From assembly GCA_902702965.1 (NCBI GenBank), contig CACRXP010000091.1:1436805-1500804 (forward strand): a stretch of DNA of 64,000 bases. The letters run 5' to 3'. The DNA comes from Spirometra erinaceieuropaei. Its lineage: Eukaryota; Platyhelminthes; Cestoda; Diphyllobothriidea; Diphyllobothriidae. The position numbers and the translations under genes are program-made. The notes under the pieces are model-generated. The model saw nothing but the letters and a program-made list of their open reading frames with translations, made no database searches and was not told the DNA's origin. Below, piece by piece: positions 1 to 64,000 of the stretch (position 1 is its first letter; each line of letters opens with the position of its first letter).

Positions 1-183
1 GAGTATCGTTTTACAGGGGATTGAGAAGAAATGTATTCAAAAGAAGACATCCTGCCGAGTCCGAAATATTATAGGATTATGCAGCAAGATAATATGTATT
101 AGAACCCCACCTAAGCAATCCTTCCTAATCTGAAACGCATTTCGGAATTTCGGCTAACATTTCATGAGATCGTTCACTCATTG
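1..183. repeat. Foldback MITE, 3' portion only
   Basis: The first 183 bases match the right arm of the foldback elements at 4779-5774, 7411-8403 and 11270-12260, including the near-terminal TTTCATGAG motif. A TA dinucleotide follows at 184-185. The rest of the element lies outside the window. This copy is more diverged than the other three. Confidence 0.7.
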
Positions 184-930
184 TATATCAGTAGATCTGG
201 AAATTCAAAAGCAAACGGTAATTGCGAGCCAGACGCAAACTGCCGTCACTAACACTATCGTGATAATATCTTAAGTAGTTTTTGAGAATTCTTGGAAAAT
301 GAGCATATAGTCTGCACTTAGAGGATTCAGCAGTTTCAGAAAGAACTACTGCATCAAGGAGTCCGCTGCATACTCCAATGATCCTCCGCCAGAAGGCATT
401 CCGTCGGACGTCCGTGTGGGCTAACCTCCTCTGTAGTTTTAATCACATTCGAAAATTCCAAGTTTCCAAGTTTTTAGAAAAAAGTGATGAGCTACGAACG
501 AAGCAAGGAAAAATCTCGCAAAAATTTAGAAGCGAACGGTGAGTTCAGTGAGCCTTTACTAACAAAAAAATAGTCAGTAGAAAAATGCACACTTAGCGAA
601 GAGGTATGAAGAAGCTGTGTGGGCTTTCCCTGAAGGCAGGATAATACTATAAAGTCTTACTGACGTAATGATTAGACGAGAAGGAATTACAAGCTTGATT
701 GGAGAACGGTGATACAGCTTACCCTTTCCACCAAAATGACATAATTTTGACACACGTCCCGTGTCTCACGATGTTCTTCCCGTCGCCCTGACGTCCGAAC
801 ATCTCACATGCGCTGCAAGGCTGGTCAGATCCTTCGCAATATTACGCGGTTGAGTGTTCCGTTAAGTTCACTGGATGAAAAGGAAGTACTTAGTGTGCTT
901 TCACGACGTGAAATTGCACGCAGGCAAGGC
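184..930. other. Stretch with no recognisable gene
   Basis: I see no coding signal here. The last part may be the decayed 5' side of the Tc1-like pseudogene that follows, but the match only becomes clear from about 945. Confidence 0.4.
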
Positions 931-944
931 TTCTGAACAAAAGT

Positions 945-1790
945 ACACTTACAAGCAAGCAAGACGACGATTTCAGTCGTCGGACACTGAAAAGGTAGCG
1001 TTATATGCTCCTTAAGGCTATGTACAGGGAATACCTGTCAATGTTTTCTTTGCGCATAATTAGAAAAAGAATGAAAGCGTTCGGTCTCCATCAGCAAAAC
1101 GACATAACGAAGCCACTTTTAAGTATAAAACATATAAGAGGTTTTTTTGCTCAAAAATATATTAATCACAGACTTTCCCTCTGGAAAAGCATTAACTTTC
1201 GTTATGAGGTCTGATTTTTAGACAAGCCTCCGAAGTCGGCCCAGGTGGTAATATGTGGAAAGAACTTTCCACGAGAGCACACTATGCCGACACCAACCTT
1301 CAAGAACTGTCGACGCCGGATGGTTTGGATGGCCATCAAGTTCGGAGAGCGACCGGTCTGACGTTCAACAGCGGAAACGATAAATAGCAAGGTGTTCATC
1401 GACATCGTAAAGGATTCCTTCGGTTACACCGGGATTCATAGACGTCAAATGCACACCGTAATGTTACAGGATATTGCTCCTGTCCACCGCTCAAAGGAGG
1501 TATGATTCCAATTCAGCTTACGACTATAATCTAATACTTTAGACCACAGCCAGCCTCTCTGCAAGCGGCCCTCGAAGCATTTTTTTATCCCCGTCAACAG
1601 CCCGGACCTAAATCCCATCGAAAATCTTTTTGCACTAATCAAAAGAAATTGGACAAGGCAAGGAAACATATTTCTATGAAGCAGAAGTTGGAATTTTGCT
1701 TAATAATTACATAGACCAAACCGCCATAGACAACTTGGTAGTCTCCATGCCCTCCCGCCTTACAGCAACTTTAAAAGCTAAATGACAATC
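945..1790 (+). pseudogene. Tc1/mariner-type transposase remnant
   Basis: This is a cut-and-paste DNA transposase broken by frameshifts and stops. Its first part (945-1120) aligns at DNA level with the minus-strand transposase at 18012-18343, sharing the peptide core IIRKRMK. Downstream, in changing frames, are blocks typical of Tc1 catalytic domains: MVWMAIKFGERPV near 1320, INSKVFIDIVK near 1385, MLQDIAPVHRS at 1461 (second catalytic Asp at 1470) and SPDLNPIENLFALIKR at 1599 (catalytic Glu at 1620). Spacing between the last two acidic residues is longer than the usual 34, which fits an insertion in a dead copy. No terminal repeats are visible around it, so it is a fragment and cannot encode an active enzyme. 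Confidence 0.8.
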
Positions 1791-2033
1791 AACAAAGTAC
1801 TTATACGTTGTATTTGTTACTGATTTTCCTTTTTTGTCGTTTTGTGAAATTTCCCTTATCTGCTGACAGTTATATTAGACCCTGAATAGTTGGCCTGTCA
1901 TACGGTCGATTTTTTGCTTTGGTGTTTTTTCCTTAAATAAGTTATTTCTTAGTCAATAAATTATACTTTATAAACCAAAATATGCCTTGTTTTGAAGCTC
2001 GATCGTATATTTAACACAGTATAACTTTCGTGG

Positions 2034-2222
2034 ATGCGGAGTGGGCGTATCGTGTGCTACAGCGATTTAAGTTCACAGTTCGTGACATTTCATCAAATAG
2101 GTCAGGAACTGAAGATGCAGACCTCCTTTCTTTGCGCAGGCGGCACGGCAGTCTTCGCCCTCGGCTTCATCGTCTGCTCTGTAGCTTACAGACGTGCGGT
2201 CCATACGATGTCCTTTACATAG
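2034..2222 (+). CDS. Possible small membrane peptide (62 codons)
   Basis: An ATG-started frame holds a hydrophobic segment (VFALGFIVCSVAY) with basic residues after it, as in a single-pass membrane peptide. It ends just before a SINE-like repeat. There is no family match, no visible promoter and no splice support, so it may be chance. An internal Met at about residue 28 would give a shorter peptide consisting almost only of the membrane segment. Confidence 0.15.
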   Translation: MRSGRIVCYSDLSSQFVTFHQIGQELKMQTSFLCAGGTAVFALGFIVCSVAYRRAVHTMSFT

Positions 2223-2229
2223 TTGATAT

Positions 2230-2497
2230 CCTGATCAAGTGTTTGTTGTGGACCAGGGGTGTAGTGACACGCCTAGGTTCGGATCCGGTCGTGCCAGCCA
2301 CCTGCGCCTTCCCCCGCCTCCCGTCTTCTTGACTCTGTATTGACCACAGGTCCAGGTGGGAAGTTGGGTAGCGAGAGTGCGGTAGATGCTACGCAAGTCT
2401 GCTGTCACCATAAACTAATTCACGTGTAAATCACCGCACCTGCCGCACCATGGTGTGTAGCACACGGTGGACATCGTCGGAATCGATGGTGGAACTA
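2230..2497 (+). repeat. SINE-like repeat, copy A
   Basis: This copy is shared with 27948-28221, 41071-41321, 53085-53335 and, reversed, 33508-33658. It has a B-box-like GGTTCGGATCC at 2276-2286 downstream of an A-box-like GTGTAGTGACACGCC, which suggests a tRNA-type polymerase III promoter. The conserved 3' portion reads AGCACACGGTGGACATCGTC. Length is about 270 bp and no poly-A tail is seen. Confidence 0.65.
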
Positions 2498-2614
2498 TAA
2501 CATAGTTCATATATTGTTGATCTGAGTGTGCGTGGTGAAGGGGAGATTTATGAAGTTAATGAAGCGATGTTCGAAGAATATGCAATAGCTTAGCCTATAT
2601 TGTTCAATTTTCAG

Positions 2615-2737
2615 AGATTTTTCTCAGAAGCAACTATGAATGCCAGGAACAATTACCTCCCTAGGATTGAGGCGGAAAGATCAAACTTGCCGGAAATAGC
2701 AATCGCGAATATTAACAGATGCATGAGGCAAGTCTCA
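2615..2737 (+). CDS. Weak exon candidate
   Basis: A pyrimidine-rich acceptor (TTCAATTTTCAG) precedes 41 open codons beginning RFFSEATMNARNN and ending at a TGA at 2738. A GC-type donor-like AGGCAAGT lies at 2726-2733. The composition looks coding, but no partner exon or family was found. It could equally be chance. Confidence 0.15.
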
Positions 2738-3182
2738 TGATGTTGGTCGGAGTTGTCTGCAGACTTCTATAGCTGGAAATTCACATTATTTATATATTCA
2801 GCTGGCAGACCTGATGTCATTCTACTGGGTGAAATGGCTGGTAAACTGACAAGCGGAAGTTTCCACGGGTGCTTCTGTGGCACTTTTTTAAGGAAACGTT
2901 GTGGACGCAGATGGCACGCCTGTCTGAAAGATGAAAAGCATGATCTCATCGAACCCCTAAATAGCTCTTACGTTCCTTGTTCAGTCAACAGAGGTTTCCT
3001 CCGACACTGTGTTTCTGTTCACCTTCTGCCAGTTATCAAATACGACGAAATATTTCTCGATATCAAAGTTGATCTAACGGTGTTCAATCAAAGTACAAAA
3101 TAGACAGATGTTTCCATTTTCTGCCACGTTGGGCTATTTGAGTGACAAAGGGACAGTCATGCTGTAATGAGACGAAAAGCGA

Positions 3183-3643
3183 TCGTTATGAGGGTGGTTG
3201 CCACTCCTTAATCACACGTTATGGAGAGTGCAAGCGGCGTAGAGCCATGGCCTAAGACGCTGAACAGGGACACCAAGCCGGCGGCGTGAGACACGTGTGA
3301 AGTTAGACGGCCGACCGGCGTGCACCGCAGAGCCGAGCACGTGTGGTGGCTTTGCTCACGCGTGCGGCCCAATCAATGGCTGGTCGAACATCCCAGACGT
3401 TCCCGCGGGGGGACTATCGCGCACGTGGTGACCAATCAACGACCAGCACGCCCCGGGCAGGAGCATTCTAGAACGCCCTCAACGGCTGGCACGCCATTGG
3501 GCGGAATGTTCCAGAACGCACAGGGACTAACATTATTAGAGCATCTTTCGGACGAGTTGTAGCCCCTCGTGTTCGCAAGTTACCAACAGTGCTTGTCCTC
3601 CGAGCCGACTCTCCCTGTTCCACCTTCTTTCCGGGTCATAACA
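3183..3643. promoter_or_regulatory. GC-rich promoter-like or solo-LTR-like block with heat-shock elements
   Basis: The block is clearly more GC-rich than its surroundings. It contains a perfect three-unit heat-shock element, GAA-TG-TTC-CA-GAA, at 3504-3516, a two-unit TTCTAGAA at 3466-3473, and a degenerate four-unit array starting at 3386. CCAAT boxes occur near 3370 and 3431, with an inverted one near 3497. HSF trimers bind alternating GAA/TTC units in eukaryotes. No heat-shock gene follows. The block could be a solo LTR: it ends GGGTCATAACA and begins near CGTTATGAG, imperfect inverted ends. Function is not shown. Confidence 0.35.
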
Positions 3644-3885
3644 CACACCTCCTGGAAATTGAAGTTCGAAAACGCGACTGAAAGACTCAACAATTAAATA
3701 CCATCAAAACAGATATCAGTACAAAAAGCACGCCCTAAACCCAGAACGAAGCGAGACATCGTAGACTGATATAAGATCTCTTGTTGCTGCCATGTTTCTT
3801 ACAATAATACACGAGGCTATCATGGAGACACTGCAAAAAGGCAAAAACGTTCAAATTAACTTAAGCCGACACGATCGCAGGAAGA

Positions 3886-4242
3886 AGATTCTAGGCAACG
3901 GTATGCAGAAGGGCCCCACTTGACTGTCAGTAGGCTGTGGATCGTGCCATACGTCATTTATGGTAAAGGGAGTTTTGTGGGTGGGGCGGCACGCTAGACA
4001 GTAAGCCGACAAAATGAAAAAAAACACAGAAATTGCCCGGATTTATGCCAAAAGTCTTATCCTACGGAAATGAGAGCAGCAATTAAACAATAAACAAAGA
4101 GCAAACTTCACAAAGTAATCGTTGTTGGCAGTGTACGTTTTGCAACAGCCGGCAAATTTATACCAAGATGAAACCTCATATGACACGATCCACGGTCTAC
4201 TGACAGTTAAGTGGGGTCCTTCTCTATACCGTTGCCAGATTC
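3886..4242. repeat. Short inverted repeat beside PLE 3' tail
   Basis: A ~65-75 bp segment starting at 3886 (AGATTCTAGGCAACGGTATG) recurs in reverse orientation ending at 4242, with several mismatches and a ~230 bp loop. The right arm abuts the 3' tail of the minus-strand PLE copy, so this may be another inverted PLE terminus. Confidence 0.5.
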
Positions 4243-4778
4243 TATTCGTCTGACGTTTCGGAACCGCACTGGAACCCTTCGTCCGAAAGAATTTCGAGAC
4301 AAGGGTGGCAGACACCCAAAGGGTACAGTATTTTTAGGCTGCAGCTGCCATGCAACCGCATACCCCCATGGCTAGCTGCCTTTCCATTTATCTCCGATAA
4401 GCATAATTTTAAGGATGATTTCTCGCCGCTGGAGTTCCTTGCGGCTGTTGTCTGGTGGCCTGATAATGAATGGATCGTAGGGAAGCAGTTTTTGTTCACA
4501 CCCTACCCTGTTACCAGCTCCAGGCAAAGTTTCGTCCTAGAAAAGGGAGCTGGGGTGGATGTGCCATTCAGCATTCCGTTGGCCGGATAACTGTGATCAA
4601 AACGGTTGGTGTCTCACGCGTTTTGCACCTCTCGTGGCAAAATCAACCCCGCTGAACTTAAATATGTTGCGGGGTCCCGTTGAATGAACTGCGACCTGTG
4701 ACTTGGCATCATTTCTCTCGCAACCGGTACATGTTCGTACGCCCACGACGGAAGTATTCCCTCGCTTTCTCCAACGTA
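4236..4778 (-). pseudogene. Penelope-like element, GIY-YIG domain and 3' tail (part 1)
   Basis: On the minus strand the decayed peptide LYVGESEGILPSWAYEHVP (about 4780-4720) aligns with the GIY-YIG nuclease segment NYVRETGRLLRKRMAEHA of the copy at 33664-34340. The 3' tail carries the CTGACGTTTCGGA motif seen in all PLE tails of this window. PLEs encode a reverse transcriptase fused to a C-terminal GIY-YIG endonuclease. The copy is interrupted at 4778 by a foldback MITE and resumes at 5775. Frameshifts make it non-functional. Confidence 0.65.
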
Positions 4779-5774
4779 CAGTAGGTGAGTTAACTCATGA
4801 AATGCCAATCTAAATTTCGAAATTCGTTCTCGTTTCGAAAAGATTAATTAAGTAGGGTTGTAACACTAATCATCATACAGCATAGTTCTATAATGATCCA
4901 GTAACCTCAGGGTGTCGGCATTCAAATGAACCTATTTTCGACAGCATGCAAGAACTATACTCCGTAAAAATGACTACTTAAGTAGCCCACAAGTTTCTCA
5001 TTGATTTTCGATGCCCTTAAAAATTCGATTATACTTCATAGAAAACAGGCATAAAAATATTCATTCTCTTACTTATTCGGTAGAAAAGCACGTCTTCTTC
5101 CAATTTTATACTCGAAAGAGGGGTATAATCCGGTTTTAAAAAATTTTCTAATTGTGAGATTTTTTAATACCGTGAAAAAACCGTTCAAAAAACATCATGT
5201 CTATGCATTTACGAATGTGGCTTGTAAAGTTACCAATATTGCTCAAATCCACTGCTTTATTTCATGAACCCCATACGATCACCTCTTAATACCGTAGAGA
5301 AATGCATGGTTTTCCGTACACGGAAAATATAAGGCTTTTAGTTTTGAAACCCTGAATACAAATGTAAAAGCAGGTCGGGTTCCAAATTATTCGGGAATTG
5401 GAGAAGTTTTTTTAAAAAAACGAATTAAGCTCTTCTTCCGAGTATAAAATTGGAAAAAGATGTAATTTTCTGTCGAATAAGTAAATGAATAAATATTTTT
5501 ATGTATGTTTTCTATGAAATATAATTGCATTTTCAAGGGCGTCGAAAATCAATAAGAAAATAGCATGATACTTAAATAGTAATTTTTACGAAGTTTAGTT
5601 CTTGCATGTAGTCGAAAATAAGTTCATTTAAAAGCCGACACCCTGAGGTAACTGGATAATTATAGAATTATGCTGCATGATAATTAGTGTTACAACCCTA
5701 CTTAATTAATCTTTTCGAAACGAGAACGCATTTCGAAATTTTGGTTGACATTTCATGAGTTAGCCCGCATACTG
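4779..5774. mobile_element. Foldback MITE copy 1 (996 bp)
   Basis: The element has ~350 bp inverted arms and a ~270 bp unique centre. Its ends read CAGTAGGTGAGTTAACTCAT at the left and the reverse complement of a similar sequence at the right. TA dinucleotides flank it at 4777-4778 and 5775-5776, the Tc1/mariner type of target duplication. It encodes no protein. It sits inside a PLE whose undisrupted version is present at 34250-34270, which confirms the boundaries. The ends resemble those of the Tc1-like element at 17824-18917, so that family probably mobilised it. Confidence 0.85.
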
Positions 5775-5776
5775 TA

Positions 5777-6131
5777 GTTGCCCTCTCGCAACTGCACCAG
5801 ATACGATTAAAGACTTCAGACGTTTCCTCCGATGGCGGAAGGCTTTGAGTTTTATTGCATGTCACCTGGTGGTTGCTTCCTGTCTGTATTTAACTTTAAA
5901 TCAAAGCTATGAGGGAAGGCAGCCAACGTCTTCCAAAACGTTCGCAACGTACGGGTACGCTCTCCGAAATTTTCGGTTCGACGAGGTTTGATCTAATATC
6001 ACGTTTGCGCACTCATATATTGACGGTATTGCGTGGGTTTTCATTTGCTCACAGCACTCTCTGAAGGTATTTTGCTTCGGCAGCCTCGTCTCACAGTTTT
6101 CTGCCGTTGGCCACAATACGAAGTTTAACAA
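5777..6131 (-). pseudogene. Penelope-like element, RT-to-nuclease linker (part 2)
   Basis: This continues the PLE split by the MITE. The minus-strand frame 6131-5907 reads through FRECCEQMKTHAIPSIYEC and YPYVANVLEDVGCL, which resembles the region between the RT and the GIY-YIG domain of PLEs. The nucleotides after 5775 (GTTGCC, then GCAACTGCACCAGATACG) match the PLE sequence at 34262-34285. The reverse transcriptase core is not visible upstream, so the copy is 5'-truncated. Confidence 0.55.
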
Positions 6132-6330
6132 CCCTACGGCAATTGGTGCTGAAACTGTACTTGATTCTTACTTGTCGCCTTTTTGAATACTTTGCTTTCA
6201 GAATTGTGAACATTTCCATTGAGGAATACAAAGGACAATTTGGCGGGCAAACGTTAGCTTTCGACAAATTCTCTTCAGGCCTGTACATTTATATTGACTA
6301 ATAAGAAAATACAGGCAAGCAGAAGTTATT

Positions 6331-6879
6331 CTATAATTGGGGTTTTGGAACCACGGCAATCTTTGCGTCAGAAAATGACATCAAGGTAAACCAGCTGGTC
6401 GTTCTCTTCCTTCCACATCCCAAATTGTATATCCGCAAAGGACGCCGTTGCGGTGCATCCATTGGACCCCAAATTCCGACCATGTCTGGTCCGCTGCTGT
6501 TTCCGTGTTCAGCGTCGCTGCCAACTTCTCCCTGAGCTGATCTCCCCGGCCTCTTGCAGTGCGGTCTAGCATCCAAAAAAACCTCCCGAATCACCTCAAA
6601 TCGCTCATTTTCGGGCCAAATCGTCCCTGCATCATTTCTAGAAAGACTCAGAGACAAGCTCTTGTGTCTTCTTTCTGTGTGGTCAAGATCGTCAGCCATT
6701 GGCGGCATCCTACAATGTCCCCTCTCCCCATTGTTTCTCAAGGGACAACAACGCTCCATCTTCAACGTAGAACTCGCAAGGAGATCGAGAGCGTGGATCA
6801 CCTTAAAGCTGCTATCTCGGACACTGTCCCATGCAGGGCCCTGTGCTCTCCCACCCTCTGCTATTCCACCTGTCACCAC
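6331..6879 (-). CDS. Unrecognised 182-codon open frame
   Basis: This is one of the longer open frames outside obvious retrotransposons. Within it, in another minus frame, 6572-6381 also looks coding (DRTARGRGDQLREKLAATLN), and two overlapping plus-strand frames (6554-7033 and 6559-7023) are also open. With several frames open at once the region may simply be stop-poor because of its GC content, or may be a decayed LINE ORF1. I recognise no domain. Confidence 0.2.
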   Translation of the reverse strand: MVTGGIAEGGRAQGPAWDSVRDSSFKVIHALDLLASSTLKMERCCPLRNNGERGHCRMPPMADDLDHTERRHKSLSLSLSRNDAGTIWPENERFEVIREVFLDARPHCKRPGRSAQGEVGSDAEHGNSSGPDMVGIWGPMDAPQRRPLRIYNLGCGRKRTTSWFTLMSFSDAKIAVVPKPQL

Positions 6880-7410
6880 GTCTCCGCCAATTCAAATTCA
6901 ACCTCTAACTCTCCCACCGCACGACACAGTCAAGTATCCCAACCTCTTTCCCCCCGGGACTACATCGCACACAGTGGGTGCAATTATCAATTTCCCGACC
7001 GTCTGGTCATCGTGTTCTTTTAGACACGAATAATGTCTTCGGCGAGGCCTCTTGGCCCGCCTTACACAAGAGAATCACGTAACTTGATGCTTGCGTGTGG
7101 TGAAAGTTTGACGTCAATTGACGCTGCATACTTCGCAGATTAAATGCAGCCGAGCAAAGCTCACTCTCACGCATGCATCTCGCCCACGTCCCAGCTAAAA
7201 CCTGAACGGTTGACAAACAGCTGGGGGGAGGGAGGGGGCAATTGCTGCCCGAGTCGGCTGAGTCGCGCGTACGCTCACTGATCTCAGCTGGCGATCGGTA
7301 AATGAGCCACCTTTGTTAGCGCGTCTTCTGCGCTAGGGGTATTCATGCCAATTCCTTAGTGAAGGTTACTTGTTTCTTGAGTCAAGACGAAATTCAAATT
7401 TAAATTCTTA

Positions 7411-8403
7411 CAGTAGGTGGGCTAACTCATGAAATGTCAGCCGAAATTCCGAAATGCGTTTTCGTTTAGGAAGGATTAATTAAGTAGGGTTGTAATACCA
7501 ATCATTGTGCACCGTAATTTTATAATACTTCAGTCACTTCAGGATGCCGGCTTTCAAACAGACTTCTTTTCGGCTGCATGCAGGAACAATACTCTGTAGA
7601 AATGACTACTTAGGTAGCATTCGTTTTTCTCATTGATTTTCGATGCCCTTAAAAAGTCAATTATATTTCACGTAAGAAATGCATAAAAATATTCATTCTT
7701 CTACTCATTGGGTAGGAGATTATGTCTTCTTTCACTTTTATGCCTGAAGAAAGGGTTTAATTCGATGTTAAAAAACTTTCTTAATTCCCAAATAATTTTG
7801 AACTCGACCTGCCGTTACACTTGCATTCAGGCTTTCCAAACTACAAGTTGTATATTTTCGGCGTACAGAAGACCGTAAATTTCTTTGTGGTATTCAGAGG
7901 AGACCATACGAGGTTTATAAAATTTCGCGGGAAATTTGAGTCATGTTGTTAACGTTACAATCCACATCGGTAAATGCAGAGACATGACGTTTTATGAACG
8001 ACCATTTTACGTTATTAAAAATCTCACAATTAGAAACTTTTTAAAACCAAATTATACCCTTCCTTCGAGCATAAAACTGAAAGAAGAAGTAATTTCCTAC
8101 CGAATGAGTAGAGGAATGAATATCTGCATGCTTGTCTTTCATGAAATATAATTGAATTGTTAAGGGCATCGAAAATCAATGAGAAAAAATGCATGCTACA
8201 TAAGTAGTCATTTTTACAGAGTATAGTTGTTGCATGCAACCGAAAAGAAATTCTTTAGAAAGCCGACATCCTGAGATAATCGAATTATTGTAGAATTATG
8301 CTGCACAATGATTGGTTTTACAACTCCACTTTATTAATCTTTTCGAAACGAAAGCGCATTTCGGAAATTCCGGCTGGCATTTCATGAGTTAACACACCTA
8401 CTG
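7411..8403. mobile_element. Foldback MITE copy 2 (993 bp)
   Basis: It has the same architecture as copy 1, with TA at 7409-7410 and 8404-8405. Its unique centre is in the opposite orientation to copies 1 and 3, so this copy was inserted the other way round. The arms are inverted repeats of roughly 350 bp. No protein is encoded. Confidence 0.85.
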
Positions 8404-9460
8404 TAAATTTCGTCAAAAGCGTCACACCCCTTAATTCATTTCTGGATATCTGCAGAACGCTTAAACACGCAAATGTGTAGTCTCATTACGCACTGTGAAA
8501 CCCACACGGTGCTGACCGAAATTATTAACCTCTGTTTAGACATAAGAGCTATTCACTCAATGTTGCGGTATTGTCTAACAGGGAGGCTTAGTGCCATGAT
8601 AATTCTGGCAATTCGTTACTCGGGGAAGAAGTGGTTCAGGGGTGCGGTGTACTTTCCACCGCTTTTTGCACGAGATTACGGCTTTAGGTTCCGTATTTGA
8701 AGGAGGCGAGGTGTTCCAGTTGTGAAGGAAATTTATAACTACAAAACGTTTTTGAGGATTTCCTTTAATTTTTATTGCAGTTTACTGTCTGGAAGTTTAT
8801 CAACGAGGTTTTCGAATTTATACAACGTTCTTCATAAATTTATTCCAAAGCCTGGGGACAATGGGAACTTCCCGCCCACGGACGTGAGGAAATAGTCAAA
8901 GGTGAAGGAACATGAAGAAACACAAGTTACGTTTCCGGACATAGCCGACAAATTAAAACTTTAGAAGTTGACGAACTTCACAAAATGACCACATTCTGCC
9001 AAATCAGCTTAAATGCAGATGTCCCTTTTGTGAGATTAGCGATTAGAAAGTCAGAAGATGAAATGCACTTCTTGCATAATAATAGTTATGGAGGGGATAA
9101 ACAGGAATAGCTGGAAGGTATTTTTTTTAATGAAGAGTCGACATTTTACCGTGCCTGAACTAATGCATGCTTCGATTCACTGACAGCCGATACTTCAACT
9201 CGATTTACTTGACCGCTTCTATGTAAAAACATAGCTAAACGATTTAGTTGATGTTTTATGTCTGTCAGCGCCCGGCTGATGTCGGTTCAATCAGAACAAT
9301 ACATTAAATAAGACAAAATCCGCTATGTAACCCTCATAGAATACTTGCCCTGTTTTCTGGATATTATCGCTGACGCGACTTAAAATCGTTAACATTAAAT
9401 TAGTCTCCGTGGAGTTGTTGCAAGATGAAAATGCAAAATGAATCTTGTGAGTATACGTTG
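8404..9460. other. No clear gene; one weak terminal-exon signal
   Basis: A good acceptor (TTTAATTTTTATTGCAG, ending 8780) is followed by 18 open codons, FTVWKFINEVFEFIQRSS, and a stop at 8835. It could be a short terminal exon or chance. Nothing else is recognisable in this stretch. Confidence 0.2.
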
Positions 9461-9812
9461 ACTTGAGCAAGAAGCCTTATTTGTGCTTGTTAGGCATTAT
9501 TTTTGGCATTGCTTTGGCCACTTCATGCTCTTCCGCATGTGCCCCGCCTATTGTCACCGCCCCCGTCTTACGGGTGGCCTCGGTTACAGCGCCCTCACTA
9601 CGGTTGCGTACAGCACTTTTGCTAAATAGTCCCTCTAAAGTATGTGGCAAGATCAGAACGTTTAATGGATCTTGCGAGCCAACGTTGTCCCTATGCAGCA
9701 AGCCTGCCTTTTGTCCCTAACAGTTTTTAAACTCACATAAAGTTAATATTGATTTTTTTGAGAAGTCCTTCTTCTCAGGAGAAATCGATTAGCAAGCTTT
9801 TGAAATCGTGTC

Positions 9813-10052
9813 ATGAAGTTCTCGCAGGCTGCATACATCACGCTCTTCCTTCTTAGCAGCCTGTGCGTGAGCGAAAATATCCCGAAATATCTGAGTCCGC
9901 TCTCTTGCAAAAGTGATGATCTCTACGAGATCATGTGCCGTTCCGCCTGTGAAAATCTGGAGTTTCTGGAATGGGGCTACTGTGGTGACGATTATGACTA
10001 CACTAATCTCTCGACCACGGACGTCACCATTACATTTGGAGACTCTCTTGTC
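9813..10052 (+). CDS. Candidate first exon of a secreted, cysteine-containing protein
   Basis: ATG at 9813 opens 80 codons ending at a consensus 5' splice site (GTAAGT at 10053), in phase 0. Residues 1-20 form a typical signal peptide (basic residue at 2, hydrophobic LFLLSSLCV, then polar SEN). The mature part has Cys at 32, 42, 46 and 57 (C-x9-C-x3-C-x10-C) followed by an acidic stretch GDDYDY. I know no family with this exact pattern. The next phase-0 exon downstream is 14316-14360, but joining a secreted head to that basic peptide is uncertain. If translation ignored the donor, the frame would end at 10103 after 96 residues. Confidence 0.45.
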
Positions 10053-10322
10053 GTAAGTCCTCTTAAGTCCTCTCCATTATTACAAGTCAAGGGAAACTTC
10101 TAAATACAAACGAACGAATAATGGGTATGACTAAATACTGATGACCTATTGAACCGGAGCTATTTTTCGTTTATCATGGCGAGGTTTTAAAAAAATATTA
10201 AGCTGGAAAATACATCTGGTGGGGATTGCTTATATGCTCAAGATCTCCCGGCACCACAATGGAACAGGAACCACCCACAGCGCATCTGACTTTGCGCTAA
10301 ATTCCAGGTAAATTAGGCTTCA

Positions 10323-10400
10323 GGTTAGGGATGGAGTTAGGGTTAGGCTAAGGGCTACGGTTAAGGTTTGGGCTAGGATAAATGTTAGGTCTGAGACAAG
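10323..10400 (+). repeat. Degenerate TTAGGG array
   Basis: GGTTAGG, GTTAGGG and GGCTAGG units recur with errors. This is a decayed interstitial telomere-like array. No terminal inverted repeats are visible around it, unlike the arrays at 25649 and 42815. Confidence 0.6.
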
Positions 10401-11269
10401 CAGATGTCTACTCTTCATAGAATTTGGCACAGAACCACCTGTGTTACATGGGCGGGACCCTCCTATTCCTGTGTCCTGTTTGGAGAGCCGTATAGATAAT
10501 TCCGACCGTCGACTATTGGTCAACGTCCACAACTAGAATGTAGCGACTTAAGTAGAGTTTGATGTGGTCGGAAGTCCTAAGCAGGCAACGGCGCACGCTA
10601 TAGTAGCTGGTTTTCCCTACATCATGATACCAGAGGGAGAGAGAAGTTGTTAGACAGATTTCTAGTGTGTCCATATCACGTATGCATCACGAATCGCCGA
10701 TTGGTAGGTCAATGTTGTCAGCGAGTTAAGTACTGATCATAGGGTGCTTTCCTCCGCCAGCGAACACTTCTGTTTTATTGACTATCGAATCTGCAAACCA
10801 ATTCCAGATTATGTGTGCATCTTTAAGGAAGTCGGGGTTATAGCTGTCGATTTTTACCTTCACCCTGAGCACCATCATTTATGACGTGTAAAAACCACCT
10901 TTCTGATGTGCTTGAAACAATCACCAGACTCTGTTAAGGAAGTTCGCGAATTCCAACCGTGATCCTGGTTCAAACCTCAGGAAAATAACGTGGAATTTCG
11001 GAGTTCTTAACAATTTCAATTAGATGAAAGCCCTTCCTGTGGGAGAGAGAATTAAATTTTGTCAGTCGCTACGCAAAATGACATTTTCCTTTTCAATCGG
11101 CATTTTTATGTAGTCGAATGATTCAAAAAATGAATTTAAAAAGATCGGCAAATTCGACCTAGCTCTCCGTTGTAAAAAGGTGTTAAAGAAGTTACTTACA
11201 ACAGGCTGCGCTGCTGCCAAAGCGGAGTCACAGTACATGTTTGGCTGGCGGCTCGGAGCCCCATAAATA

Positions 11270-12260
11270 CCGTAGTTGAGCTAACTCATGAAATATCAAC
11301 CGAAATTCCAGTATGCTTTTTCGTTTCCAAAAGGTTAATTAAGTAGAATTGTTCGAATAAGCATCTTGCAGGGTGCTTCTATAATAATTCACTCACCTCA
11401 GGATGCGGGCTTTCAAAAGAACTTCTTTACGGCTGCATGCAAAAACTACGCTCCGTGAAAAAATGACCACTTAAGCAGCATGCACTTTCCTCATTGATTT
11501 TCGACGCCCTTAACAATTCAATTATATTTCATGGAAAACATGCATAAAAATATTCACTCGCTTACTCCTTCGGTAGAAAAAGACGTCTTCTTCCAAATTC
11601 ATACTCAAAGGAAGGGTATAATTCAGTTTTTAAAAAGTCCCTACTTGTGGGATTTTTTAATATCGTGAAATGGCCGTTCATAAAACGTCATGTCTCTGCA
11701 TTTACCAGTGTGACTAGTAAAGTTAACTATATGGCTCAAATCCCCTGTTGAATTGTATGAATCCCATATTGCTCCTCTTAATACCGTAGAGAAATGAACG
11801 TTTTCCCCTACGCGGAAAATATCCGGCTTGTAGTTTGGAAACCCTCAATGTAAGTGTAACGGCAGGTCGGGGTTCAAAATCATTCAGGAATTGAAAAAGT
11901 TTTTGAAAACCGAAGTATACTTTCCTTTGAGTATAAATTTGGAAGAGGTCTTTTTCTATCGAAGGAGTAAGCGAATGAATATTTTTATGCATGTTTTCCA
12001 TGAAATATAATTGAACTTTTAGGGGCATCAAAAATCAATGAGAAAAATGCATGCCACTTAAGTGGTCATTTTTACAGAGTGTAGTTTTTGCATGCAATCG
12101 TAAAGAAGTTCATCCGAAAGCTGGCATCCTGTGGTAACTGAATTATTGTAGAATTACGCTGCATGATGATTAGTTTTGTAACCTTACTTAATTAATCCTT
12201 TCCAAACGAAAACGTACTTCGGAATTTCGGTTGACATTTCATGAGTTAGCCCACCTACAC
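11270..12260. mobile_element. Foldback MITE copy 3 (991 bp)
   Basis: This is the third near-complete copy, with TA at 11268-11269 and 12261-12262. The left end is CCGTAGTTGAGCTAACTCAT, with the first bases diverged from the CAGTA consensus. The centre has the same orientation as copy 1. Open frames inside the arms are by-products of the palindrome. Confidence 0.85.
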
Positions 12261-12690
12261 TATGGCACGCCCTAGACGTCGAACTTAACTCGCCGTTGAC
12301 TGACGGACATAGGCAGCCGACTAGTACATGAGAGAGGGAAGTCAAATTGAAGCGGATACTGGACAATCCCCCACCTCCACTACTTAGGAGTTTACCAGAT
12401 CGGCCCGTCTTATGATACAGATGCAGACTGCAGTGTCACCTTCTGAATGTGACCTTTATGACACTGTTACACATGTGAAATCTGGCAAATGTGCAGAGAA
12501 CCAGGCGGTGGTCGTTGGTTGCATTCCGTGCAAAATTTGAAGCTATTGACATTTAAATTTTCAAATGCCAAAAAGGGAGGTACAGAGCTGAACGTTGACG
12601 AATGGAGTAGAAGTATGGATATTGAAGTATTTTGCGAATTCGACCTGTTTCCTTAGTGTCTATGAGTCATCGAAAGGATCACATAGTTGA

Positions 12691-14206
12691 ATATACACCT
12701 TTTGCAAGTTAGACTACCAAATAATATGTCTCTTTTTGAGGCAAAAAATTACCTTTATTACCTGAAGAGTCATTACCTTCGGCAACTTTAGTGAATGGTC
12801 GTCTTTGAACATTGAGGCATGGTTTAAGGTCAACTAATTTACGCATTTCCCAACTTGAAGCCCGTCCGCATTCTACGGGTTTGCTATGCACTATACATAA
12901 CCTCCTAAGAGATACCCATATTTGCATTTTCGAATTTAATTCCTATTCAATCTTAGTAAATAGGACGAAAAATGTACATTTTAGGGCAATCCGAGAGGTA
13001 CTGTTTTAAGAGGGCGTATGTTCAATAGTGGAGATAACAATTTTGTGGGCAGTGCGTCAACCCGGGAAACAGTTTTCTCGAGCTTGACTTTCAGCAACGA
13101 CGCACTAAATTTTGACGCCTCACATTTAAGATTTAGCGTAGCTGTGCATAATCGTTGCTTGTGACGCTCTCCGACTATTAACGTATCGGTTGAGCTGGTT
13201 AAGATGCTCTACGAAAAATAATAAAAAGATTATCGGACACAAGGTGGTAATATAAGGGTAAGCAGAAACTACGTCTAGTAAATTACTTACTTCATAAATT
13301 TCCACGGTAAGTGAACTCATAGGTGGGGGGGGGCTGAGCTGGCGAAAAACTCTGGTTTGAAAAGCCTGTACTTGAAAAGGCAGTAATCGTTACGGATTCA
13401 GACGGCTTCATCCGGCAGGTTTACCACATCGCGAGTTATTGCCTTCCCTCTCAGTCGTTCGTCGACGGATATTTGGATATACCCCTTTCGCAAGTTTTAT
13501 TACCAAATAATTTGTTTTGTTGTGGGGCAAAAATGCCCCCTAAGACCAGATGAGTCATCAGCTCCGATAGCCTCAGTGAATGGCCGTCTTCGAACATTTA
13601 GGCGTGGTTTAAGGTCCGCATCCAGCGGGTCTGCCATGCCCTATGACTAACTGTCTCAAAGATACACACACTTGCATTTTCGTATTTAAGCCCTGTAGAG
13701 TCTCAGTACAGCTTTAATGATGCCTATGTCTAATAGTGGAAATAGCAATTCAGTGAATAATACATCAACCTAGAAATCACTTTTCTCAAGCTTGATTTTT
13801 ACCAGCTACGCACTAAATTCTGACTCCTTTCATTTAAGATTAAGTGTAGCTGTGCATAACCGTTGCTTGCGACGCTCTCCGATTAGTAACGTATCGGTTG
13901 AGCTGGCTATGATGTTCTACGAAGAATAATACAAAAATTATCGGACACAAGGTGGTAATATAAGGGTAAGCAGAAACTACATCACCACGTCTCGTAAATT
14001 AATTGCTCCACGTTCCACGGTAAGTGAACTCATATGGGGCCTGAGCTGGCGAAAGACTCTTATCGATTTCTCGCTAGACCCGAACTCTGGTTTGAAAAGC
14101 CTGTACTTGAAAAGGCAGTCATCGTTACGGATTCAGGCGGCCCCATCTGGTAGGTTTACCACATCACGAGTTATTGCCTTCCCTCTCAGTCGTTCGTCGA
14201 TGGGAT
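12691..14206 (+). repeat. Tandem duplication, two ~750 bp units
   Basis: Unit 1 (about 12691-13474) recurs directly as unit 2 (about 13483-14206). Shared landmarks include GACGCTCTCCGA then ACGTATCGGTTGAGCTGG, TTATCGGACACAAGGTGGTA, GGTAAGTGAACTCATA and TTGCCTTCCCTCTCAGTCGT. Unit 2 lacks about 30 bp present in unit 1 near 12835 and has small insertions near 14055. No stable reading frame runs through both copies, so it looks non-coding. Confidence 0.8.
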
Positions 14207-14315
14207 CTAGTCTCCTGTGGACTAAAGACTGTGTCGCCCTGTTGCGGTACCACAAGACTTAGATTTTAATAAGCCTATTTACTTTCATGTTTATTTTTTG
14301 CAAATTTTCTTGCAG

Positions 14316-14360
14316 GAACACAAGAGGGTGAGGGAGAGGCACAAGCGTATGAGGCCAAAT
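14316..14360 (+). CDS. 45 bp internal exon candidate
   Basis: A strong acceptor (TTGCAAATTTTCTTGCAG) and a consensus donor (GTAAGT at 14361) frame exactly 15 codons, EHKRVRERHKRMRPN, in phase 0 on both sides. Flatworm genes often use such symmetric microexons. The peptide is strongly basic, like a nuclear-targeting or nucleic-acid-facing segment, but that is inference. It can join the phase-0 exon at 24421 across a 10 kb intron full of LINEs. Confidence 0.5.
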
Positions 14361-14563
14361 GTAAGTTTTAGTAAACATCATATTTTTGAAATTCAAATAC
14401 CACAAGGAACCTGGCATACAGTCCAGTTCAGTTCAGTTTCATTAAGGGAGAGGTAGGCGAACGCCTTTGTGCTTCCTATTGGTCACAATAAAGTCACAGG
14501 AAACAATGCATAAAGAAAGAAGAGTAGCTAATTTATTACATGTAACAGGCATGTAATAATTGT

Positions 14564-14586
14564 GTGTAGGTGTGTGTGTGTGTGTC
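14564..14586. repeat. (TG)n microsatellite
   Basis: A short, slightly interrupted GT dinucleotide run near the 3' end of LINE copy A. Confidence 0.8.
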
Positions 14587-15035
14587 AACACTGCGAAATT
14601 GTCAAAAAGCGCTACTGAAATGGCCCAAGTGGTATGGAAACTAACGTTTACACTTCAGTCAGAATTCATTTCATCGCTCGTAGCCATCCGAAGGAGGTAT
14701 TTTACCGAAAAATGATAAAATAAATTACTGAATCGCAGAAAGTAGCATACTCTGTGACCAATGTTTTTTCTGGGATGATACAAGAGGAAAAATTTATTAG
14801 TTCCTGATAGTGTGGTGGTACGTATCCCTCTGCTGGTCAAGTTTCCCCTCAAATGTGGCCACGGATGAGGACATGACACCGTCCACCGGCAGAACATTCC
14901 CCGCCTTAGTTACCCTGTGGCTTAAGGCGAATTCCTTGCGTTCACTCTTGCCCAAGTCACACGTAGTTTGAAAGGACATCGCCTCGTAGCTGTCTGTAGT
15001 CCAGGGGAAAGAGGTCAAGGTTGAACAGTCGAGTT

Positions 15036-15701
15036 TCATAAGGCAGGTATTTTTGACCTCCGACGAGCTTGGTTGCCCGTCGTTGGACTTTTTGAGGGTG
15101 GTGTGGTCTTTGACAGATCACGATCTCCAGGCCTGAATGGAAAATTCCAACTGTGGTCGTACAAACATCCCGAAGACCCTAGCAAGGCACACGTCGTCGA
15201 ACCTCGCAAATATCCGCTGGGCATTGCGGATTTCGCTACTTTCAAGCAGTGGGATGATGGCTTTTGTGAGGTTGTTACCCACACACCTAGACCCTTATGG
15301 ATCTCTACCCCCGATAGCAGTGTGTGATTTAGATAATACGTCCTCTGGTGAGCAGAGCGCGTTTTACCGATTCGCAGAATGCTGCATGTGGTAACATTGA
15401 ACGGGAGGAGACGGTTGTTTGGCCATTGCTCGCTTCGGTTCAAGTTTGCCTGTAAATTTGCTTCATCGTCCTCGTTGAGGATGACGTCCCAAAGCGTTAT
15501 GTCGTCAGCAGAAATGGCAATATCGCAGTTCAATTCACAGATGCGGTCATCAGTATATATGAGGAAGAGGATAGAGCCAAGAACGGAGTCCTGAGGAACC
15601 CCGCTCGCAGTCGTTAACTCCGCCGATTGGTGGCCACGAAGACGGGCAATTTGAGATTGATTAATTGAGAAGTTTTCGGTGAACTCCGCGCAGTCTTCCA
15701 C
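15036..15701 (-). pseudogene. Reverse transcriptase fragment of LINE copy A
   Basis: This 221-codon open frame is the longest intact piece of copy A. It covers RT motifs around the catalytic pocket: GVPQDSVLG (normally GVPQGSVLG), YTDD (normally YxND) and SADD (normally FADD or YADD). Replacement of the aromatic residue and the Gly-to-Asp change suggest loss of constraint. After about residue 110 the match to the RT thumb weakens. Confidence 0.75.
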
Positions 15702-17959
15702 TCAGGTGGCAGTCTACTTGCATCAAGGAAGGCTTAGAAGAGAAGACAAAGAGGTTCTGCCAATTCTGTGACTGACTTCTTCAACAACTTTGCTGGTATT
15801 TCATCGGGACCTGGCGACGTCGCTTCTTCCAGCTTCAGCAGTTCTTGTTGAACGATAGCTTTTGTGAGAACCAATGAGTCAATTTTCAGGACCTCATCCA
15901 CACTATATTTACCAGTGGGGAAATCGACTTCTCTCGTAAAAACCGATTAAAAGAACTAAGATAGATGCTCAGTCTTTTCGTCGTTCATGCAAAGCTCAAC
16001 GCCATCATCCACTTTTAACATAGGGATGGGATCCCTATTACGAGTGCACTGTCTTTATTAGTTAAAGAAATGCTTTGGGTTTTCTCCTGCACTGTTAAGC
16101 TGGTCACGCTCGAAGCCTTGGCGGGCTTTATAAACGAGGCACCTTACTCTATTTCTCTGCACCTTGTAGTTATTCATAGATTCGATGGTCGTCTCTCTGT
16201 GATAAGCTTTCCACAGCTTTTGCTTGTGGCTTGCTTCTCTATCGGTGCCTGTTGGTGATCTTTTTTGATCTAGGGCAGTATCTGGTGATAAGTTCATTCG
16301 ATACGGCCATAAATTCCGACCAGTCCTCGATAACACACTCCGTGAATGTTGCTTTCCAGTATATACGACGCATGCCGATTTGAATCTGGTTGAAATCTCC
16401 ACGCCATATGTTGCATCTGACCGTCATGTTTTGGTCGGGTACAGAGGAAAGAGAATACCCCCACTGTAGGACTATATAGTGGCTTTTTCTGAGGGGATGT
16501 AGACAGTTTACGACACCTACGCTGTCAGGTACTTTTGTCAATACAAGGTCCAAGCGGTTGGCTAGTTACTCTTCACGTAGTCTGGTTGGAGATGAGACGT
16601 GTTTTGTGAGATGGGATTGTTACACTGCCTGTAGGAGGCGGTGACCGAAGTTGAATTCTGAACCTAGGGCAGAGTTCACATTCCAGTCGATATTCGGAGC
16701 GTTAAAGTCGCCCATAACCATGACATCATATCGGATCGAAATCGTTTCTAATCCCTCTATCAGACTACTGTCTACTGTGGGTCGTTCCTTGGTGGATAGT
16801 TGACCGTAAGGACCTCGAGAGCTTGTGACCCCGACTTGTGTCCGGCTTGCAATCCCGTCGTTGATTTTGATGCCTCTTGAGATGGAGCTTCCAAGATGGA
16901 AGAATTGATGCATGGTGGTTGGACGACGGCCGTTACCGATATGGAGGATGTCGAATATTCTTCGGTAGGTACCGGTTGTTGAAGGGCAACCGTTTACTCT
17001 GTTTTATACGAAATTGTCAAAGCCGGAGGCAGAGTTCCAGGCTTCACTGAAAAATTTGACATGGGTTCTGTGGTTGGTGTTGATTTCTAGTCGTTTCTTA
17101 TGATAGGCGTCTCTTAGCACTGCAGAGAACGAGAGACAGGGGAGGGGTTGGGGGTGTGTATGCAGCTCTGCCCCATCGCATCAGCTATGGCGACTTCTGC
17201 ATCAGTGGCATACGTATTATCTGTTGGTCATCTGTCGCGATCATCAAGGTTCGCGGGCAGCTACGTTTCAGTCATGAATATGACATTTGGCAAGGCTTGG
17301 CTTACGTAAATCTTAAGCTCATCTAATTTAGACAGCAGACCTTGCGCATTGGTACATAAACATCTTAGTCATTTGCCTGTGATAAGCCGGCCATGCTGCC
17401 ACCTTTGTCTTTTGCTCCAGATGTGGCGACATACGCACAGGATGGGTCCATATAAACCGAGACGGCCGTTCGATTATGCGGCTGTTGTATATAACCGGGT
17501 CTTGTTCTCCGCTCCTCTGTCGAAGCCTGAGCTTCTGGACTAACTGCCGGCATTTATGCTGCTCCGGCCGTGCGTAATCCGGCTGAGGAAAACTCCTTGA
17601 TGGGAATATTTTAATTGAAAACGTCTTGAGAGAGTGAGATTACCCCGCTCTTTACAACTCAGAACAATTTTGAGGGGCCTAGGATGTGGTGGGATGGAGG
17701 GTTCAGCATTGAGCTTTCCGAGCCTGAAGGCTTTCAATAACGAAACTTCATCGTTGCGTGGAAGGATAGAGTTCAGAAGGCCTTGGAACGAGTCGAGATC
17801 TGCTTAAACACGTTACTTAGGTACAGTACCTGTGCTAACTCATGAAATGTCACGAATTAACACAGGTTAACGCCTTTAACGCAAAATCGGTAAACACTAC
17901 GGCTCCCAAAGTCTGATAGCGGAAAATAAACGATGTGCCAAAGAAATAAAGCAAAGTTT

Positions 17960-18010
17960 NNNNNNNNNNNNNNNNNNNNNNNNNNNNNNNNNNNNNNNNN
18001 NNNNNNNNNN
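17960..18010. other. Assembly gap (51 N)
   Basis: A run of N falls inside the Tc1-like transposase. Its true length is unknown and the missing catalytic domain may lie here. Confidence 1.
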
Positions 18011-18011
18011 A

Positions 18012-18343
18012 ATCATGGCCTTCCGCCGCTGCAGTTCAAATTCCTTCATCCTTTTTCTAATGATGTTCATAGAAAACATCGGCAGATGTTCCCGCTGAAT
18101 GGCCTCAATGGGCATGTAATGAAACTTTTTTAATGTACGACGAATAAAATCGTCGTCTTGCTTACTTGTGGACCGTTTTGGTCCCCCTATCTTATTTCTA
18201 GGAACAGTTTTATCATTAATAATGCGCCACAGAGTGACCTTGCTAATATTGAAAATATTAGCTAACGACTCACGCGGGATTCCTTCCGCCGCTAATTTTC
18301 GAACGCGCTGGAAGTCAACTTCGGATAAGTATTGTTTAGACAT
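18012..18343 (-). CDS. Tc1-like transposase, N-terminal DNA-binding part (partial)
   Basis: ATG at 18343 opens a frame starting MSKQYLSEVDFQRVRKLAAE and continuing uninterrupted to the gap. Residues 5-40 look like a helix-turn-helix (IPRESLANIFNISKVTLWRI), the paired-type domain that binds transposon ends. A second helical segment follows from about residue 60 (DDDFIRRTLKKF), then IIRKRMKEF, which is also found in the dead copy at 945-1790. The DDE catalytic domain is absent from the visible sequence: after the gap only about 60 bases remain in frame, followed by non-matching DNA and the TIR. It may be truncated or badly assembled. The frame is free of stops, suggesting a younger copy than the one near 1 kb. 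Confidence 0.7.
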
Positions 18344-18993
18344 AGTTATCGTTTGGCGTGGCAGAGCAAAGTGACGGCATGTCGCGCGAACTCAATATAT
18401 ATTCGTTTACGACACGCATTTTCAGTCTGGTAAAACAATCACACTGATAAACTTTTTTATTTCGGTATTTTGAAACATAAAACTTTACACATTTGTAAAA
18501 TAGAATTTTTAGATAAAGAATCGCACGTTATTTCCTGAACACAATAAGAAATAATTTATCTGCATTTCCCTGATTTTGTTGATATTGAAATTTAATTTTT
18601 TCTTTTTGTTCGAAAGTTTATCAAAAAATTTCGTCCTTTTATTAATCTTCTTAAACAGATTAATAAGGTTACACAAAGAATTTCCATCCGAAAGCTTTAA
18701 TAGTGTAGGAAACTGCTTGAATATCAGGAATCCTCCGATGTCGCCTTAATCCGGCCCGTTTTCTATTTAATATACAGATCCGTATCAAACTTTCCTTCAG
18801 AAAACGGTCTTTTCGTCCTTATTTCAACCAAATAAACACAAATAACGACACCAAAAATACACTACATTGTCCACTATAATTTTGACCTCGGCATTTCATG
18901 AGTTAGCACAGGTACTGTATGTCTGCGTATGTCTACGGGAGCTCTGCTATTAACAGGCGCTATTCTCGGGGCGACCTATCCTTGTCATGTGAT

Positions 18994-19740
18994 CAGTTCA
19001 GTTCAGTTTATTTGAGGGAAATATAGGTGTTAAACCTTTGAACTCCCTATTTGTTACAAGGAGGCGAACAATAAAAAAAAATTTTGAAAATGGAAACATC
19101 AAACGGCTACAGAGTTTCTTCAGATTGGCAACGTTTTGTAAGCCAGACAGATAAACGAATTGTTCCAAGAGTTAAAAACATTAACGTTACTAAATGTGCT
19201 GTACAGTAGCCTGTCTAGGGATGGTTGGTGCTATCTCAGTTTCGGAGGGAGACGAATTGAATGTCAACACACATTCAACTGACATGGGACAATATTAAAA
19301 AACAAACGTTGCTGAAATACAGAAAGTAATATAACAACATTAATAAACTGTTCGAACGAAATGCTAGACAATCTGTCAGGTGGCATTATGACGATTGGTG
19401 GCAATCTGGTCCAAGTTGCGCTTAAAAGCCTCGACGGAGGTGGACATGACGACACCTGCAGGCAGAGCATTCCAGGCCTCGATCACTCTGTTTGAAAAGA
19501 AGAACTTCCGAGTGTCCAGCTTGGCGCCACTCGGAAGTGACCTGGGAGTTTCTGGCGAACCTTTGATGACGTTGTTTTCATTGTCATCCACTTTGGGGAC
19601 CCTTCCTTGAAATAACGGTGCGATGTCCGCAACAATACTGTTCCTATCTTTCATATAAATGGAGAAGATATCCGCACCCACTGCGACTGTGCCTACTCGG
19701 TCGCTGGTGGTTTCTGTCGACTGCTCAGACAAACTCTGCT
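18994..19740 (-). pseudogene. CR1-like LINE copy B, 3' end
   Basis: The minus-strand frame 19732-19376 encodes the LINE C-terminal block FFFSNRVIEAWNALPAGVVM, parallel to the block in copy A. The 3' end at 18994 carries the same CAGTTCAGTTCAGTTT (reverse complement of an AACTGAACTG tail) as copy A, so both belong to one family. No RT core is visible upstream, so the copy is 5'-truncated or has decayed. Confidence 0.75.
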
Positions 19741-20306
19741 TCCCACCTCAGGAAGTTGTTTTCCTCGAGCACGATGAAGCCATCCAATTTCTGTCATTCG
19801 CTTTTCAATCATCGGTACATTTCGACTTATTCTCCTCTCTGTTGTTTGTGTATGACCTGAGTATTATTACCAATCGCCTGCCTCTTCCCGGTCCCATTGT
19901 GGGAGACAGTGATCGTCTGTTCCCTGCTCTTCTGGAGCGATTTATAATCTTGCCGTGTAATTTCCTCCGCAATTTCTTCCGAGGTGTCCGTCCATGTGGT
20001 AGTCTTTCAATTCCGAATCCTTTTGTCAGTGGGCTGATTGCTGTTCTTCAGCTAAGTGATTATCAATTGTGAGTGAGCACAGCCATTCGTACTTCTTAAC
20101 TTAGTTCGCAATTTCGGAGTTCCCTTTACTACCGCAATTGGCGAGGGTGACATCGTACATTCAAGTTGTCTTTTCCCTCTTCTTCTAGCACTTTTTATAT
20201 TCTTGCAACCGACCATCTCCTGAACCGGCAAGTTATAACACGTAGAGAGTCTTCTTTCCTCTTTCTTGGCTGTGCTGGAGCCTTCTGTTAGCTTGTGCTT
20301 ATCAGT

Positions 20307-20907
20307 TTACTCTCTCGGTTTCGAAACGATTTGTTGGCTGCTACTGATTTCATCAATTGGCTTGATTTTATCATACTTTAGCAGCAATGCAATGAGGTTT
20401 ATGAGGAGGTTCATATTCGTCTCCAGCGATGCAATATTTAACGCGAAATCCCTACAATATTTACATTTCGCAAAACACTTCGAGGCATCAGTATCGGGTA
20501 GAAAATCCTGTGCAATCGAAGCGAATTCACCAGGATTTTTTGTGCTGCGGGACACCTCGGCTCCACTGTGAGCCACTTCTGGCGCTTGGTAGATCCTTCT
20601 TGTACAAAACGGATTGACAATGATCTGCATAGAGTTTCTGATGCACTATGTTCCTGGCTAAATCCGACGTATCCGCTGGGTATGGAAATAATACGCCTAA
20701 TATTCTCTGGGCGCGATCATTGACGGGAGTGGCCGAAGGGTTTAGGCGCCCGCCTTCTGAGTCAGGGTTTGGGGAGTCGGCCCCGCTCCGCGTACACCTT
20801 TTTTCGTCCCGCGGGATTGTTGGGTCGTACACTTCTACATTTCCCATGTCTCTCTGCATCAGAGTCCAGGGTAGAATATTCTCTAAAAGGTTGGCGATCG
20901 CAGACAC
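20307..20907 (-). pseudogene. Possible LINE ORF1 fragment
   Basis: Two overlapping minus-strand frames (20907-20527 and 20630-20307) look like one frameshifted coding segment, starting MSAIANLLENILPW and passing through NDRAQRILGVLFPYP. The later part has a C-x3-C-x2-C cluster (CFAKCKYC). It lies upstream of LINE copy B on the same strand, so an ORF1 role is a reasonable guess, but I recognise no domain. Confidence 0.3.
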
Positions 20908-20929
20908 ACAATCAAAACAAGGGTGAGAT

Positions 20930-21860
20930 CGCAGTTCGTAGCCTGGGATTATGAGTCAACATTGTTGACGTACTTGCTTCCTATCAGTAGGCATGCTTAA
21001 ACTAAGTTACATAGTCCACCCATGTCGGTCAGACGGGGGTGTTACGCATTCAGGCGTTCAGACGCCTGGGAAATTTCAGACAACAGAAATTTAAGCGAGT
21101 GCTTTGATACAAGGGTGCAATTAGCCTGGTAGCAAAACGAGCTCGTTTTACGAGGTGGGTGAGCTCTATTTGCGGTCAGATGTGTTCATGAATCCGAGTT
21201 GGATATAACGAGTCCAAAAAGTGCCCTAGGAACTTGCTTCCAAGCTCGTAGCGGGCATGGGTCAAGCTTGAAAAAGCGAGCTTCCCACTTTACTTAACCA
21301 GGGGTTCTCCTCTATTGTGTCAGACATTCCCCCTCATTAGCATTCCTATAGAGTCCCCTTAATCGAATAATGCCTAAGTTTTGAAGTGTGACTCAGCCTT
21401 TGTACTAGTTGTTCTAGTGCAAACAGCCCAACCGTGCTTAGTGTCAAAACGCTCTAATTCGACCCCATATAAGAACACAAGACAGTTTTCTAGGGGAAAG
21501 ATTGTGATTATTTAGGACGACGGGTTTGAGTTCAGACAGGATAGGGAACACGGGGAGGTCCTTTGGCGAGAACTAGTTGGCCCGGAGACGGTCCCCAGTT
21601 GATCCGGTAAGCGAGAACGGCTATGACGTGTAGAGGCGTCGGGAAAGCGTTCTTCGGTCCAAGGTAACTGAGCATCAGTTTTTCTCGATATTTATGGGGC
21701 CTACAGGTGATGGGGGTAGGTTTAATGAATAAACCAATAGGCATGAGTAAGCATGACAGTGAAAGGTAGGATAACGCAGAGGATTAGCCACTGGGGTGAT
21801 CGAGGCCGCAAACTGCCATAAATGGCAGTCTTTCGATAGTCAATAGGGTTAAAGTGAAGT
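20930..21860. other. No recognisable gene
   Basis: Nothing in this stretch shows coding character or a repeat shared with the rest of the window that I could detect. Confidence 0.4.
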
Positions 21861-21861
21861 A

Positions 21862-22400
21862 GGCAAGCAGGGCAGGATTTAATGGTACCAAAAAAATTTC
21901 GCGACGGCTCGTCAGCTGCGTCCTGGCTCCTAAAACAAGAAAATAAAATCCCGCGTTCCTCCATTACGAAACACCTGCTTCACAGTGATCACTCCGTCGA
22001 CCCCAAAACTTCCTCCCGAGTACTTGTTCGGGCACGAACAACTCGGACATTGTGCTACCTGGAGGTGGCCTATATACGACGGGTGAAACCAGATCTATGT
22101 AAACAGTTGGAACACGTGGTTAACCTAACATTGTCATGGTAGCCTCTAGCTCCATGATTTCCCCTTCCCCTCTCACCTTTTTGCTCGTTAACGCTCTCCC
22201 CTTTTTTCACTTTTTTCCCCTACGGTGTTTGAGTTACTAACTCTATCGATTGGCCAGCTTTACCCAAAACCATGACCTTGTTGTTTCTGCATTGATTTTC
22301 TGCACGAATTCAAATCTGTTGTATTCTTCCCACTCGTTATCTATGTTATGAAGCGACAGGACGGATTTTTTTGGTACCATTAAATCCTGCCCTGCCTGCC
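21862..22400. repeat. 36 bp terminal inverted repeats, 539 bp apart overall
   Basis: The left arm 21862-21897 (GGCAAGCAGGGCAGGATTTA at its start) and the right arm 22365-22400 are reverse complements with one mismatch in 36. They enclose a GIY-YIG-type remnant. The flanks show no clear target duplication. This could be a small DNA transposon that picked up a PLE fragment, or an inverted PLE terminus. Confidence 0.7.
21882..22142 (+). pseudogene. PLE C-terminal GIY-YIG remnant
   Basis: The open frame (86 codons) includes SSITKHLLHSDHSVDP, LCYLEVAYIRRVKPDLCKQ and ends VVNLTLSW. This matches the C-terminal layout of retroelement-linked GIY-YIG nucleases: a conserved HL..H..D segment, an (A)E.....I....P.LC.Q segment and a hydrophobic end. 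A second member of this type is at 35480-35915. The GIY and YIG strands themselves are missing, so it is only the tail of the domain. Confidence 0.6.
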
Positions 22401-22978
22401 AACTTCAGCTTCGTAACGGGGACAAAATCCTTCAAATAGGGTGAAAGATAAAAGGTGGTTAGCGCTGCGCCGTGGTGCCGGTAGATAACCGGCAAAGTGC
22501 TGGAAATCTAGCATGACTAAGTCAAAGTCGGAAAAGCTGTCGCCACATCCTTATACTATGCATTTCGTTCGCAAGATGATCGGACTTCTTGGGCTCATGT
22601 GTAGACACTGGTAGTGGTCGAAGCCTATGTCCTTCGAAAGCCGTGTTGTTGATTTTTGACGATGATACTATTGCTATCTCGAATTTAATGTTTAATTCCT
22701 GTTGGCTGAAAGAGCGTCCAGTGGCCCGAAATATCGAAGAATGTAGATACCGCAGAGAACCAGTGTGAGAAAGAGAAGAAGCATGTACTCCACAGGCCCA
22801 AACGCCAGAAACAACTTGTCAATTGGTTGAATATCACCGTTATGTCCCCTGAAAAGCGTACGTAATTACTGGGCCACTGGGCCGGCCATTGAAACCTACT
22901 CTCCATTCAGGTTTTGGAATAAATTATCTGGTCGGTCGAGAACTTTCAGATTTGCGACGTCTCGCACATCCCGGCGGC

Positions 22979-23164
22979 TTAGAAGCTGACTAGAGGAATT
23001 ATAATGAGGAAAAGTAGTTCTGGAACGGCGCATACTTTTTCTTCTATCTCACTGGGCATCAGAGCTGGGTCACAATCAAACGGATTATTTATGAGGACAT
23101 GCGTAACAGCTGTCATGTTCAAATCACCTGCATCCCCGGTGATACACAAATTCCCGACCCCCAT
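22979..23164 (-). CDS. Possible small protein with C-terminal hydrophobic tail (61 codons)
   Basis: ATG at 23164 opens a frame starting MGVGNLCITGDAGDLNMTAV, with a hydrophobic end LLFLIIIPLVSF. Codon composition looks coding and it overlaps no repeat I recognise. A tail-anchored peptide or the last exon of a minus-strand gene are possible. No family is recognised. Confidence 0.25.
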   Translation of the reverse strand: MGVGNLCITGDAGDLNMTAVTHVLINNPFDCDPALMPSEIEEKVCAVPELLFLIIIPLVSF

Positions 23165-23312
23165 TAGCGCTTAACAATAAAATGCCACCCGTGTTGGAGG
23201 CCAATTGAGCACAAGTAGGAGTAAAGTCACGATATCGTCACCAAAAAGACCTGAGATGTCCATCAAATGTTATTTCAGCTAGGGAAAACAAGTCAAACCG
23301 TAGACCATATGA

Positions 23313-23552
23313 ATGTTATTTGAAGAGAATAAAAATCTGGACTGGAACAGAATTCCAGAGACGTGGACCTGCGAGGCAGCCGATTCGCCCAATTTCTTGT
23401 GCATTCTGCTCCTTTTGAACAGGCCTTTGGCAGTGAAAACAAACGAACACCTAACGGTGTTTAGACAAATGGAAATGACGCTTCTGATCGTTAGAATCAA
23501 ACTCAAGGTTGTAACCTTTATCACGATTTTTACTATTTATATTGCCTGTTGA
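23313..23552 (+). CDS. Possible small protein (79 codons), unrecognised
   Basis: The ATG-started frame begins MLFEENKNLDWNRIPETW and ends in a hydrophobic segment (VVTFITIFTIYIA). It overlaps no detected repeat. There is no splice or family support. Confidence 0.2.
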   Translation: MLFEENKNLDWNRIPETWTCEAADSPNFLCILLLLNRPLAVKTNEHLTVFRQMEMTLLIVRIKLKVVTFITIFTIYIAC

Positions 23553-24420
23553 CACCAACGAGATATCTCAGTTTGAGAACTGCATCTGACAAAAACGGAC
23601 GCACCGGAGTAGCCATTTTGGGCCAATTTATTGTCACAAATTAATTATATCTCAGTTCCAAGAGAGCGCCTGAAATTTAGAACTAAGTCAATTGTTCGTA
23701 GAACGTTACTTGATTTAGACGACCTGCCAGCTAAGCTAGGAGGTCGGCGAATATCAAAAATGTTTTTTGTGTCCCAGAATTTCCTGTACACTATAACCGC
23801 CTAGTGACTAAGGAAATTTCTTCTTCTGGTGTTATATCTTACCTCGCCATCTTGACTATTGTCAGCAGGCAACAGTGATGCGTGATCAGACGGACCAACA
23901 TTAGTTTGGACTAATCAGCAAAAATCAGGTGGCCAAAGTTGCTGCTCCCGTCACCCTATTCAAGAGTTTCTCGTCGTGCAATCCACGTCTACGTTGACCG
24001 TTCCCAGTCTTTAGTCCAAATAGACGATGTGTCGGTACCATCTTTGGTATCCCTGTACGTTGGCATATTGCCTACAGACACGCGCAAATCACTCGACTGA
24101 AATTCCGACCAGGCTCTCTTCTCGGTCTTGTTTCGCTGAATTCTGACTTGGAACACTCATTGGCTCCAGAAAGCGGGATAAAATCGTGGCAACAGATACA
24201 AGCTTGGTCCCTTCTTTAGAATACAGAACAGTCGAATGGCTGACTCAACTACTCATTGTTCACCCAACTGAAGTCCACCGCATATAATAGACCTCACTTT
24301 AATGTCAAACAGCGCATCTCTAAGCAGGCAGTGTTTGGTCGTTTTAAATGTTCATTTAATTCAACCTCGACATTGAACGTTTGTCAAGAAAACTGTCATG
24401 GACTTTTCTTTTTCACACAG

Positions 24421-24513
24421 GAATTCGCACATATCGATGACATTAGTCCGAACTACACCTTTGTACTGATATCTGAGGACTATTCAATCCTATGGTTAAC
24501 TTTCTTCAACGAT
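24421..24513 (+). CDS. 93 bp internal exon candidate
   Basis: A very strong acceptor (CTTTTCTTTTTCACACAG) and donor (GTAAGT at 24514) frame 31 codons in phase 0 on both sides, running from EFAHIDDISPNYTF to the end ILWLTFFND. The upstream frame also continues, but the splice context makes the exon more convincing. It joins in frame to 28370-28421. The peptide has alternating hydrophobic residues like beta strands. Family unknown. Confidence 0.55.
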
Positions 24514-24725
24514 GTAAGTCAATCCCCCTCCTCCCATTTTTAATAGTCGCTAGTAATTCGGTTAGAATATGGCGCTGAAATAGTAGTGAAAGTGCGACTT
24601 GATTAAGACCAAACATAATGGTAAATAGCGGAGGAATGTGCATGAAAATGGAAAAGTGATAAAAAAACATTAACAGGGAAAGGCAATACCTTGTTGTTAG
24701 TGGGGGCGCTCACCGATCCTTCATA

Positions 24726-24802
24726 CGGAACTCACTCGTTCCGTTGTACCTTGTGGGCTCTCTCGAGCCCAACCAGCAGCCGCACAGCGGCGCATGATAT
24801 AT
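24726..24802 (+). repeat. 77 bp dispersed repeat
   Basis: It starts ACTCACTCGTTCCGTTGTAC and runs through CTCTCGAGCCCAACCAGCAG to GGCGCATGATAT. A second copy lies at 33076-33152. It directly precedes the hairpin at 24804-25009. Confidence 0.75.
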
Positions 24803-24803
24803 A

Positions 24804-25009
24804 GGCAGAATGGTATTACCGACAGAGACAACAGAGACTGGAATGGCCATTTCTGGCTTATTAGCCGTCGTCAGCCAGCCATACCCTCGCACGACGTGTG
24901 GCTCGGGTGTTCCACGCGTCGGACTTGGGTATGGCTGGCTGACGACGGCTAATAAGCCAGAAATGGCCGTTCCAGTCTCCCTTGTCTTTGTCGGTAATAC
25001 CATTCTGCC
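24804..25009. repeat. Large hairpin, 83 bp arms, 40 bp loop
   Basis: Arms 24804-24886 and 24927-25009 are reverse complements with about 4 mismatches in 83. The outer ends read GGCAGAATGGTATTACCGAC. Part of the arm (ATGGCCAT, AGGCTAATAAGCC) recurs at 52076-52125. It may be the end of a foldback element. Confidence 0.85.
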
Positions 25010-25418
25010 TAAACACATTGTTGGGTGCCCTTTCGCATGCAATACATGTCAGACATGGAAACAGTCAAGTTGTCCGTTACAGTTCGGTTTCTGGGTCGGG
25101 TTTGATCCTGCAGCCCCAATGGCGGTAGGGAAACCGTAGGCGCCTGTAATGAGGGAATGATGGTAATAGGGGTTTTACGGGTGGGGCCTCAGGGCAGGCC
25201 AGGGAAAGGAGCAAATGTAGGAAGGTGAAAGGAGTCGTATTCGAACAAAAGAAGATGGTTTGAAAGAGGTGAAATTTGAAGGAATAATACAACAAGTAAA
25301 GGATGCGTAGAACAGTTTGCGGAGGCCGGTGGAGGGTACGATACTAGGAAAAATGTGACGGGAAAGCTGTCGACCAATAAAAAATGGGAACGAATTGCGA
25401 AGGTCGCTCCGAAAAATG

Positions 25419-25968
25419 GGTAAGATGTGGTTATGCAGCCGCACCTGATGGGCACAATACTGTTTACCTACTTAATTATTTTGAGTTGGTGTAATTACGT
25501 TGGCGTGATGTTTCTGTGCGTTGCGGTGTGTGTTTTGTTGGCGGCCTTGTTTCTTTGTTGCCGTGTCTACCTTTTTCGGCCCAAATCCGGTGGTCGTTCT
25601 TGACTTTCGGCCTGTCATATCCTTCTAACTTTCGCGTTGGATGTTTCAGGGTTAGGGTTAGGGTTAAAGGGCTAAGGTGGGGGTTGGGGTGAGGTCTGAG
25701 AGTTAGGGGGTTAGGGCCTAGGGCTAGGGGTTATGGTTAGGGGCTAGGGTTAGCGGTCAGGGATCAGGGTTAGGACAACTACTTTTCAGCCACCCAAAGT
25801 ACGACCTCCAATTCCCAATAGCGTTTCTTTTGAATACATTTGCTTGATCTCGTCGTCTGTGAGTTTCCCCGGCCCCACCTGTAAAAACCCCCATTACCCC
25901 GGCGGTCCCGTATTAGAGGTGGCTGGGGTTTGTTTATCTCAGGTGCGGCTACATAACCACATCTGACC
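25419..25968. mobile_element. TIR element carrying a telomere-like array, copy 1
   Basis: Ends GGTAAGATGTGGTTATGCAG (left) and the reverse complement of GGTCAGATGTGGTTATGTAG (right) form ~29 bp TIRs. A perfect 8-bp direct duplication, GAAAAATG, flanks them at 25411-25418 and 25969-25976. Eight-bp duplications are typical of hAT and P-type transposases. The interior holds a decayed TTAGGG array (25649-25773) and no gene of its own, so it is non-autonomous. Confidence 0.8.
25649..25773 (+). repeat. Degenerate TTAGGG array inside TIR element
   Basis: GGGTTAGGGTTAGGGTTA is followed by variants such as GGGGTTAGG and GGGCTAGGG. The unit matches the animal and flatworm telomere repeat. Confidence 0.85.
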
Positions 25969-26219
25969 GAAAAATGTTCAAGGAAAATGATGGATAATCG
26001 AGATAAGGGCGCACAATAAAGCGAACTAATGGCCACGGGAAGCAGTAAAGCAACTGAAGTAACTGAAGTGCGTCGTGGAATTTTTAACTTAAGAGAGCGG
26101 TAGCCAAAATGAAGTAGTATCTCATGAAGCCGTGAAGTCACTCGGTGAAATAAATGGAGAGTGCTAAGTAATTGCGCGGTCCCGGGGGTTTTAATAGCGG
26201 CTGTATACAATCCGGATGA

Positions 26220-27900
26220 ATAAATATTTTAATTATTTAGTTTGCAGACCGTAAAAGAGCAAACAGCGCAGAGTCGGGGGCACAGTCGGACGAAACCACG
26301 GAGTTAACAAAATGCAGGAGGTATTCAATTCGCCTCACCAAGTGCAGTATTTAGAAGAAGGAGGACTACTTGCCTCGAGGGTTTACCAACGCCGCAGACC
26401 AATAACACTGCAGGTATTACGGCAGCATACGGATGGATGCATGTTTAGGTATGCCAGTACACCCAAGCAGGCATGGTTTTAGATGCAGTCAATACTGAAC
26501 AAATATTACAGGTTCTTGAGTGAGTGCAAAAAAATAACTCAGCACGACGTGAACTCGTCACACCCCAAGAATGTTGGAATTGATTCGCCTGAACGATTGG
26601 AACGAAAGGACTGTTTTAACGCTAGACCTCCTAGTTTCAGAAGAGACCGAGCTACCGACTTGGACTGGGGCGGTGTTAGAAAGAAGCAGGCTCACATTAA
26701 CGTCTTAACAGTGCCGTTGACGCATGTAGCCTAGCCACTCGCTGGATTAGGAGGCTAGGTCAGTGTGCCCTGACACTATTTTAACTTAATCTCTCCTACT
26801 CAAAGAAATTCGGTGGGTTGACCGTGTGACATTCGTCAAGTGCGGCTGCATGACCAAACCTTACCAGTTCACGCGAGTATTAATCACATAGGCAAGCCTT
26901 CATTGCATTAAAAGTATCCTCCCTGCCGCAGACAGGTGCCGACTGTTGTCTCCGAAGATCACTCCCTTTATCGTACCGCCTGTCAGTGAAATGTGACAGC
27001 ATATCGCGTGTACTTCAAGTGTATTTACTTAAGTTCTTTAGTCCTCAGCGTGGTAAATCATGTTTGTGCCCGCCTTTTACGGCAAAAATATCGTCTATTT
27101 GCAAATGTGAATGTCCTATACTTGACCTGCCACCCTTTTCTTCAAAACGATGTGATTTCTCGTAAATGGTCTGGTCCGACTTTGTAGACGCGAAATCCGA
27201 CTTACCGGGTGGAGAACAAACTTGGTGCGGACTTTTCTCACTTATGTTAAGACTTTTTAGAGCAAAACCTACACAAGTAGGCGACCTTGGCCTGCGATAT
27301 TCAACAACATAGGAAATTCTTTATATATCAGAGTACGTCCACTTTTAACTACAAATGTCCAGTTTTCTTCTCATAACACAGATTCTAAACGTGTTGGATG
27401 ATGTACCATACTGATAGCACAGGTCTTCGGCGCCGCAAATTGATTTTATGTGCAGAAATAGCTTCGCCCATTGTACGACGTGCTGTTCAGTCCAAGTTCG
27501 TTTACGAAACTGCTACGGCAACAACAACAACGAAAAAACTACCAACTGCTTCCACAACTATTTCTGCTACCACAAATACTGCTGACGATTCACTCGTTTC
27601 AAAAGACGACGCCCACCCCTGTTGTACGAGATGAGCGCATCAGTGGTGACTTGCCTTCAATTAGTTTATAGTTAGACAGGCTTGTGACGCACCTACCTCG
27701 CCCTCTCCACCGCTCCTCATCATGCGACTGCGGCAAGACATAGTCAAAACGTGTGTGTGTGTGCCCTCTAAACGGGCCACGTGTTAGATGCGCCGGACCA
27801 ACACGGGGGCCGCATCGGACTCTGGCAGGCGTTATCTGTGCGCAATAACAAATGCCAACATTCCCGGGGCGCGCTGGCGGACCCTGTTCTCAGCATTCGT
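26220..27900. other. No supported gene
   Basis: Several short open frames (for example 26483-26734 and the ACA-rich 27398-27634) lack splice support and family motifs. The ACAACAACA run near 27520 is low complexity. I see no other structure. Confidence 0.35.
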
Positions 27901-27947
27901 CGCACAACTGGACCACTGTCACCACCCCATTGTTCTGTGGTCAAAAT

Positions 27948-28221
27948 CCTGATCATTGTTGTGTGGACCAGGGGGTGCGGAGTGGAGCGCCAAGGCGAGG
28001 ATCCGTCCGAGCCATCCACCTGCGGCCTCCCCCGTCTCCGGTCTTCTTGACTCTGTCTTGACACCGGGCCCAGGCGGGGGAGGAGGAGGAGAGAGTGTAG
28101 GTAGATGCAGCGCAAGTCTACCCGCACTATAAAAACCCCTGCGCAAGTCACCGTCCCTGCTCCCACAATGCAGTCTGTGGGGCACACGGTGGACATCGTC
28201 GAAATCGACGGTCGAACTGTC
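27948..28221 (+). repeat. SINE-like repeat, copy B
   Basis: It matches copy A over its length, including GTGTGGACCAGGGG, the GTCTTCTTGACTCTGT block and GGCACACGGTGGACATCGTC. The B-box region has changed to GGCGAGGATCC. Long open frames across it are by-products of GC content. Confidence 0.7.
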
Positions 28222-28369
28222 ATGTGTGTGTAATTACTGTTACTATTATAACCCCTACTTCTATAGCGCAAATTTAATGAACTTCGCGTGGATGCATTAC
28301 GCAGTGCATATTTGCTCCTACCTATCTCGTCATAAAGCATGTCACAGTAAGATCTTTTTCATTTAACAG

Positions 28370-28421
28370 ATAAGTCCTTTGGCATACGACTGGAAATTGC
28401 GTGGGCATCATGATGTGATAC
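28370..28421 (+). CDS. 52 bp internal exon candidate
   Basis: Acceptor GATCTTTTTCATTTAACAG and donor GTAAGT (28422) frame 52 bases. Only one frame is open: ISPLAYDWKLRGHHDVI plus one base. It enters in phase 0, matching the end of 24421-24513, and leaves in phase 1, matching 30381-30579, where the split codon becomes CAA (Gln). Confidence 0.5.
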
Positions 28422-29062
28422 GTAAGTAAATAGTTCTTCCCTTATATTTTCTACTTAAACATGGAAAAACTCATCAGCAGCGTGTGTGCACTATAAAATA
28501 TGGGCTGCTGTGGCTGCCCGGAAGTGAGTGTTCTAGTTAGTCAAGGTGACCGGTCGGATTGTAAGGCCAACCCGTACGAGCGGTAGGGACTTGGACGAAG
28601 GCGTTTTGCGTTGATTTGACGGTCGCATATAACTCCCCCAGACACGAAAATAAGAGGACGGTTTGATTCCAAAACGAGTGGTCAAAGGGTTGAATCAACA
28701 AACAAGTAGATTGAACAGGGTGCACAGACTGTTAGCGGCATCATGACCTATTAGTCGAATCTACGTGCTGAATTTGGTGCCATGTCGTTTGCAAAGACAC
28801 CAATGGAGAGTGTGTTCGTGTGCTCTGGTCAATGTGGACTGGAGGGTTATTACATTGGTGGAGAGGCAAGACGCTGTTCGATGCAGTGGAGTGCAATAAA
28901 CAGTGGGCTAGATGAATCTGCCAGGGTGTAGACTCACCGATCCGGGGGCGGAAATCTAGGCGAAGGTGTTTCAAGTGTCCAAAAATTGATCAAGACTGCT
29001 AGCTCCGGTGGCAATGGGATAAGGAGGGTGTCCAGTACGGTGGAATGTTAGCATTGATTCAG

Positions 29063-29241
29063 GATTACTCCATACATCTTGACCTGAAATCTGCTAAACT
29101 GCGTTCTTCCATTCGCGGACGCGATGAGGAGGAATCAGAAAGATTAAGTGATTTAGATGTTTTATTACAGCTGAACTTAGTTTCGTCCGGCTGTAAAATT
29201 TTGGGAGAGATTGGAGTCATTACTTTGGAGCAGTTAGGGTA
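29063..29241 (+). CDS. Orphan exon candidate (179 bp)
   Basis: An acceptor-like AG ends at 29062 and a consensus GTGAGT donor begins at 29242. Between them 59 codons are open: DYSIHLDLKSAKLRSSIRG, then an acidic stretch DEEESERLSDLD, then LLQLNLVSSGCKILGE. It looks coding, but phases 0 in and 2 out do not fit the neighbouring exon series. Entering at 29052 would fit in phase 1 but the acceptor there is poor. It could be an alternative exon, another gene, or an in-frame ORF from an ATG at 29045. Confidence 0.35.
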
Positions 29242-30032
29242 GTGAGTAAATCTCAGACATCAAAATAATCAGTTGCAAGTCTGGATCAAGCGGACTTGAG
29301 GTGACGCCGGTCGTGATTTGTGGCGGCAAATAAACCCTCATCCAAGTTTTTAACCCAGGTACTGGTTCCTCAGCATATAAGAACCGGGCTTAATTAGCTA
29401 GGATCTCACATTTATGTATTTGCTCTAAGGCCAGATTAAAAATAGATCACCGCAGGCTAAGTTTCAATTCAAAAGTCAAACAGCATTGTCAGTCGACAAC
29501 TTTCCAAGCAGCGAACTTGGACTCATCAGAATAGTCCAAAAGGTGCATGGTGCACTATGGCAGAGAAAGGTCATGAGCAAAAAACAGCAGAGATCAGACT
29601 GACCGATTCTCGACTTATTTGCACTCACCAGACAACCAGATCCTGATAAAATTCACGAACATGAGATATGAATGAGAGCCAGTTGGTTATCGAGCATTCT
29701 TACACTTAGAAAGTTTACGCTTGAACTACTGGCTTAGATCATGTAGGATGCGAAGGGGAATTTCCAAAGACACAGGTAACTGAGGATCACTGACTTATCT
29801 CGACCGCAGGCAAAAACGAGTAATTTCTTTTTTCTTTGGAGCATTAGGTCATGAGTCCTCGATAGTAGCTGCGCAGTAACGAGTAATCATTAGTTGGGAA
29901 GACTTGCTTATAAGAACAAAATAGACGGCACTGTTACTTTTAGTATATTTACCTTACTGAGCCAGCGAACTTGGCGGACGTCTACGATTTTAAGCCGAGA
30001 GAAGTGTGGTTCAGCGACATATTATATACAAG

Positions 30033-30366
30033 TCATTTGGGGATGAAAGATACCATACTAGCAGCACAGGTACTAGCTAAAACCCAGACATACGTGTTTC
30101 GTCGATATTCTGCCGGTACATGACACAGAGGCGAGGGATTCGGCCCATCAATCGGTCTCCCCAGTATTTCCCGTGTGCTTTCTGGTAGATACTCCAGTTT
30201 ATAAATTGCGGATTTTTAATTTTCTCGGAAATTAACCGCTAACTTGGAGTAAATCAGTTTGAACCAGGATCTACAGGCGTAGACCAAAATTTGATGTATG
30301 AGTATTTGGACCGATGTTCATCAGTCACAGCGAGATAACAGCGTTATATTCATTAACTGTCGATAA
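30033..30366 (+). repeat. Dispersed repeat family R2, copy 1
   Basis: It is shared with 42390-42765 and 53735-53990. The left half has CATACTAGCAGCACAGGT and CGTCGATATTCTGCCG. The right half has TTAACCGCTAACTTGGAGTA and TTTGATGTATGAGTATTTGG. Here the halves are in one order. In the other copies one half is inverted. Confidence 0.65.
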
Positions 30367-30380
30367 TCTTCCCCCGTCAG

Positions 30381-30579
30381 AATTTTGGAAGTCAATTGAA
30401 CAGCGTAGGAAGGACCAAAAGACAACGCATGCAGAGAACAAACAGGAAAAACGCGAATTGTGGAGATTGTACCTGCTTGAATTCATCGACCGTGGAGTGT
30501 TCCCGTTCTCGCGGCCGATCCCACCTTACAAATTCAACTATCGAGCAGATTTGGCCAAGCTCGGTGGCCAGATATTGGC
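30381..30579 (+). CDS. 199 bp internal exon candidate
   Basis: Acceptor AATCTTCCCCCGTCAG precedes a two-base codon remainder and 65 open codons: FWKSIEQRRKDQKTTHAENK, later ELWRLYLLEFIDRG, PFSRPIPPYKFNYR and ADLAKLGGQ. The donor is GTATGG at 30580, usable but weaker. Incoming phase 1 matches 28370-28421; outgoing phase 2 matches 37661-37811, where GC+A gives Ala. The first third is a charged, probably helical segment, and the aromatic/proline motif FPFSRPIPPYKF looks like a conserved structural element. I do not recognise the family. If the donor were not used, the frame stops at 30608. Confidence 0.55.
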
Positions 30580-30999
30580 GTATGGCTACTATTGTGTGAC
30601 CGTTAACTGAAAGAGATTACAGAAGCAGTAATCAACCGTTCATAAGCACAGGTATATATCCAACATTTGGCTGCTGTCATTATTTAACGGCCTGCTATTA
30701 CTTTTGAGTGCGAAGTTGAGCTACATTCTGAAAAAAAAGCATCAGTTACGCTAGCGAGTTTAGCATTTCTGCGGCATCTAAGTAACAGCTACCTCTGATT
30801 CAAAATGTTCAATGGTGCGATATGGTTACTAGCAAAACAAGACTCGTTCATTTGTCATAGTGTTCTGACCCTCACTGAATAAACAACCAGAGCTTTACAT
30901 TAGTTCACACCGAGGCAGTTGAGTGTCTCGGTGAATAACCATCTTCCGGTGACATAAATGTTTTTTTAACACTACATGACTACTGACATGTGCGAGAGT

Positions 31000-31750
31000 G
31001 GCTGAGGTGGTCACCGTTGACCAATTTCCCGTCATCGGTCAGACATACCCCAACCACAACCGCAAGTGGTATTTGACCTCGAGTCCAGAGTATCACAGAG
31101 CATTTGAATCAAAGGCTTTGCTGCTTTGATCAGACGTTCACACCCTGTCGTCTGCGATCGAGAATATAAAATGGAAGCGCCTTGTCTTTTTGCGGGACCT
31201 GGACTATGATTATCCATAACTGACGTCGGTTCGACGCCACCATACTGGCTAGAAAACATGGCTAGTTGCATGCTACTTATACGTATCTTGCAATAAATAA
31301 GTAGCCCGCCTTTACGGCTTCACGGCGTACAGAACGCCCTAGGCGAAACACATTTAACAGAAGACTGGGTATTTCGTTGGGCTTTTAGATTTTTTCGGGA
31401 CGTCTTCTTTAGAGAGGTGGTTCGTGCACAATGTATTCATCCCGCAAAAGGAAGTTCTCACCTGTCGTATTGTAACGCCGACCAGTATAACATCAATCAT
31501 TCTAAGTAATTGCAGAAGTCCTTTGTACGCAGAAGTTTAGATAATGCCAACAGGAAGTGCATACTTTCCCTGTAAATGTCATTCAACTGTCATACTTAAA
31601 AGCTTGACCGACTTCCTCGAACTACCTTACTGCACCCAGCAATTACTTCGGATGATTTCAGGAATTACCCCACAGTGCATTCTCGTAGCCGTTTAAAGTG
31701 GACAAAAGCCAGAATTATAGTGAATACCACCCAAGAGGTACCATCAGAAT
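31000..31750. other. No recognisable gene
   Basis: I see only unsupported short frames here and no shared repeat. Confidence 0.35.
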
Positions 31751-31887
31751 AAGCGATGACGATCAAGTTTGTGACCCCATATAGTTTTTACTTCTATGAA
31801 ATACCTGCCTACGTCATTTGGATAGGCCTTAATTTAGGCATCCTTCCTTCCACTCATTCGCCATCACGCATAAAGCAAGGGCTTCCA

Positions 31888-32072
31888 CTAGGGTTAGCAT
31901 TCGACCTAGGTTTAGGTCTAGGGTTAGCAAAGGAAGTTATGAGTAAGTGTCAGCGGTCAGGGTTAGAGGTTAGGTTCATAGGTTATGATTAGAGGTTAGA
32001 ACTGGAGTCAGGATAAGAGGGTGGAATTAGAACTACGGTCAGGCTTAGAGGTTAGCTTTAAGAGTTAGACTA
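31888..32072 (+). repeat. Very degenerate TTAGGG-like array
   Basis: AGGGTTAGC, GTTAGAGG and GGTTAGGTT units recur without strict period. It has no visible TIR. It is the most decayed of the four arrays. Confidence 0.5.
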
Positions 32073-32339
32073 GTAACGTTCACAACTTCCTTTATATCTT
32101 CGGTCTCGGCCATCGCGATAATCAGATATGACGATACTCTCCACACTTTTTCCTTTAATGTGATTAATTAACACGAGCTGGGGACAGTTCGCCTAAAATA
32201 CTTAACTAATATCCTCGGGTATCCCTGTCCCGCCCATCTACAGTCCCTAACTTAAAGACTTTCAGGCTGCACGCTTGCGTTTTCACGCATTATTGGTTTA
32301 TTAAAACTAATTAACTGCATAAATGTATTTTCTTACTCT

Positions 32340-33065
32340 TGCTTCCCGAAGGCAGCTGCCTGTCAGTTTCATTTGCGTCACCCATGAAACCCATATTACC
32401 ACAATCCCCCTACTGTAGCAGACCTTGCCTCCCGTTCCCTCGGCGAGGTTATGTACCTGATATTCTCCGAATAAATATACACCACTGATCGAGCAGAGAA
32501 TGAAAAAACTCCTACAGTGAGGATGTAAATGTAGTCGGGCTATCAATAATACGAATTTACCCGACCATCGGGAGTATTCGGGAGAAAAGACTGCAACCCC
32601 GCAAATGATCGAGACCCCAGGGCAGGAATCTATGATAGCGAGAAAAACCGAATGCCGCATGCTCCGTGAACAGATAGTGAATCAAACGATCAATGGAGGG
32701 GTGAAAAATTGTTTCCCACCGACTAAGTACTTTGCTGGTTAGGTGACAGACTGCGGAGTCTGCGACGTCCCCATCGACATGAGATCAGGCAGAAGAGCTA
32801 AAGACCACGAAACCCATCACCACAGAGGGTGAAGTCAGTGAATTTGGCACCCAGGAGTTGCTCTGAGTACAGAAAGCAAAAGATAGTTCTTTTGCACAAA
32901 TAATGACTTCGCAGGGTTTTTACATTTCTGGATGACTTATTCCGGGTAGCAATCGCGTTAACAGAAAGGATGTTAAACTATAAAAGTAGGCTCTTTGCAG
33001 TCGGTGAAGCCATAAAGAATCAAGCTTCGCAATACAACAATGTTTCTGATAGATCAGGCTCTGAT
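32340..33065 (-). pseudogene. LINE family C, 3' end, minus copy
   Basis: It matches 52240-53075 in reverse. The minus strand near 32960-32900 encodes the LINE C-terminal block (SVNAIATRNKSSRNVK), parallel to SVNAIAIWNKLPMSVK in the better preserved copy at 57742-58782. The long 3' UTR is shared with the 52-53 kb copy (for example TCATAAATT, CCCGAATACTCCC read in reverse). Confidence 0.7.
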
Positions 33066-33075
33066 GTCCCGCTTA

Positions 33076-33152
33076 GCACTCACTCGTTCCGTTGTGCCTT
33101 ATGGGCTCTCTCTCTCGAGCCCAACCAGCAACCGCACAGCGGCGCATGATAT
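33076..33152 (+). repeat. 77 bp dispersed repeat, second copy
   Basis: It matches 24726-24802 with a few changes and an extra CTCT. Confidence 0.75.
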
Positions 33153-33162
33153 TGGCAGAACG

Positions 33163-33508
33163 TTTCGAGTAGGAAAATTGATATTTTTGACTCTACATGT
33201 ACGCGGTCATTGCTTCGAGGATGATTTCTAACCATCTAAGACCCGAATGTGGAAGCCGGTAAATGTCGGAGGGAATTGAATCGCCTGCAGTTAAATGGCA
33301 TTTTAGTTTAAATCGGCCGTGGTATGAATCGGCTGCGAGAAAAAAACGTCAAAGTCGTCTGTAAATTTGAGTGCACGACAAACATAAACAGCGGATAAAG
33401 AATACTTAAGGCGACTTGAATTCGGTAGCTGCCTTTACCGAATAAGACTTGGATTGTGCAGCGGCAGAAATGTGGGTGCTCGTTTCACACAGCTACAACT
33501 TCCGCTAC
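33163..33508 (+). repeat. Repeat family R340, plus copy
   Basis: About 340 bp recurs in reverse at 50490-50832. Shared stretches include TTGACTCTACATGTA, TGATTTCTAACCATCTAAGA and GCGGCAGAAATGTGGGTGCT. No coding capacity. Confidence 0.75.
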
Positions 33509-33658
33509 CGACGATGTCCACCGTGTTTCCATAGCAAGGTGAGAGCAGAAGTGGCGACATTGTCTGAGTTAGTTTATGGTGGTAGAAGACTTGCCCAGGA
33601 TCTACCGCACTCTATCCTCCCTCACCTGAGCCCGGTGTCAAGACATAGTCAAAAAGAC
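33508..33658 (-). repeat. SINE-like repeat, partial reversed copy E
   Basis: GACGATGTCCACCGTGT and ATCTACCGCACTCT, then GAGCCCGGTGTCAAGACATA, are the reverse complement of the SINE 3' half. It is joined directly to R340 on the left and a PLE tail on the right. Confidence 0.7.
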
Positions 33659-34340
33659 GCGATCACTGGGACAAGAAGTTTATTGGCCTGACGTCTCGGA
33701 TCCTCACTCGAACCCATCATTAAATACAGCCGCAGATATGGGTAGGAAAGGCACAAAGACTGCAGTATTTATAGTACGCGGGACCATATGCGTACTATAA
33801 TTAATAGCTCGCGTTATCACCACTAAGGGTCGTAATTGATGCGATGGTGGCTTGTCCGTCCGAGTCCGAGTCGTTAATTGCCGTAATTTCATCATCCGTG
33901 TTGGATGTTGACGTGATGATTACTCGGTCATTTGGCCTGCTGCCACCGGGATTGTTGGGCGCCCGCGCCCTCCCCACCTGACTGATTCCCCCGTTCAGGG
34001 AATGTCTAAAAACTAAACCCGGTACTGGGAGGTCACTGCGCTTGTTGATGGATTGCGGACCTGGGAACCATGACTAGAGCAGCTCGCGGCTCACGCAGTT
34101 GTCACCCCTTGCAAGGATTTTGGACTCTTGCAACTTGAGGACATGGCGGGATTCCGTGGAATGAGCTGCTACCTGGGAGCTGGCGTCTTTCCTCCCCACC
34201 GCTACTGCGTGCTCAGCCATGCGTTTCCGGAGTAATCTTCCAGTTTCTCTAACGTAGTTGCCTGTCCGCAACTGCAACAGATCCCGTAAAAGACTCCAGA
34301 CCTTTTTTGCCGTGACAGTGGGTCTTTCGGCCTCATGACT
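33659..34340 (-). pseudogene. Penelope-like element A, GIY-YIG domain and 3' tail
   Basis: The minus strand encodes a GIY-YIG-like stretch NYVRETGRLLRKRMAEHA preceded in another frame by a CCSCG zinc-like motif, then SSQVAAHSTESRHVLKLQES and KILARGDNCVSREL. The 3' tail ends near 33660 with GATCACTGGGACAAGAA and CCTGACGTCTCGGATCC, found in all PLE-A tails here. In PLEs the C-terminal nuclease nicks the target. Frameshifts and the absence of the RT make this copy inactive. Confidence 0.75.
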
Positions 34341-34499
34341 TGGCGTCTGATGACTGCTTTCGGCCTGGGTGTAACCTACACACAGGCCGGATGGTTGCTC
34401 CTGTCGTAGACGATTTGTGTTTGCAAACTCAATGAAATCCCTGGATTCTGTGAGAAAAAGGGACCTCAGATAATCCGCAATTTTCAGAGCAGACTAAAT

Positions 34500-35400
34500 T
34501 CTAACTGCCTAAAAAATAGCGGATAGGTTAAGCTCTCTCAACTTATCCCAAGATGATATACTCCGAGGATCAACAATCATCTTCGTCACCCTGTGTTTCA
34601 TCTGTTTGAGGAGATTAATATCTTTTGTCTTTCATGACGTCAGACTGGAATTTTGCAACCCAAATGCAGTCACATAAGAATGCATAAAAATCCGTCTGAA
34701 GAGTTCCTGCGGAAATATTTTAAGTGCAAGTCTACTTAGGTGCAAGTATTAATTGTCCTCTCGGCCATCTTTTACAGAGCTATGATGGCACCAACTTCGC
34801 AGTCCTTCACATACACAGGTTTTTGTGTGTTTCCACATATATTAACTCAGTCCCCTCAATAAAATATTGGTGTTTTGAAGGGAATTTTCGGGCTGTGTAA
34901 GGCAACGCATTCGGAAATATTACACTCTGAAAGTCACCCGTTTGACCAAATACTCAGCCTTTCGACGATCGATTGCAGTTTCTTTGCATCACCAAACCAA
35001 ATGGCTTTATTCTGTAATCATATATCATCGTGGAACATATCAACCTTAAAGTCCATTACGTTGACACAGTCATTCACATAAATCTGTTAGAGTAGTGAGC
35101 TTAAAGCAAAGCCCTGTGAGACGCTGCCTCCAACGTTTACCATTTCGTGGTGATGGGACCAACAACAACTCTTTGAACACTAGAGGATAGAAAACTCTCA
35201 ATTCACTTGAATATTCAGCACAAAATTCCTATTTTCCAAGGCATATGCAGACGAGGTCGGTGTGATGCGCTATCGAAGGCCTTTCTCTAGTTAAAAGATA
35301 TACCATTTATTGATGACCCCTGTCTGCGTTCTTCGTCATTTTCTCATGTAGGTAAGACCATTCTTGGCGAAAAACATGTTGGACAGCGCACAATATGTTG
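34500..35400 (-). pseudogene. Non-LTR reverse transcriptase remnant
   Basis: On the minus strand, in shifting frames, LTRERPSIAHHTDLV is near 35290 (position of the KAFDSVSH motif). A GxxxxxxL/VND-like block follows, then VMDFKVDMFHDDI near 35045 (position of the [FY]ADD motif). LLKQMKHRVTKMI, then DKLRELNLSAIF, near 34600 resembles CR1-type thumb sequences. The copy lies directly upstream of a PLE fragment and is badly decayed. Confidence 0.6.
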
Positions 35401-35479
35401 CTTTATTTCAGATACTCCAGGTACTCCTTTAGCCGAATCAACGAAGGAATTTGTAAGGCGGCGACTAAAAACAGCTATC

Positions 35480-35915
35480 ACGGGCACTTCCCCGCCCTGA
35501 ACTCACGCGTTTTCTTCACCGACTATCCCCTCCTACGGTCGAGATTTAAAGACCGGCTATCGTTGTAGCCACATCGATGCGCATTTACTCGTTCATATGC
35601 TCCTGTGGAGCGGAATGCGTTGGCCGTACAACGAGACGTCTGGAAGGGAGAGTACGTGAACTCATACCGGCTTGCCTAGACAGAGGTGGAAAAAACCGAT
35701 TTCTAGTTCTATTCTCGAAAATCTAGTCGATACGAACTAACTTATCGATGCCAAAGAAATCTTTCAGGTTGCCCACCAGACACTAGGAAGCCTCGGTAAA
35801 GACGTATGCTAACGGGTGTTTGCTACAGCCGAGGCGATGGTTATAAGCCTAGCAAATCCAGCACTATGTTGCCAGAAGACATTGAGACAGGCGCTCTGTG
35901 TTCTGTGACCAACGC
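35480..35915 (+). pseudogene. PLE GIY-YIG remnant, second type, plus strand
   Basis: The plus strand reads SRVFFTDYPLLRSRFKDRLS, then SFICSCGAECVGRTTRRLEG (CxCG followed by YIG-like CVG), then in another frame SSSILENLVDTN, and finally TAEAMVISLANPALCCQK. These are, in order, the blocks of the retroelement GIY-YIG domain, also seen in part at 21882-22142. Two frameshifts and a stop break it. Confidence 0.65.
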
Positions 35916-36235
35916 CGACCCCAGGGGCTGATCGCTTGCCGCCCCAACCACCTGATAATAGCGATGTGTACTTCACGTACTCGACTTTCAAACAACAGTC
36001 ATAACCCATGTCACCTCCCGCCCTCGTTCCAGTGACTTCATCATGCAGTTGGCGTGAGAACAATGAGTGCCAATCAATCGTGGGACGCTTGCAGACCTTG
36101 TCGACTTCTCATACTTTTATTTTTATGTAACCGTATGGGTTTGATGATGAACTGCTGAATACATGTGTCTGCCGACTTGAATCTTTAGGTTAGCGAATAA
36201 AGAAATATGAAGGACCCACCGGATCAGCGGAATTG

Positions 36236-36588
36236 AGTGGCTGACGCTTCGGAGGGCTTGACCAACTCTCCATTATCGACCAGAACTTTGAGCAGACGGC
36301 CGGCTTAGTTGGCCTTATTTTATGTAGTGACGTAGGGCTTTATAGGCCACGGGAAGGTCTAGGTGCCTGGTGATGGAGTTGACATCTGAGTACCAAGCCT
36401 CAGGTGTTAGACGTTCTGTCTTTGAGGTGCCCTGGCCTAAGAAGGTTGTTCCTTGGATGTCAAAACTGTGTCCTGTTTCGCCGATGTGGGTCGCAAGCTG
36501 TGAGTTCGGGTCTAGCCTCTGAGTTGCCAGTTTGTGCTCGTGTAGGCGGGTCTGCAATTTCCGTTCAGTTTCCCCAGCGTAGTTGGTA
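36236..36588 (-). pseudogene. Penelope-like element B, GIY-YIG domain
   Basis: The minus strand gives YAGETERKLQTRLHEHKLAT, then SQLATHIGETGHSFDIQGTT and ends LPVAYKALRHYIK. The YxGET...LxxRLxEH layout is that of PLE GIY-YIG nucleases. The frame 36557-36315 is open and the matching upstream residues continue to 36588. There the sequence changes abruptly into an inverted copy of the same element's 3' part. Confidence 0.7.
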
Positions 36589-36768
36589 CTCAGATGCCAA
36601 TTCCATCAACAGGCTTCTAGACCTTCCTGCGGCCTATAGAGTCCTACTTCACTACATACACTAGGGCCAACTAATTTGGCCGTCTGTTCACAATTCTGGT
36701 CGATTTTTAGCACAAAACGCCTTGATAATGGAGAGTCGGCCAAGCCCTCCGAAATAGCAGCCACCCAG
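36586..36768 (+). repeat. Penelope-like element B, 3' part, plus orientation
   Basis: It repeats 36236-36390 in opposite orientation, from GTACTCAGATGCCAATTCCA to GAGTCGGCCAAGCCCTCCGA. With the previous feature it makes a head-to-head inverted pair. Confidence 0.75.
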
Positions 36769-37130
36769 TTTCACTGATCCGATGAGCCCTCCATATTTCT
36801 CAGTTTTTCAACCCGGCTCTCTTACACTGGCTAAGCTGAGGTGTAGCAGTGGAATATTCGCAGACTCTTTTGCGTTCAATCAATTTATGTCGGTATTTAC
36901 CTTCGGAAATGGAAACCGGTGCCTGAATCAAGGTAGTCCACAAACTGTATGGGTCGTCTTAAGCTAACGACGCAATCTGATTCAACAAAGGCGATCCAAC
37001 ACTGACAGAGAAAACTCCGCCGAAACTGGTGAAGAATCCATCCGTTTTCAGACTCGACCTGCTCCTCCTGCAATAATAATTGGTTTGCCGATACAAGCGA
37101 AGATGTGAGTTCCGGGAACTAGTTGATAAG

Positions 37131-37240
37131 GAGAAGAAGAAGAAGAAGAAGAAGAAGAAACAATCTCTGGAGCAAGGACTTTATTCGCCTGGGGTTTGGG
37201 ATTCCCAGTTAAAGCCATCGTCAGAGACAGTGGCGGAAAC
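37131..37240 (-). repeat. (GAA)n run next to a PLE-like 3' tail
   Basis: About nine GAA units (37131-37158) precede GAGCAAGGACTTTATTCGCC and CATCGTCAGAGACA, which resemble the PLE-A tail (GACAAGAGCTTTATTAGCC, CATCATCAGAGACA). Confidence 0.5.
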
Positions 37241-37660
37241 GGTAGTGAGCGCGCTAGTTTAAAAATAAACGGTAAATGGCTCTCAGTAAATAAAAGGTAC
37301 TCAAACAATTCGCCACTCGCAAATTTGCGATAGCACAGGAACCAATGGAAGGGACGAGCAATGGAAGAGTGCCAAATATTTCATCTGCAGAAATAAACTG
37401 CGACGCGGCGTAATGCACATGAGTATTAGAGAAGCCATGAAAATACACCCTTATGAACAAGGGAAAAGTCAAATAACATAATTATGAACGCCTGTTTTAT
37501 CTTCATAATAAGTCAGCTGACTACTGTAAAATGAAATTTCAGAGACCATAAATATCTATATGTGCATTTTGTTTACAATGATTAAATGCATTTACGAATA
37601 GGGTATGTGATAACGGTTGTTTTCCCGTCTAAAATACTGACAATTGGCTTCATGTCGCAG

Positions 37661-37811
37661 AAAAGTCAGACAACTGCAGCTTGATTTTCTGACCGGAGCG
37701 GAGAAAATAACCGAAGCTATAAACTCGAAGAAGGTGGTAGAGTACCGCCAAACAAGGGAACTTCTATCTAGTGTGGCAAAATGCCAATGTGAACGCCAAA
37801 TGCGCCAGCAG
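37661..37811 (+). CDS. 151 bp internal exon candidate
   Basis: The acceptor GGCTTCATGTCGCAG follows a branch-like ACTGAC. The donor is GTAATG at 37812. One base completes the previous codon, then 50 codons are open: KVRQLQLDFLTGAEKITEAI, NSKKVVEYRQTRELLSSVAK, CQCERQMRQQ. The segment is charged and probably helical, as in coiled-coil proteins. It leaves in phase 0 and can join 42099. I do not recognise the protein. Without the donor the frame would run to a stop at 37893. Confidence 0.55.
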
Positions 37812-38379
37812 GTAATGAAGTCGTACACCGACTGGTGTCGAAGGAGGAAAGCTCTAGGGATTACGGTGTCTCATCGGCAATATGGGCCCACGTAGACGGG
37901 GTCCAACATCGTCCACTGTTTAACCTAAACAGCGTTGGTCTAAAACAAACGTGGGAAGTATCCCTGTCGCATATTGCGGAAGCATATCCGGTGCAAAAGC
38001 TTCCCGAAAAGAGAACTTGAAGGGTTACTTCCTGGAGGCAATTTAAGGATCATTCATAAGTGAACTTTTGTACAAAAACTCAATTGAATTTAACTGTCTT
38101 ATTACTGGTTATGCGAGGAATTACGCACAAGTATTTTTGAAGAACCAAGTAAGCCATACCGTATGCGTTCGACAACAGAGACCATTCGGAGATATCGTGG
38201 AAGCCGAGCGTTTGTGTTCTAACGGAGGCAACGTAAACCCAAACGATACCGGAGATTCTTACAGCACGCGTTGCATTGTGAGCACAGCCATAACAAAAAG
38301 GTGTATCTACCCTTTTGGAGAAAACGGACTCTGGGGAGGGGACGAAAACCTAAGGCCACCTCATGCCGAATAACTTATC

Positions 38380-38785
38380 ACTAAAAAGGTCATACTTGAA
38401 CAGCTCGGTGATTGTGGTTGTATCAGTGTGCTAAGTAAAATTCAATGGGTTACTTCCTGTAGGTATTAATTGATAAATTATACAAGGCCTACTAAAATAC
38501 ACATAGTGGTTAGTTATGCACATCAGACCTGGTGATGTTACACAACCTATCCTTACCGCTGACAATTCGTGTTTATAATTGTGATGACCAATGGATTGGA
38601 AGCCGGCTTATTTGTGTCGTCGGAGATTATAACGAGGCAGCCAGGGATGAAGATGGGCAATCAGAGAAATGACCTCCTCGAATAATTTCCCGGAAGTGCA
38701 CAAAAGCAATGTAAATTGCTTTAAGGACTCGGTTCCAGCCTGTCCCCATGGCAATCGTATATTCACCGTAAGCATCGGACCGGCC
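38380..38785. other. No recognisable gene
   Basis: Nothing supported on either strand. Confidence 0.35.
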
Positions 38786-38789
38786 GGTC

Positions 38790-39300
38790 ACTTGTGAATC
38801 CATTACACTACGACTGGCGCATCAGTGCCAGGAGTCCACACATACTATCGTCACATATGTTTTCATTGTCGAGACCATTCACATTCACTCACCACGTGAG
38901 CCTATTCGGTCACATGCGCATCCACAATAGCGGAATTCACCAAAATATCAACACGTCTAGCGCATCTTGCGGATCCGCCAACTTTCCTGTCTCCAGTCTG
39001 GTCAACTCGCATCCAAAAGCGCGACCACCCCTATCAGCATCACAATCACAACAAACCCAACATTCTGCAACCCATGCTGCCCACACTGCCACTGCACATT
39101 CACCTCACGCTTTGGCCTGGTGGGTTACTTGTTGATCCATACACAGAGGATGGCGAACCAGTGCCTGGCGCACCACCACACACCAGACGTCATTGCCTTA
39201 ACTGCCCGCACTACCCTCACACATTTAGCCGCTAAATGGGCCTATTCGGCTATATGCTCCTTAATGAAAACCCCCGGTAAATCATCACAAACATGACCAC
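38790..39300 (+). pseudogene. RTE-like LINE tail with C2H2 finger remnants
   Basis: Plus-strand frames contain THHVSLFGHMRIHNSG, CPHCHCTFTSRFGLVGYLLI and, after a shift, CLNCPHYPHTFSR. These are degenerate C2H2 zinc fingers with the LxGHxxIH spacing seen at the C-terminus of the RTE-like element at 46490-48745. Proline- and serine-rich linkers lie between. The RT itself is absent. Confidence 0.6.
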
Positions 39301-40035
39301 ACCACCTCACATTCCCCCAGCAAGACATGCACCCCACACGAACACTTTTAACATTCGAAATCACCGGTACCTCTTACGTACGTGGTCAATGTGTTCTTCG
39401 GTCCCTTTTTCCATGCGGCTCTCATGCTGCATGTGAAATCCGAGCGATCTACCGCTTGTGTGCGTATGAGGGACCGGATCGTGTGCTTGTCAGACATCGA
39501 TGGACTGTTCTTAGCACTGTCAGCCACCTCTCTCAATCTCAGCATTAATTACCTAACCGACTCTGACAGTAGACTGGTTTACAGAATAGGGCAAAGTGGG
39601 TGAGGTCAACTCGAAGCGCAAAATTCCTCATTACAAACAATCTGACGCACTCGAAACTATCATAGTGCGATAAAATTCGTCGCCTGAAAGGTTACCAACT
39701 GTTGGGATAACTCGGACCTCAGAATCGGCCCAGAGAGTGTTTGCGTTTAGTGGCTGACTGGTGGGCTGAGAGTCAGGCTCTAATGGCTCCTTCTCCAAGG
39801 TGAGATTCGAGCCGCATTTGGAGGGCATGTGGCGCGCGCAGACGAGCTTTCTAGCTATGCCAGCCACTGTGCCCGCTCCCTGCACCAAACAACTAATCGA
39901 CACGGACAGCGGACTGATGCCTGGGATTGGGAAGAGTGAGTGAGGGCGACGGTCTCAGCGCATATACTTCATTATAAACAATCTGACGTACTTGAATCTG
40001 CCAATAGAAGCGAAGAGAAGAGTCCCAGGAAGTAG

Positions 40036-40588
40036 GAGACACGATCGCTGGGACAAGAGCTTTGTTAGCCTGACGTTTCGGATTTCTGCTCGAACCCATC
40101 ATCAGAGACAATAGCAGATAGGGGTGGTTCATGCACAAGGGACTGCAGTATTCATAAGATACAGTCGCCATGCCATCATGACTCCCTCCTTCACCAGAAA
40201 TCGTTGCACTCGGTGTGATGATTGTTTGATGGTCGATATTCGCGCCGTTCATTGCTGCAATTTCATCACGTGTGTTGGATGATGGTGTAATGATTTCTCG
40301 ATCATCTGACGCACCGACCCTCGTGTTGGGAAAAGTGTTCACCTGTGCGCTCCCCGCTTGGTTAATTTCTCCGTCTAGGCGAAGTCTCAGCACCGAGTAT
40401 GGAAGGGGAAGATCATTGGACTGGGGGCAACACGGTTGTCACCTCTAGTGAGAATTTCGGCCTCGTCGAATTCGAATGTGTGGCCGGATCTCGTCGAATG
40501 AGCCGCAACTTGGAAGTTGACGTCATTTCTCCGCACCGCTGCAGCGTGTTCGGCCACTCGCGTTCGGAGCTGTCTTCCGGTTTTTCAG
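40036..40588 (-). pseudogene. Penelope-like element A, GIY-YIG end and 3' tail (minus)
   Basis: Minus-strand frames give RVAEHAAAVRRNDVNFQVAA, HSTRSGHTFEFDEAEILTRG and DNRV, closely matching 34077-34230, then in the frame 40393-39893 the tail LRLRLDGEINQAGSAQV. The nuclease is truncated at 40588 just after its YVGET position. The tail carries CACGATCGCTGGGACAAGAG and CCTGACGTTTCGG. Confidence 0.75.
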
Positions 40589-40880
40589 ATGGTCGAGCAA
40601 TCATCGCACCAACATCCAACGCACGTGATGAGATTGCAGCAATGAACGACGCAAATTTCGGCCATCAAACAGTCATCACACCACGTGCAACGATCCCCGA
40701 TGAATGGGTGAGCCGTGAACATTCATAGGCATGCGATAACATGACGAATGCATCCTATAAATACTGCAGCCCATTGTGCATGAGCCACCCGTATCTGCTT
40801 TTGTCTCTGATGATGGGTTCGAGTAGGAATCCGAAACGTCAGGCTAATAAAGGTCTTGTCCCAGCGATCGTGTCTCCCTC
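40589..40880 (+). repeat. Penelope-like element A, 3' tail (plus, inverted pair)
   Basis: This is the same tail sequence as the previous feature in the opposite orientation: GGTCGAGCAATCATCGCACC to GTCCCAGCGATCGTGTCTCC. The two copies meet head to head near 40588. Confidence 0.75.
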
Positions 40881-41070
40881 TTCAGCACTTGAGTCTATCA
40901 TGGTGCGCTGAAAGCTGCGACTTGGTAGGCTGATAACTGACGCGGTAACTCAGACATAGTAGCCAGCTCAGTGTGTGCTCGTGTGGAGTGTCCGACTAAT
41001 GAGTTGGGCGTCGGGCTGCAGTGGCTCCTTCTTAGCGTGGCCTCTATGGAGCTCCCAGTCCGTAGTATCC

Positions 41071-41321
41071 GAGCCGGTGTAGTGGCACGCGCTAAGGTGC
41101 GGGTCTCACCGTACCAACCATCCGCGCCGGATTCCTCGCTGGTCTTCTTGGCTCTGTCGTAACAACAGGCGCATGTGGGAGAGGAGGAGAGAGAGTGCGG
41201 TAGGTGATGCGCAAGTTTACTATCTCTAGAAACTAATTCACGCGCCAGTCAGCGTCCCTGCTCACACCCTGCTGTGGAGCACACGGTGGATATCGTCGGA
41301 AAAGACTTCCGAGCTGGCAAG
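41071..41321 (+). repeat. SINE-like repeat, copy C
   Basis: It shares GTGTAGTGGCACGC, GGTCTTCTTGGCTCTGTC and GAGCACACGGTGGATATCGT with the other copies. Confidence 0.65.
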
Positions 41322-41329
41322 TGGGGCTT

Positions 41330-42090
41330 ACGGAGTGTTCAGTGCGAGGTATCCCGTATAGGACTGACAGGTCTCCCCTGATTCTAGTGCACCTGGAAGT
41401 TGCATCACACAGTTTCAGCGAAGGCCTAAGTGTCAGGTATGTGTGTCCGCACACACCCTTTTAATCTTCTACCCTGAACCATTTTCCCTCCAACAAAACG
41501 TAAAAAGTCCGACAGTGAAGATAACATGCAATTTCTTAGGAGAGCAAGGGCACCTCTGCTCGTTTTCAAACTAAACCAAAAATCGCGACCAATAGTGAGA
41601 TTCACAATACTGGCGGGTAGCACTGCTTACTTCGGCAGGCGAGGTGGGCAAAAATGGTGCCCCAAACAGTCACATCTGAGTTTTGCAAATATTTTCATAC
41701 TAGGCTTAAAAGTCAGTCGGTAAATGTATGCCTAGGGTAATTCGTCATCAAATCAATTCGACTACATAACGTTTGAACATGTGAGCCGTGGACAAAGTTT
41801 AAATGAGTCTAAGGGGTTTGGTCACACTCCTCGTTCCACCGCATGACGAATTTAAGTTAAAACACGTCGTCACAAGTTGATCGCGGTTTGTTGGCACAAC
41901 ATTTACGATCGAAACACTACAAGAAATAACAAGCACCCCCGTTCACAATCCAGTGCACCAAACAGGCTGCTGGGGTGGCAATATTCACTTTGACAATGTG
42001 AAAATTTCGTTCAATTATTGACAACGTGCTGAGTAACAGACCGGAATGGATGGCAGCTCTAATCGCTCGAAAACTGGCCTTTCACATCGA
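41330..42090. other. No supported gene; weak coding frames on both strands near 41430-41720
   Basis: The minus frame 41623-41426 and the plus frame 41526-41723 both have plausible composition but no strong splice or family support. Confidence 0.3.
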
Positions 42091-42098
42091 AGCCCCAG

Positions 42099-42407
42099 AG
42101 AACCCTGATTCTTCAAATAGGGTCAACTGGGGAAGACGAGTGTCGGCTACACCTTCTTCTAGAGCGACGTCAAAAGGCAAAGTGGCTAGATGCCGGAGTT
42201 GCTTTCGCCTTCAGGAGAAAATTCTTGAAACGATTGTACTTCCCGCCGCAGGACACCAATGATCATCTCGTGATACAGCGCTTGATCCTTCGCGGGAAAA
42301 ATTTCCCAACATCATCCGCATCTACGCTCTATCAGTGGCCAGCTCCAACGGCAGAACGAACAAGTTATAAGAATGGTTGCACTTTAATTTCCTTAGAAAT
42401 TACCTGC
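42099..42407 (+). CDS. Candidate exon, 3' end undefined
   Basis: Acceptor ATCGAAGCCCCAG opens a frame in phase 0, the phase left by 37661-37811. The frame stays open for 103 codons to a TAA at 42408: RTLILQIGSTGEDECRLHLL, ERRQKAKWLDAGVAFAFRRK, FLKRLYFPPQDTNDHLVIQR. The composition is convincingly protein-like. The donor is unclear (GTGATA near 42269 or later). Repeat R2 starts around 42390, so the exon should end before it. Function unknown. Confidence 0.4.
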
Positions 42408-42765
42408 TAACTTGGGACAGATCAGGTTATACCAAGGTCTATAAGCGCAGACCGACATTTGATGTATGAGTATTTGGGCCGAAGTCCATCAGCCACGACG
42501 GGATAACCGCGTAATATGCATTAACTGCCGACAGGCAGCTTATGCGCATATACATCTCAGTATAAGCCGATCTACTCGGAGCTACCAGTTAATTTCTGGG
42601 GAAACTAAAAAGCAACAATTTCTAAACTGGAAATACTGGAAGACCCACTGATGAGTCGAGCCCCTCGCAACTGTGTCATGCAACAACAGAATATCAGTGG
42701 GACACGCGTGTCCGGTCTTTAAGCTAGCACTTGTGCTGCTAGTACGGTATCTTCTAAGGTTAAAA
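42390..42765. repeat. Dispersed repeat family R2, rearranged copy
   Basis: The right half (ACCTGCTAACTTGGGACAGA, TTGATGTATGAGTATTTGGG) is in plus orientation at 42390-42540. The left half lies in reverse at about 42590-42765. Confidence 0.65.
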
Positions 42766-42766
42766 T

Positions 42767-43104
42767 GGTAAGATGTGGTTTAATAGTCCCGCCTGATGGA
42801 CACAATACTGTTGGGGTTGGGATTACGGGTTAGGGTTAGGGGCTAGGTTAGGGGTTAGGGCTAGGGGGTGAGGTTAGGGAGTTAGGGCTAGAAGTTAGAG
42901 TTAGGGGGTTAGGGCAACTATTCCTCAGCCATTCAAAGTACAACCGCGCATTCCCAATTGCTATTCTTTTGCATACAATTACTTGACCTCGTCGCCTGTG
43001 CATTCCCCGACCCCACCTGCAAAAAGCCCTATTACCACTGGTCCCGTATTAGAGGTGGCTGGGGTTTGTTTACTTCAATTGGGGCTACATAACCACATCC
43101 GACC
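42767..43104. mobile_element. TIR element carrying a telomere-like array, copy 2
   Basis: Ends GGTAAGATGTGG and the reverse complement of GGTCGGATGTGG match copy 1, as does the unique sequence on the right of the array (CCCGTATTAGAGGTGGCTGG). The interior TTAGGG array is at 42815-42917. Flanking 8-mers GTTAAAAT and GCTAAAGG match only partly, so this copy is older. It is about 210 bp shorter than copy 1. Confidence 0.75.
42815..42917 (+). repeat. Degenerate TTAGGG array inside TIR element copy 2
   Basis: GGGTTAGGGTTAGGGGCTAGG and similar units. Confidence 0.85.
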
Positions 43105-43119
43105 GCTAAAGGTCCTAAG

Positions 43120-44450
43120 AATTCCTGCAAGCTCTCTTGGCGACAGCACAGAAGATGGACAATCTGGTTGTCCTTAGTGACTTCGGTGCCCGCGTATTCG
43201 CAGATGAAACTGCTTGGGAAGGGGTGTTTGATTACCATAGGATCCGTAACTGTATCAGCAATAGCTTTTTTTCACCTGTAGGTCTGCACGCAACACACCA
43301 ACCAACACTTTCTTCGCCAGTGTCACTAGCCATTGCCGGACTACGTCCTCGTTCATAGGAGTGATGTCAGCGTAACGTGCTAGTTACCAGTGGATGTCTT
43401 ATGCCCACTTCTGGACGGACCACCATCTTGTCATCCTCAAGTTGAGACTACGAGTGAATCCTCGCAGACGACCACGAGTTAATTCGTTATTGGGCAAGTC
43501 AACTACTGCGCCACGCGATACTGCTGGTAGTCTATTGAATTTAGGCAGCTGCATGAATTCTTATCTGTAGCAACTGCAAGTCTTGGTGGCGCTATCCCAT
43601 ATCAAGACCCAGTGGGGAGATCTACGGGATATCGTCCAGGTCACGGCATATGAAGGCCATTGGTCGCGATTTCTTCAGTACCAGGATCGGTTTCACTGCA
43701 CTAACATGAAAATCTGCGACCTGGTTTCTGAGAAGAACAGGCTACAAACGATCTGCAAGAGAGTCACCAATAAAGCCGCGCATTCCCACTGCTGGAGGCC
43801 TAGTTCCCTAGTAGGAAGGGTATGTCTACTCGATATCGGGTATATATCGATTTTTCGAGATACGGGCGGCGAATGAACGGAGAATTTGACTGGTCGATGT
43901 ATATCGACTCTATATTGATTTTTCGAGATACACGGAAACCGACGCAAGCGGCAGGTGTGGCTTTTAATCTGCCAAATAACCTTACACTATACCCCTATAC
44001 TGCTCAGTTTTATCGAATTCCCCACTTATTAACCCAAATGACAATCGCATTTTAATTGCCCGTTCACTAATACGCCTCGCAGGCTTCATCGGACGTGTAA
44101 ATCTCTTTAAGACTGTAAATTTTGAAAATTTTATTGAAAACAACGTAGTAAAAAATATCTACATATATTTAATGCAGTTCATCTTAGCTGCCGTGGCTAT
44201 GATAAATATTCCCCAAGCCTAGGGGACGAGTTGACCTGGATGGGCCAGGCATCCCTTCCAAAAAGCAAATATAAATATATGAAATATTCACCAAATCACC
44301 TATCACATGGTTGATGTCCGATATAATCCTTTTGAACACTTTTTCCAAAACAGTCCAATGACTGTTTCAGTCGCCTCGTTAAAGCGGACTCTAGCTGGGA
44401 CAGAGTAGCATTTCCAGTGCAGTTGCAGGACGCAAAGACTTCTGAGTTTG
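43120..44450. other. No supported gene
   Basis: The frame 43583-43876 has plausible composition (TQWGDLRDIVQVTAYEGHWS) but a non-ATG start and no clear splice sites. A short direct repeat, GATTTTTCGAGATAC, occurs at about 43848 and 43917. Nothing else is recognisable. Confidence 0.3.
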
Positions 44451-44462
44451 ACGAAGTGACGT

Positions 44463-44526
44463 CCCTGCCAGCACATTGCCCCTTCATAGGCGGGGCTGGA
44501 AGGGGCTGGATGGGGCCAGAGCCCCG
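44463..44526. repeat. Partial tandem copy of the palindrome's outer end
   Basis: CCCTGCCAGCACATTGCCCC and the following GC-rich motifs repeat the first ~60 bp of the left unit. Confidence 0.75.
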
Positions 44527-45641
44527 CCTGCCAGCACATGGCTCCTTCATAGGCGGGGCTGGAGGGGGCTGGGCGGGGCCAGAGCCCCCTCTGGATTGAA
44601 GCCTTTTGAAGCGTATTTGCATCGAAAGATATGTTCCAAAAGCACCACTTATTGTACCTTCTTTGGAATTTAAAGGAGCTAATTTATCAAAATTGGCTTA
44701 TAAACCATGGAGAAAGCATCCGTTTACGCCCACTGAATGTAGCTGCGGATGAGCACAATATATTGAGGTTTTGTTTAAGTCCCTCATTGCTCAAACTCTT
44801 ATTTGTCCACCGGTTTACAATCTGTGTGTTATTAATTCGTATATTTGACAATGGGGACGATATTTTAAAGTGGTGCCAAAAGTGGGCTGGGATGTGGCGT
44901 CCCCTGCGCATTTTTTTTCGCTGGCGGGGCTAGGCGGGGCTATCGCGTTGCATGCCCCGCCACAGCCCCCTCCACAGCCCCGCCTAGCCCCCTCATAGCC
45001 CCCTCTAGCCCCGCCATTATTGAGGGGGCCAGGCGGGGCTAGGCGGGGCTGGTGCTGGCAGGGAAGATAAATAGGGTTACAACCCGTAAGCATGTATTAC
45101 GAACCCCTGCCAGCACCAGCCCCGCCTAGCCCCGCCTGGCCCCCTCAATAATGGCGGGGCTAGAGGGGGCTATGAGGGGGCTAGGCGGGGCTGTGGAGGG
45201 GGCTGTGGCGGGGCATGCAACGCGATAGCCCCGCCTAGCCCCGCCAGCGAAAAAAATGCGCAGGGGACGCCACATCCCAGCCCACTTTTGGCACCACTTT
45301 AAAATATCGTCCCCATTGTCAAATATACGAATTAATAACACACAGATTGTAAACCGGTGGACAAATAAGAGTTTGAGCAATGAGGGACTTAAACAAAACC
45401 TCAATATATTGTGCTCATCCGCAGCTACATTCAGTGGGCGTAAACGGATGCTTTCTCCATGGTTTATAAGCCAATTTTGATAAATTAGCTCCTTTAAATT
45501 CCAAAGAAGGTACAATAAGTGGTGCTTTTGGAACATATCTTTCGATGCAAATACGCTTCAAAAGGCTTCAATCCAGAGGGGGCTCTGGCCCCGCCCAGCC
45601 CCCTCCAGCCCCGCCTATGAAGGGGCCATGTGCTGGCAGGG
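44527..45641. mobile_element. 1.1 kb near-perfect palindrome made of two inverted TIR units
   Basis: Left unit 44527-45063 and right unit 45105-45641 are inverted copies with very few differences seen (for example an 8-T versus 7-A run and one base near the outer end), separated by 41 bp. Each unit is itself bounded by CCTGCCAGCAC inverted repeats. Inside the ends are clusters of GGCGGGGCT and AGCCCCGCC. Both units contain the same open frame (44631-44933 plus, 45126-45536 minus), starting MFQKHHLLYLLWNLKELIYQ. No transposase is present. Confidence 0.85.
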
Positions 45642-45649
45642 CCGCCAGT

Positions 45650-45849
45650 TCACGTCTGAAGTCGTTGTACAATAATCGCACGTTTAGCTGTCTCATGCAA
45701 CAGCGACTGTGGTAGATGCAGAACGACCGGCTGACTCGCAGGGCTAGGGAGATCCATAAATGCGTTGACCGTGGTGAGATAAAGAATTTCTTCTTGGCCA
45801 TAAAGATAGTGGACGTTCCACAAGCCAGTGGGACTGCGCTTCTGCACAT
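45650..45849 (-). CDS. Terminal-exon candidate with SOCS-box-like end
   Basis: On the minus strand an AG acceptor (GCATCATCATAG) ends at 45850, and a frame then runs two bases plus 65 codons to a TGA at 45650. It reads QKRSPTGLWNVHYLYGQEEI, later PASQPVVLHLPQSLLHETAK, then RAIIVQRLQT. The LPxSL...xAkrAI pattern resembles a SOCS box, which recruits elongin in ubiquitin ligases and sits at protein C-termini. The match is short and unverified. The palindromic element lies within 10 bp of the stop codon. Confidence 0.35.
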
Positions 45850-46169
45850 CTATGATGATGCAATCCTCTTGATGGAGAAGTCACAAATGCCGGATTGCTG
45901 AGTTGCGCACAATAATAATAGGGTGTAGGACCCTCAAGTAGATGGTGTTTTCAAAAATATGCCCTAAAATGCAGTTTGACTGTAAACATAACTTATTATT
46001 CACCGTTATTATTGGTTGAAATATCCTCCCCTTCCTGACTAAATGTAAACATACAAATGGTGCTTTATTCATTTTTCGTTATCTTTTGAAAATTGTTTAT
46101 TTATTTTTTAATTATTGCGTTCACTCTCCTTGCCAAAAGATGGTGTACGATAAGACTTTTGGCAGAAAT

Positions 46170-46357
46170 TTATCTACTTTCTGTGTCTTCTTGCTCTCCG
46201 TCCTGTGTGTTGCCACGCCCGTAAGACTCCCTCTGCCAATATTCAACGTATGACACGGTCCACAGGCCAGCGGTCTTACACCTATCGTTGCCTTGCGCAC
46301 CTCGGGGCATCCTCAACCAACAGCCCACATCCTCAGACGAATTCACCAGCAGGCTCC
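46170..46357 (-). CDS. Exon candidate, unrecognised
   Basis: A good acceptor (GTTTCTTCCCATTCTAG, minus strand) is followed by two bases and 61 codons to a TAA: SLLVNSSEDVGCWLRMPRGA, DRCKTAGLWTVSYVEYW, then a charged end DGEQEDTESR. It may belong with 45650-45849, but no donor gives a matching phase convincingly. One option, GTGTAAG at about 46288, would leave phase 2. Confidence 0.35.
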
Positions 46358-46489
46358 CTAGAATGGGAAGAAACGTCAATCTTGGTCATTCACATTGCCG
46401 TCCAAAAATAATTGTATAGCAACTGTCACGTGGAAAAAAAGTAAGATTAGACTCAATTCCGATCTAATGCTTTAAGTTTAACAACCCAC

Positions 46490-48745
46490 AAATGATGGAA
46501 AAGCCTACATTTCTGTTTCAAGAGCTAAGCCAACAAGAACACATCCTTCAAGACCTCAAGAAAGACATCACTTTGCACATCTACAAACGCAAGGGGAACC
46601 GGTAAATCTATGATAACCACAGAGGCACCACTCTTCTCAATATCGAAAGAGAATTTACGTCTGTGTTCTACTCAATCTCTTAAAAGCATCTTAGGAAGGG
46701 ATTTCTTCCAGAAAAGCAGTACGGATTCAGAAAACGCCATGGAAACTGGGACATGATTTCAGTTGTTCCTTAACCGCAATAGAAATGTTAACAGTGGGGA
46801 CCAGGCTCAAAATCACATTTGACGATCTGTAGAAGGCTTTCGACACGATGGGCCTTGATGGTCTCTAAAGAATCAAGCCGAAATGTGGATGTCCGAAACG
46901 TGTTACACAAGTGGTAAGACAATCACTCGACGGGAGGATAGCGTGCGTCAGGGACATTGAGTTCGTCTCTAAAGCTTTTGTAGTAACAAACAGCATAAAG
47001 TAGGGTCATGTGTTCACTCCCACCCTCTTTAGTCTCACGTTCTCAGCTATACTTATGGGTACATACTGTGAAGAACAGCCGCCGATCGGCATCAATCACT
47101 GAGCCGACGGAAAATTGCTCAACATTCATTGGATGAAAGCATTTCTGAGAGCATCCAGGGCTGGCGGCAACTGCCCATTATACGCGGAGGAGTGCGCGCT
47201 AAACACTGTAGCAGAAGGGGAAATGCAGCAGAGTATGGATCTCTTCGCCTCCGGCTGCTCCAACTTCAGCCTAGTCATCCCCACAACGAATGCAGTGGTC
47301 ATGCGTCAGTTAGCATAAAGTGTTTAATACAGCAAGCTCCGGATTGGTGTCAAATGACCTCGCCTGGCAGCCATGAAGAAATTCGCATTCATTGGAAGTA
47401 ACATTTCATGGATCATCAAGATCTATGACGAAGTCGCCAATCGAATCTCCAAGGCCAACTCAGCTTATGACCGGTTACAGATCTCCATCCGAAATTATTG
47501 CGCATTATCCTCAACACAAAACTGCGGGTGCATCGAGTTGTCGTGCTAACAACGATTATTTGTGGGACAGAGATATGAACAATCAACGAGAAGAAAGCAT
47601 GGTTACTCAACAGTATTCTTCCAAGCTGGTTGAGCTGAATCAAAAATACGATTGTGCATGGCATTACTCCTGAGAAGGATGTCATGAAAACTGCCGGGAA
47701 CTACAGTATCCACGCCCTCCTGGGGCAGATACAGCTGAGATGGGGAGGCCGCGGAGTGGGCACATATGGCGTGCGCCCTTTCAAACAACTAATTAGCATC
47801 GGCGTTGCATGGGCACTAGCATGCAAGGAGGATAGAAAAGAGTCATTACAAGCATATTCTCAAGATCTCCCTCAAACACCCCCAACTCAAACTTGAGGTC
47901 TGGAAGCACCTCGCTCGGAATCGACAGGGGCGATGCACTGCCACAAAGGCTAGCAAACATATTGGAAACCAACTGCACAAAAGCTGTCAGAGCAAAGATG
48001 GAGGCACCAATGGCGTAAACATCTAAATTCTGTCATCTTGGCCGCACTGTCAACGGGCATTCCGGGCGCGGACAGACCTCATTGGACATCTCCAGACCAA
48101 ATGTATTATCAACCGGGTCAATGCTCCCCGCATCTCAGAGCACACCTCTATTACCACCAATGAGGACGCTCCTACTATCCTGCAAAACATCGCCAGTGGT
48201 GAGCCCTACACCTGCAATGTGGACACAGTTCCAATCTGTTCCCAGTTCAACCCCACCATCAAATCATGCTGTAAGCAAAACCACCACCTCAGTAGCCACA
48301 GTGCCATCCTGTCCGCACTGTAATCGTTCAACTGAATCACGCATGGGCTTGGTCGGCCACTAGACAATTCCCTTCACTGAGGGCGGTGAGCCAGTATCCG
48401 GAGCTCTGACATACACTCATCAAGCGCACCTCAACTGTCCATACTATTCCAAGACATTCAGATGGACCTTTTCGACTGTATGGACATACATCACAGCAGG
48501 ATCGTCCGCAGTGTTACCACACACCCGAAACCTCTTCTTCCGCTGGCATTATCAACTTTATCACCACCAGTATCTCTACTACTAACAGCATCGCCTTCAC
48601 GACTGGATTCGTTGCCAAACTCTCATCCAACCCGGACATGCACCCATCGATTCCACCTCAGCTGCCCAGACTGTCCCAAAACACTTTGGCATCGCATCTG
48701 TCTATTTGGCCATATACTTCTCCTTGACGGTTTTCATTGAGATAC
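46490..48745 (+). pseudogene. RTE-like LINE with C2H2 finger tail
   Basis: Plus-strand blocks, separated by stops and shifts, follow RTE/endonuclease-reverse-transcriptase order: EHILQDLKKDITLHIYKRKG and NHRGTTLLNIE near 46540-46660, PEKQYGFRKRHGNWDMIS near 46705, ECALNTVAEGEMQQSMDLFA near 47185 (beside the expected ADD position), VIPTTNAVV near 47277. The thumb and C-terminal blocks follow, with zinc fingers CPHCNRSTESRMGLVGH near 48315 and CPDCPKTLWHR near 48665. RTE-type LINEs are common in flatworms. This copy cannot be active. Confidence 0.75.
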
Positions 48746-48749
48746 CGCA

Positions 48750-49320
48750 GTCGGGATCCCACCAGCACACCTTGCCCTACTTGCCGATACACATCCATTA
48801 TCTGCTTATGAACTTCCTCCACACTACTCCCACATACTAGATCCAAGGCTGGGAATAGTAAAAGTGTCCGCTGGACTTCGTTTCCGTTCCAAGATATCGT
48901 CAGTCCCATGAATTCCAGACATCCTTTTGCCAATATCGAGCATTTGGGCCCTTCGTTTTTTGCAGAATATGCAACTAATGCCAATAGCACTGCTTGTTCT
49001 GCTAAAGATTTTGATCAGCTTCAAAATGATATTTTTTATTTACCCCTGAAACTGTTAATGAGTTCGTTTGTGGACCTATTGGAACAATAATTTGCGATAG
49101 CTGAGTGCGAATAAGACATAGATAACTTTCTCCCATAATAGTTTTATGCCCCTGTATGTCTTTGGAGGCCCTAACATAATTCTGCAGAGTTGTGGTTTCG
49201 GCTTAATGGTTGCGCATGCTAAATAACTGCACCCACTCAAGCGCAATACCTCTTTAAGTGTTACCTGCTTCTCTTTGGTAGAAGTTGAATGCAGTCTATC
49301 GTGAGAGGATATGACGTGAG
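48750..49320. other. No recognisable gene
   Basis: Short frames on both strands without support. Confidence 0.35.
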
Positions 49321-49327
49321 AATTCTG

Positions 49328-49409
49328 CCTCGTAGCTCAAGTGGTTATAGCGTTGGCTATACTAAGGCCTTCCCCTTACTGCGTGGGCTCGAATCCCACC
49401 GAGGCGCCG
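49328..49409 (+). repeat. tRNA-like sequence (SINE head or tRNA pseudogene)
   Basis: Pol III promoter boxes are clear: A box TAGCTCAAGTGG and B box GGCTCGAATCC. The acceptor (GCCTCG/CGAGGC) and T arm (GTGGG/CCCAC) pair. The anticodon stem does not pair properly (TTGGC against AGGCC) and the variable region is long. I therefore treat it as a tRNA-derived repeat head rather than a functional tRNA. Confidence 0.5.
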
Positions 49410-49517
49410 AGTTTTTCCCAGTTGGGTCAATATGAATTCTTCAAAATTTGCCAAAATATCTATGAATTCTGCCGAAGATTAGATAGTTCTGTCTCTCTGG
49501 ACTTCATGTCCACATAG

Positions 49518-49661
49518 AGAAAGTTAAAGAGGTTACGACATCTCTTGCCGATTTGCTATTGCCTACCGTTTTCTTCAACGAAACTTTTTCTCCGTCCGCC
49601 ATATCCTCGCTCTTTCTTGATCTAATAAATACCGCAGGAAAATCGATTGTAGTCTGTGTTG
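49518..49661 (+). CDS. Exon candidate (144 bp)
   Basis: Acceptor TCTGTCTCTCTGGACTTC...ACATAG ends at 49517; a donor GTAAAT lies at 49662. Two bases plus 47 codons are open: KVKEVTTSLADLLLPTVFFN, ETFSPSAISSLFLDLINTAG, KSIVVCV. If the donor is not used, the frame continues to a TGA at 49718. The mix of hydrophobic and charged residues looks like a globular domain. It could belong to the plus-strand gene that includes 42099, if the missing donor there leaves phase 1. Family unknown. Confidence 0.35.
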
Positions 49662-49908
49662 GTAAATGCCTGTTCAATGAAAGCCATTTTGCAGTTGCAT
49701 TCTTGCCCACCTACCAGTGACTTCAAACAAATGTAAACGAGTGCCTAGTCCGAAGGCAGGGCCCAATGCAGTTGCTGGCCCTCCAGAATCGATGGAGTTC
49801 AGTCCTGTATGAAACGTCTCCCTCCGAGATCACCCACTACACACCCAAACATATCACATTTCCAGATAGCCTCCAAAGACTTATAGCAAAGCATGTAAGC
49901 CCACTATG

Positions 49909-50445
49909 CTAACATTCTAGCCTATAAATGGACTTCCGCCTCCAAATGAAACAGTAAATGTCCCTACACAGTCGTATGTTTACTGGAATTACAACATGAA
50001 TGCTTGTCTGCAACATGTGAACGCTCCTGTTCTTCACTGCCACATCGACTGGAATACGTTGCGGTGTCCCACACATGGTTACCAAAGCAAACTCAGCTAG
50101 TTTGTAATAGTGCTCGGCTCCCCATTCTATCATCTCCTTCTCAAAATCCCATATCTCCAAGTTCAAATCGGGTGCTGCCCATACTGATGCATCATTTACA
50201 GAACCAGACGGAAGCATCCAATCCCTATATTCTGTCGACAATTGGTCATGAAATGAGTAGGTTTCCGCCTCTCTGAACCACGAAGTTCTTTTCCTCGAAC
50301 ATTCCGCTGTAAATGTCAGGTCGTTTCTAAGTAAGATGTCTTTGGTTCGAACTATTTTGTTTACCTGTACAGATACTGCTCTTGAAACTGAGACTGGGAC
50401 AATTTCTTTCGCAACTGGCTCCAAACTCCTTATCAGCGGCAACAC
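49909..50445 (-). CDS. Long minus-strand exon candidate, unrecognised
   Basis: This 178-codon open frame has strong protein character: AECSRKRTSWFREAETYSFH, TEYRDWMLPSGSVNDASVWA, EIWDFEKEMIEWGAEHYYKL and FALVTMCGTPQRIPVDVAVK. It is not a copy of any repeat detected here; repeat R340 ends about 45 bp upstream. The first codon listed is not ATG, and acceptor-like sites occur inside it (for example AAATTGTCCCAG, minus strand). A donor-like CCA|GTAAAC lies near 49985. It is probably an internal exon of about 400 bp. I do not recognise the family. Confidence 0.45.
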   Translation of the reverse strand: MLPLIRSLEPVAKEIVPVSVSRAVSVQVNKIVRTKDILLRNDLTFTAECSRKRTSWFREAETYSFHDQLSTEYRDWMLPSGSVNDASVWAAPDLNLEIWDFEKEMIEWGAEHYYKLAEFALVTMCGTPQRIPVDVAVKNRSVHMLQTSIHVVIPVNIRLCRDIYCFIWRRKSIYRLEC

Positions 50446-50489
50446 CTACATTTGAATTGATCCCCAAGGCAGTCGTGGTGGGGGGGAGC

Positions 50490-50832
50490 GGGGGAGGGCA
50501 GTTGTAGCCGTGCGAATCGAGCACCCATATTTCTGCCGCTGGACAATCCAAGTCTTTTGCCGTAAATGTAGCTACCGAATTCAAGTTGCTTTAAGTATTC
50601 TTTATTCGTTGTTTATGTTTGTTGAGCACTCAAATTTAATGACGACTTTGACGTTTTTTCTCGCAGACGATTCATACCGCGGCCGATTTAAGCTAAATTG
50701 CCATCTAACTGCAGGCGATTCGATTCTCTCTGACATTTACCGACATTCACATTACGGTCTTAGATGGTTAGAAATCATGCTCGATGCAATGACCGCATAC
50801 ATGTAGAGTCAATAATACCGATTTTCCTACTC
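50490..50832 (-). repeat. Repeat family R340, minus copy
   Basis: Reverse complement of 33163-33508, including ATTCGATTCTCTCTGACATT at its far side in place of the plus copy's equivalent. No coding capacity. Confidence 0.75.
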
Positions 50833-51075
50833 AATACTTAATCCTTTCCCTTAGCAACTACATACTTTTGTCAACTTCATTAGCAGACTCCATTAAAGGC
50901 TTTAGCAGTTCATGGTTGTTTATGCGCTAGATTATGACAAGCATACTGTCCATTTAGAAAAGTGTAAAGTTTATTCTGAGATTTTCATCCGCCCGTTTGG
51001 AGGATCAACAGTCACACCATAAGTCCAACGGCTGGACTGGCGCCTTCCTCGATTCAGAGACCAATCGTGAGGAAG

Positions 51076-51160
51076 GAGACATGATCGCTGGGAGAAAATT
51101 TTTATTCGCCTGACGTTTCAAGTTCCTGCTCGAACCCATCATCAGGGACAATAGCAGATA
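51076..51160 (-). repeat. PLE-A 3' tail fragment
   Basis: GAGACATGATCGCTGGGAGA and CGCCTGACGTTTCAAG, with CATCATCAGGGACAATAGCA, match the tails at 40036 and 33659. Confidence 0.7.
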
Positions 51161-51479
51161 CGTAAGATTTTCAGCTCCACTTTCGAAGGCGTGACCATTC
51201 CGAGTTCATTCAAAGAATGCGCATTCCCCCAAGTATGACCGTTTTGCATCATTCGACAATTTCGGCCAAAAGCGTCCTCCCAGTTGCTTCGAAGTTCGTA
51301 GGAACCCTGATCCAAGATAAACATTTTGTGCCATTAACCAGTGACTTTCGCTGCGGATCCTGTAACAGGCGCTACCCCTCTCTCTCTTTCACCATGTTTT
51401 GAGATCTCTGGACGATGGTTTCGCTCTTTACATATTTTGCCTCGATTTCACTAATGCATTTGATCACATGGATGACTTT

Positions 51480-53075
51480 CTCTTTCTCTAGAAGATTTTA
51501 TCCAGTGGAAGGGGAGGAAACTTGTAAATTTCATTCAGCTTATCTGGACTCTCGCACACAGCGACTTCTGATTTCCAGTGTTACTCCCGGCCACATATGT
51601 GTGGGAGGTGAGTACTGGACCTCACCTGATCTTGCTCCGCCTCCTTTTCAAAGAAGAGACAGGCGTATTTGAGAATCGTAGGCTCTATATGCATGCAGAC
51701 GATCTGACAGCTGCCTATGGGTACAGGTCGGCAGATTGTGACATCGGACTTCAGCATATAAAAACAACCTATAGGCTTTTGCCCAGCGCTGCCTTTCCCA
51801 CAAATGTTCGCACAAATGTTCAGTTATGATGGCCACCACAGGCCTCAAGTGCGCATTGACGACCAGCACATAAATGCAGCGGGAATTAGTAGGAGCCCGT
51901 TGGCTTAAATCCGTTGGTTCAAATCCTTTGAAGTATTGCGTGCCTAGTGTCTCAAAAGCACGTAAAAGGAGCGAACTTATCCTCCTGAGTTTTGCAACTA
52001 ACGACGTCAGAACTCACATGTATGAATGGTATTTTAGACTGAACTAATATACTGTTCATCTTTGGAGAGGGGGTACCGACAAAAACAAGTGAGACGGAAA
52101 TGGCCATCTCAGGCTAATAAGCCGGCGTCAATCAATCATATAAAGCCATGGGTATTTCGAGGCATCTAAGATTCAATTTTTATTTCATACCAACTGCTAA
52201 CCGGCAGAAAACTAAATCTGTCCAATGTTTATTATCTATAAATTAAAGTCTGATCTATCAGAAACATTGTTGTATTGCGCACCTTGATTCTTTATGGCTT
52301 CGCCGATTGCAAAAGCGCCTACGTTTGTCATTTAAGCCATTCAGTTGCCGTGCTTTCAATCTACTGCTACACTACCTTGAAGCATCTTGAGCACTCTCCA
52401 TGCGGTAGTCACCACGTGATGAGTTCATTTCTTTCTCTGGAGCACACAGTCAAATATACTGACATCCCTTCTGTTAATGCGATTGATACCCGGAATAAAT
52501 CATCCAGAAACGTAAAAAACCTACGAAGTCATTATTTGTGCAAAAGAACTACCACTTGTTTTCTGTACGCCGAGCAATCCTGGGTGCCAAATTCACTGAC
52601 TTCGCCTTCTGTGGTGAAAGGTTTCGTGGTCCTTAGCTCTTCTGCCTGGTCTTATGTCGATGGGGACGTCGCAGACGCCGCAGTCTGTCACCTAACCAAC
52701 AAAGTATTCAGTCGCTGGTGAACCATTTTTCACCCTTCCATTGATAGTTTGATTCACTCTCTGTTCACGTAGCATGCGGCATTCGGTTTTTTTCACTATC
52801 ATAAATTCCTGTGCTGGGGTCGCTATCATTTGAGGGATTGCAGTGTTTTCTCCCGAATACTCCCAATAGTCGGGTAAATTCTTATTACTGATAGCCCGAC
52901 TACATTTACACCCTCACTTCAGAAGTTTTTTCACTGTCTGCTCGATCAATGGTGCATATTTATTCGGAGAAGTTCAGGTACATGACCTCGCTGAGAGAAC
53001 GGGGGCCAAGGTCACCCATAATACGGGGTTGGTGGTAATATAGTTTTCATGGGTGATGCAAACGAAACTGACAGT
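51480..53075 (+). pseudogene. LINE family C, plus copy with internal interruption
   Basis: RT blocks include YLDSRTQRLLISSVT near 51525 and RRLYMHADDLTAAYGYRSAD near 51685, matching YADDLKAAYRYKPAD of the 57742-58782 copy. Sequence related to the thumb runs to about 52058. A fragment resembling the 24.8 kb hairpin follows (52076-52150). LINE 3' sequence resumes at 52240, where the frame 52275-52721 holds TVKYTDIPSVNAIDTRNKSS. The 3' UTR is shared with 32340-33065. Confidence 0.7.
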
Positions 53076-53084
53076 GTACTCCGT

Positions 53085-53335
53085 GAACCAGGGGGCGTGG
53101 TGGTACGCCAAGGTGCGGGTTTTCGCAGTTCTAACCGCCTGTCCCCTCTCCTGCCTCCGGTCTTATCGAATCTCTCTCGACATCGGGCCCAGGTAGCGAA
53201 AGGGAAGAGACTGCGGTAGATTCAGCTCTATTCCGCTATCACTATAAAATAAATCATTCGTAAATCACCGTCCCTGCTCCAATTCTGCTGTGGAGCACAC
53301 GGTAAACATCAGCGGTCACGACGGTCGAACTGTCG
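53085..53335 (+). repeat. SINE-like repeat, copy D
   Basis: ACCAGGGGGCGTGGTGGTAC, GACATCGGGCCCAGG and TGTGGAGCACACGGTAAACA match the family. Confidence 0.65.
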
Positions 53336-53734
53336 TTGGGGGGTGCGTGGTGGCGGCGTCTGTTCTGTGATGGTTTGCCGCAGATTGGAATGACCACTGT
53401 GGTTTTGTTAAGCTGTCGTATTTCTGCTACACTTAAGCGTTTTGCGCGTGACAGTTTGGATGAAAATGAGAGGTGAACGTTCAGGCGTGTGCAAACGGGA
53501 ACATAACCTGACTCATGCGTGTGGCTATTTTCGGTCCCCTGTATCGATCTATAGTCCACCTGTCTGCGGGTCCTTTAACTAACTAGAATATAGCCGACCT
53601 GAGTATAGTATGGGCGTAGTTTAAATGCCAGCTCAGCAGATATTTGTGGCGTCTCTAAAAACAGATGTTGGCGATAGGCAGCCGTTTCTGGTCAACAAAT
53701 CCCAGCATCATTTTATAACTAATAATATTTTTAA

Positions 53735-53990
53735 GGTTACAGGATGCCATACTAGCGGCATAGGTGCTAATTAAAAGCCCAGACACGTTTTTCGTCGATA
53801 TTCTGCCGCTGCATGACACAGCTGCAAGGATTTTGGTTCATCAATGCGTCCCCAACATTCCCCGTCTGCATTCTGGCAGATACTCCAGTCTGGAAATAAA
53901 AACACGTACGGGCTGCGCCTAAAGACCCTAAATGAAACTGGTTTACTCCAAGTTAGCATTTAATTTCGGAGGAAATTAAAAGGCAACAGC
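53735..53990. repeat. Dispersed repeat family R2, third copy
   Basis: The left half (CATACTAGCGGCATAGGTGC, CGTCGATATTCTGCCG) is in plus orientation and is followed by the right half in reverse (TTTACTCCAAGTTAGC). Confidence 0.6.
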
Positions 53991-54119
53991 CAGCTCTATC
54001 CTAGTCCCATACCGAACTGAAATGTGAACCCAAAGTCAGTTGGTTATTAAGCCCTTTTGTGTCAGACGTTCACTGCCTCGGACCGCGGGCTCCGCCCTTT
54101 TAATTATGATTAACGATAC

Positions 54120-54407
54120 TCAAGTTGCATTTGTCCTCATGGCCACCTTGGATCTAGGTCGCGCTACTTCCCTAACTTTCCGTAAACTAGAATTCATGTC
54201 AGGTAAAGATCCTGTACCGATATACTGTCGATAACTCCCGCCCAGCCTCTTATTGTTTCTTCCCACCGACTCACTTTTTAGTAGAAGCAGAAAAGCGGTC
54301 CAATTAGACTTAGCGGTGGTTCTCGCTTTGAAACAGTCAACCGTAGATCTGACGTTTTGCTGATTCAGGTTAGTTGCTTGGCCGACGCGTCCTAAGAGAA
54401 CGTCCAA
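54120..54407 (-). CDS. Weak open frame (95 codons), unrecognised
   Basis: The ATG-started minus frame reads ATNLNQQNVRSTVDCFKART and SNWTAFLLLLKSESVGRNNK. The composition is plausible, but I recognise no motif and it lies just upstream of a LINE remnant on the other strand. Confidence 0.2.
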   Translation of the reverse strand: MDVLLGRVGQATNLNQQNVRSTVDCFKARTTAKSNWTAFLLLLKSESVGRNNKRLGGSYRQYIGTGSLPDMNSSLRKVREVARPRSKVAMRTNAT

Positions 54408-54439
54408 TCTGCAAACCGTCTGAAATTGAAATAAAAGGA

Positions 54440-55490
54440 AAGCTGCTGACGTAAATTGCGGACCGTGTGCGTTGATGCCTCGAACTCAACCGTTACCACC
54501 TTTCAGCCTTAGGGCTCAGTGTTGGGCCGTTGTTCTTCCTAGTCTGAGTCAACGACTGTGTCTGCAACCCGAGTGGCAGCGCCGTAATCTTTCCTGACGA
54601 TGTTAAACTATTAACAGCCGTCGGACCAGACACAGACAGACACGCACTTCATGAGAGTTTCAACAAACTCGACAGCTGGTGTGTCCGCTGGCTCTTCAAT
54701 TTTAACGTTTGTAAGTGTGTGTTCCTAAGACTCCGTACCAGAACGACCAGTGGGGAGGATCATTTCTTCCGACATCCCTCTATGGGCAGCCCCATTCAAA
54801 TGCTGAGGAATAGGTGGAACCGGTGTTTTAATGGCCTCCTCGTTTAAACCATCGTCACAGTTCCTAAAGGCAGCTAGACGCGCGGCAAAAGTATTATTTG
54901 CGCATAGACGAACATTTGTGCAGATTGATAAGGAACTGTTCGGAAAACCATAAGTTCGGCCTTACTTGAGATATGTCTTATAGGCCTGGCGTCCGTGGTT
55001 TAAGACGGATTATCAACAGCTGGAACCCGTCCAGGTGGGGCAACAAAGATGAACAAGAATCATAGCCATCTACCTTACGAAGCCAAACTAACTGAACTTA
55101 ATTAGTTTCCCCTAAATTATGGGCAAGAGAGTGGTGGCCTCATTAAAACCTACCGGATTGTCAGAGGCCGTGAGTTTACCCTAGAGTTTGACTGCTTCTC
55201 AAAATTGTCTGGGACGGACCGTCTGCTTGGTCACCCAATTAAACTGCATAGGAAGTTGGTCCGTACCGAAGTCCGACGGAACGCCTTCTCGCTGAGGCTC
55301 CTTGAAGCATGGGATGAACTCCCTGACGCGGTGGTTCCTTCGGAATCTGTTCACATATAAAAGTGCAAACTAAATACTCATTTATTGGGAAACAACGGTA
55401 CATATTATCCATATTGTGTCAGTGACGGTAGTTTGTGCCTGGCTGTCACACCGATGACTTTACAATGTCCAGTATTATTGCCGTAAAGAT
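54440..55490 (+). pseudogene. CR1/jockey-like reverse transcriptase remnant
   Basis: Plus-strand blocks: VNDCVCNPSGSAVIF, PDDVKLLTAVGPDTDRHALH (PDD at the [FY]ADD position), NKLDSWCVRWLFNFNVCKCV near 54670. Further on come LIKTYRIVRGREFTLEFDCF and RNAFSLRLLEAWDELPDAVV near 55290, the typical LINE C-terminal block. Several stops interrupt it. Confidence 0.75.
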
Positions 55491-55499
55491 TGATTTTAT

Positions 55500-57430
55500 T
55501 GCTCTTTTCGTATATGGATAGGGACCTCAGAGTCAAAAGCCTTATTCCCTTGGTAAGGTAACCTAGGTGGCTTAAAGTCTATTCATAGACGATTCAGCCG
55601 TTTGTAGGTCATAAGGGCCTCGGATAACTGCGGTCTTTAAGAATTTGAATCATTTGTATTCTTGAGCTGTAGTTGGCCGTAAGGTGACTGGTTAGTCAGT
55701 CGAACTGTGGATTCCAAGGCCAATATCAGGGACAGTCACTTCGAAGTGGAGGTCAGTTCGAAATATTCCCATTCAAAGCGCAGAATAATACGATTGTGCA
55801 TAATCGGGCTTGGTCATAATCGACTCGTTTCACATCCTCATATCTTTGCACATAGAAGGTTACATCCAACCTACCGTGTTAGCGCACATTTTGTGCTCAG
55901 GGTCTCTTTTGTTCCCCGTCATATTCAATTACAACTCGGCCTTTTCCGTCTAAATACTGTGAGTTTCACGTGAAACAATTGCCGTCCCAACCACGCTAGT
56001 TGCAAGTTATCCCGGTTTCGTAGCACATACTTGCTGCGTCACCCCCATTGCGTCAACTGCAGCCCTCTGTTATGATCCCATTCTGACCACCGGTAAATCG
56101 TGGTGGTACACTGTTCCCTGAAAATTAGTAGTCATGTTCGTTTTTATAATGGTGCCATTGGCTCGCCTGTCGCTCTGCCTCAGCCCATAGAAACCTAGGA
56201 TCTAGGGATTTCATAGCTTTCGCAATCTACTTAAATATCTTGATCGCAAACCGCATGTTGGGGTTTGCGGCTGCCACGTCTGTTTGAATTTCAAATTAAC
56301 GAAAAAGCTTTCCTGCGCCTGCCCACTGATTAAATGCATAGAATGCTGAGATTTGCATCAACTTTACAATCAAAAATATTCTCCTTTACTTTTTTGTGTG
56401 GAGTAGATTATACTAATCGTACGAGTCGGTGCTTATCCACAAAAATACGAGAACGCCTGCTGACATGACTGAGGAGAGGTGAAATTAAAGCATATCTAGC
56501 CATGTTTTCGCATATTCGGTTGATTCTGAGCATTGCGTGGACCCCAACGAAGGCTTCAATGTGATTTACAAGGTCCCGCCTAGCTACCCTAAGCAAGTGG
56601 TTTGGCTTTTACTAGCAATAGCAGAAGCGACTGCCAACAGGCAACGGAGGTTAGTCATGTGCATACAGAAGAACATTTTACACGCTCCGCGTCTATAGTG
56701 CCCAAAGATCGATTAACTGCATGCATGTCTCCGCGCCCTCCTTCCACCTCTCCCAAATGACAACGCTCTACTTAACCCTCATTGTTACTTATTGTCTCTC
56801 CTTCTTTTACACACGCCGTTTGTATGAAAAGACGACCCGTAATCGATTTCTTTTATGGCTCACACCTTTTACTTAGTAACTCGTTTCCATTTACATGCAC
56901 TGGCCGATGAAAATTTACTGAAAGCACGCGTATGCTCGTTAAATGGACTTCTGAATGGCTCCGTGACAGCGTTGTTTTGTTCTTTTTCTTCACAAACACT
57001 TCAAGGGTTAGATTCTCCCCTGCGTGCTTTAGATCAGGGGCTCATGCACTCTCCACTTTTCTGCGCTTTACGTTCAGTAATCTTTTTTAATCCGCATCCA
57101 GGACTCACCGGCCACTTTTAAAACACTTTATATAGGAATTCTGCGTATACTTTTATTGAAACCGCTATTCGCGAAATCCTACAACTTAAACAACTAACAC
57201 TCTTACTGCCAACTTATGTATTTATGCACACAGACCATCTCCCGCCTGTTCGCTTCGAGTAATCTGTCATGTTACTTTTATCTTTCTTATTTTTTCATTA
57301 AATTCGAACTTTATTCTTGTGTTCATAACGTTATCTGGGCGTTTACAAAGAAAACTATTATTACTAATACCGGAAACGGAGTACGCAGATGTCACGCAAA
57401 AATTTCTCACTTTTCGAAAGAGAAAACCCT
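55500..57430. other. No supported gene
   Basis: The frames at 55707-55973 and 56855-57121 are open for nearly 90 codons but lack motifs and splice context. No repeat shared with the rest of the window was noticed. Confidence 0.3.
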
Positions 57431-58785
57431 TTCTTATTTAATTTAATTTAATTTAATTTATTAAATGCCAGTTTACAGGCATTGTCAAGGGAAGCGATTA
57501 AACACAAATCCGACCAGCAATGAAAAAAAACTCCGGAAGAATAAAAATATTGTTGATGGTGGTTTTATGGTTTGGAGGGTTCAGGAGAAAAAAAACTGCT
57601 GGCGGTAGAGTTTCGACCGTCAAGAAGGGGGGGAGGGGGTTGCACGGTATCGGAGATTATCGGACGTCAATTCCTTTCATGAAGTTGGGGATAGTCAAAG
57701 TAGAGGCGTTGAGGAACAGCTGGTGAGACCGGCCATAGTGTTCAGAGACCACAAACGCCATCGCTACGGTAGAGTCGATCAGTGGATTCAGAACCCAAAA
57801 TTTGAGGAAGCTTTACTGAATGCAAAAATCGAATAATAGTTCTCTTAAATAAAGGATAATTTTGCAGAGTTTTCACACTCATGGGTAGTTTATTCCAAAT
57901 AGCAATTGCATTTACAGAATAGAACCGACGATATTTAACAGCACGTGCCAGAGGCAGAAATAAGAAGACCTCACGGTGACTGTTACGTCGTGGGTGGATA
58001 TGATGTCTTAAAGAGGTGAGTGGGTTAAATGTGCGATTATGTAAGAGTTTAAATAGCAAAAATAGTCCCTTTTGTAATCTACGGAACCATAAAGGATCAT
58101 GGCCCGTAAGCCGGCATTGTTCTTGATAAGACAAATGTCGGTGTTCTGGGGTTAAAATTCTCTTGGTAAGAAAGTGTTGAACGGATTCTATTTTCTTCCG
58201 CTCAGTTGCACGCATGAGGCTTAATAAAAACGAACAGTAGTCCAGGCCAGGTCTAACGTACATGCTGTAAAGGCGCATTCTAATATCCCTAGTTTTGAAG
58301 TTTCGGAGGATAAACCCGGTCGTTATGCCTGCTTTGGAGACCATCAAGGCACAGTGCTCCGAGAGATTGAGACTCTTGGAGTATGGTATGCCCAGATCCT
58401 TAATAACCCTGGGCACATTTATGGAGTGAACTTCAATATTTATTTGAGGTTGGTGGTCGTCGCCAACCACCATGACTGAGCACTTATGCCAAGAAAGAGA
58501 AAGGCGCCATGTGCGGCACCACTGGGCGAAAGCCTGTAGATCGCTCTTTAGGAGCTCAAGCACGATGTCATGATCTGCCGGCTTATATCGATATGCAGCT
58601 TTAAGATCATCGGCATACATGAGAGGCTTACCATTCTGAAATAAATCGGGTACATCATTAACGAAAAGGCAAAATAAAAGCGGGCCGAGTACACTACCCT
58701 GAATGACTCCACTCCTTACACGTGTGGGGTTGGAGATGGTATTGGAAATCTTAACTCGTTGTGTACGAGTGCCCAGGTACTCTCA
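57431..58785 (-). mobile_element. LINE family C, 5'-truncated copy
   Basis: It extends from a (TTTAA)n tail at 57431-57460 (3' end on the minus strand) to about 58785, where the RT frame begins abruptly after a stop. The short A/T-repeat tail and the 5' truncation are typical of target-primed reverse transcription. Confidence 0.85.
57742..58782 (-). CDS. LINE family C reverse transcriptase, C-terminal 346 codons (partial)
   Basis: The open frame starts at 58782 without its own Met because the element is truncated. It carries RT motifs in order: SGVIQGSVLGPLLFCLFVND, then YADDLKAAYRYK with an intact catalytic YADD near 58618, then a thumb region (FILRNFKTRDIRMRLYSMYV, ESVQHFLTKRILTPEHRHL), and the C-terminal block SVNAIAIWNKLPMSVK. 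No stops interrupt it, so it is younger than the related pieces at 32340-33065 and 51480-53075. Fingers and endonuclease domains are missing, so it cannot work alone. Confidence 0.85.
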   Translation of the reverse strand, partial: EYLGTRTQRVKISNTISNPTRVRSGVIQGSVLGPLLFCLFVNDVPDLFQNGKPLMYADDLKAAYRYKPADHDIVLELLKSDLQAFAQWCRTWRLSLSWHKCSVMVVGDDHQPQINIEVHSINVPRVIKDLGIPYSKSLNLSEHCALMVSKAGITTGFILRNFKTRDIRMRLYSMYVRPGLDYCSFLLSLMRATERKKIESVQHFLTKRILTPEHRHLSYQEQCRLTGHDPLWFRRLQKGLFLLFKLLHNRTFNPLTSLRHHIHPRRNSHREVFLFLPLARAVKYRRFYSVNAIAIWNKLPMSVKTLQNYPLFKRTIIRFLHSVKLPQILGSESTDRLYRSDGVCGL

Positions 58786-58795
58786 TTTGTTATTT

Positions 58796-59912
58796 TGTTA
58801 TTGTTCGTGGTGTAAGAGTTGATTGTGATCCTTATTTTGCCCATTCATTATGGACCGAAGAGGCAGTTACATGAAGAAAAAGCTCGTCAGGCTTAACTTG
58901 CGTAGATGATACGGAGTGTGTACTTCAGTTTAGATGTTTATGCGTAATGCTAGTAATGTGAATAATAATAGTATATAAAGACCTTACCCTGTCTATCAGA
59001 GGTCGGCTTTCATAATCGCAGTTAAAAACGTATTATTTCAGGCGATCTCTTCAGAGGACGAAAATCTAGAAGCCCACACGTTGGCAGTACTGTCGACCAT
59101 CTTGTTGGTTGACGCCGCCATTAGTCGTAAAACCTCGATATCAAATGGCACTTTTAACGCGTGACTGACCTTTAGCTCTAGGTCAAGGAAATGAGAGTAA
59201 TGGCGGGCTGTATGACGGCGAAATTTCGAGTTTCAGGCGTATGCAGGTGTATTCCAGGTGTATGTCGCGTTCGAGCCCATCAGTATAGACGACATCGTAC
59301 CCCCTAACTACAAGGGGTCCGGAGACACGGCACGAACATTAGGAAGGTGAACGCGCGCAGCACGATTTTGAAAAGATAAGTGAAATTTATAGCTTTTACT
59401 TCGATTTCTTAATCCCTTGCACAGTTTTCCAGTGTAGATCTGACAAAATTCCCTATTTTTTGTCATAAGTCATCTTAGCTTCCCGTCGTGTTTTGTCGAT
59501 TTATCATAAAGCGGAAATATAATATCATAGTCTTTCACCCAACAAGGCCTCAATTCTATTAAGTTTTACCCGCTTATATAAAAGGTTTTCCTCGTAAGGT
59601 TTTAAATTTGAAGATAAGTGGAGGATATTATTTTTAGTGGTTTTTCTGTGAGATCTAACGATTTTAGTACCTGTTTTTTGGTTGAATTTCCTTAAATACA
59701 GGCCTTTTCTCTAAGAACTGCCCGCTGCCATCTCCTTTCGAGTTTTGCTAGTCTATGCCCGCTGTTCACTAATCGCACTTTGCAATTCTCATTTTGTGCA
59801 TCCGATTTCCCTCTAACTGTTGTAATTTATTTTTACATCGTTAGCCCCTAGCTGAAATTCAGTCAACTTGTCTGCCAGAAGTTTTCTTAATCACAAATTG
59901 CCTCGAGACAAG
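58796..59912. other. No gene; probable 5' region of the following LINE
   Basis: No coding signal was found. The part nearest 59913 is likely the 5' untranslated region of the CR1-like element, but its start could not be located. Confidence 0.4.
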
Positions 59913-61478
59913 ATGAGACCAAAAGTCACTGGTCGACGTAAGCTCTCGGCTCTTGTAAGTAAACATGGCCTAACTAAACGTAAGTCAGAAGCTTTACCTA
60001 AATCTAAGTCAGATGATATTACTAGTCAGTCGTCACCCGTTGTAATTGGTCGGCAGCTTAATCTGTCTGCACTTGACCACTGCAATGACTTTATGCTAAA
60101 GTTTGGCTCTTTGCTGAAAATTCTTGGACATTTATCCGACGGGAACATCTCCGATATTCCCTCTGAAGAATGTAGGCGTCTCGACTCACTTGTTCACCTG
60201 ATCGCCAGTGAATCTAGTGATAGACAGAAGCGTTCTTACAACTTCCTGCTAAAAAATGTTCCTCGATCTGCTCGGCCAATTGATGTTGCGACTAGTTTCC
60301 TGTATTCATGTGGTTTCAACTACAAAATAGCCGATGCCAAGCGCTTGTCCTCCCGTAGCAAAAATCCACCCATCTTAGTCAAATTATTTCCATCAAGCGA
60401 GGTTGACACAATCTTTGCTCATCGAGAGCGTGTTACTGCGTACCTAAAAAATGTAAAATTTTTCCTTCGTCATGATCTTACTCCTATGGAGCGTAGAATG
60501 GGGTCTCTATTCTCACGTCAACCTACTGCTTCTCAGTCTAATGCTCCCCAACTCGGTCATAATACAAGTGGCCGTAAGGATTCAGCTTCTCCTACTCCTG
60601 CGACATCTGACTCCCTCCTTCCTCCTTCTCCGACATCTCCATCTCACTCGAACCACTTGACGCATTTGCCTGCCCCTAAACTTGCAGCAGCAGCAGCAGC
60701 CCCATTTGTCGTTTCGTATCCTCCGGATAGTCCCGCTGAGACACATGAAAATCCGTCTACATCAGCTAGACCGATAACTTCTATTGTCAAACTGGGTGCT
60801 GTAAGGTCTACAGCTAAGTCACCAGTGGCTTGGCATCAGAACGGTGAGACTCGAAAATTGAATCAGACTCCGACCCAAAAGGTAGGTGGTACAGTTCCAT
60901 TTGGAGGTACGACGCCTTCTCTTAGATCTAACAAGTCTGTTCAGCCCAGCACGTCTACAAATCCCGCAGCTCCAATTATATCCTCGAATAATTCTCTGTC
61001 CTGCGTACCGGTTACTTATCAAAGCCCTACTATATATCCAGCAACTAATTCATACATGAATTGCCCTAAATCATTTATGTCCCAACCTAGTTCAGGTTTC
61101 CCACCACTTAAGGCCAATTGCTCTCAGGTACGTCAACCTATCTCCTTTGACTTCCAATCTAGACATGGTTTCCCACTATTTCATTCTTTTAGTGGCCTAC
61201 CCTCACCCATTAGCCCCTACTTTCCTTCTAGCCTCCCTCCCCCTCCTCACCTTCCTCCATTATTTAACTACCAACAAGTCTATCCATGTTCTAACTCCCC
61301 TAGCATTCCAATGTTTGAAAACTATAACCCCACTTCCTTTAGGTCTCATACTCAGCCTTCTCTTGCTGACTCCCCATACGTCAATAACTTTAAATTAACT
61401 GGTACTTATTCTCCAAGTGTCATTAATTCGCAGCTTACATATCCGCCTCCAATTTTTTTTAAATACCGTCGAAAATAG
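59913..61478 (+). CDS. CR1-like LINE ORF1 protein (521 aa)
   Basis: ORF1 products bind element RNA. ATG at 59913 (MRPKVTGRRKLSALV) is the first Met in a long intact frame; an open stretch upstream to 59868 has no ATG. The basic N-terminus is followed by an RRM-like segment at about residues 105-200 (SYNFLLKNVPRSARPIDVAT, PPILVKLFPSSEVD, FFLRHDLTPMERR). A long low-complexity Ser/Pro/Thr-rich tail with a run of Ala (about residue 255) makes up the rest. No zinc knuckle is visible. ORF2 follows within about 15 bp. The frame is unbroken, so the element is young. Confidence 0.85.
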   Translation: MRPKVTGRRKLSALVSKHGLTKRKSEALPKSKSDDITSQSSPVVIGRQLNLSALDHCNDFMLKFGSLLKILGHLSDGNISDIPSEECRRLDSLVHLIASESSDRQKRSYNFLLKNVPRSARPIDVATSFLYSCGFNYKIADAKRLSSRSKNPPILVKLFPSSEVDTIFAHRERVTAYLKNVKFFLRHDLTPMERRMGSLFSRQPTASQSNAPQLGHNTSGRKDSASPTPATSDSLLPPSPTSPSHSNHLTHLPAPKLAAAAAAPFVVSYPPDSPAETHENPSTSARPITSIVKLGAVRSTAKSPVAWHQNGETRKLNQTPTQKVGGTVPFGGTTPSLRSNKSVQPSTSTNPAAPIISSNNSLSCVPVTYQSPTIYPATNSYMNCPKSFMSQPSSGFPPLKANCSQVRQPISFDFQSRHGFPLFHSFSGLPSPISPYFPSSLPPPPHLPPLFNYQQVYPCSNSPSIPMFENYNPTSFRSHTQPSLADSPYVNNFKLTGTYSPSVINSQLTYPPPIFFKYRRK

Positions 61479-64000
61479 CATTGCCGTTCGAAACACATTA
61501 GATATTATATTATTGAATGCCAGGTCTGTTATAAACAAGATGGCCCAAATCAGAGCCATTGCTCTGGAAATGACGCCTGTATTATATGTGTAACACATTC
61601 TCTAATTCCTGGCTCTGCCCTTCTCATAGATGACTTCGATTTTTACCGCCAAGACCGCACGACTAGGCGTGGGGGTGGTTGTCTTCTTTATCTTAAATCC
61701 TACCCAAAGCACTCTCCCTATTACTTGGATGTTTCTTCATTCACGGGAAACTTCTGCTTTGCATCTGTTATTCTCTCGCCGCAAAGAAAGGCAATTATTG
61801 GCTGTATCTACAATCCCCCAAATTATTTAGCCAGTGATGATTCACAACTCTGTGAAATCTTTAAATTAATTTCGGAAGCTGCTTTCGATGTTAAAATAAT
61901 CACTGGGGATTTTAACCTTCCTGAAATTGACTGGGTTTCCAATAGCTGCCCACCCAGATTCCAGTCCTTTCAAGATATTGTCAATTTTTCTAATTGGTCC
62001 CAACTGGTGCGCTCTCCAACAAGAGATAGTCACATTTTAGATCTAATCTTTACCAATGACATTGCTCCTCTTTCTGTTGCTTTAAAAAAGGACCTCTTTG
62101 ACAGTGACCACGTATTAATTCATTGTTGCCTACCGCTTGCCTTTTCAAAAAAGACAAGCGCCGTTCAGACTTTCATGAACTACAACTGCGTAGATAGCGA
62201 CTTAATAAATAACTATATGAGATCCTTGGATTGGTGTGGATTCCTCACTTGTAGCGATGTAACCATTCTTCGTGATGTCATGTCCAATGTTTCCAAGGAC
62301 ATTCTAGAGTTTGTGCCGCGTAGATATCTCAAGCCTAATTCTTCAGATTCCCTTGTTCCTCATTTTCTCCACAGCAGACTAAAAACATTGAGACGGCAGC
62401 TGCGTGACCAATCCACTAATTCCTTATCATTTCATCTTAGAATCACAGAGATTTTTGAGATCGCCTCAAGGATGCGCCAAGCGAGTGACAGGCAAAGAGA
62501 ATAACTTGCCCTCAGTGATTCGAACCCTGGCAAATCCGTCGCTAACATCTTCCGTCATCGGTCCTACTCTAAGCGTGGTCATGAACTTCCACCCATGCTA
62601 AATGATAACAAAGTCTTCCTCACCGAGGACACAGACAAGGCGGAGTTGTTTAGTGCTTTCTTTGCAAAACACCTCGCTACCGAGTCCGATCCGGTCCCTT
62701 TCTTTCGATCACTTTCAGATAGGACACTTAGTACAATTGATGTCTCCTCAGATCTCATTAAGAAACACATAAGCCGTTTGAAATACTCCCACTGCTCAGG
62801 AACGGACGGGATTCCGAATTCGATTATTAAACAAGCGTCCGACTTTCCCATATTGCTCAGTCATCTATTCTCGGTTTATATCTCAAAAGGATTCTTTCCT
62901 GAAACATGGAAAACGTCAATTATCATTCCCGTTTTCAAGTCAGGATCTCGGTCCGATGTTAATAACTATCGGGGCGTGCACAGAACGCCGTCTCTAGCAA
63001 AAAATCTTCTTGAAAGGATTAATTTCAATGAAATTCTTGACTTCTGTCTAGCTAATCGGCTTCTGAGCTCTAGTCAGCATGGGTTGTTACCTGAACGAGC
63101 CTGCGAAACATGCCACTTGGCTTTTCTTAATCTAATCACTTCTCTTCGTAATGAGCGGCAGTCAGTGGTTGTTATTTACTTTGATCTTAGCAAAGCCTTT
63201 GACAAGGTGCCCCGTACACGCCTTTTAGTAAAATCGGAAGCTCTCGGCATCCGGCCGCCTCTACTCGACTTCATCAGGTCCTATCTGTCCAACCGATATC
63301 AGAAAGTCATGGTCGGTAATAGCTACTCGACACCCCACTCGATCACGAGTGGCGTACTTCAAGGCACGGTCCTGGGTCCGCTACTCTTCCTTCTGTACAC
63401 CAATGATATTTCGACTGAACTCGGAAATTCGCAAACTTTTACTTATGCCGATGACCTCAAGTGTGTTTACTCATACTCTAAGGACACCGCGAATGTTTGT
63501 GTTGAAAAAATTAATGCCGATTTACTACGCTTAAGCAGATGGGGTTCGACATGGCAGATGGAGTTTTCATCATCCAAGTGTAGTTTCATGTCTTTTGGTC
63601 CTACCAAACTTCCTGGTCCCATAATTTTTCAGAATAACCCACTCTCAGAATGCCTCACCATAAAGGACGTAGGTCTAAGTTATACAAATAAGCTTGCTTT
63701 ATCACCTCATGCAGATAGAATCTCTGCCAAAGCCGCGCAGATATGTGGATTCATATCGCATAATTTTTTCCTTCCGGAAATGAAGCTAAGACTATATCAA
63801 ATGTTTGTTCTTCCAGTCCTCGAATATTGCTGTCCTTTCTTCGGTTTAATGAACGCCTGCGACCGTAATAAAATCGAAAATGTTCAGAGGGTTTTCACCC
63901 GGAAACTGTTCTCTCAAGCTTCGTCCAGTATTTCTTATACTCGGAGATGTCAGCTGGCGAACATGAAGTTTTTGTGGGTTAGAAGACTCGAAGCTGGCCT
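61479..64000 (+). pseudogene. CR1-like LINE ORF2 (endonuclease and RT), nearly intact, runs off window
   Basis: The apurinic-type endonuclease begins LDIILLNARSVINKMAQIRA. A frameshift near 61570 moves to the frame with DDFDFYRQDRTTRRGGG, IIGCIYNPPNY, ITGDFNLPEIDW near 61905, SHILDLIFTND and DSDHVLIHC. An in-frame TAA at 62502 is followed by the RT in the same frame: GTDGIPNSIIKQA, VVVIYFDLSKAFDKVP near 63170, SGVLQGTVLGPLLFLLYTND near 63345 and FTYADDLKCVYSY near 63437, with catalytic YADD intact. Where related endonucleases have a catalytic Glu (ICVTExW) this copy reads ICVTHSL. The window ends inside the thumb region. Confidence 0.9.

Follow-up and report, generated by a model that had tools for sequence, protein, structure and literature searches.

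A Telomere-like Array Within a Probable Non-autonomous Merlin Transposon Family of the Tapeworm Spirometra erinaceieuropaei

Introduction

Interstitial telomeric sequences are commonly interpreted as traces left by fused chromosomes or repaired breaks. Tandem-repeat-containing MITEs, which are small non-autonomous elements with terminal inverted repeats (TIRs) and an internal tandem array, are one class of mobile sequence that may be compared with them, and such elements were reportedly described in the clam Donax trunculus by Satovic and Plohl in 2013. Transposition by mobile elements is named merely as a possible mechanism for interstitial arrays in one article (PMC6410037), and another describes telomere-associated Penelope-like retroelements, which are found at chromosome ends and carry TTAGGG repeats at their 3′ end (PMC4522978). 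Elements of the Merlin superfamily are characterized by GG ends, inverted repeats of 24–462 bp, and duplications of 8 or 9 bp (PMC8101967). In a literature search of titles and abstract openings, none of the matches listed named a TIR transposon that carries a TTAGGG array in its interior. This study focuses on an element of this description in a stretch of 64,000 nucleotides of S. erinaceieuropaei DNA, referred to as the window, and on its genomic family, probable superfamily, and proposed history.

The Element and Its Relatives in the Window

The element under study, referred to as copy 1, comprises the following features.

25419 to 25968, forward strand: copy 1, a putative non-autonomous Merlin-type element of the long class, 550 bp, recognized from its ends, duplication, genome family, and end homology to a transposase-bearing element
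25419 to 25448, forward strand: left terminal inverted repeat, 30 bp, beginning GGTAAGATGTGG
25939 to 25968, reverse strand: right terminal inverted repeat, 30 bp, complementary to the left at 28/30 positions
25411 to 25418, forward strand: GAAAAATG, the 8-bp target duplication on the left side
25969 to 25976, forward strand: GAAAAATG, the 8-bp target duplication on the right side, an exact repeat of the left
25649 to 25775, forward strand: decayed array of TTAGGG, TTAGGGG, and CTAGGG units, 127 bp

An earlier reading from the sequence only had proposed inverted ends of about 29 bp, a perfect 8-bp duplication, and an internal decayed TTAGGG array. The inverted ends are real, with a measured length of 30 bp, and the duplication is exact on both sides; the array is likewise borne out, with five TTAGGG and three CTAGGG units and a local alignment score against (TTAGGG)n of 113, compared with 28 for the best of 50 shuffles. 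With up to three mismatches allowed, the end pattern of copy 1 matches the window twice, at its own two ends (0 expected from 100 shuffles). A scan of the window for inverted pairs with exact 8-bp flanking repeats returned eight places, two of which, copy 1 (24/26) and 3894–4236 (23/26), combine a non-palindromic repeat with good arms; five mononucleotide shuffles together gave one place at any arm quality. No Rfam family matched at gathering scores.

Two relatives of copy 1 are located in the same window.

42767 to 43104, forward strand: copy 2, a short-class member of 338 bp with the left interior missing, flanked by GTTAAAAT and GCTAAAGG (5/8 by eye)
42813 to 42916, forward strand: array of TTAGGG-like units within copy 2, approximately 105 bp long
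25094 to 26865, reverse strand: copy 3, an older, decayed Merlin relative with ends approximately 71% identical to those of copy 1
26216 to 26455, forward strand: N-terminal fragment of an IS1595-like (Merlin) transposase, preserved as a remnant within copy 3 and matched in tblastn at E 7e-15 by the corresponding frame of locus L045

Copy 2 shares 79% identity with copy 1 over 299 aligned positions in the right part. Copy 1, together with its duplication, is inserted within copy 3, and no array of copy 3's own was seen in its sequence outside copy 1. Because the flanks of copy 3 agree at only 4/8 positions (by eye), it lacks a clear duplication of its own. The transposase remnant contains one internal stop, and Pfam gave no match for 26261–26452 in copy 3 or for any of the three N-terminal fragments scanned.

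A second locus with copy 1 nested in copy 3 (G000:C693:242188-243668; L002, L052) is 86–95% identical by piece, and is either a segmental duplicate or an uncollapsed haplotype of the nested arrangement in the window. Two other structures in the window were recorded. The TIR element at 3894–4236 has GGCAACGG ends with arms of 23/26 and is flanked by an exact duplication of 8 bp, AGATTCTA; a TTAGGG array was not seen in it, and its left subterminal part bears a marginal likeness to the right end of the copy 1 family (score 36, best shuffle 35). A near-palindrome of 1.1 kb at 44527–45640, 97% identical to its own reverse complement, contains G+C-rich tandem repeats.

A Genomic Family With Eight-base Target Duplications

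The genome (758,707,415 bases in 1932 contigs) was searched with the whole unit and with an array-free segment of it (25775–25968). The whole-unit query gave 5439 first-look candidates, and all 40 that were scored matched near full length at 78–100% identity, the best apart from the window itself being 92%; the array-free query gave 3580 candidates, and all 40 scored match. Since three of the 2 × 40 scored places are common to both lists, 77 distinct places are confirmed, and thousands of copies beyond the scored ones are likely present in the genome.

Target duplications were compared in 30 fetched whole-unit copies, among which L001 and L002 represent one insertion and flanks are shared within the pairs L004/L005 and L023/L025. 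The duplication agrees at 8/8 bases in 8 copies, at 7/8 in 9, at 6/8 in 5, and at fewer in 8. At least six of eight bases are therefore duplicated in 22/30 copies, compared with 27/870 mismatched flank pairs. Only a spacing of 8 yields a match (183/240 positions), the values for spacings of 6, 7, 9, and 10 being 59/180, 76/210, 80/270, and 92/300. Furthermore, 20 of the 40 scored copies of the array-free set were fetched, L083 and L084 among them sharing flanks; the left end was located in 18, of which 12 have a duplication of at least 6/8 and 6 of fewer bases. Element length is 517–562 bp in the 30 whole-unit copies and 255–578 bp in the 18 array-free-query copies. The search for genomic copies with both ends that the sequence-only reading had recommended has thus yielded copies, 8-bp duplications, and variation in array length, and its identification of a TIR DNA transposon holds, as the copies share consistent ends, 8-bp duplications, and the array.

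The Array as a Constituent of the Element

Each fetched copy was aligned locally to (TTAGGG)n and compared with 20 shuffles of itself. An array is present in all 50 fetched copies as well as in copy 2: the score is at least twice that of the best shuffle in 30/30 whole-unit copies, and above every shuffle in 20/20 array-free-query copies, 15 of them by twofold (the arrays of L090, L091, L093, L096, and L101 fall below this). For the latter set, the stretch tested was the final 452 bases up to the trimmed end, with flanking DNA included where the element is shorter. The array spans 95–141 bp in the whole-unit copies and 14–160 bp in the array-free-query copies. In the consensus of the 30 copies, units of 6 and 7 bases, TTAGGG and TTAGGGG, alternate, and the orientation of the TTAGGG strand relative to the ends is the same in all copies, the exception being one stray CCCTAA in L086.

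The family is divided into two size classes, a long class that keeps the left interior and a short class in which the array directly follows the first ~46 bp. Members of the short class are 9/20 array-free-query copies (4/20 were left unclassed by the script), L104, and copy 2 in the window. L105 resembles them, its left end not being scored as found. The short class has also moved, because L088, L093, and L094 carry exact duplications of their own. Being short, with TIRs, many copies, a variable internal tandem array, and no transposase seen, the family has the features of a tandem-repeat-containing MITE.

Arrival of the Array at the Copy 1 Site

The flanks of copy 1 were joined with one GAAAAATG and compared with loci from a genome search with copy 3, in which 40 of 97 candidates were scored and 31 loci were fetched; six pairs of these coincide, so that 25 distinct places are represented. 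At 22/25 places the alignment runs across the joined junction without the element, and these are paralogous unfilled sites; of the remaining three, two hold the element (the copy 1 locus and its C693 duplicate) and one is without junction coverage. The target reads GCAAAATG at several unfilled sites and is more changed at others. The array at the copy 1 site, therefore, arrived with the transposon.

Telomerase repair of a break (break repair being one published explanation for mammalian interstitial telomeric sequences; PMC2246262 and PMC7215372) or an ancient chromosome fusion might have placed the array at copy 1, the inverted ends then being coincidental. Such an array would lack transposon ends at its site, whereas both ends and a duplication are present here; the exactness of that duplication, the 28/30 agreement of the ends, the occurrence of the same unit at many places, and the 22 unfilled paralogous sites all contradict these two processes at this locus, where we consider them scarcely credible. 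Either process could, however, account for other arrays in the genome.

Superfamily Assignment

A 5′-GG start is common to both copy 1 and copy 2, to the consensus of the 30 copies, and to the longer elements L045 and L078. The family thus combines 5′-GG, TIRs of at least 24 bp (30 bp in copy 1), and an 8-bp duplication, as in Merlin, and its ends are related, not identical, to those of IS1595-like elements (L045; L078-type). A genome search with the domain PF12762 (DDE_Tnp_IS1595) gave 1702 first-look candidates, and all 150 that were scored exceeded the curated cut-off; the same search was positive in 1/14 control genomes. For a Merlin transposase frame of this genome, the closest proteins are from Sparganum proliferum and from S. 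erinaceieuropaei, the latter with 89% identity over 71% of the query and 97% over 43%; this points to a diphyllobothriid tapeworm as the probable host and agrees with the flatworm source assumed in the sequence-only reading.

The main transposase-bearing relative, L045, is an element of 2,703 bp with GG ends, an exact duplication (CTTTGCTG), and a PF12762 match with one internal TAA. The right 110 bp of the family consensus aligns with its 3′ end at a score of 75 (best of 200 shuffles, 34), and the left 90 bp aligns weakly at the left of L045 (45, shuffle best 37). Between the left end of L045 and the family's right end in inverted form there is no match (19 versus 28 for the best shuffle). 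In an automatic end search of 20 transposase loci, a full element with an exact duplication was returned for L045 only, and a 6/8 candidate for L050.

Eleven copy-3 relatives (L071–L081) were fetched at greater length. The consensus matches nine of them at one end or at both; its positions 84–449, which hold the array, match none of the 11. N-terminal or middle transposase fragments occur in at least 10 of the 11 among the matches listed (none there for L079), and a search of the 11 with DDE-domain frames gave no DDE match at E 1e-3. Seven with both ends plausible, paired in order by script, are 1.2–2.1 kb in length with 6–12 mismatches in 30 end positions. L078 is the only one of the 11 with an exact duplication, TGGATTTG (L080 and L081 have 6/8), and both of its ends are homologous to those of the family (86 versus 44 and 65 versus 33 for the best shuffle).

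Three sequence features place the unit as a putative non-autonomous member of Merlin: its GG ends, its 8-bp duplications, and the homology of its ends to the 2.7-kb element matching DDE_Tnp_IS1595. The earlier suggestion had been a hAT- or P-type transposase. Both of these superfamilies also make 8-bp duplications, which fit the family, but GG ends do not fit hAT termini, and the homology of the ends is to elements with an IS1595-like transposase. As ends and relatives point to Merlin, in a transposase search that covered PF12762, hAT and P are set aside as very improbable movers of the family. The sequence-only reading had asked for a full-length relative encoding a transposase; a longer element with related ends and a transposase match exists, although that transposase is of Merlin and not of hAT or P, and a complete element with exactly the ends of the family and an intact transposase was not found among the loci examined. 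Two transposase loci with family ends were considered as autonomous copies and rejected: L031 is read as a copy of the family interrupted by a Merlin element of 2.7 kb that inserted separately, and in L039 the family is represented by just 63 bp of a right end. The inserted element of the former (L031:160-2847) has an apparent 8-bp duplication, GGCCGCTA (by eye).

Telomere Motif and Arrays Outside the Family

Perfect (TTAGGG)4 occurs at 23 separate places in the genome (62 overlapping matches), and stretches were read at all of them, 14 of these being 71–181 bp long. At eight contig ends the motif lies in telomere orientation within 120 bp of the end (L103, L106, L111, L113, L118, L121, L123, L124), TTAGGG occurring there as telomere. 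Variant units, TTGGGGG and TTAGGGG, occur among the contig-end repeats, and at the start of contig C1556 (L103) TTAGGG is mixed with TTGGGGG.

Of the 15 interstitial places, 3 are within the family (L104, L105, L109), and 12 were not placed in it (L102, L107, L108, L110, L112, L114, L115, L116, L117, L119, L120, L122), 8 of the latter being viewed in 151–181 bp only. These 12 include other satellites and three stretches with N runs; the end in L107, GGTAAGAT, differs from that of the family. The window itself contains decayed TTAGGG-like arrays without family ends at 10313–10389 and about 31906–32070. Furthermore, TTAGGG similarity was scored in 32 control stretches from parts of the window not occupied by the family; one reached 69 and one 26, the rest being at most 15, and as the two highest are decayed arrays of their own, TTAGGG-like arrays also exist outside the family. 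In view of the 3/15 sites and the window arrays without ends, the family is one carrier of such arrays and not the sole carrier. The proposal that the array came inside a transposon rather than by other means accordingly stands for copy 1, with its 22 unfilled sites, and does not extend to interstitial arrays in general, given the 12/15 sites not placed in the family.

A different unit was observed at L107:311-472 and L100:239-388, with an end GGTAAGATCGCAGTTGG beside TTAGGG-like repeats and one end seen; it is possibly a second array-bearing transposon.

Proposed History and Origin of the Array

Copy 1 very probably belongs to a large non-autonomous Merlin (IS1595-like) family with a telomere-like array in its interior, which would have spread in the steps proposed below. 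The proposal draws on direct observation of the ends, the 8-bp duplications, the unfilled sites, the array in every copy fetched, the end homology to an element with a Merlin DDE match, and TTAGGG at eight contig ends. Briefly, one founder may have gained a TTAGGG-type array in its interior. A Merlin transposase acting in trans, the best-supported candidate driver on present sequence comparisons, would have recognized the GG...CC ends and moved the unit, making an 8-bp staggered cut at each target, and the array would have been taken along at every jump with its orientation to the ends unchanged. A later single deletion presumably joined the left end to the array and gave rise to the short class, which would also have spread. 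Array length may then have been altered by slippage or unequal exchange, and the arrays would have decayed by point mutation.

Two origins of the array are compatible with this Merlin explanation. The founder may have captured telomeric or interstitial telomeric DNA, for instance in templated repair of an excision gap, the array then becoming fixed. The array motif is the same as that at the contig ends, and the array-holding consensus 84–449 is without a match in the 11 copy-3 relatives, 9 of which match at the ends; against this, no intermediate was seen, the arrays are short and mixed, and the family holds just 3/15 interstitial perfect (TTAGGG)4 sites. We give capture roughly an even chance. 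The array could also be an internal minisatellite that grew by slippage from a G-rich seed without telomeric ancestry, an origin for which the alternation of 6- and 7-base units in the consensus and the wide variation in length (14–160 bp) speak, as does the existence of MITEs with internal tandem repeats (PMC5615363). Its unit, however, is the motif found in telomere orientation at eight contig ends, and variant units alone are no argument against telomeric ancestry, because contig ends hold TTGGGGG and TTAGGGG too; we regard a minisatellite origin as quite conceivable, if somewhat short of even odds.

A bolder extension of the Merlin explanation is that the transposon took up genuine telomeric DNA and scattered patches of the telomere motif, perhaps thousands of them, through the genome. 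Such patches may be bound by telomere proteins, may be fragile or help breaks to heal, or may seed new telomeres, and the array may even benefit the element by steering its insertion or tethering. We consider this extension unlikely.

Comparison With Known Systems

A DNA transposon family has spread telomere-like sequences in a tapeworm genome, the unfilled sites being the proof at one locus. Because of this transposon-borne spread, neither an interstitial array nor a TTAGGG probe signal in this tapeworm or its relatives should be taken as a mark of fusion until family ends have been checked. Furthermore, the copies of the family amount to replicates of a short telomere-like tract within a single genome, on which breakage, healing, and telomere-protein binding can be tested.

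Like the interstitial telomeric sequences of mammals, the tapeworm arrays are short decayed TTAGGG tracts inside chromosomes, but they lie inside a transposon with target duplications, whereas the mammalian tracts are attributed to break repair. With Penelope-like elements, as described in PMC4522978, the family shares the character of a mobile element bearing telomeric repeats; those are retroelements with repeats at the 3′ end, whereas in the tapeworm the carrier is a DNA transposon and the array lies in its interior.

Within the Merlin superfamily, the family agrees in its 5′ GG ends, inverted repeats, 8-bp duplications, and end homology with IS1595-matching elements of its own genome; it differs in that no transposase was seen in it and that its interior, at approximately 84–449, is unmatched in the copy-3 relatives tested. 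The MITEs said to occur in D. trunculus differ from it in that the array unit of the tapeworm family is the host telomere motif and its superfamily is, in all probability, Merlin.
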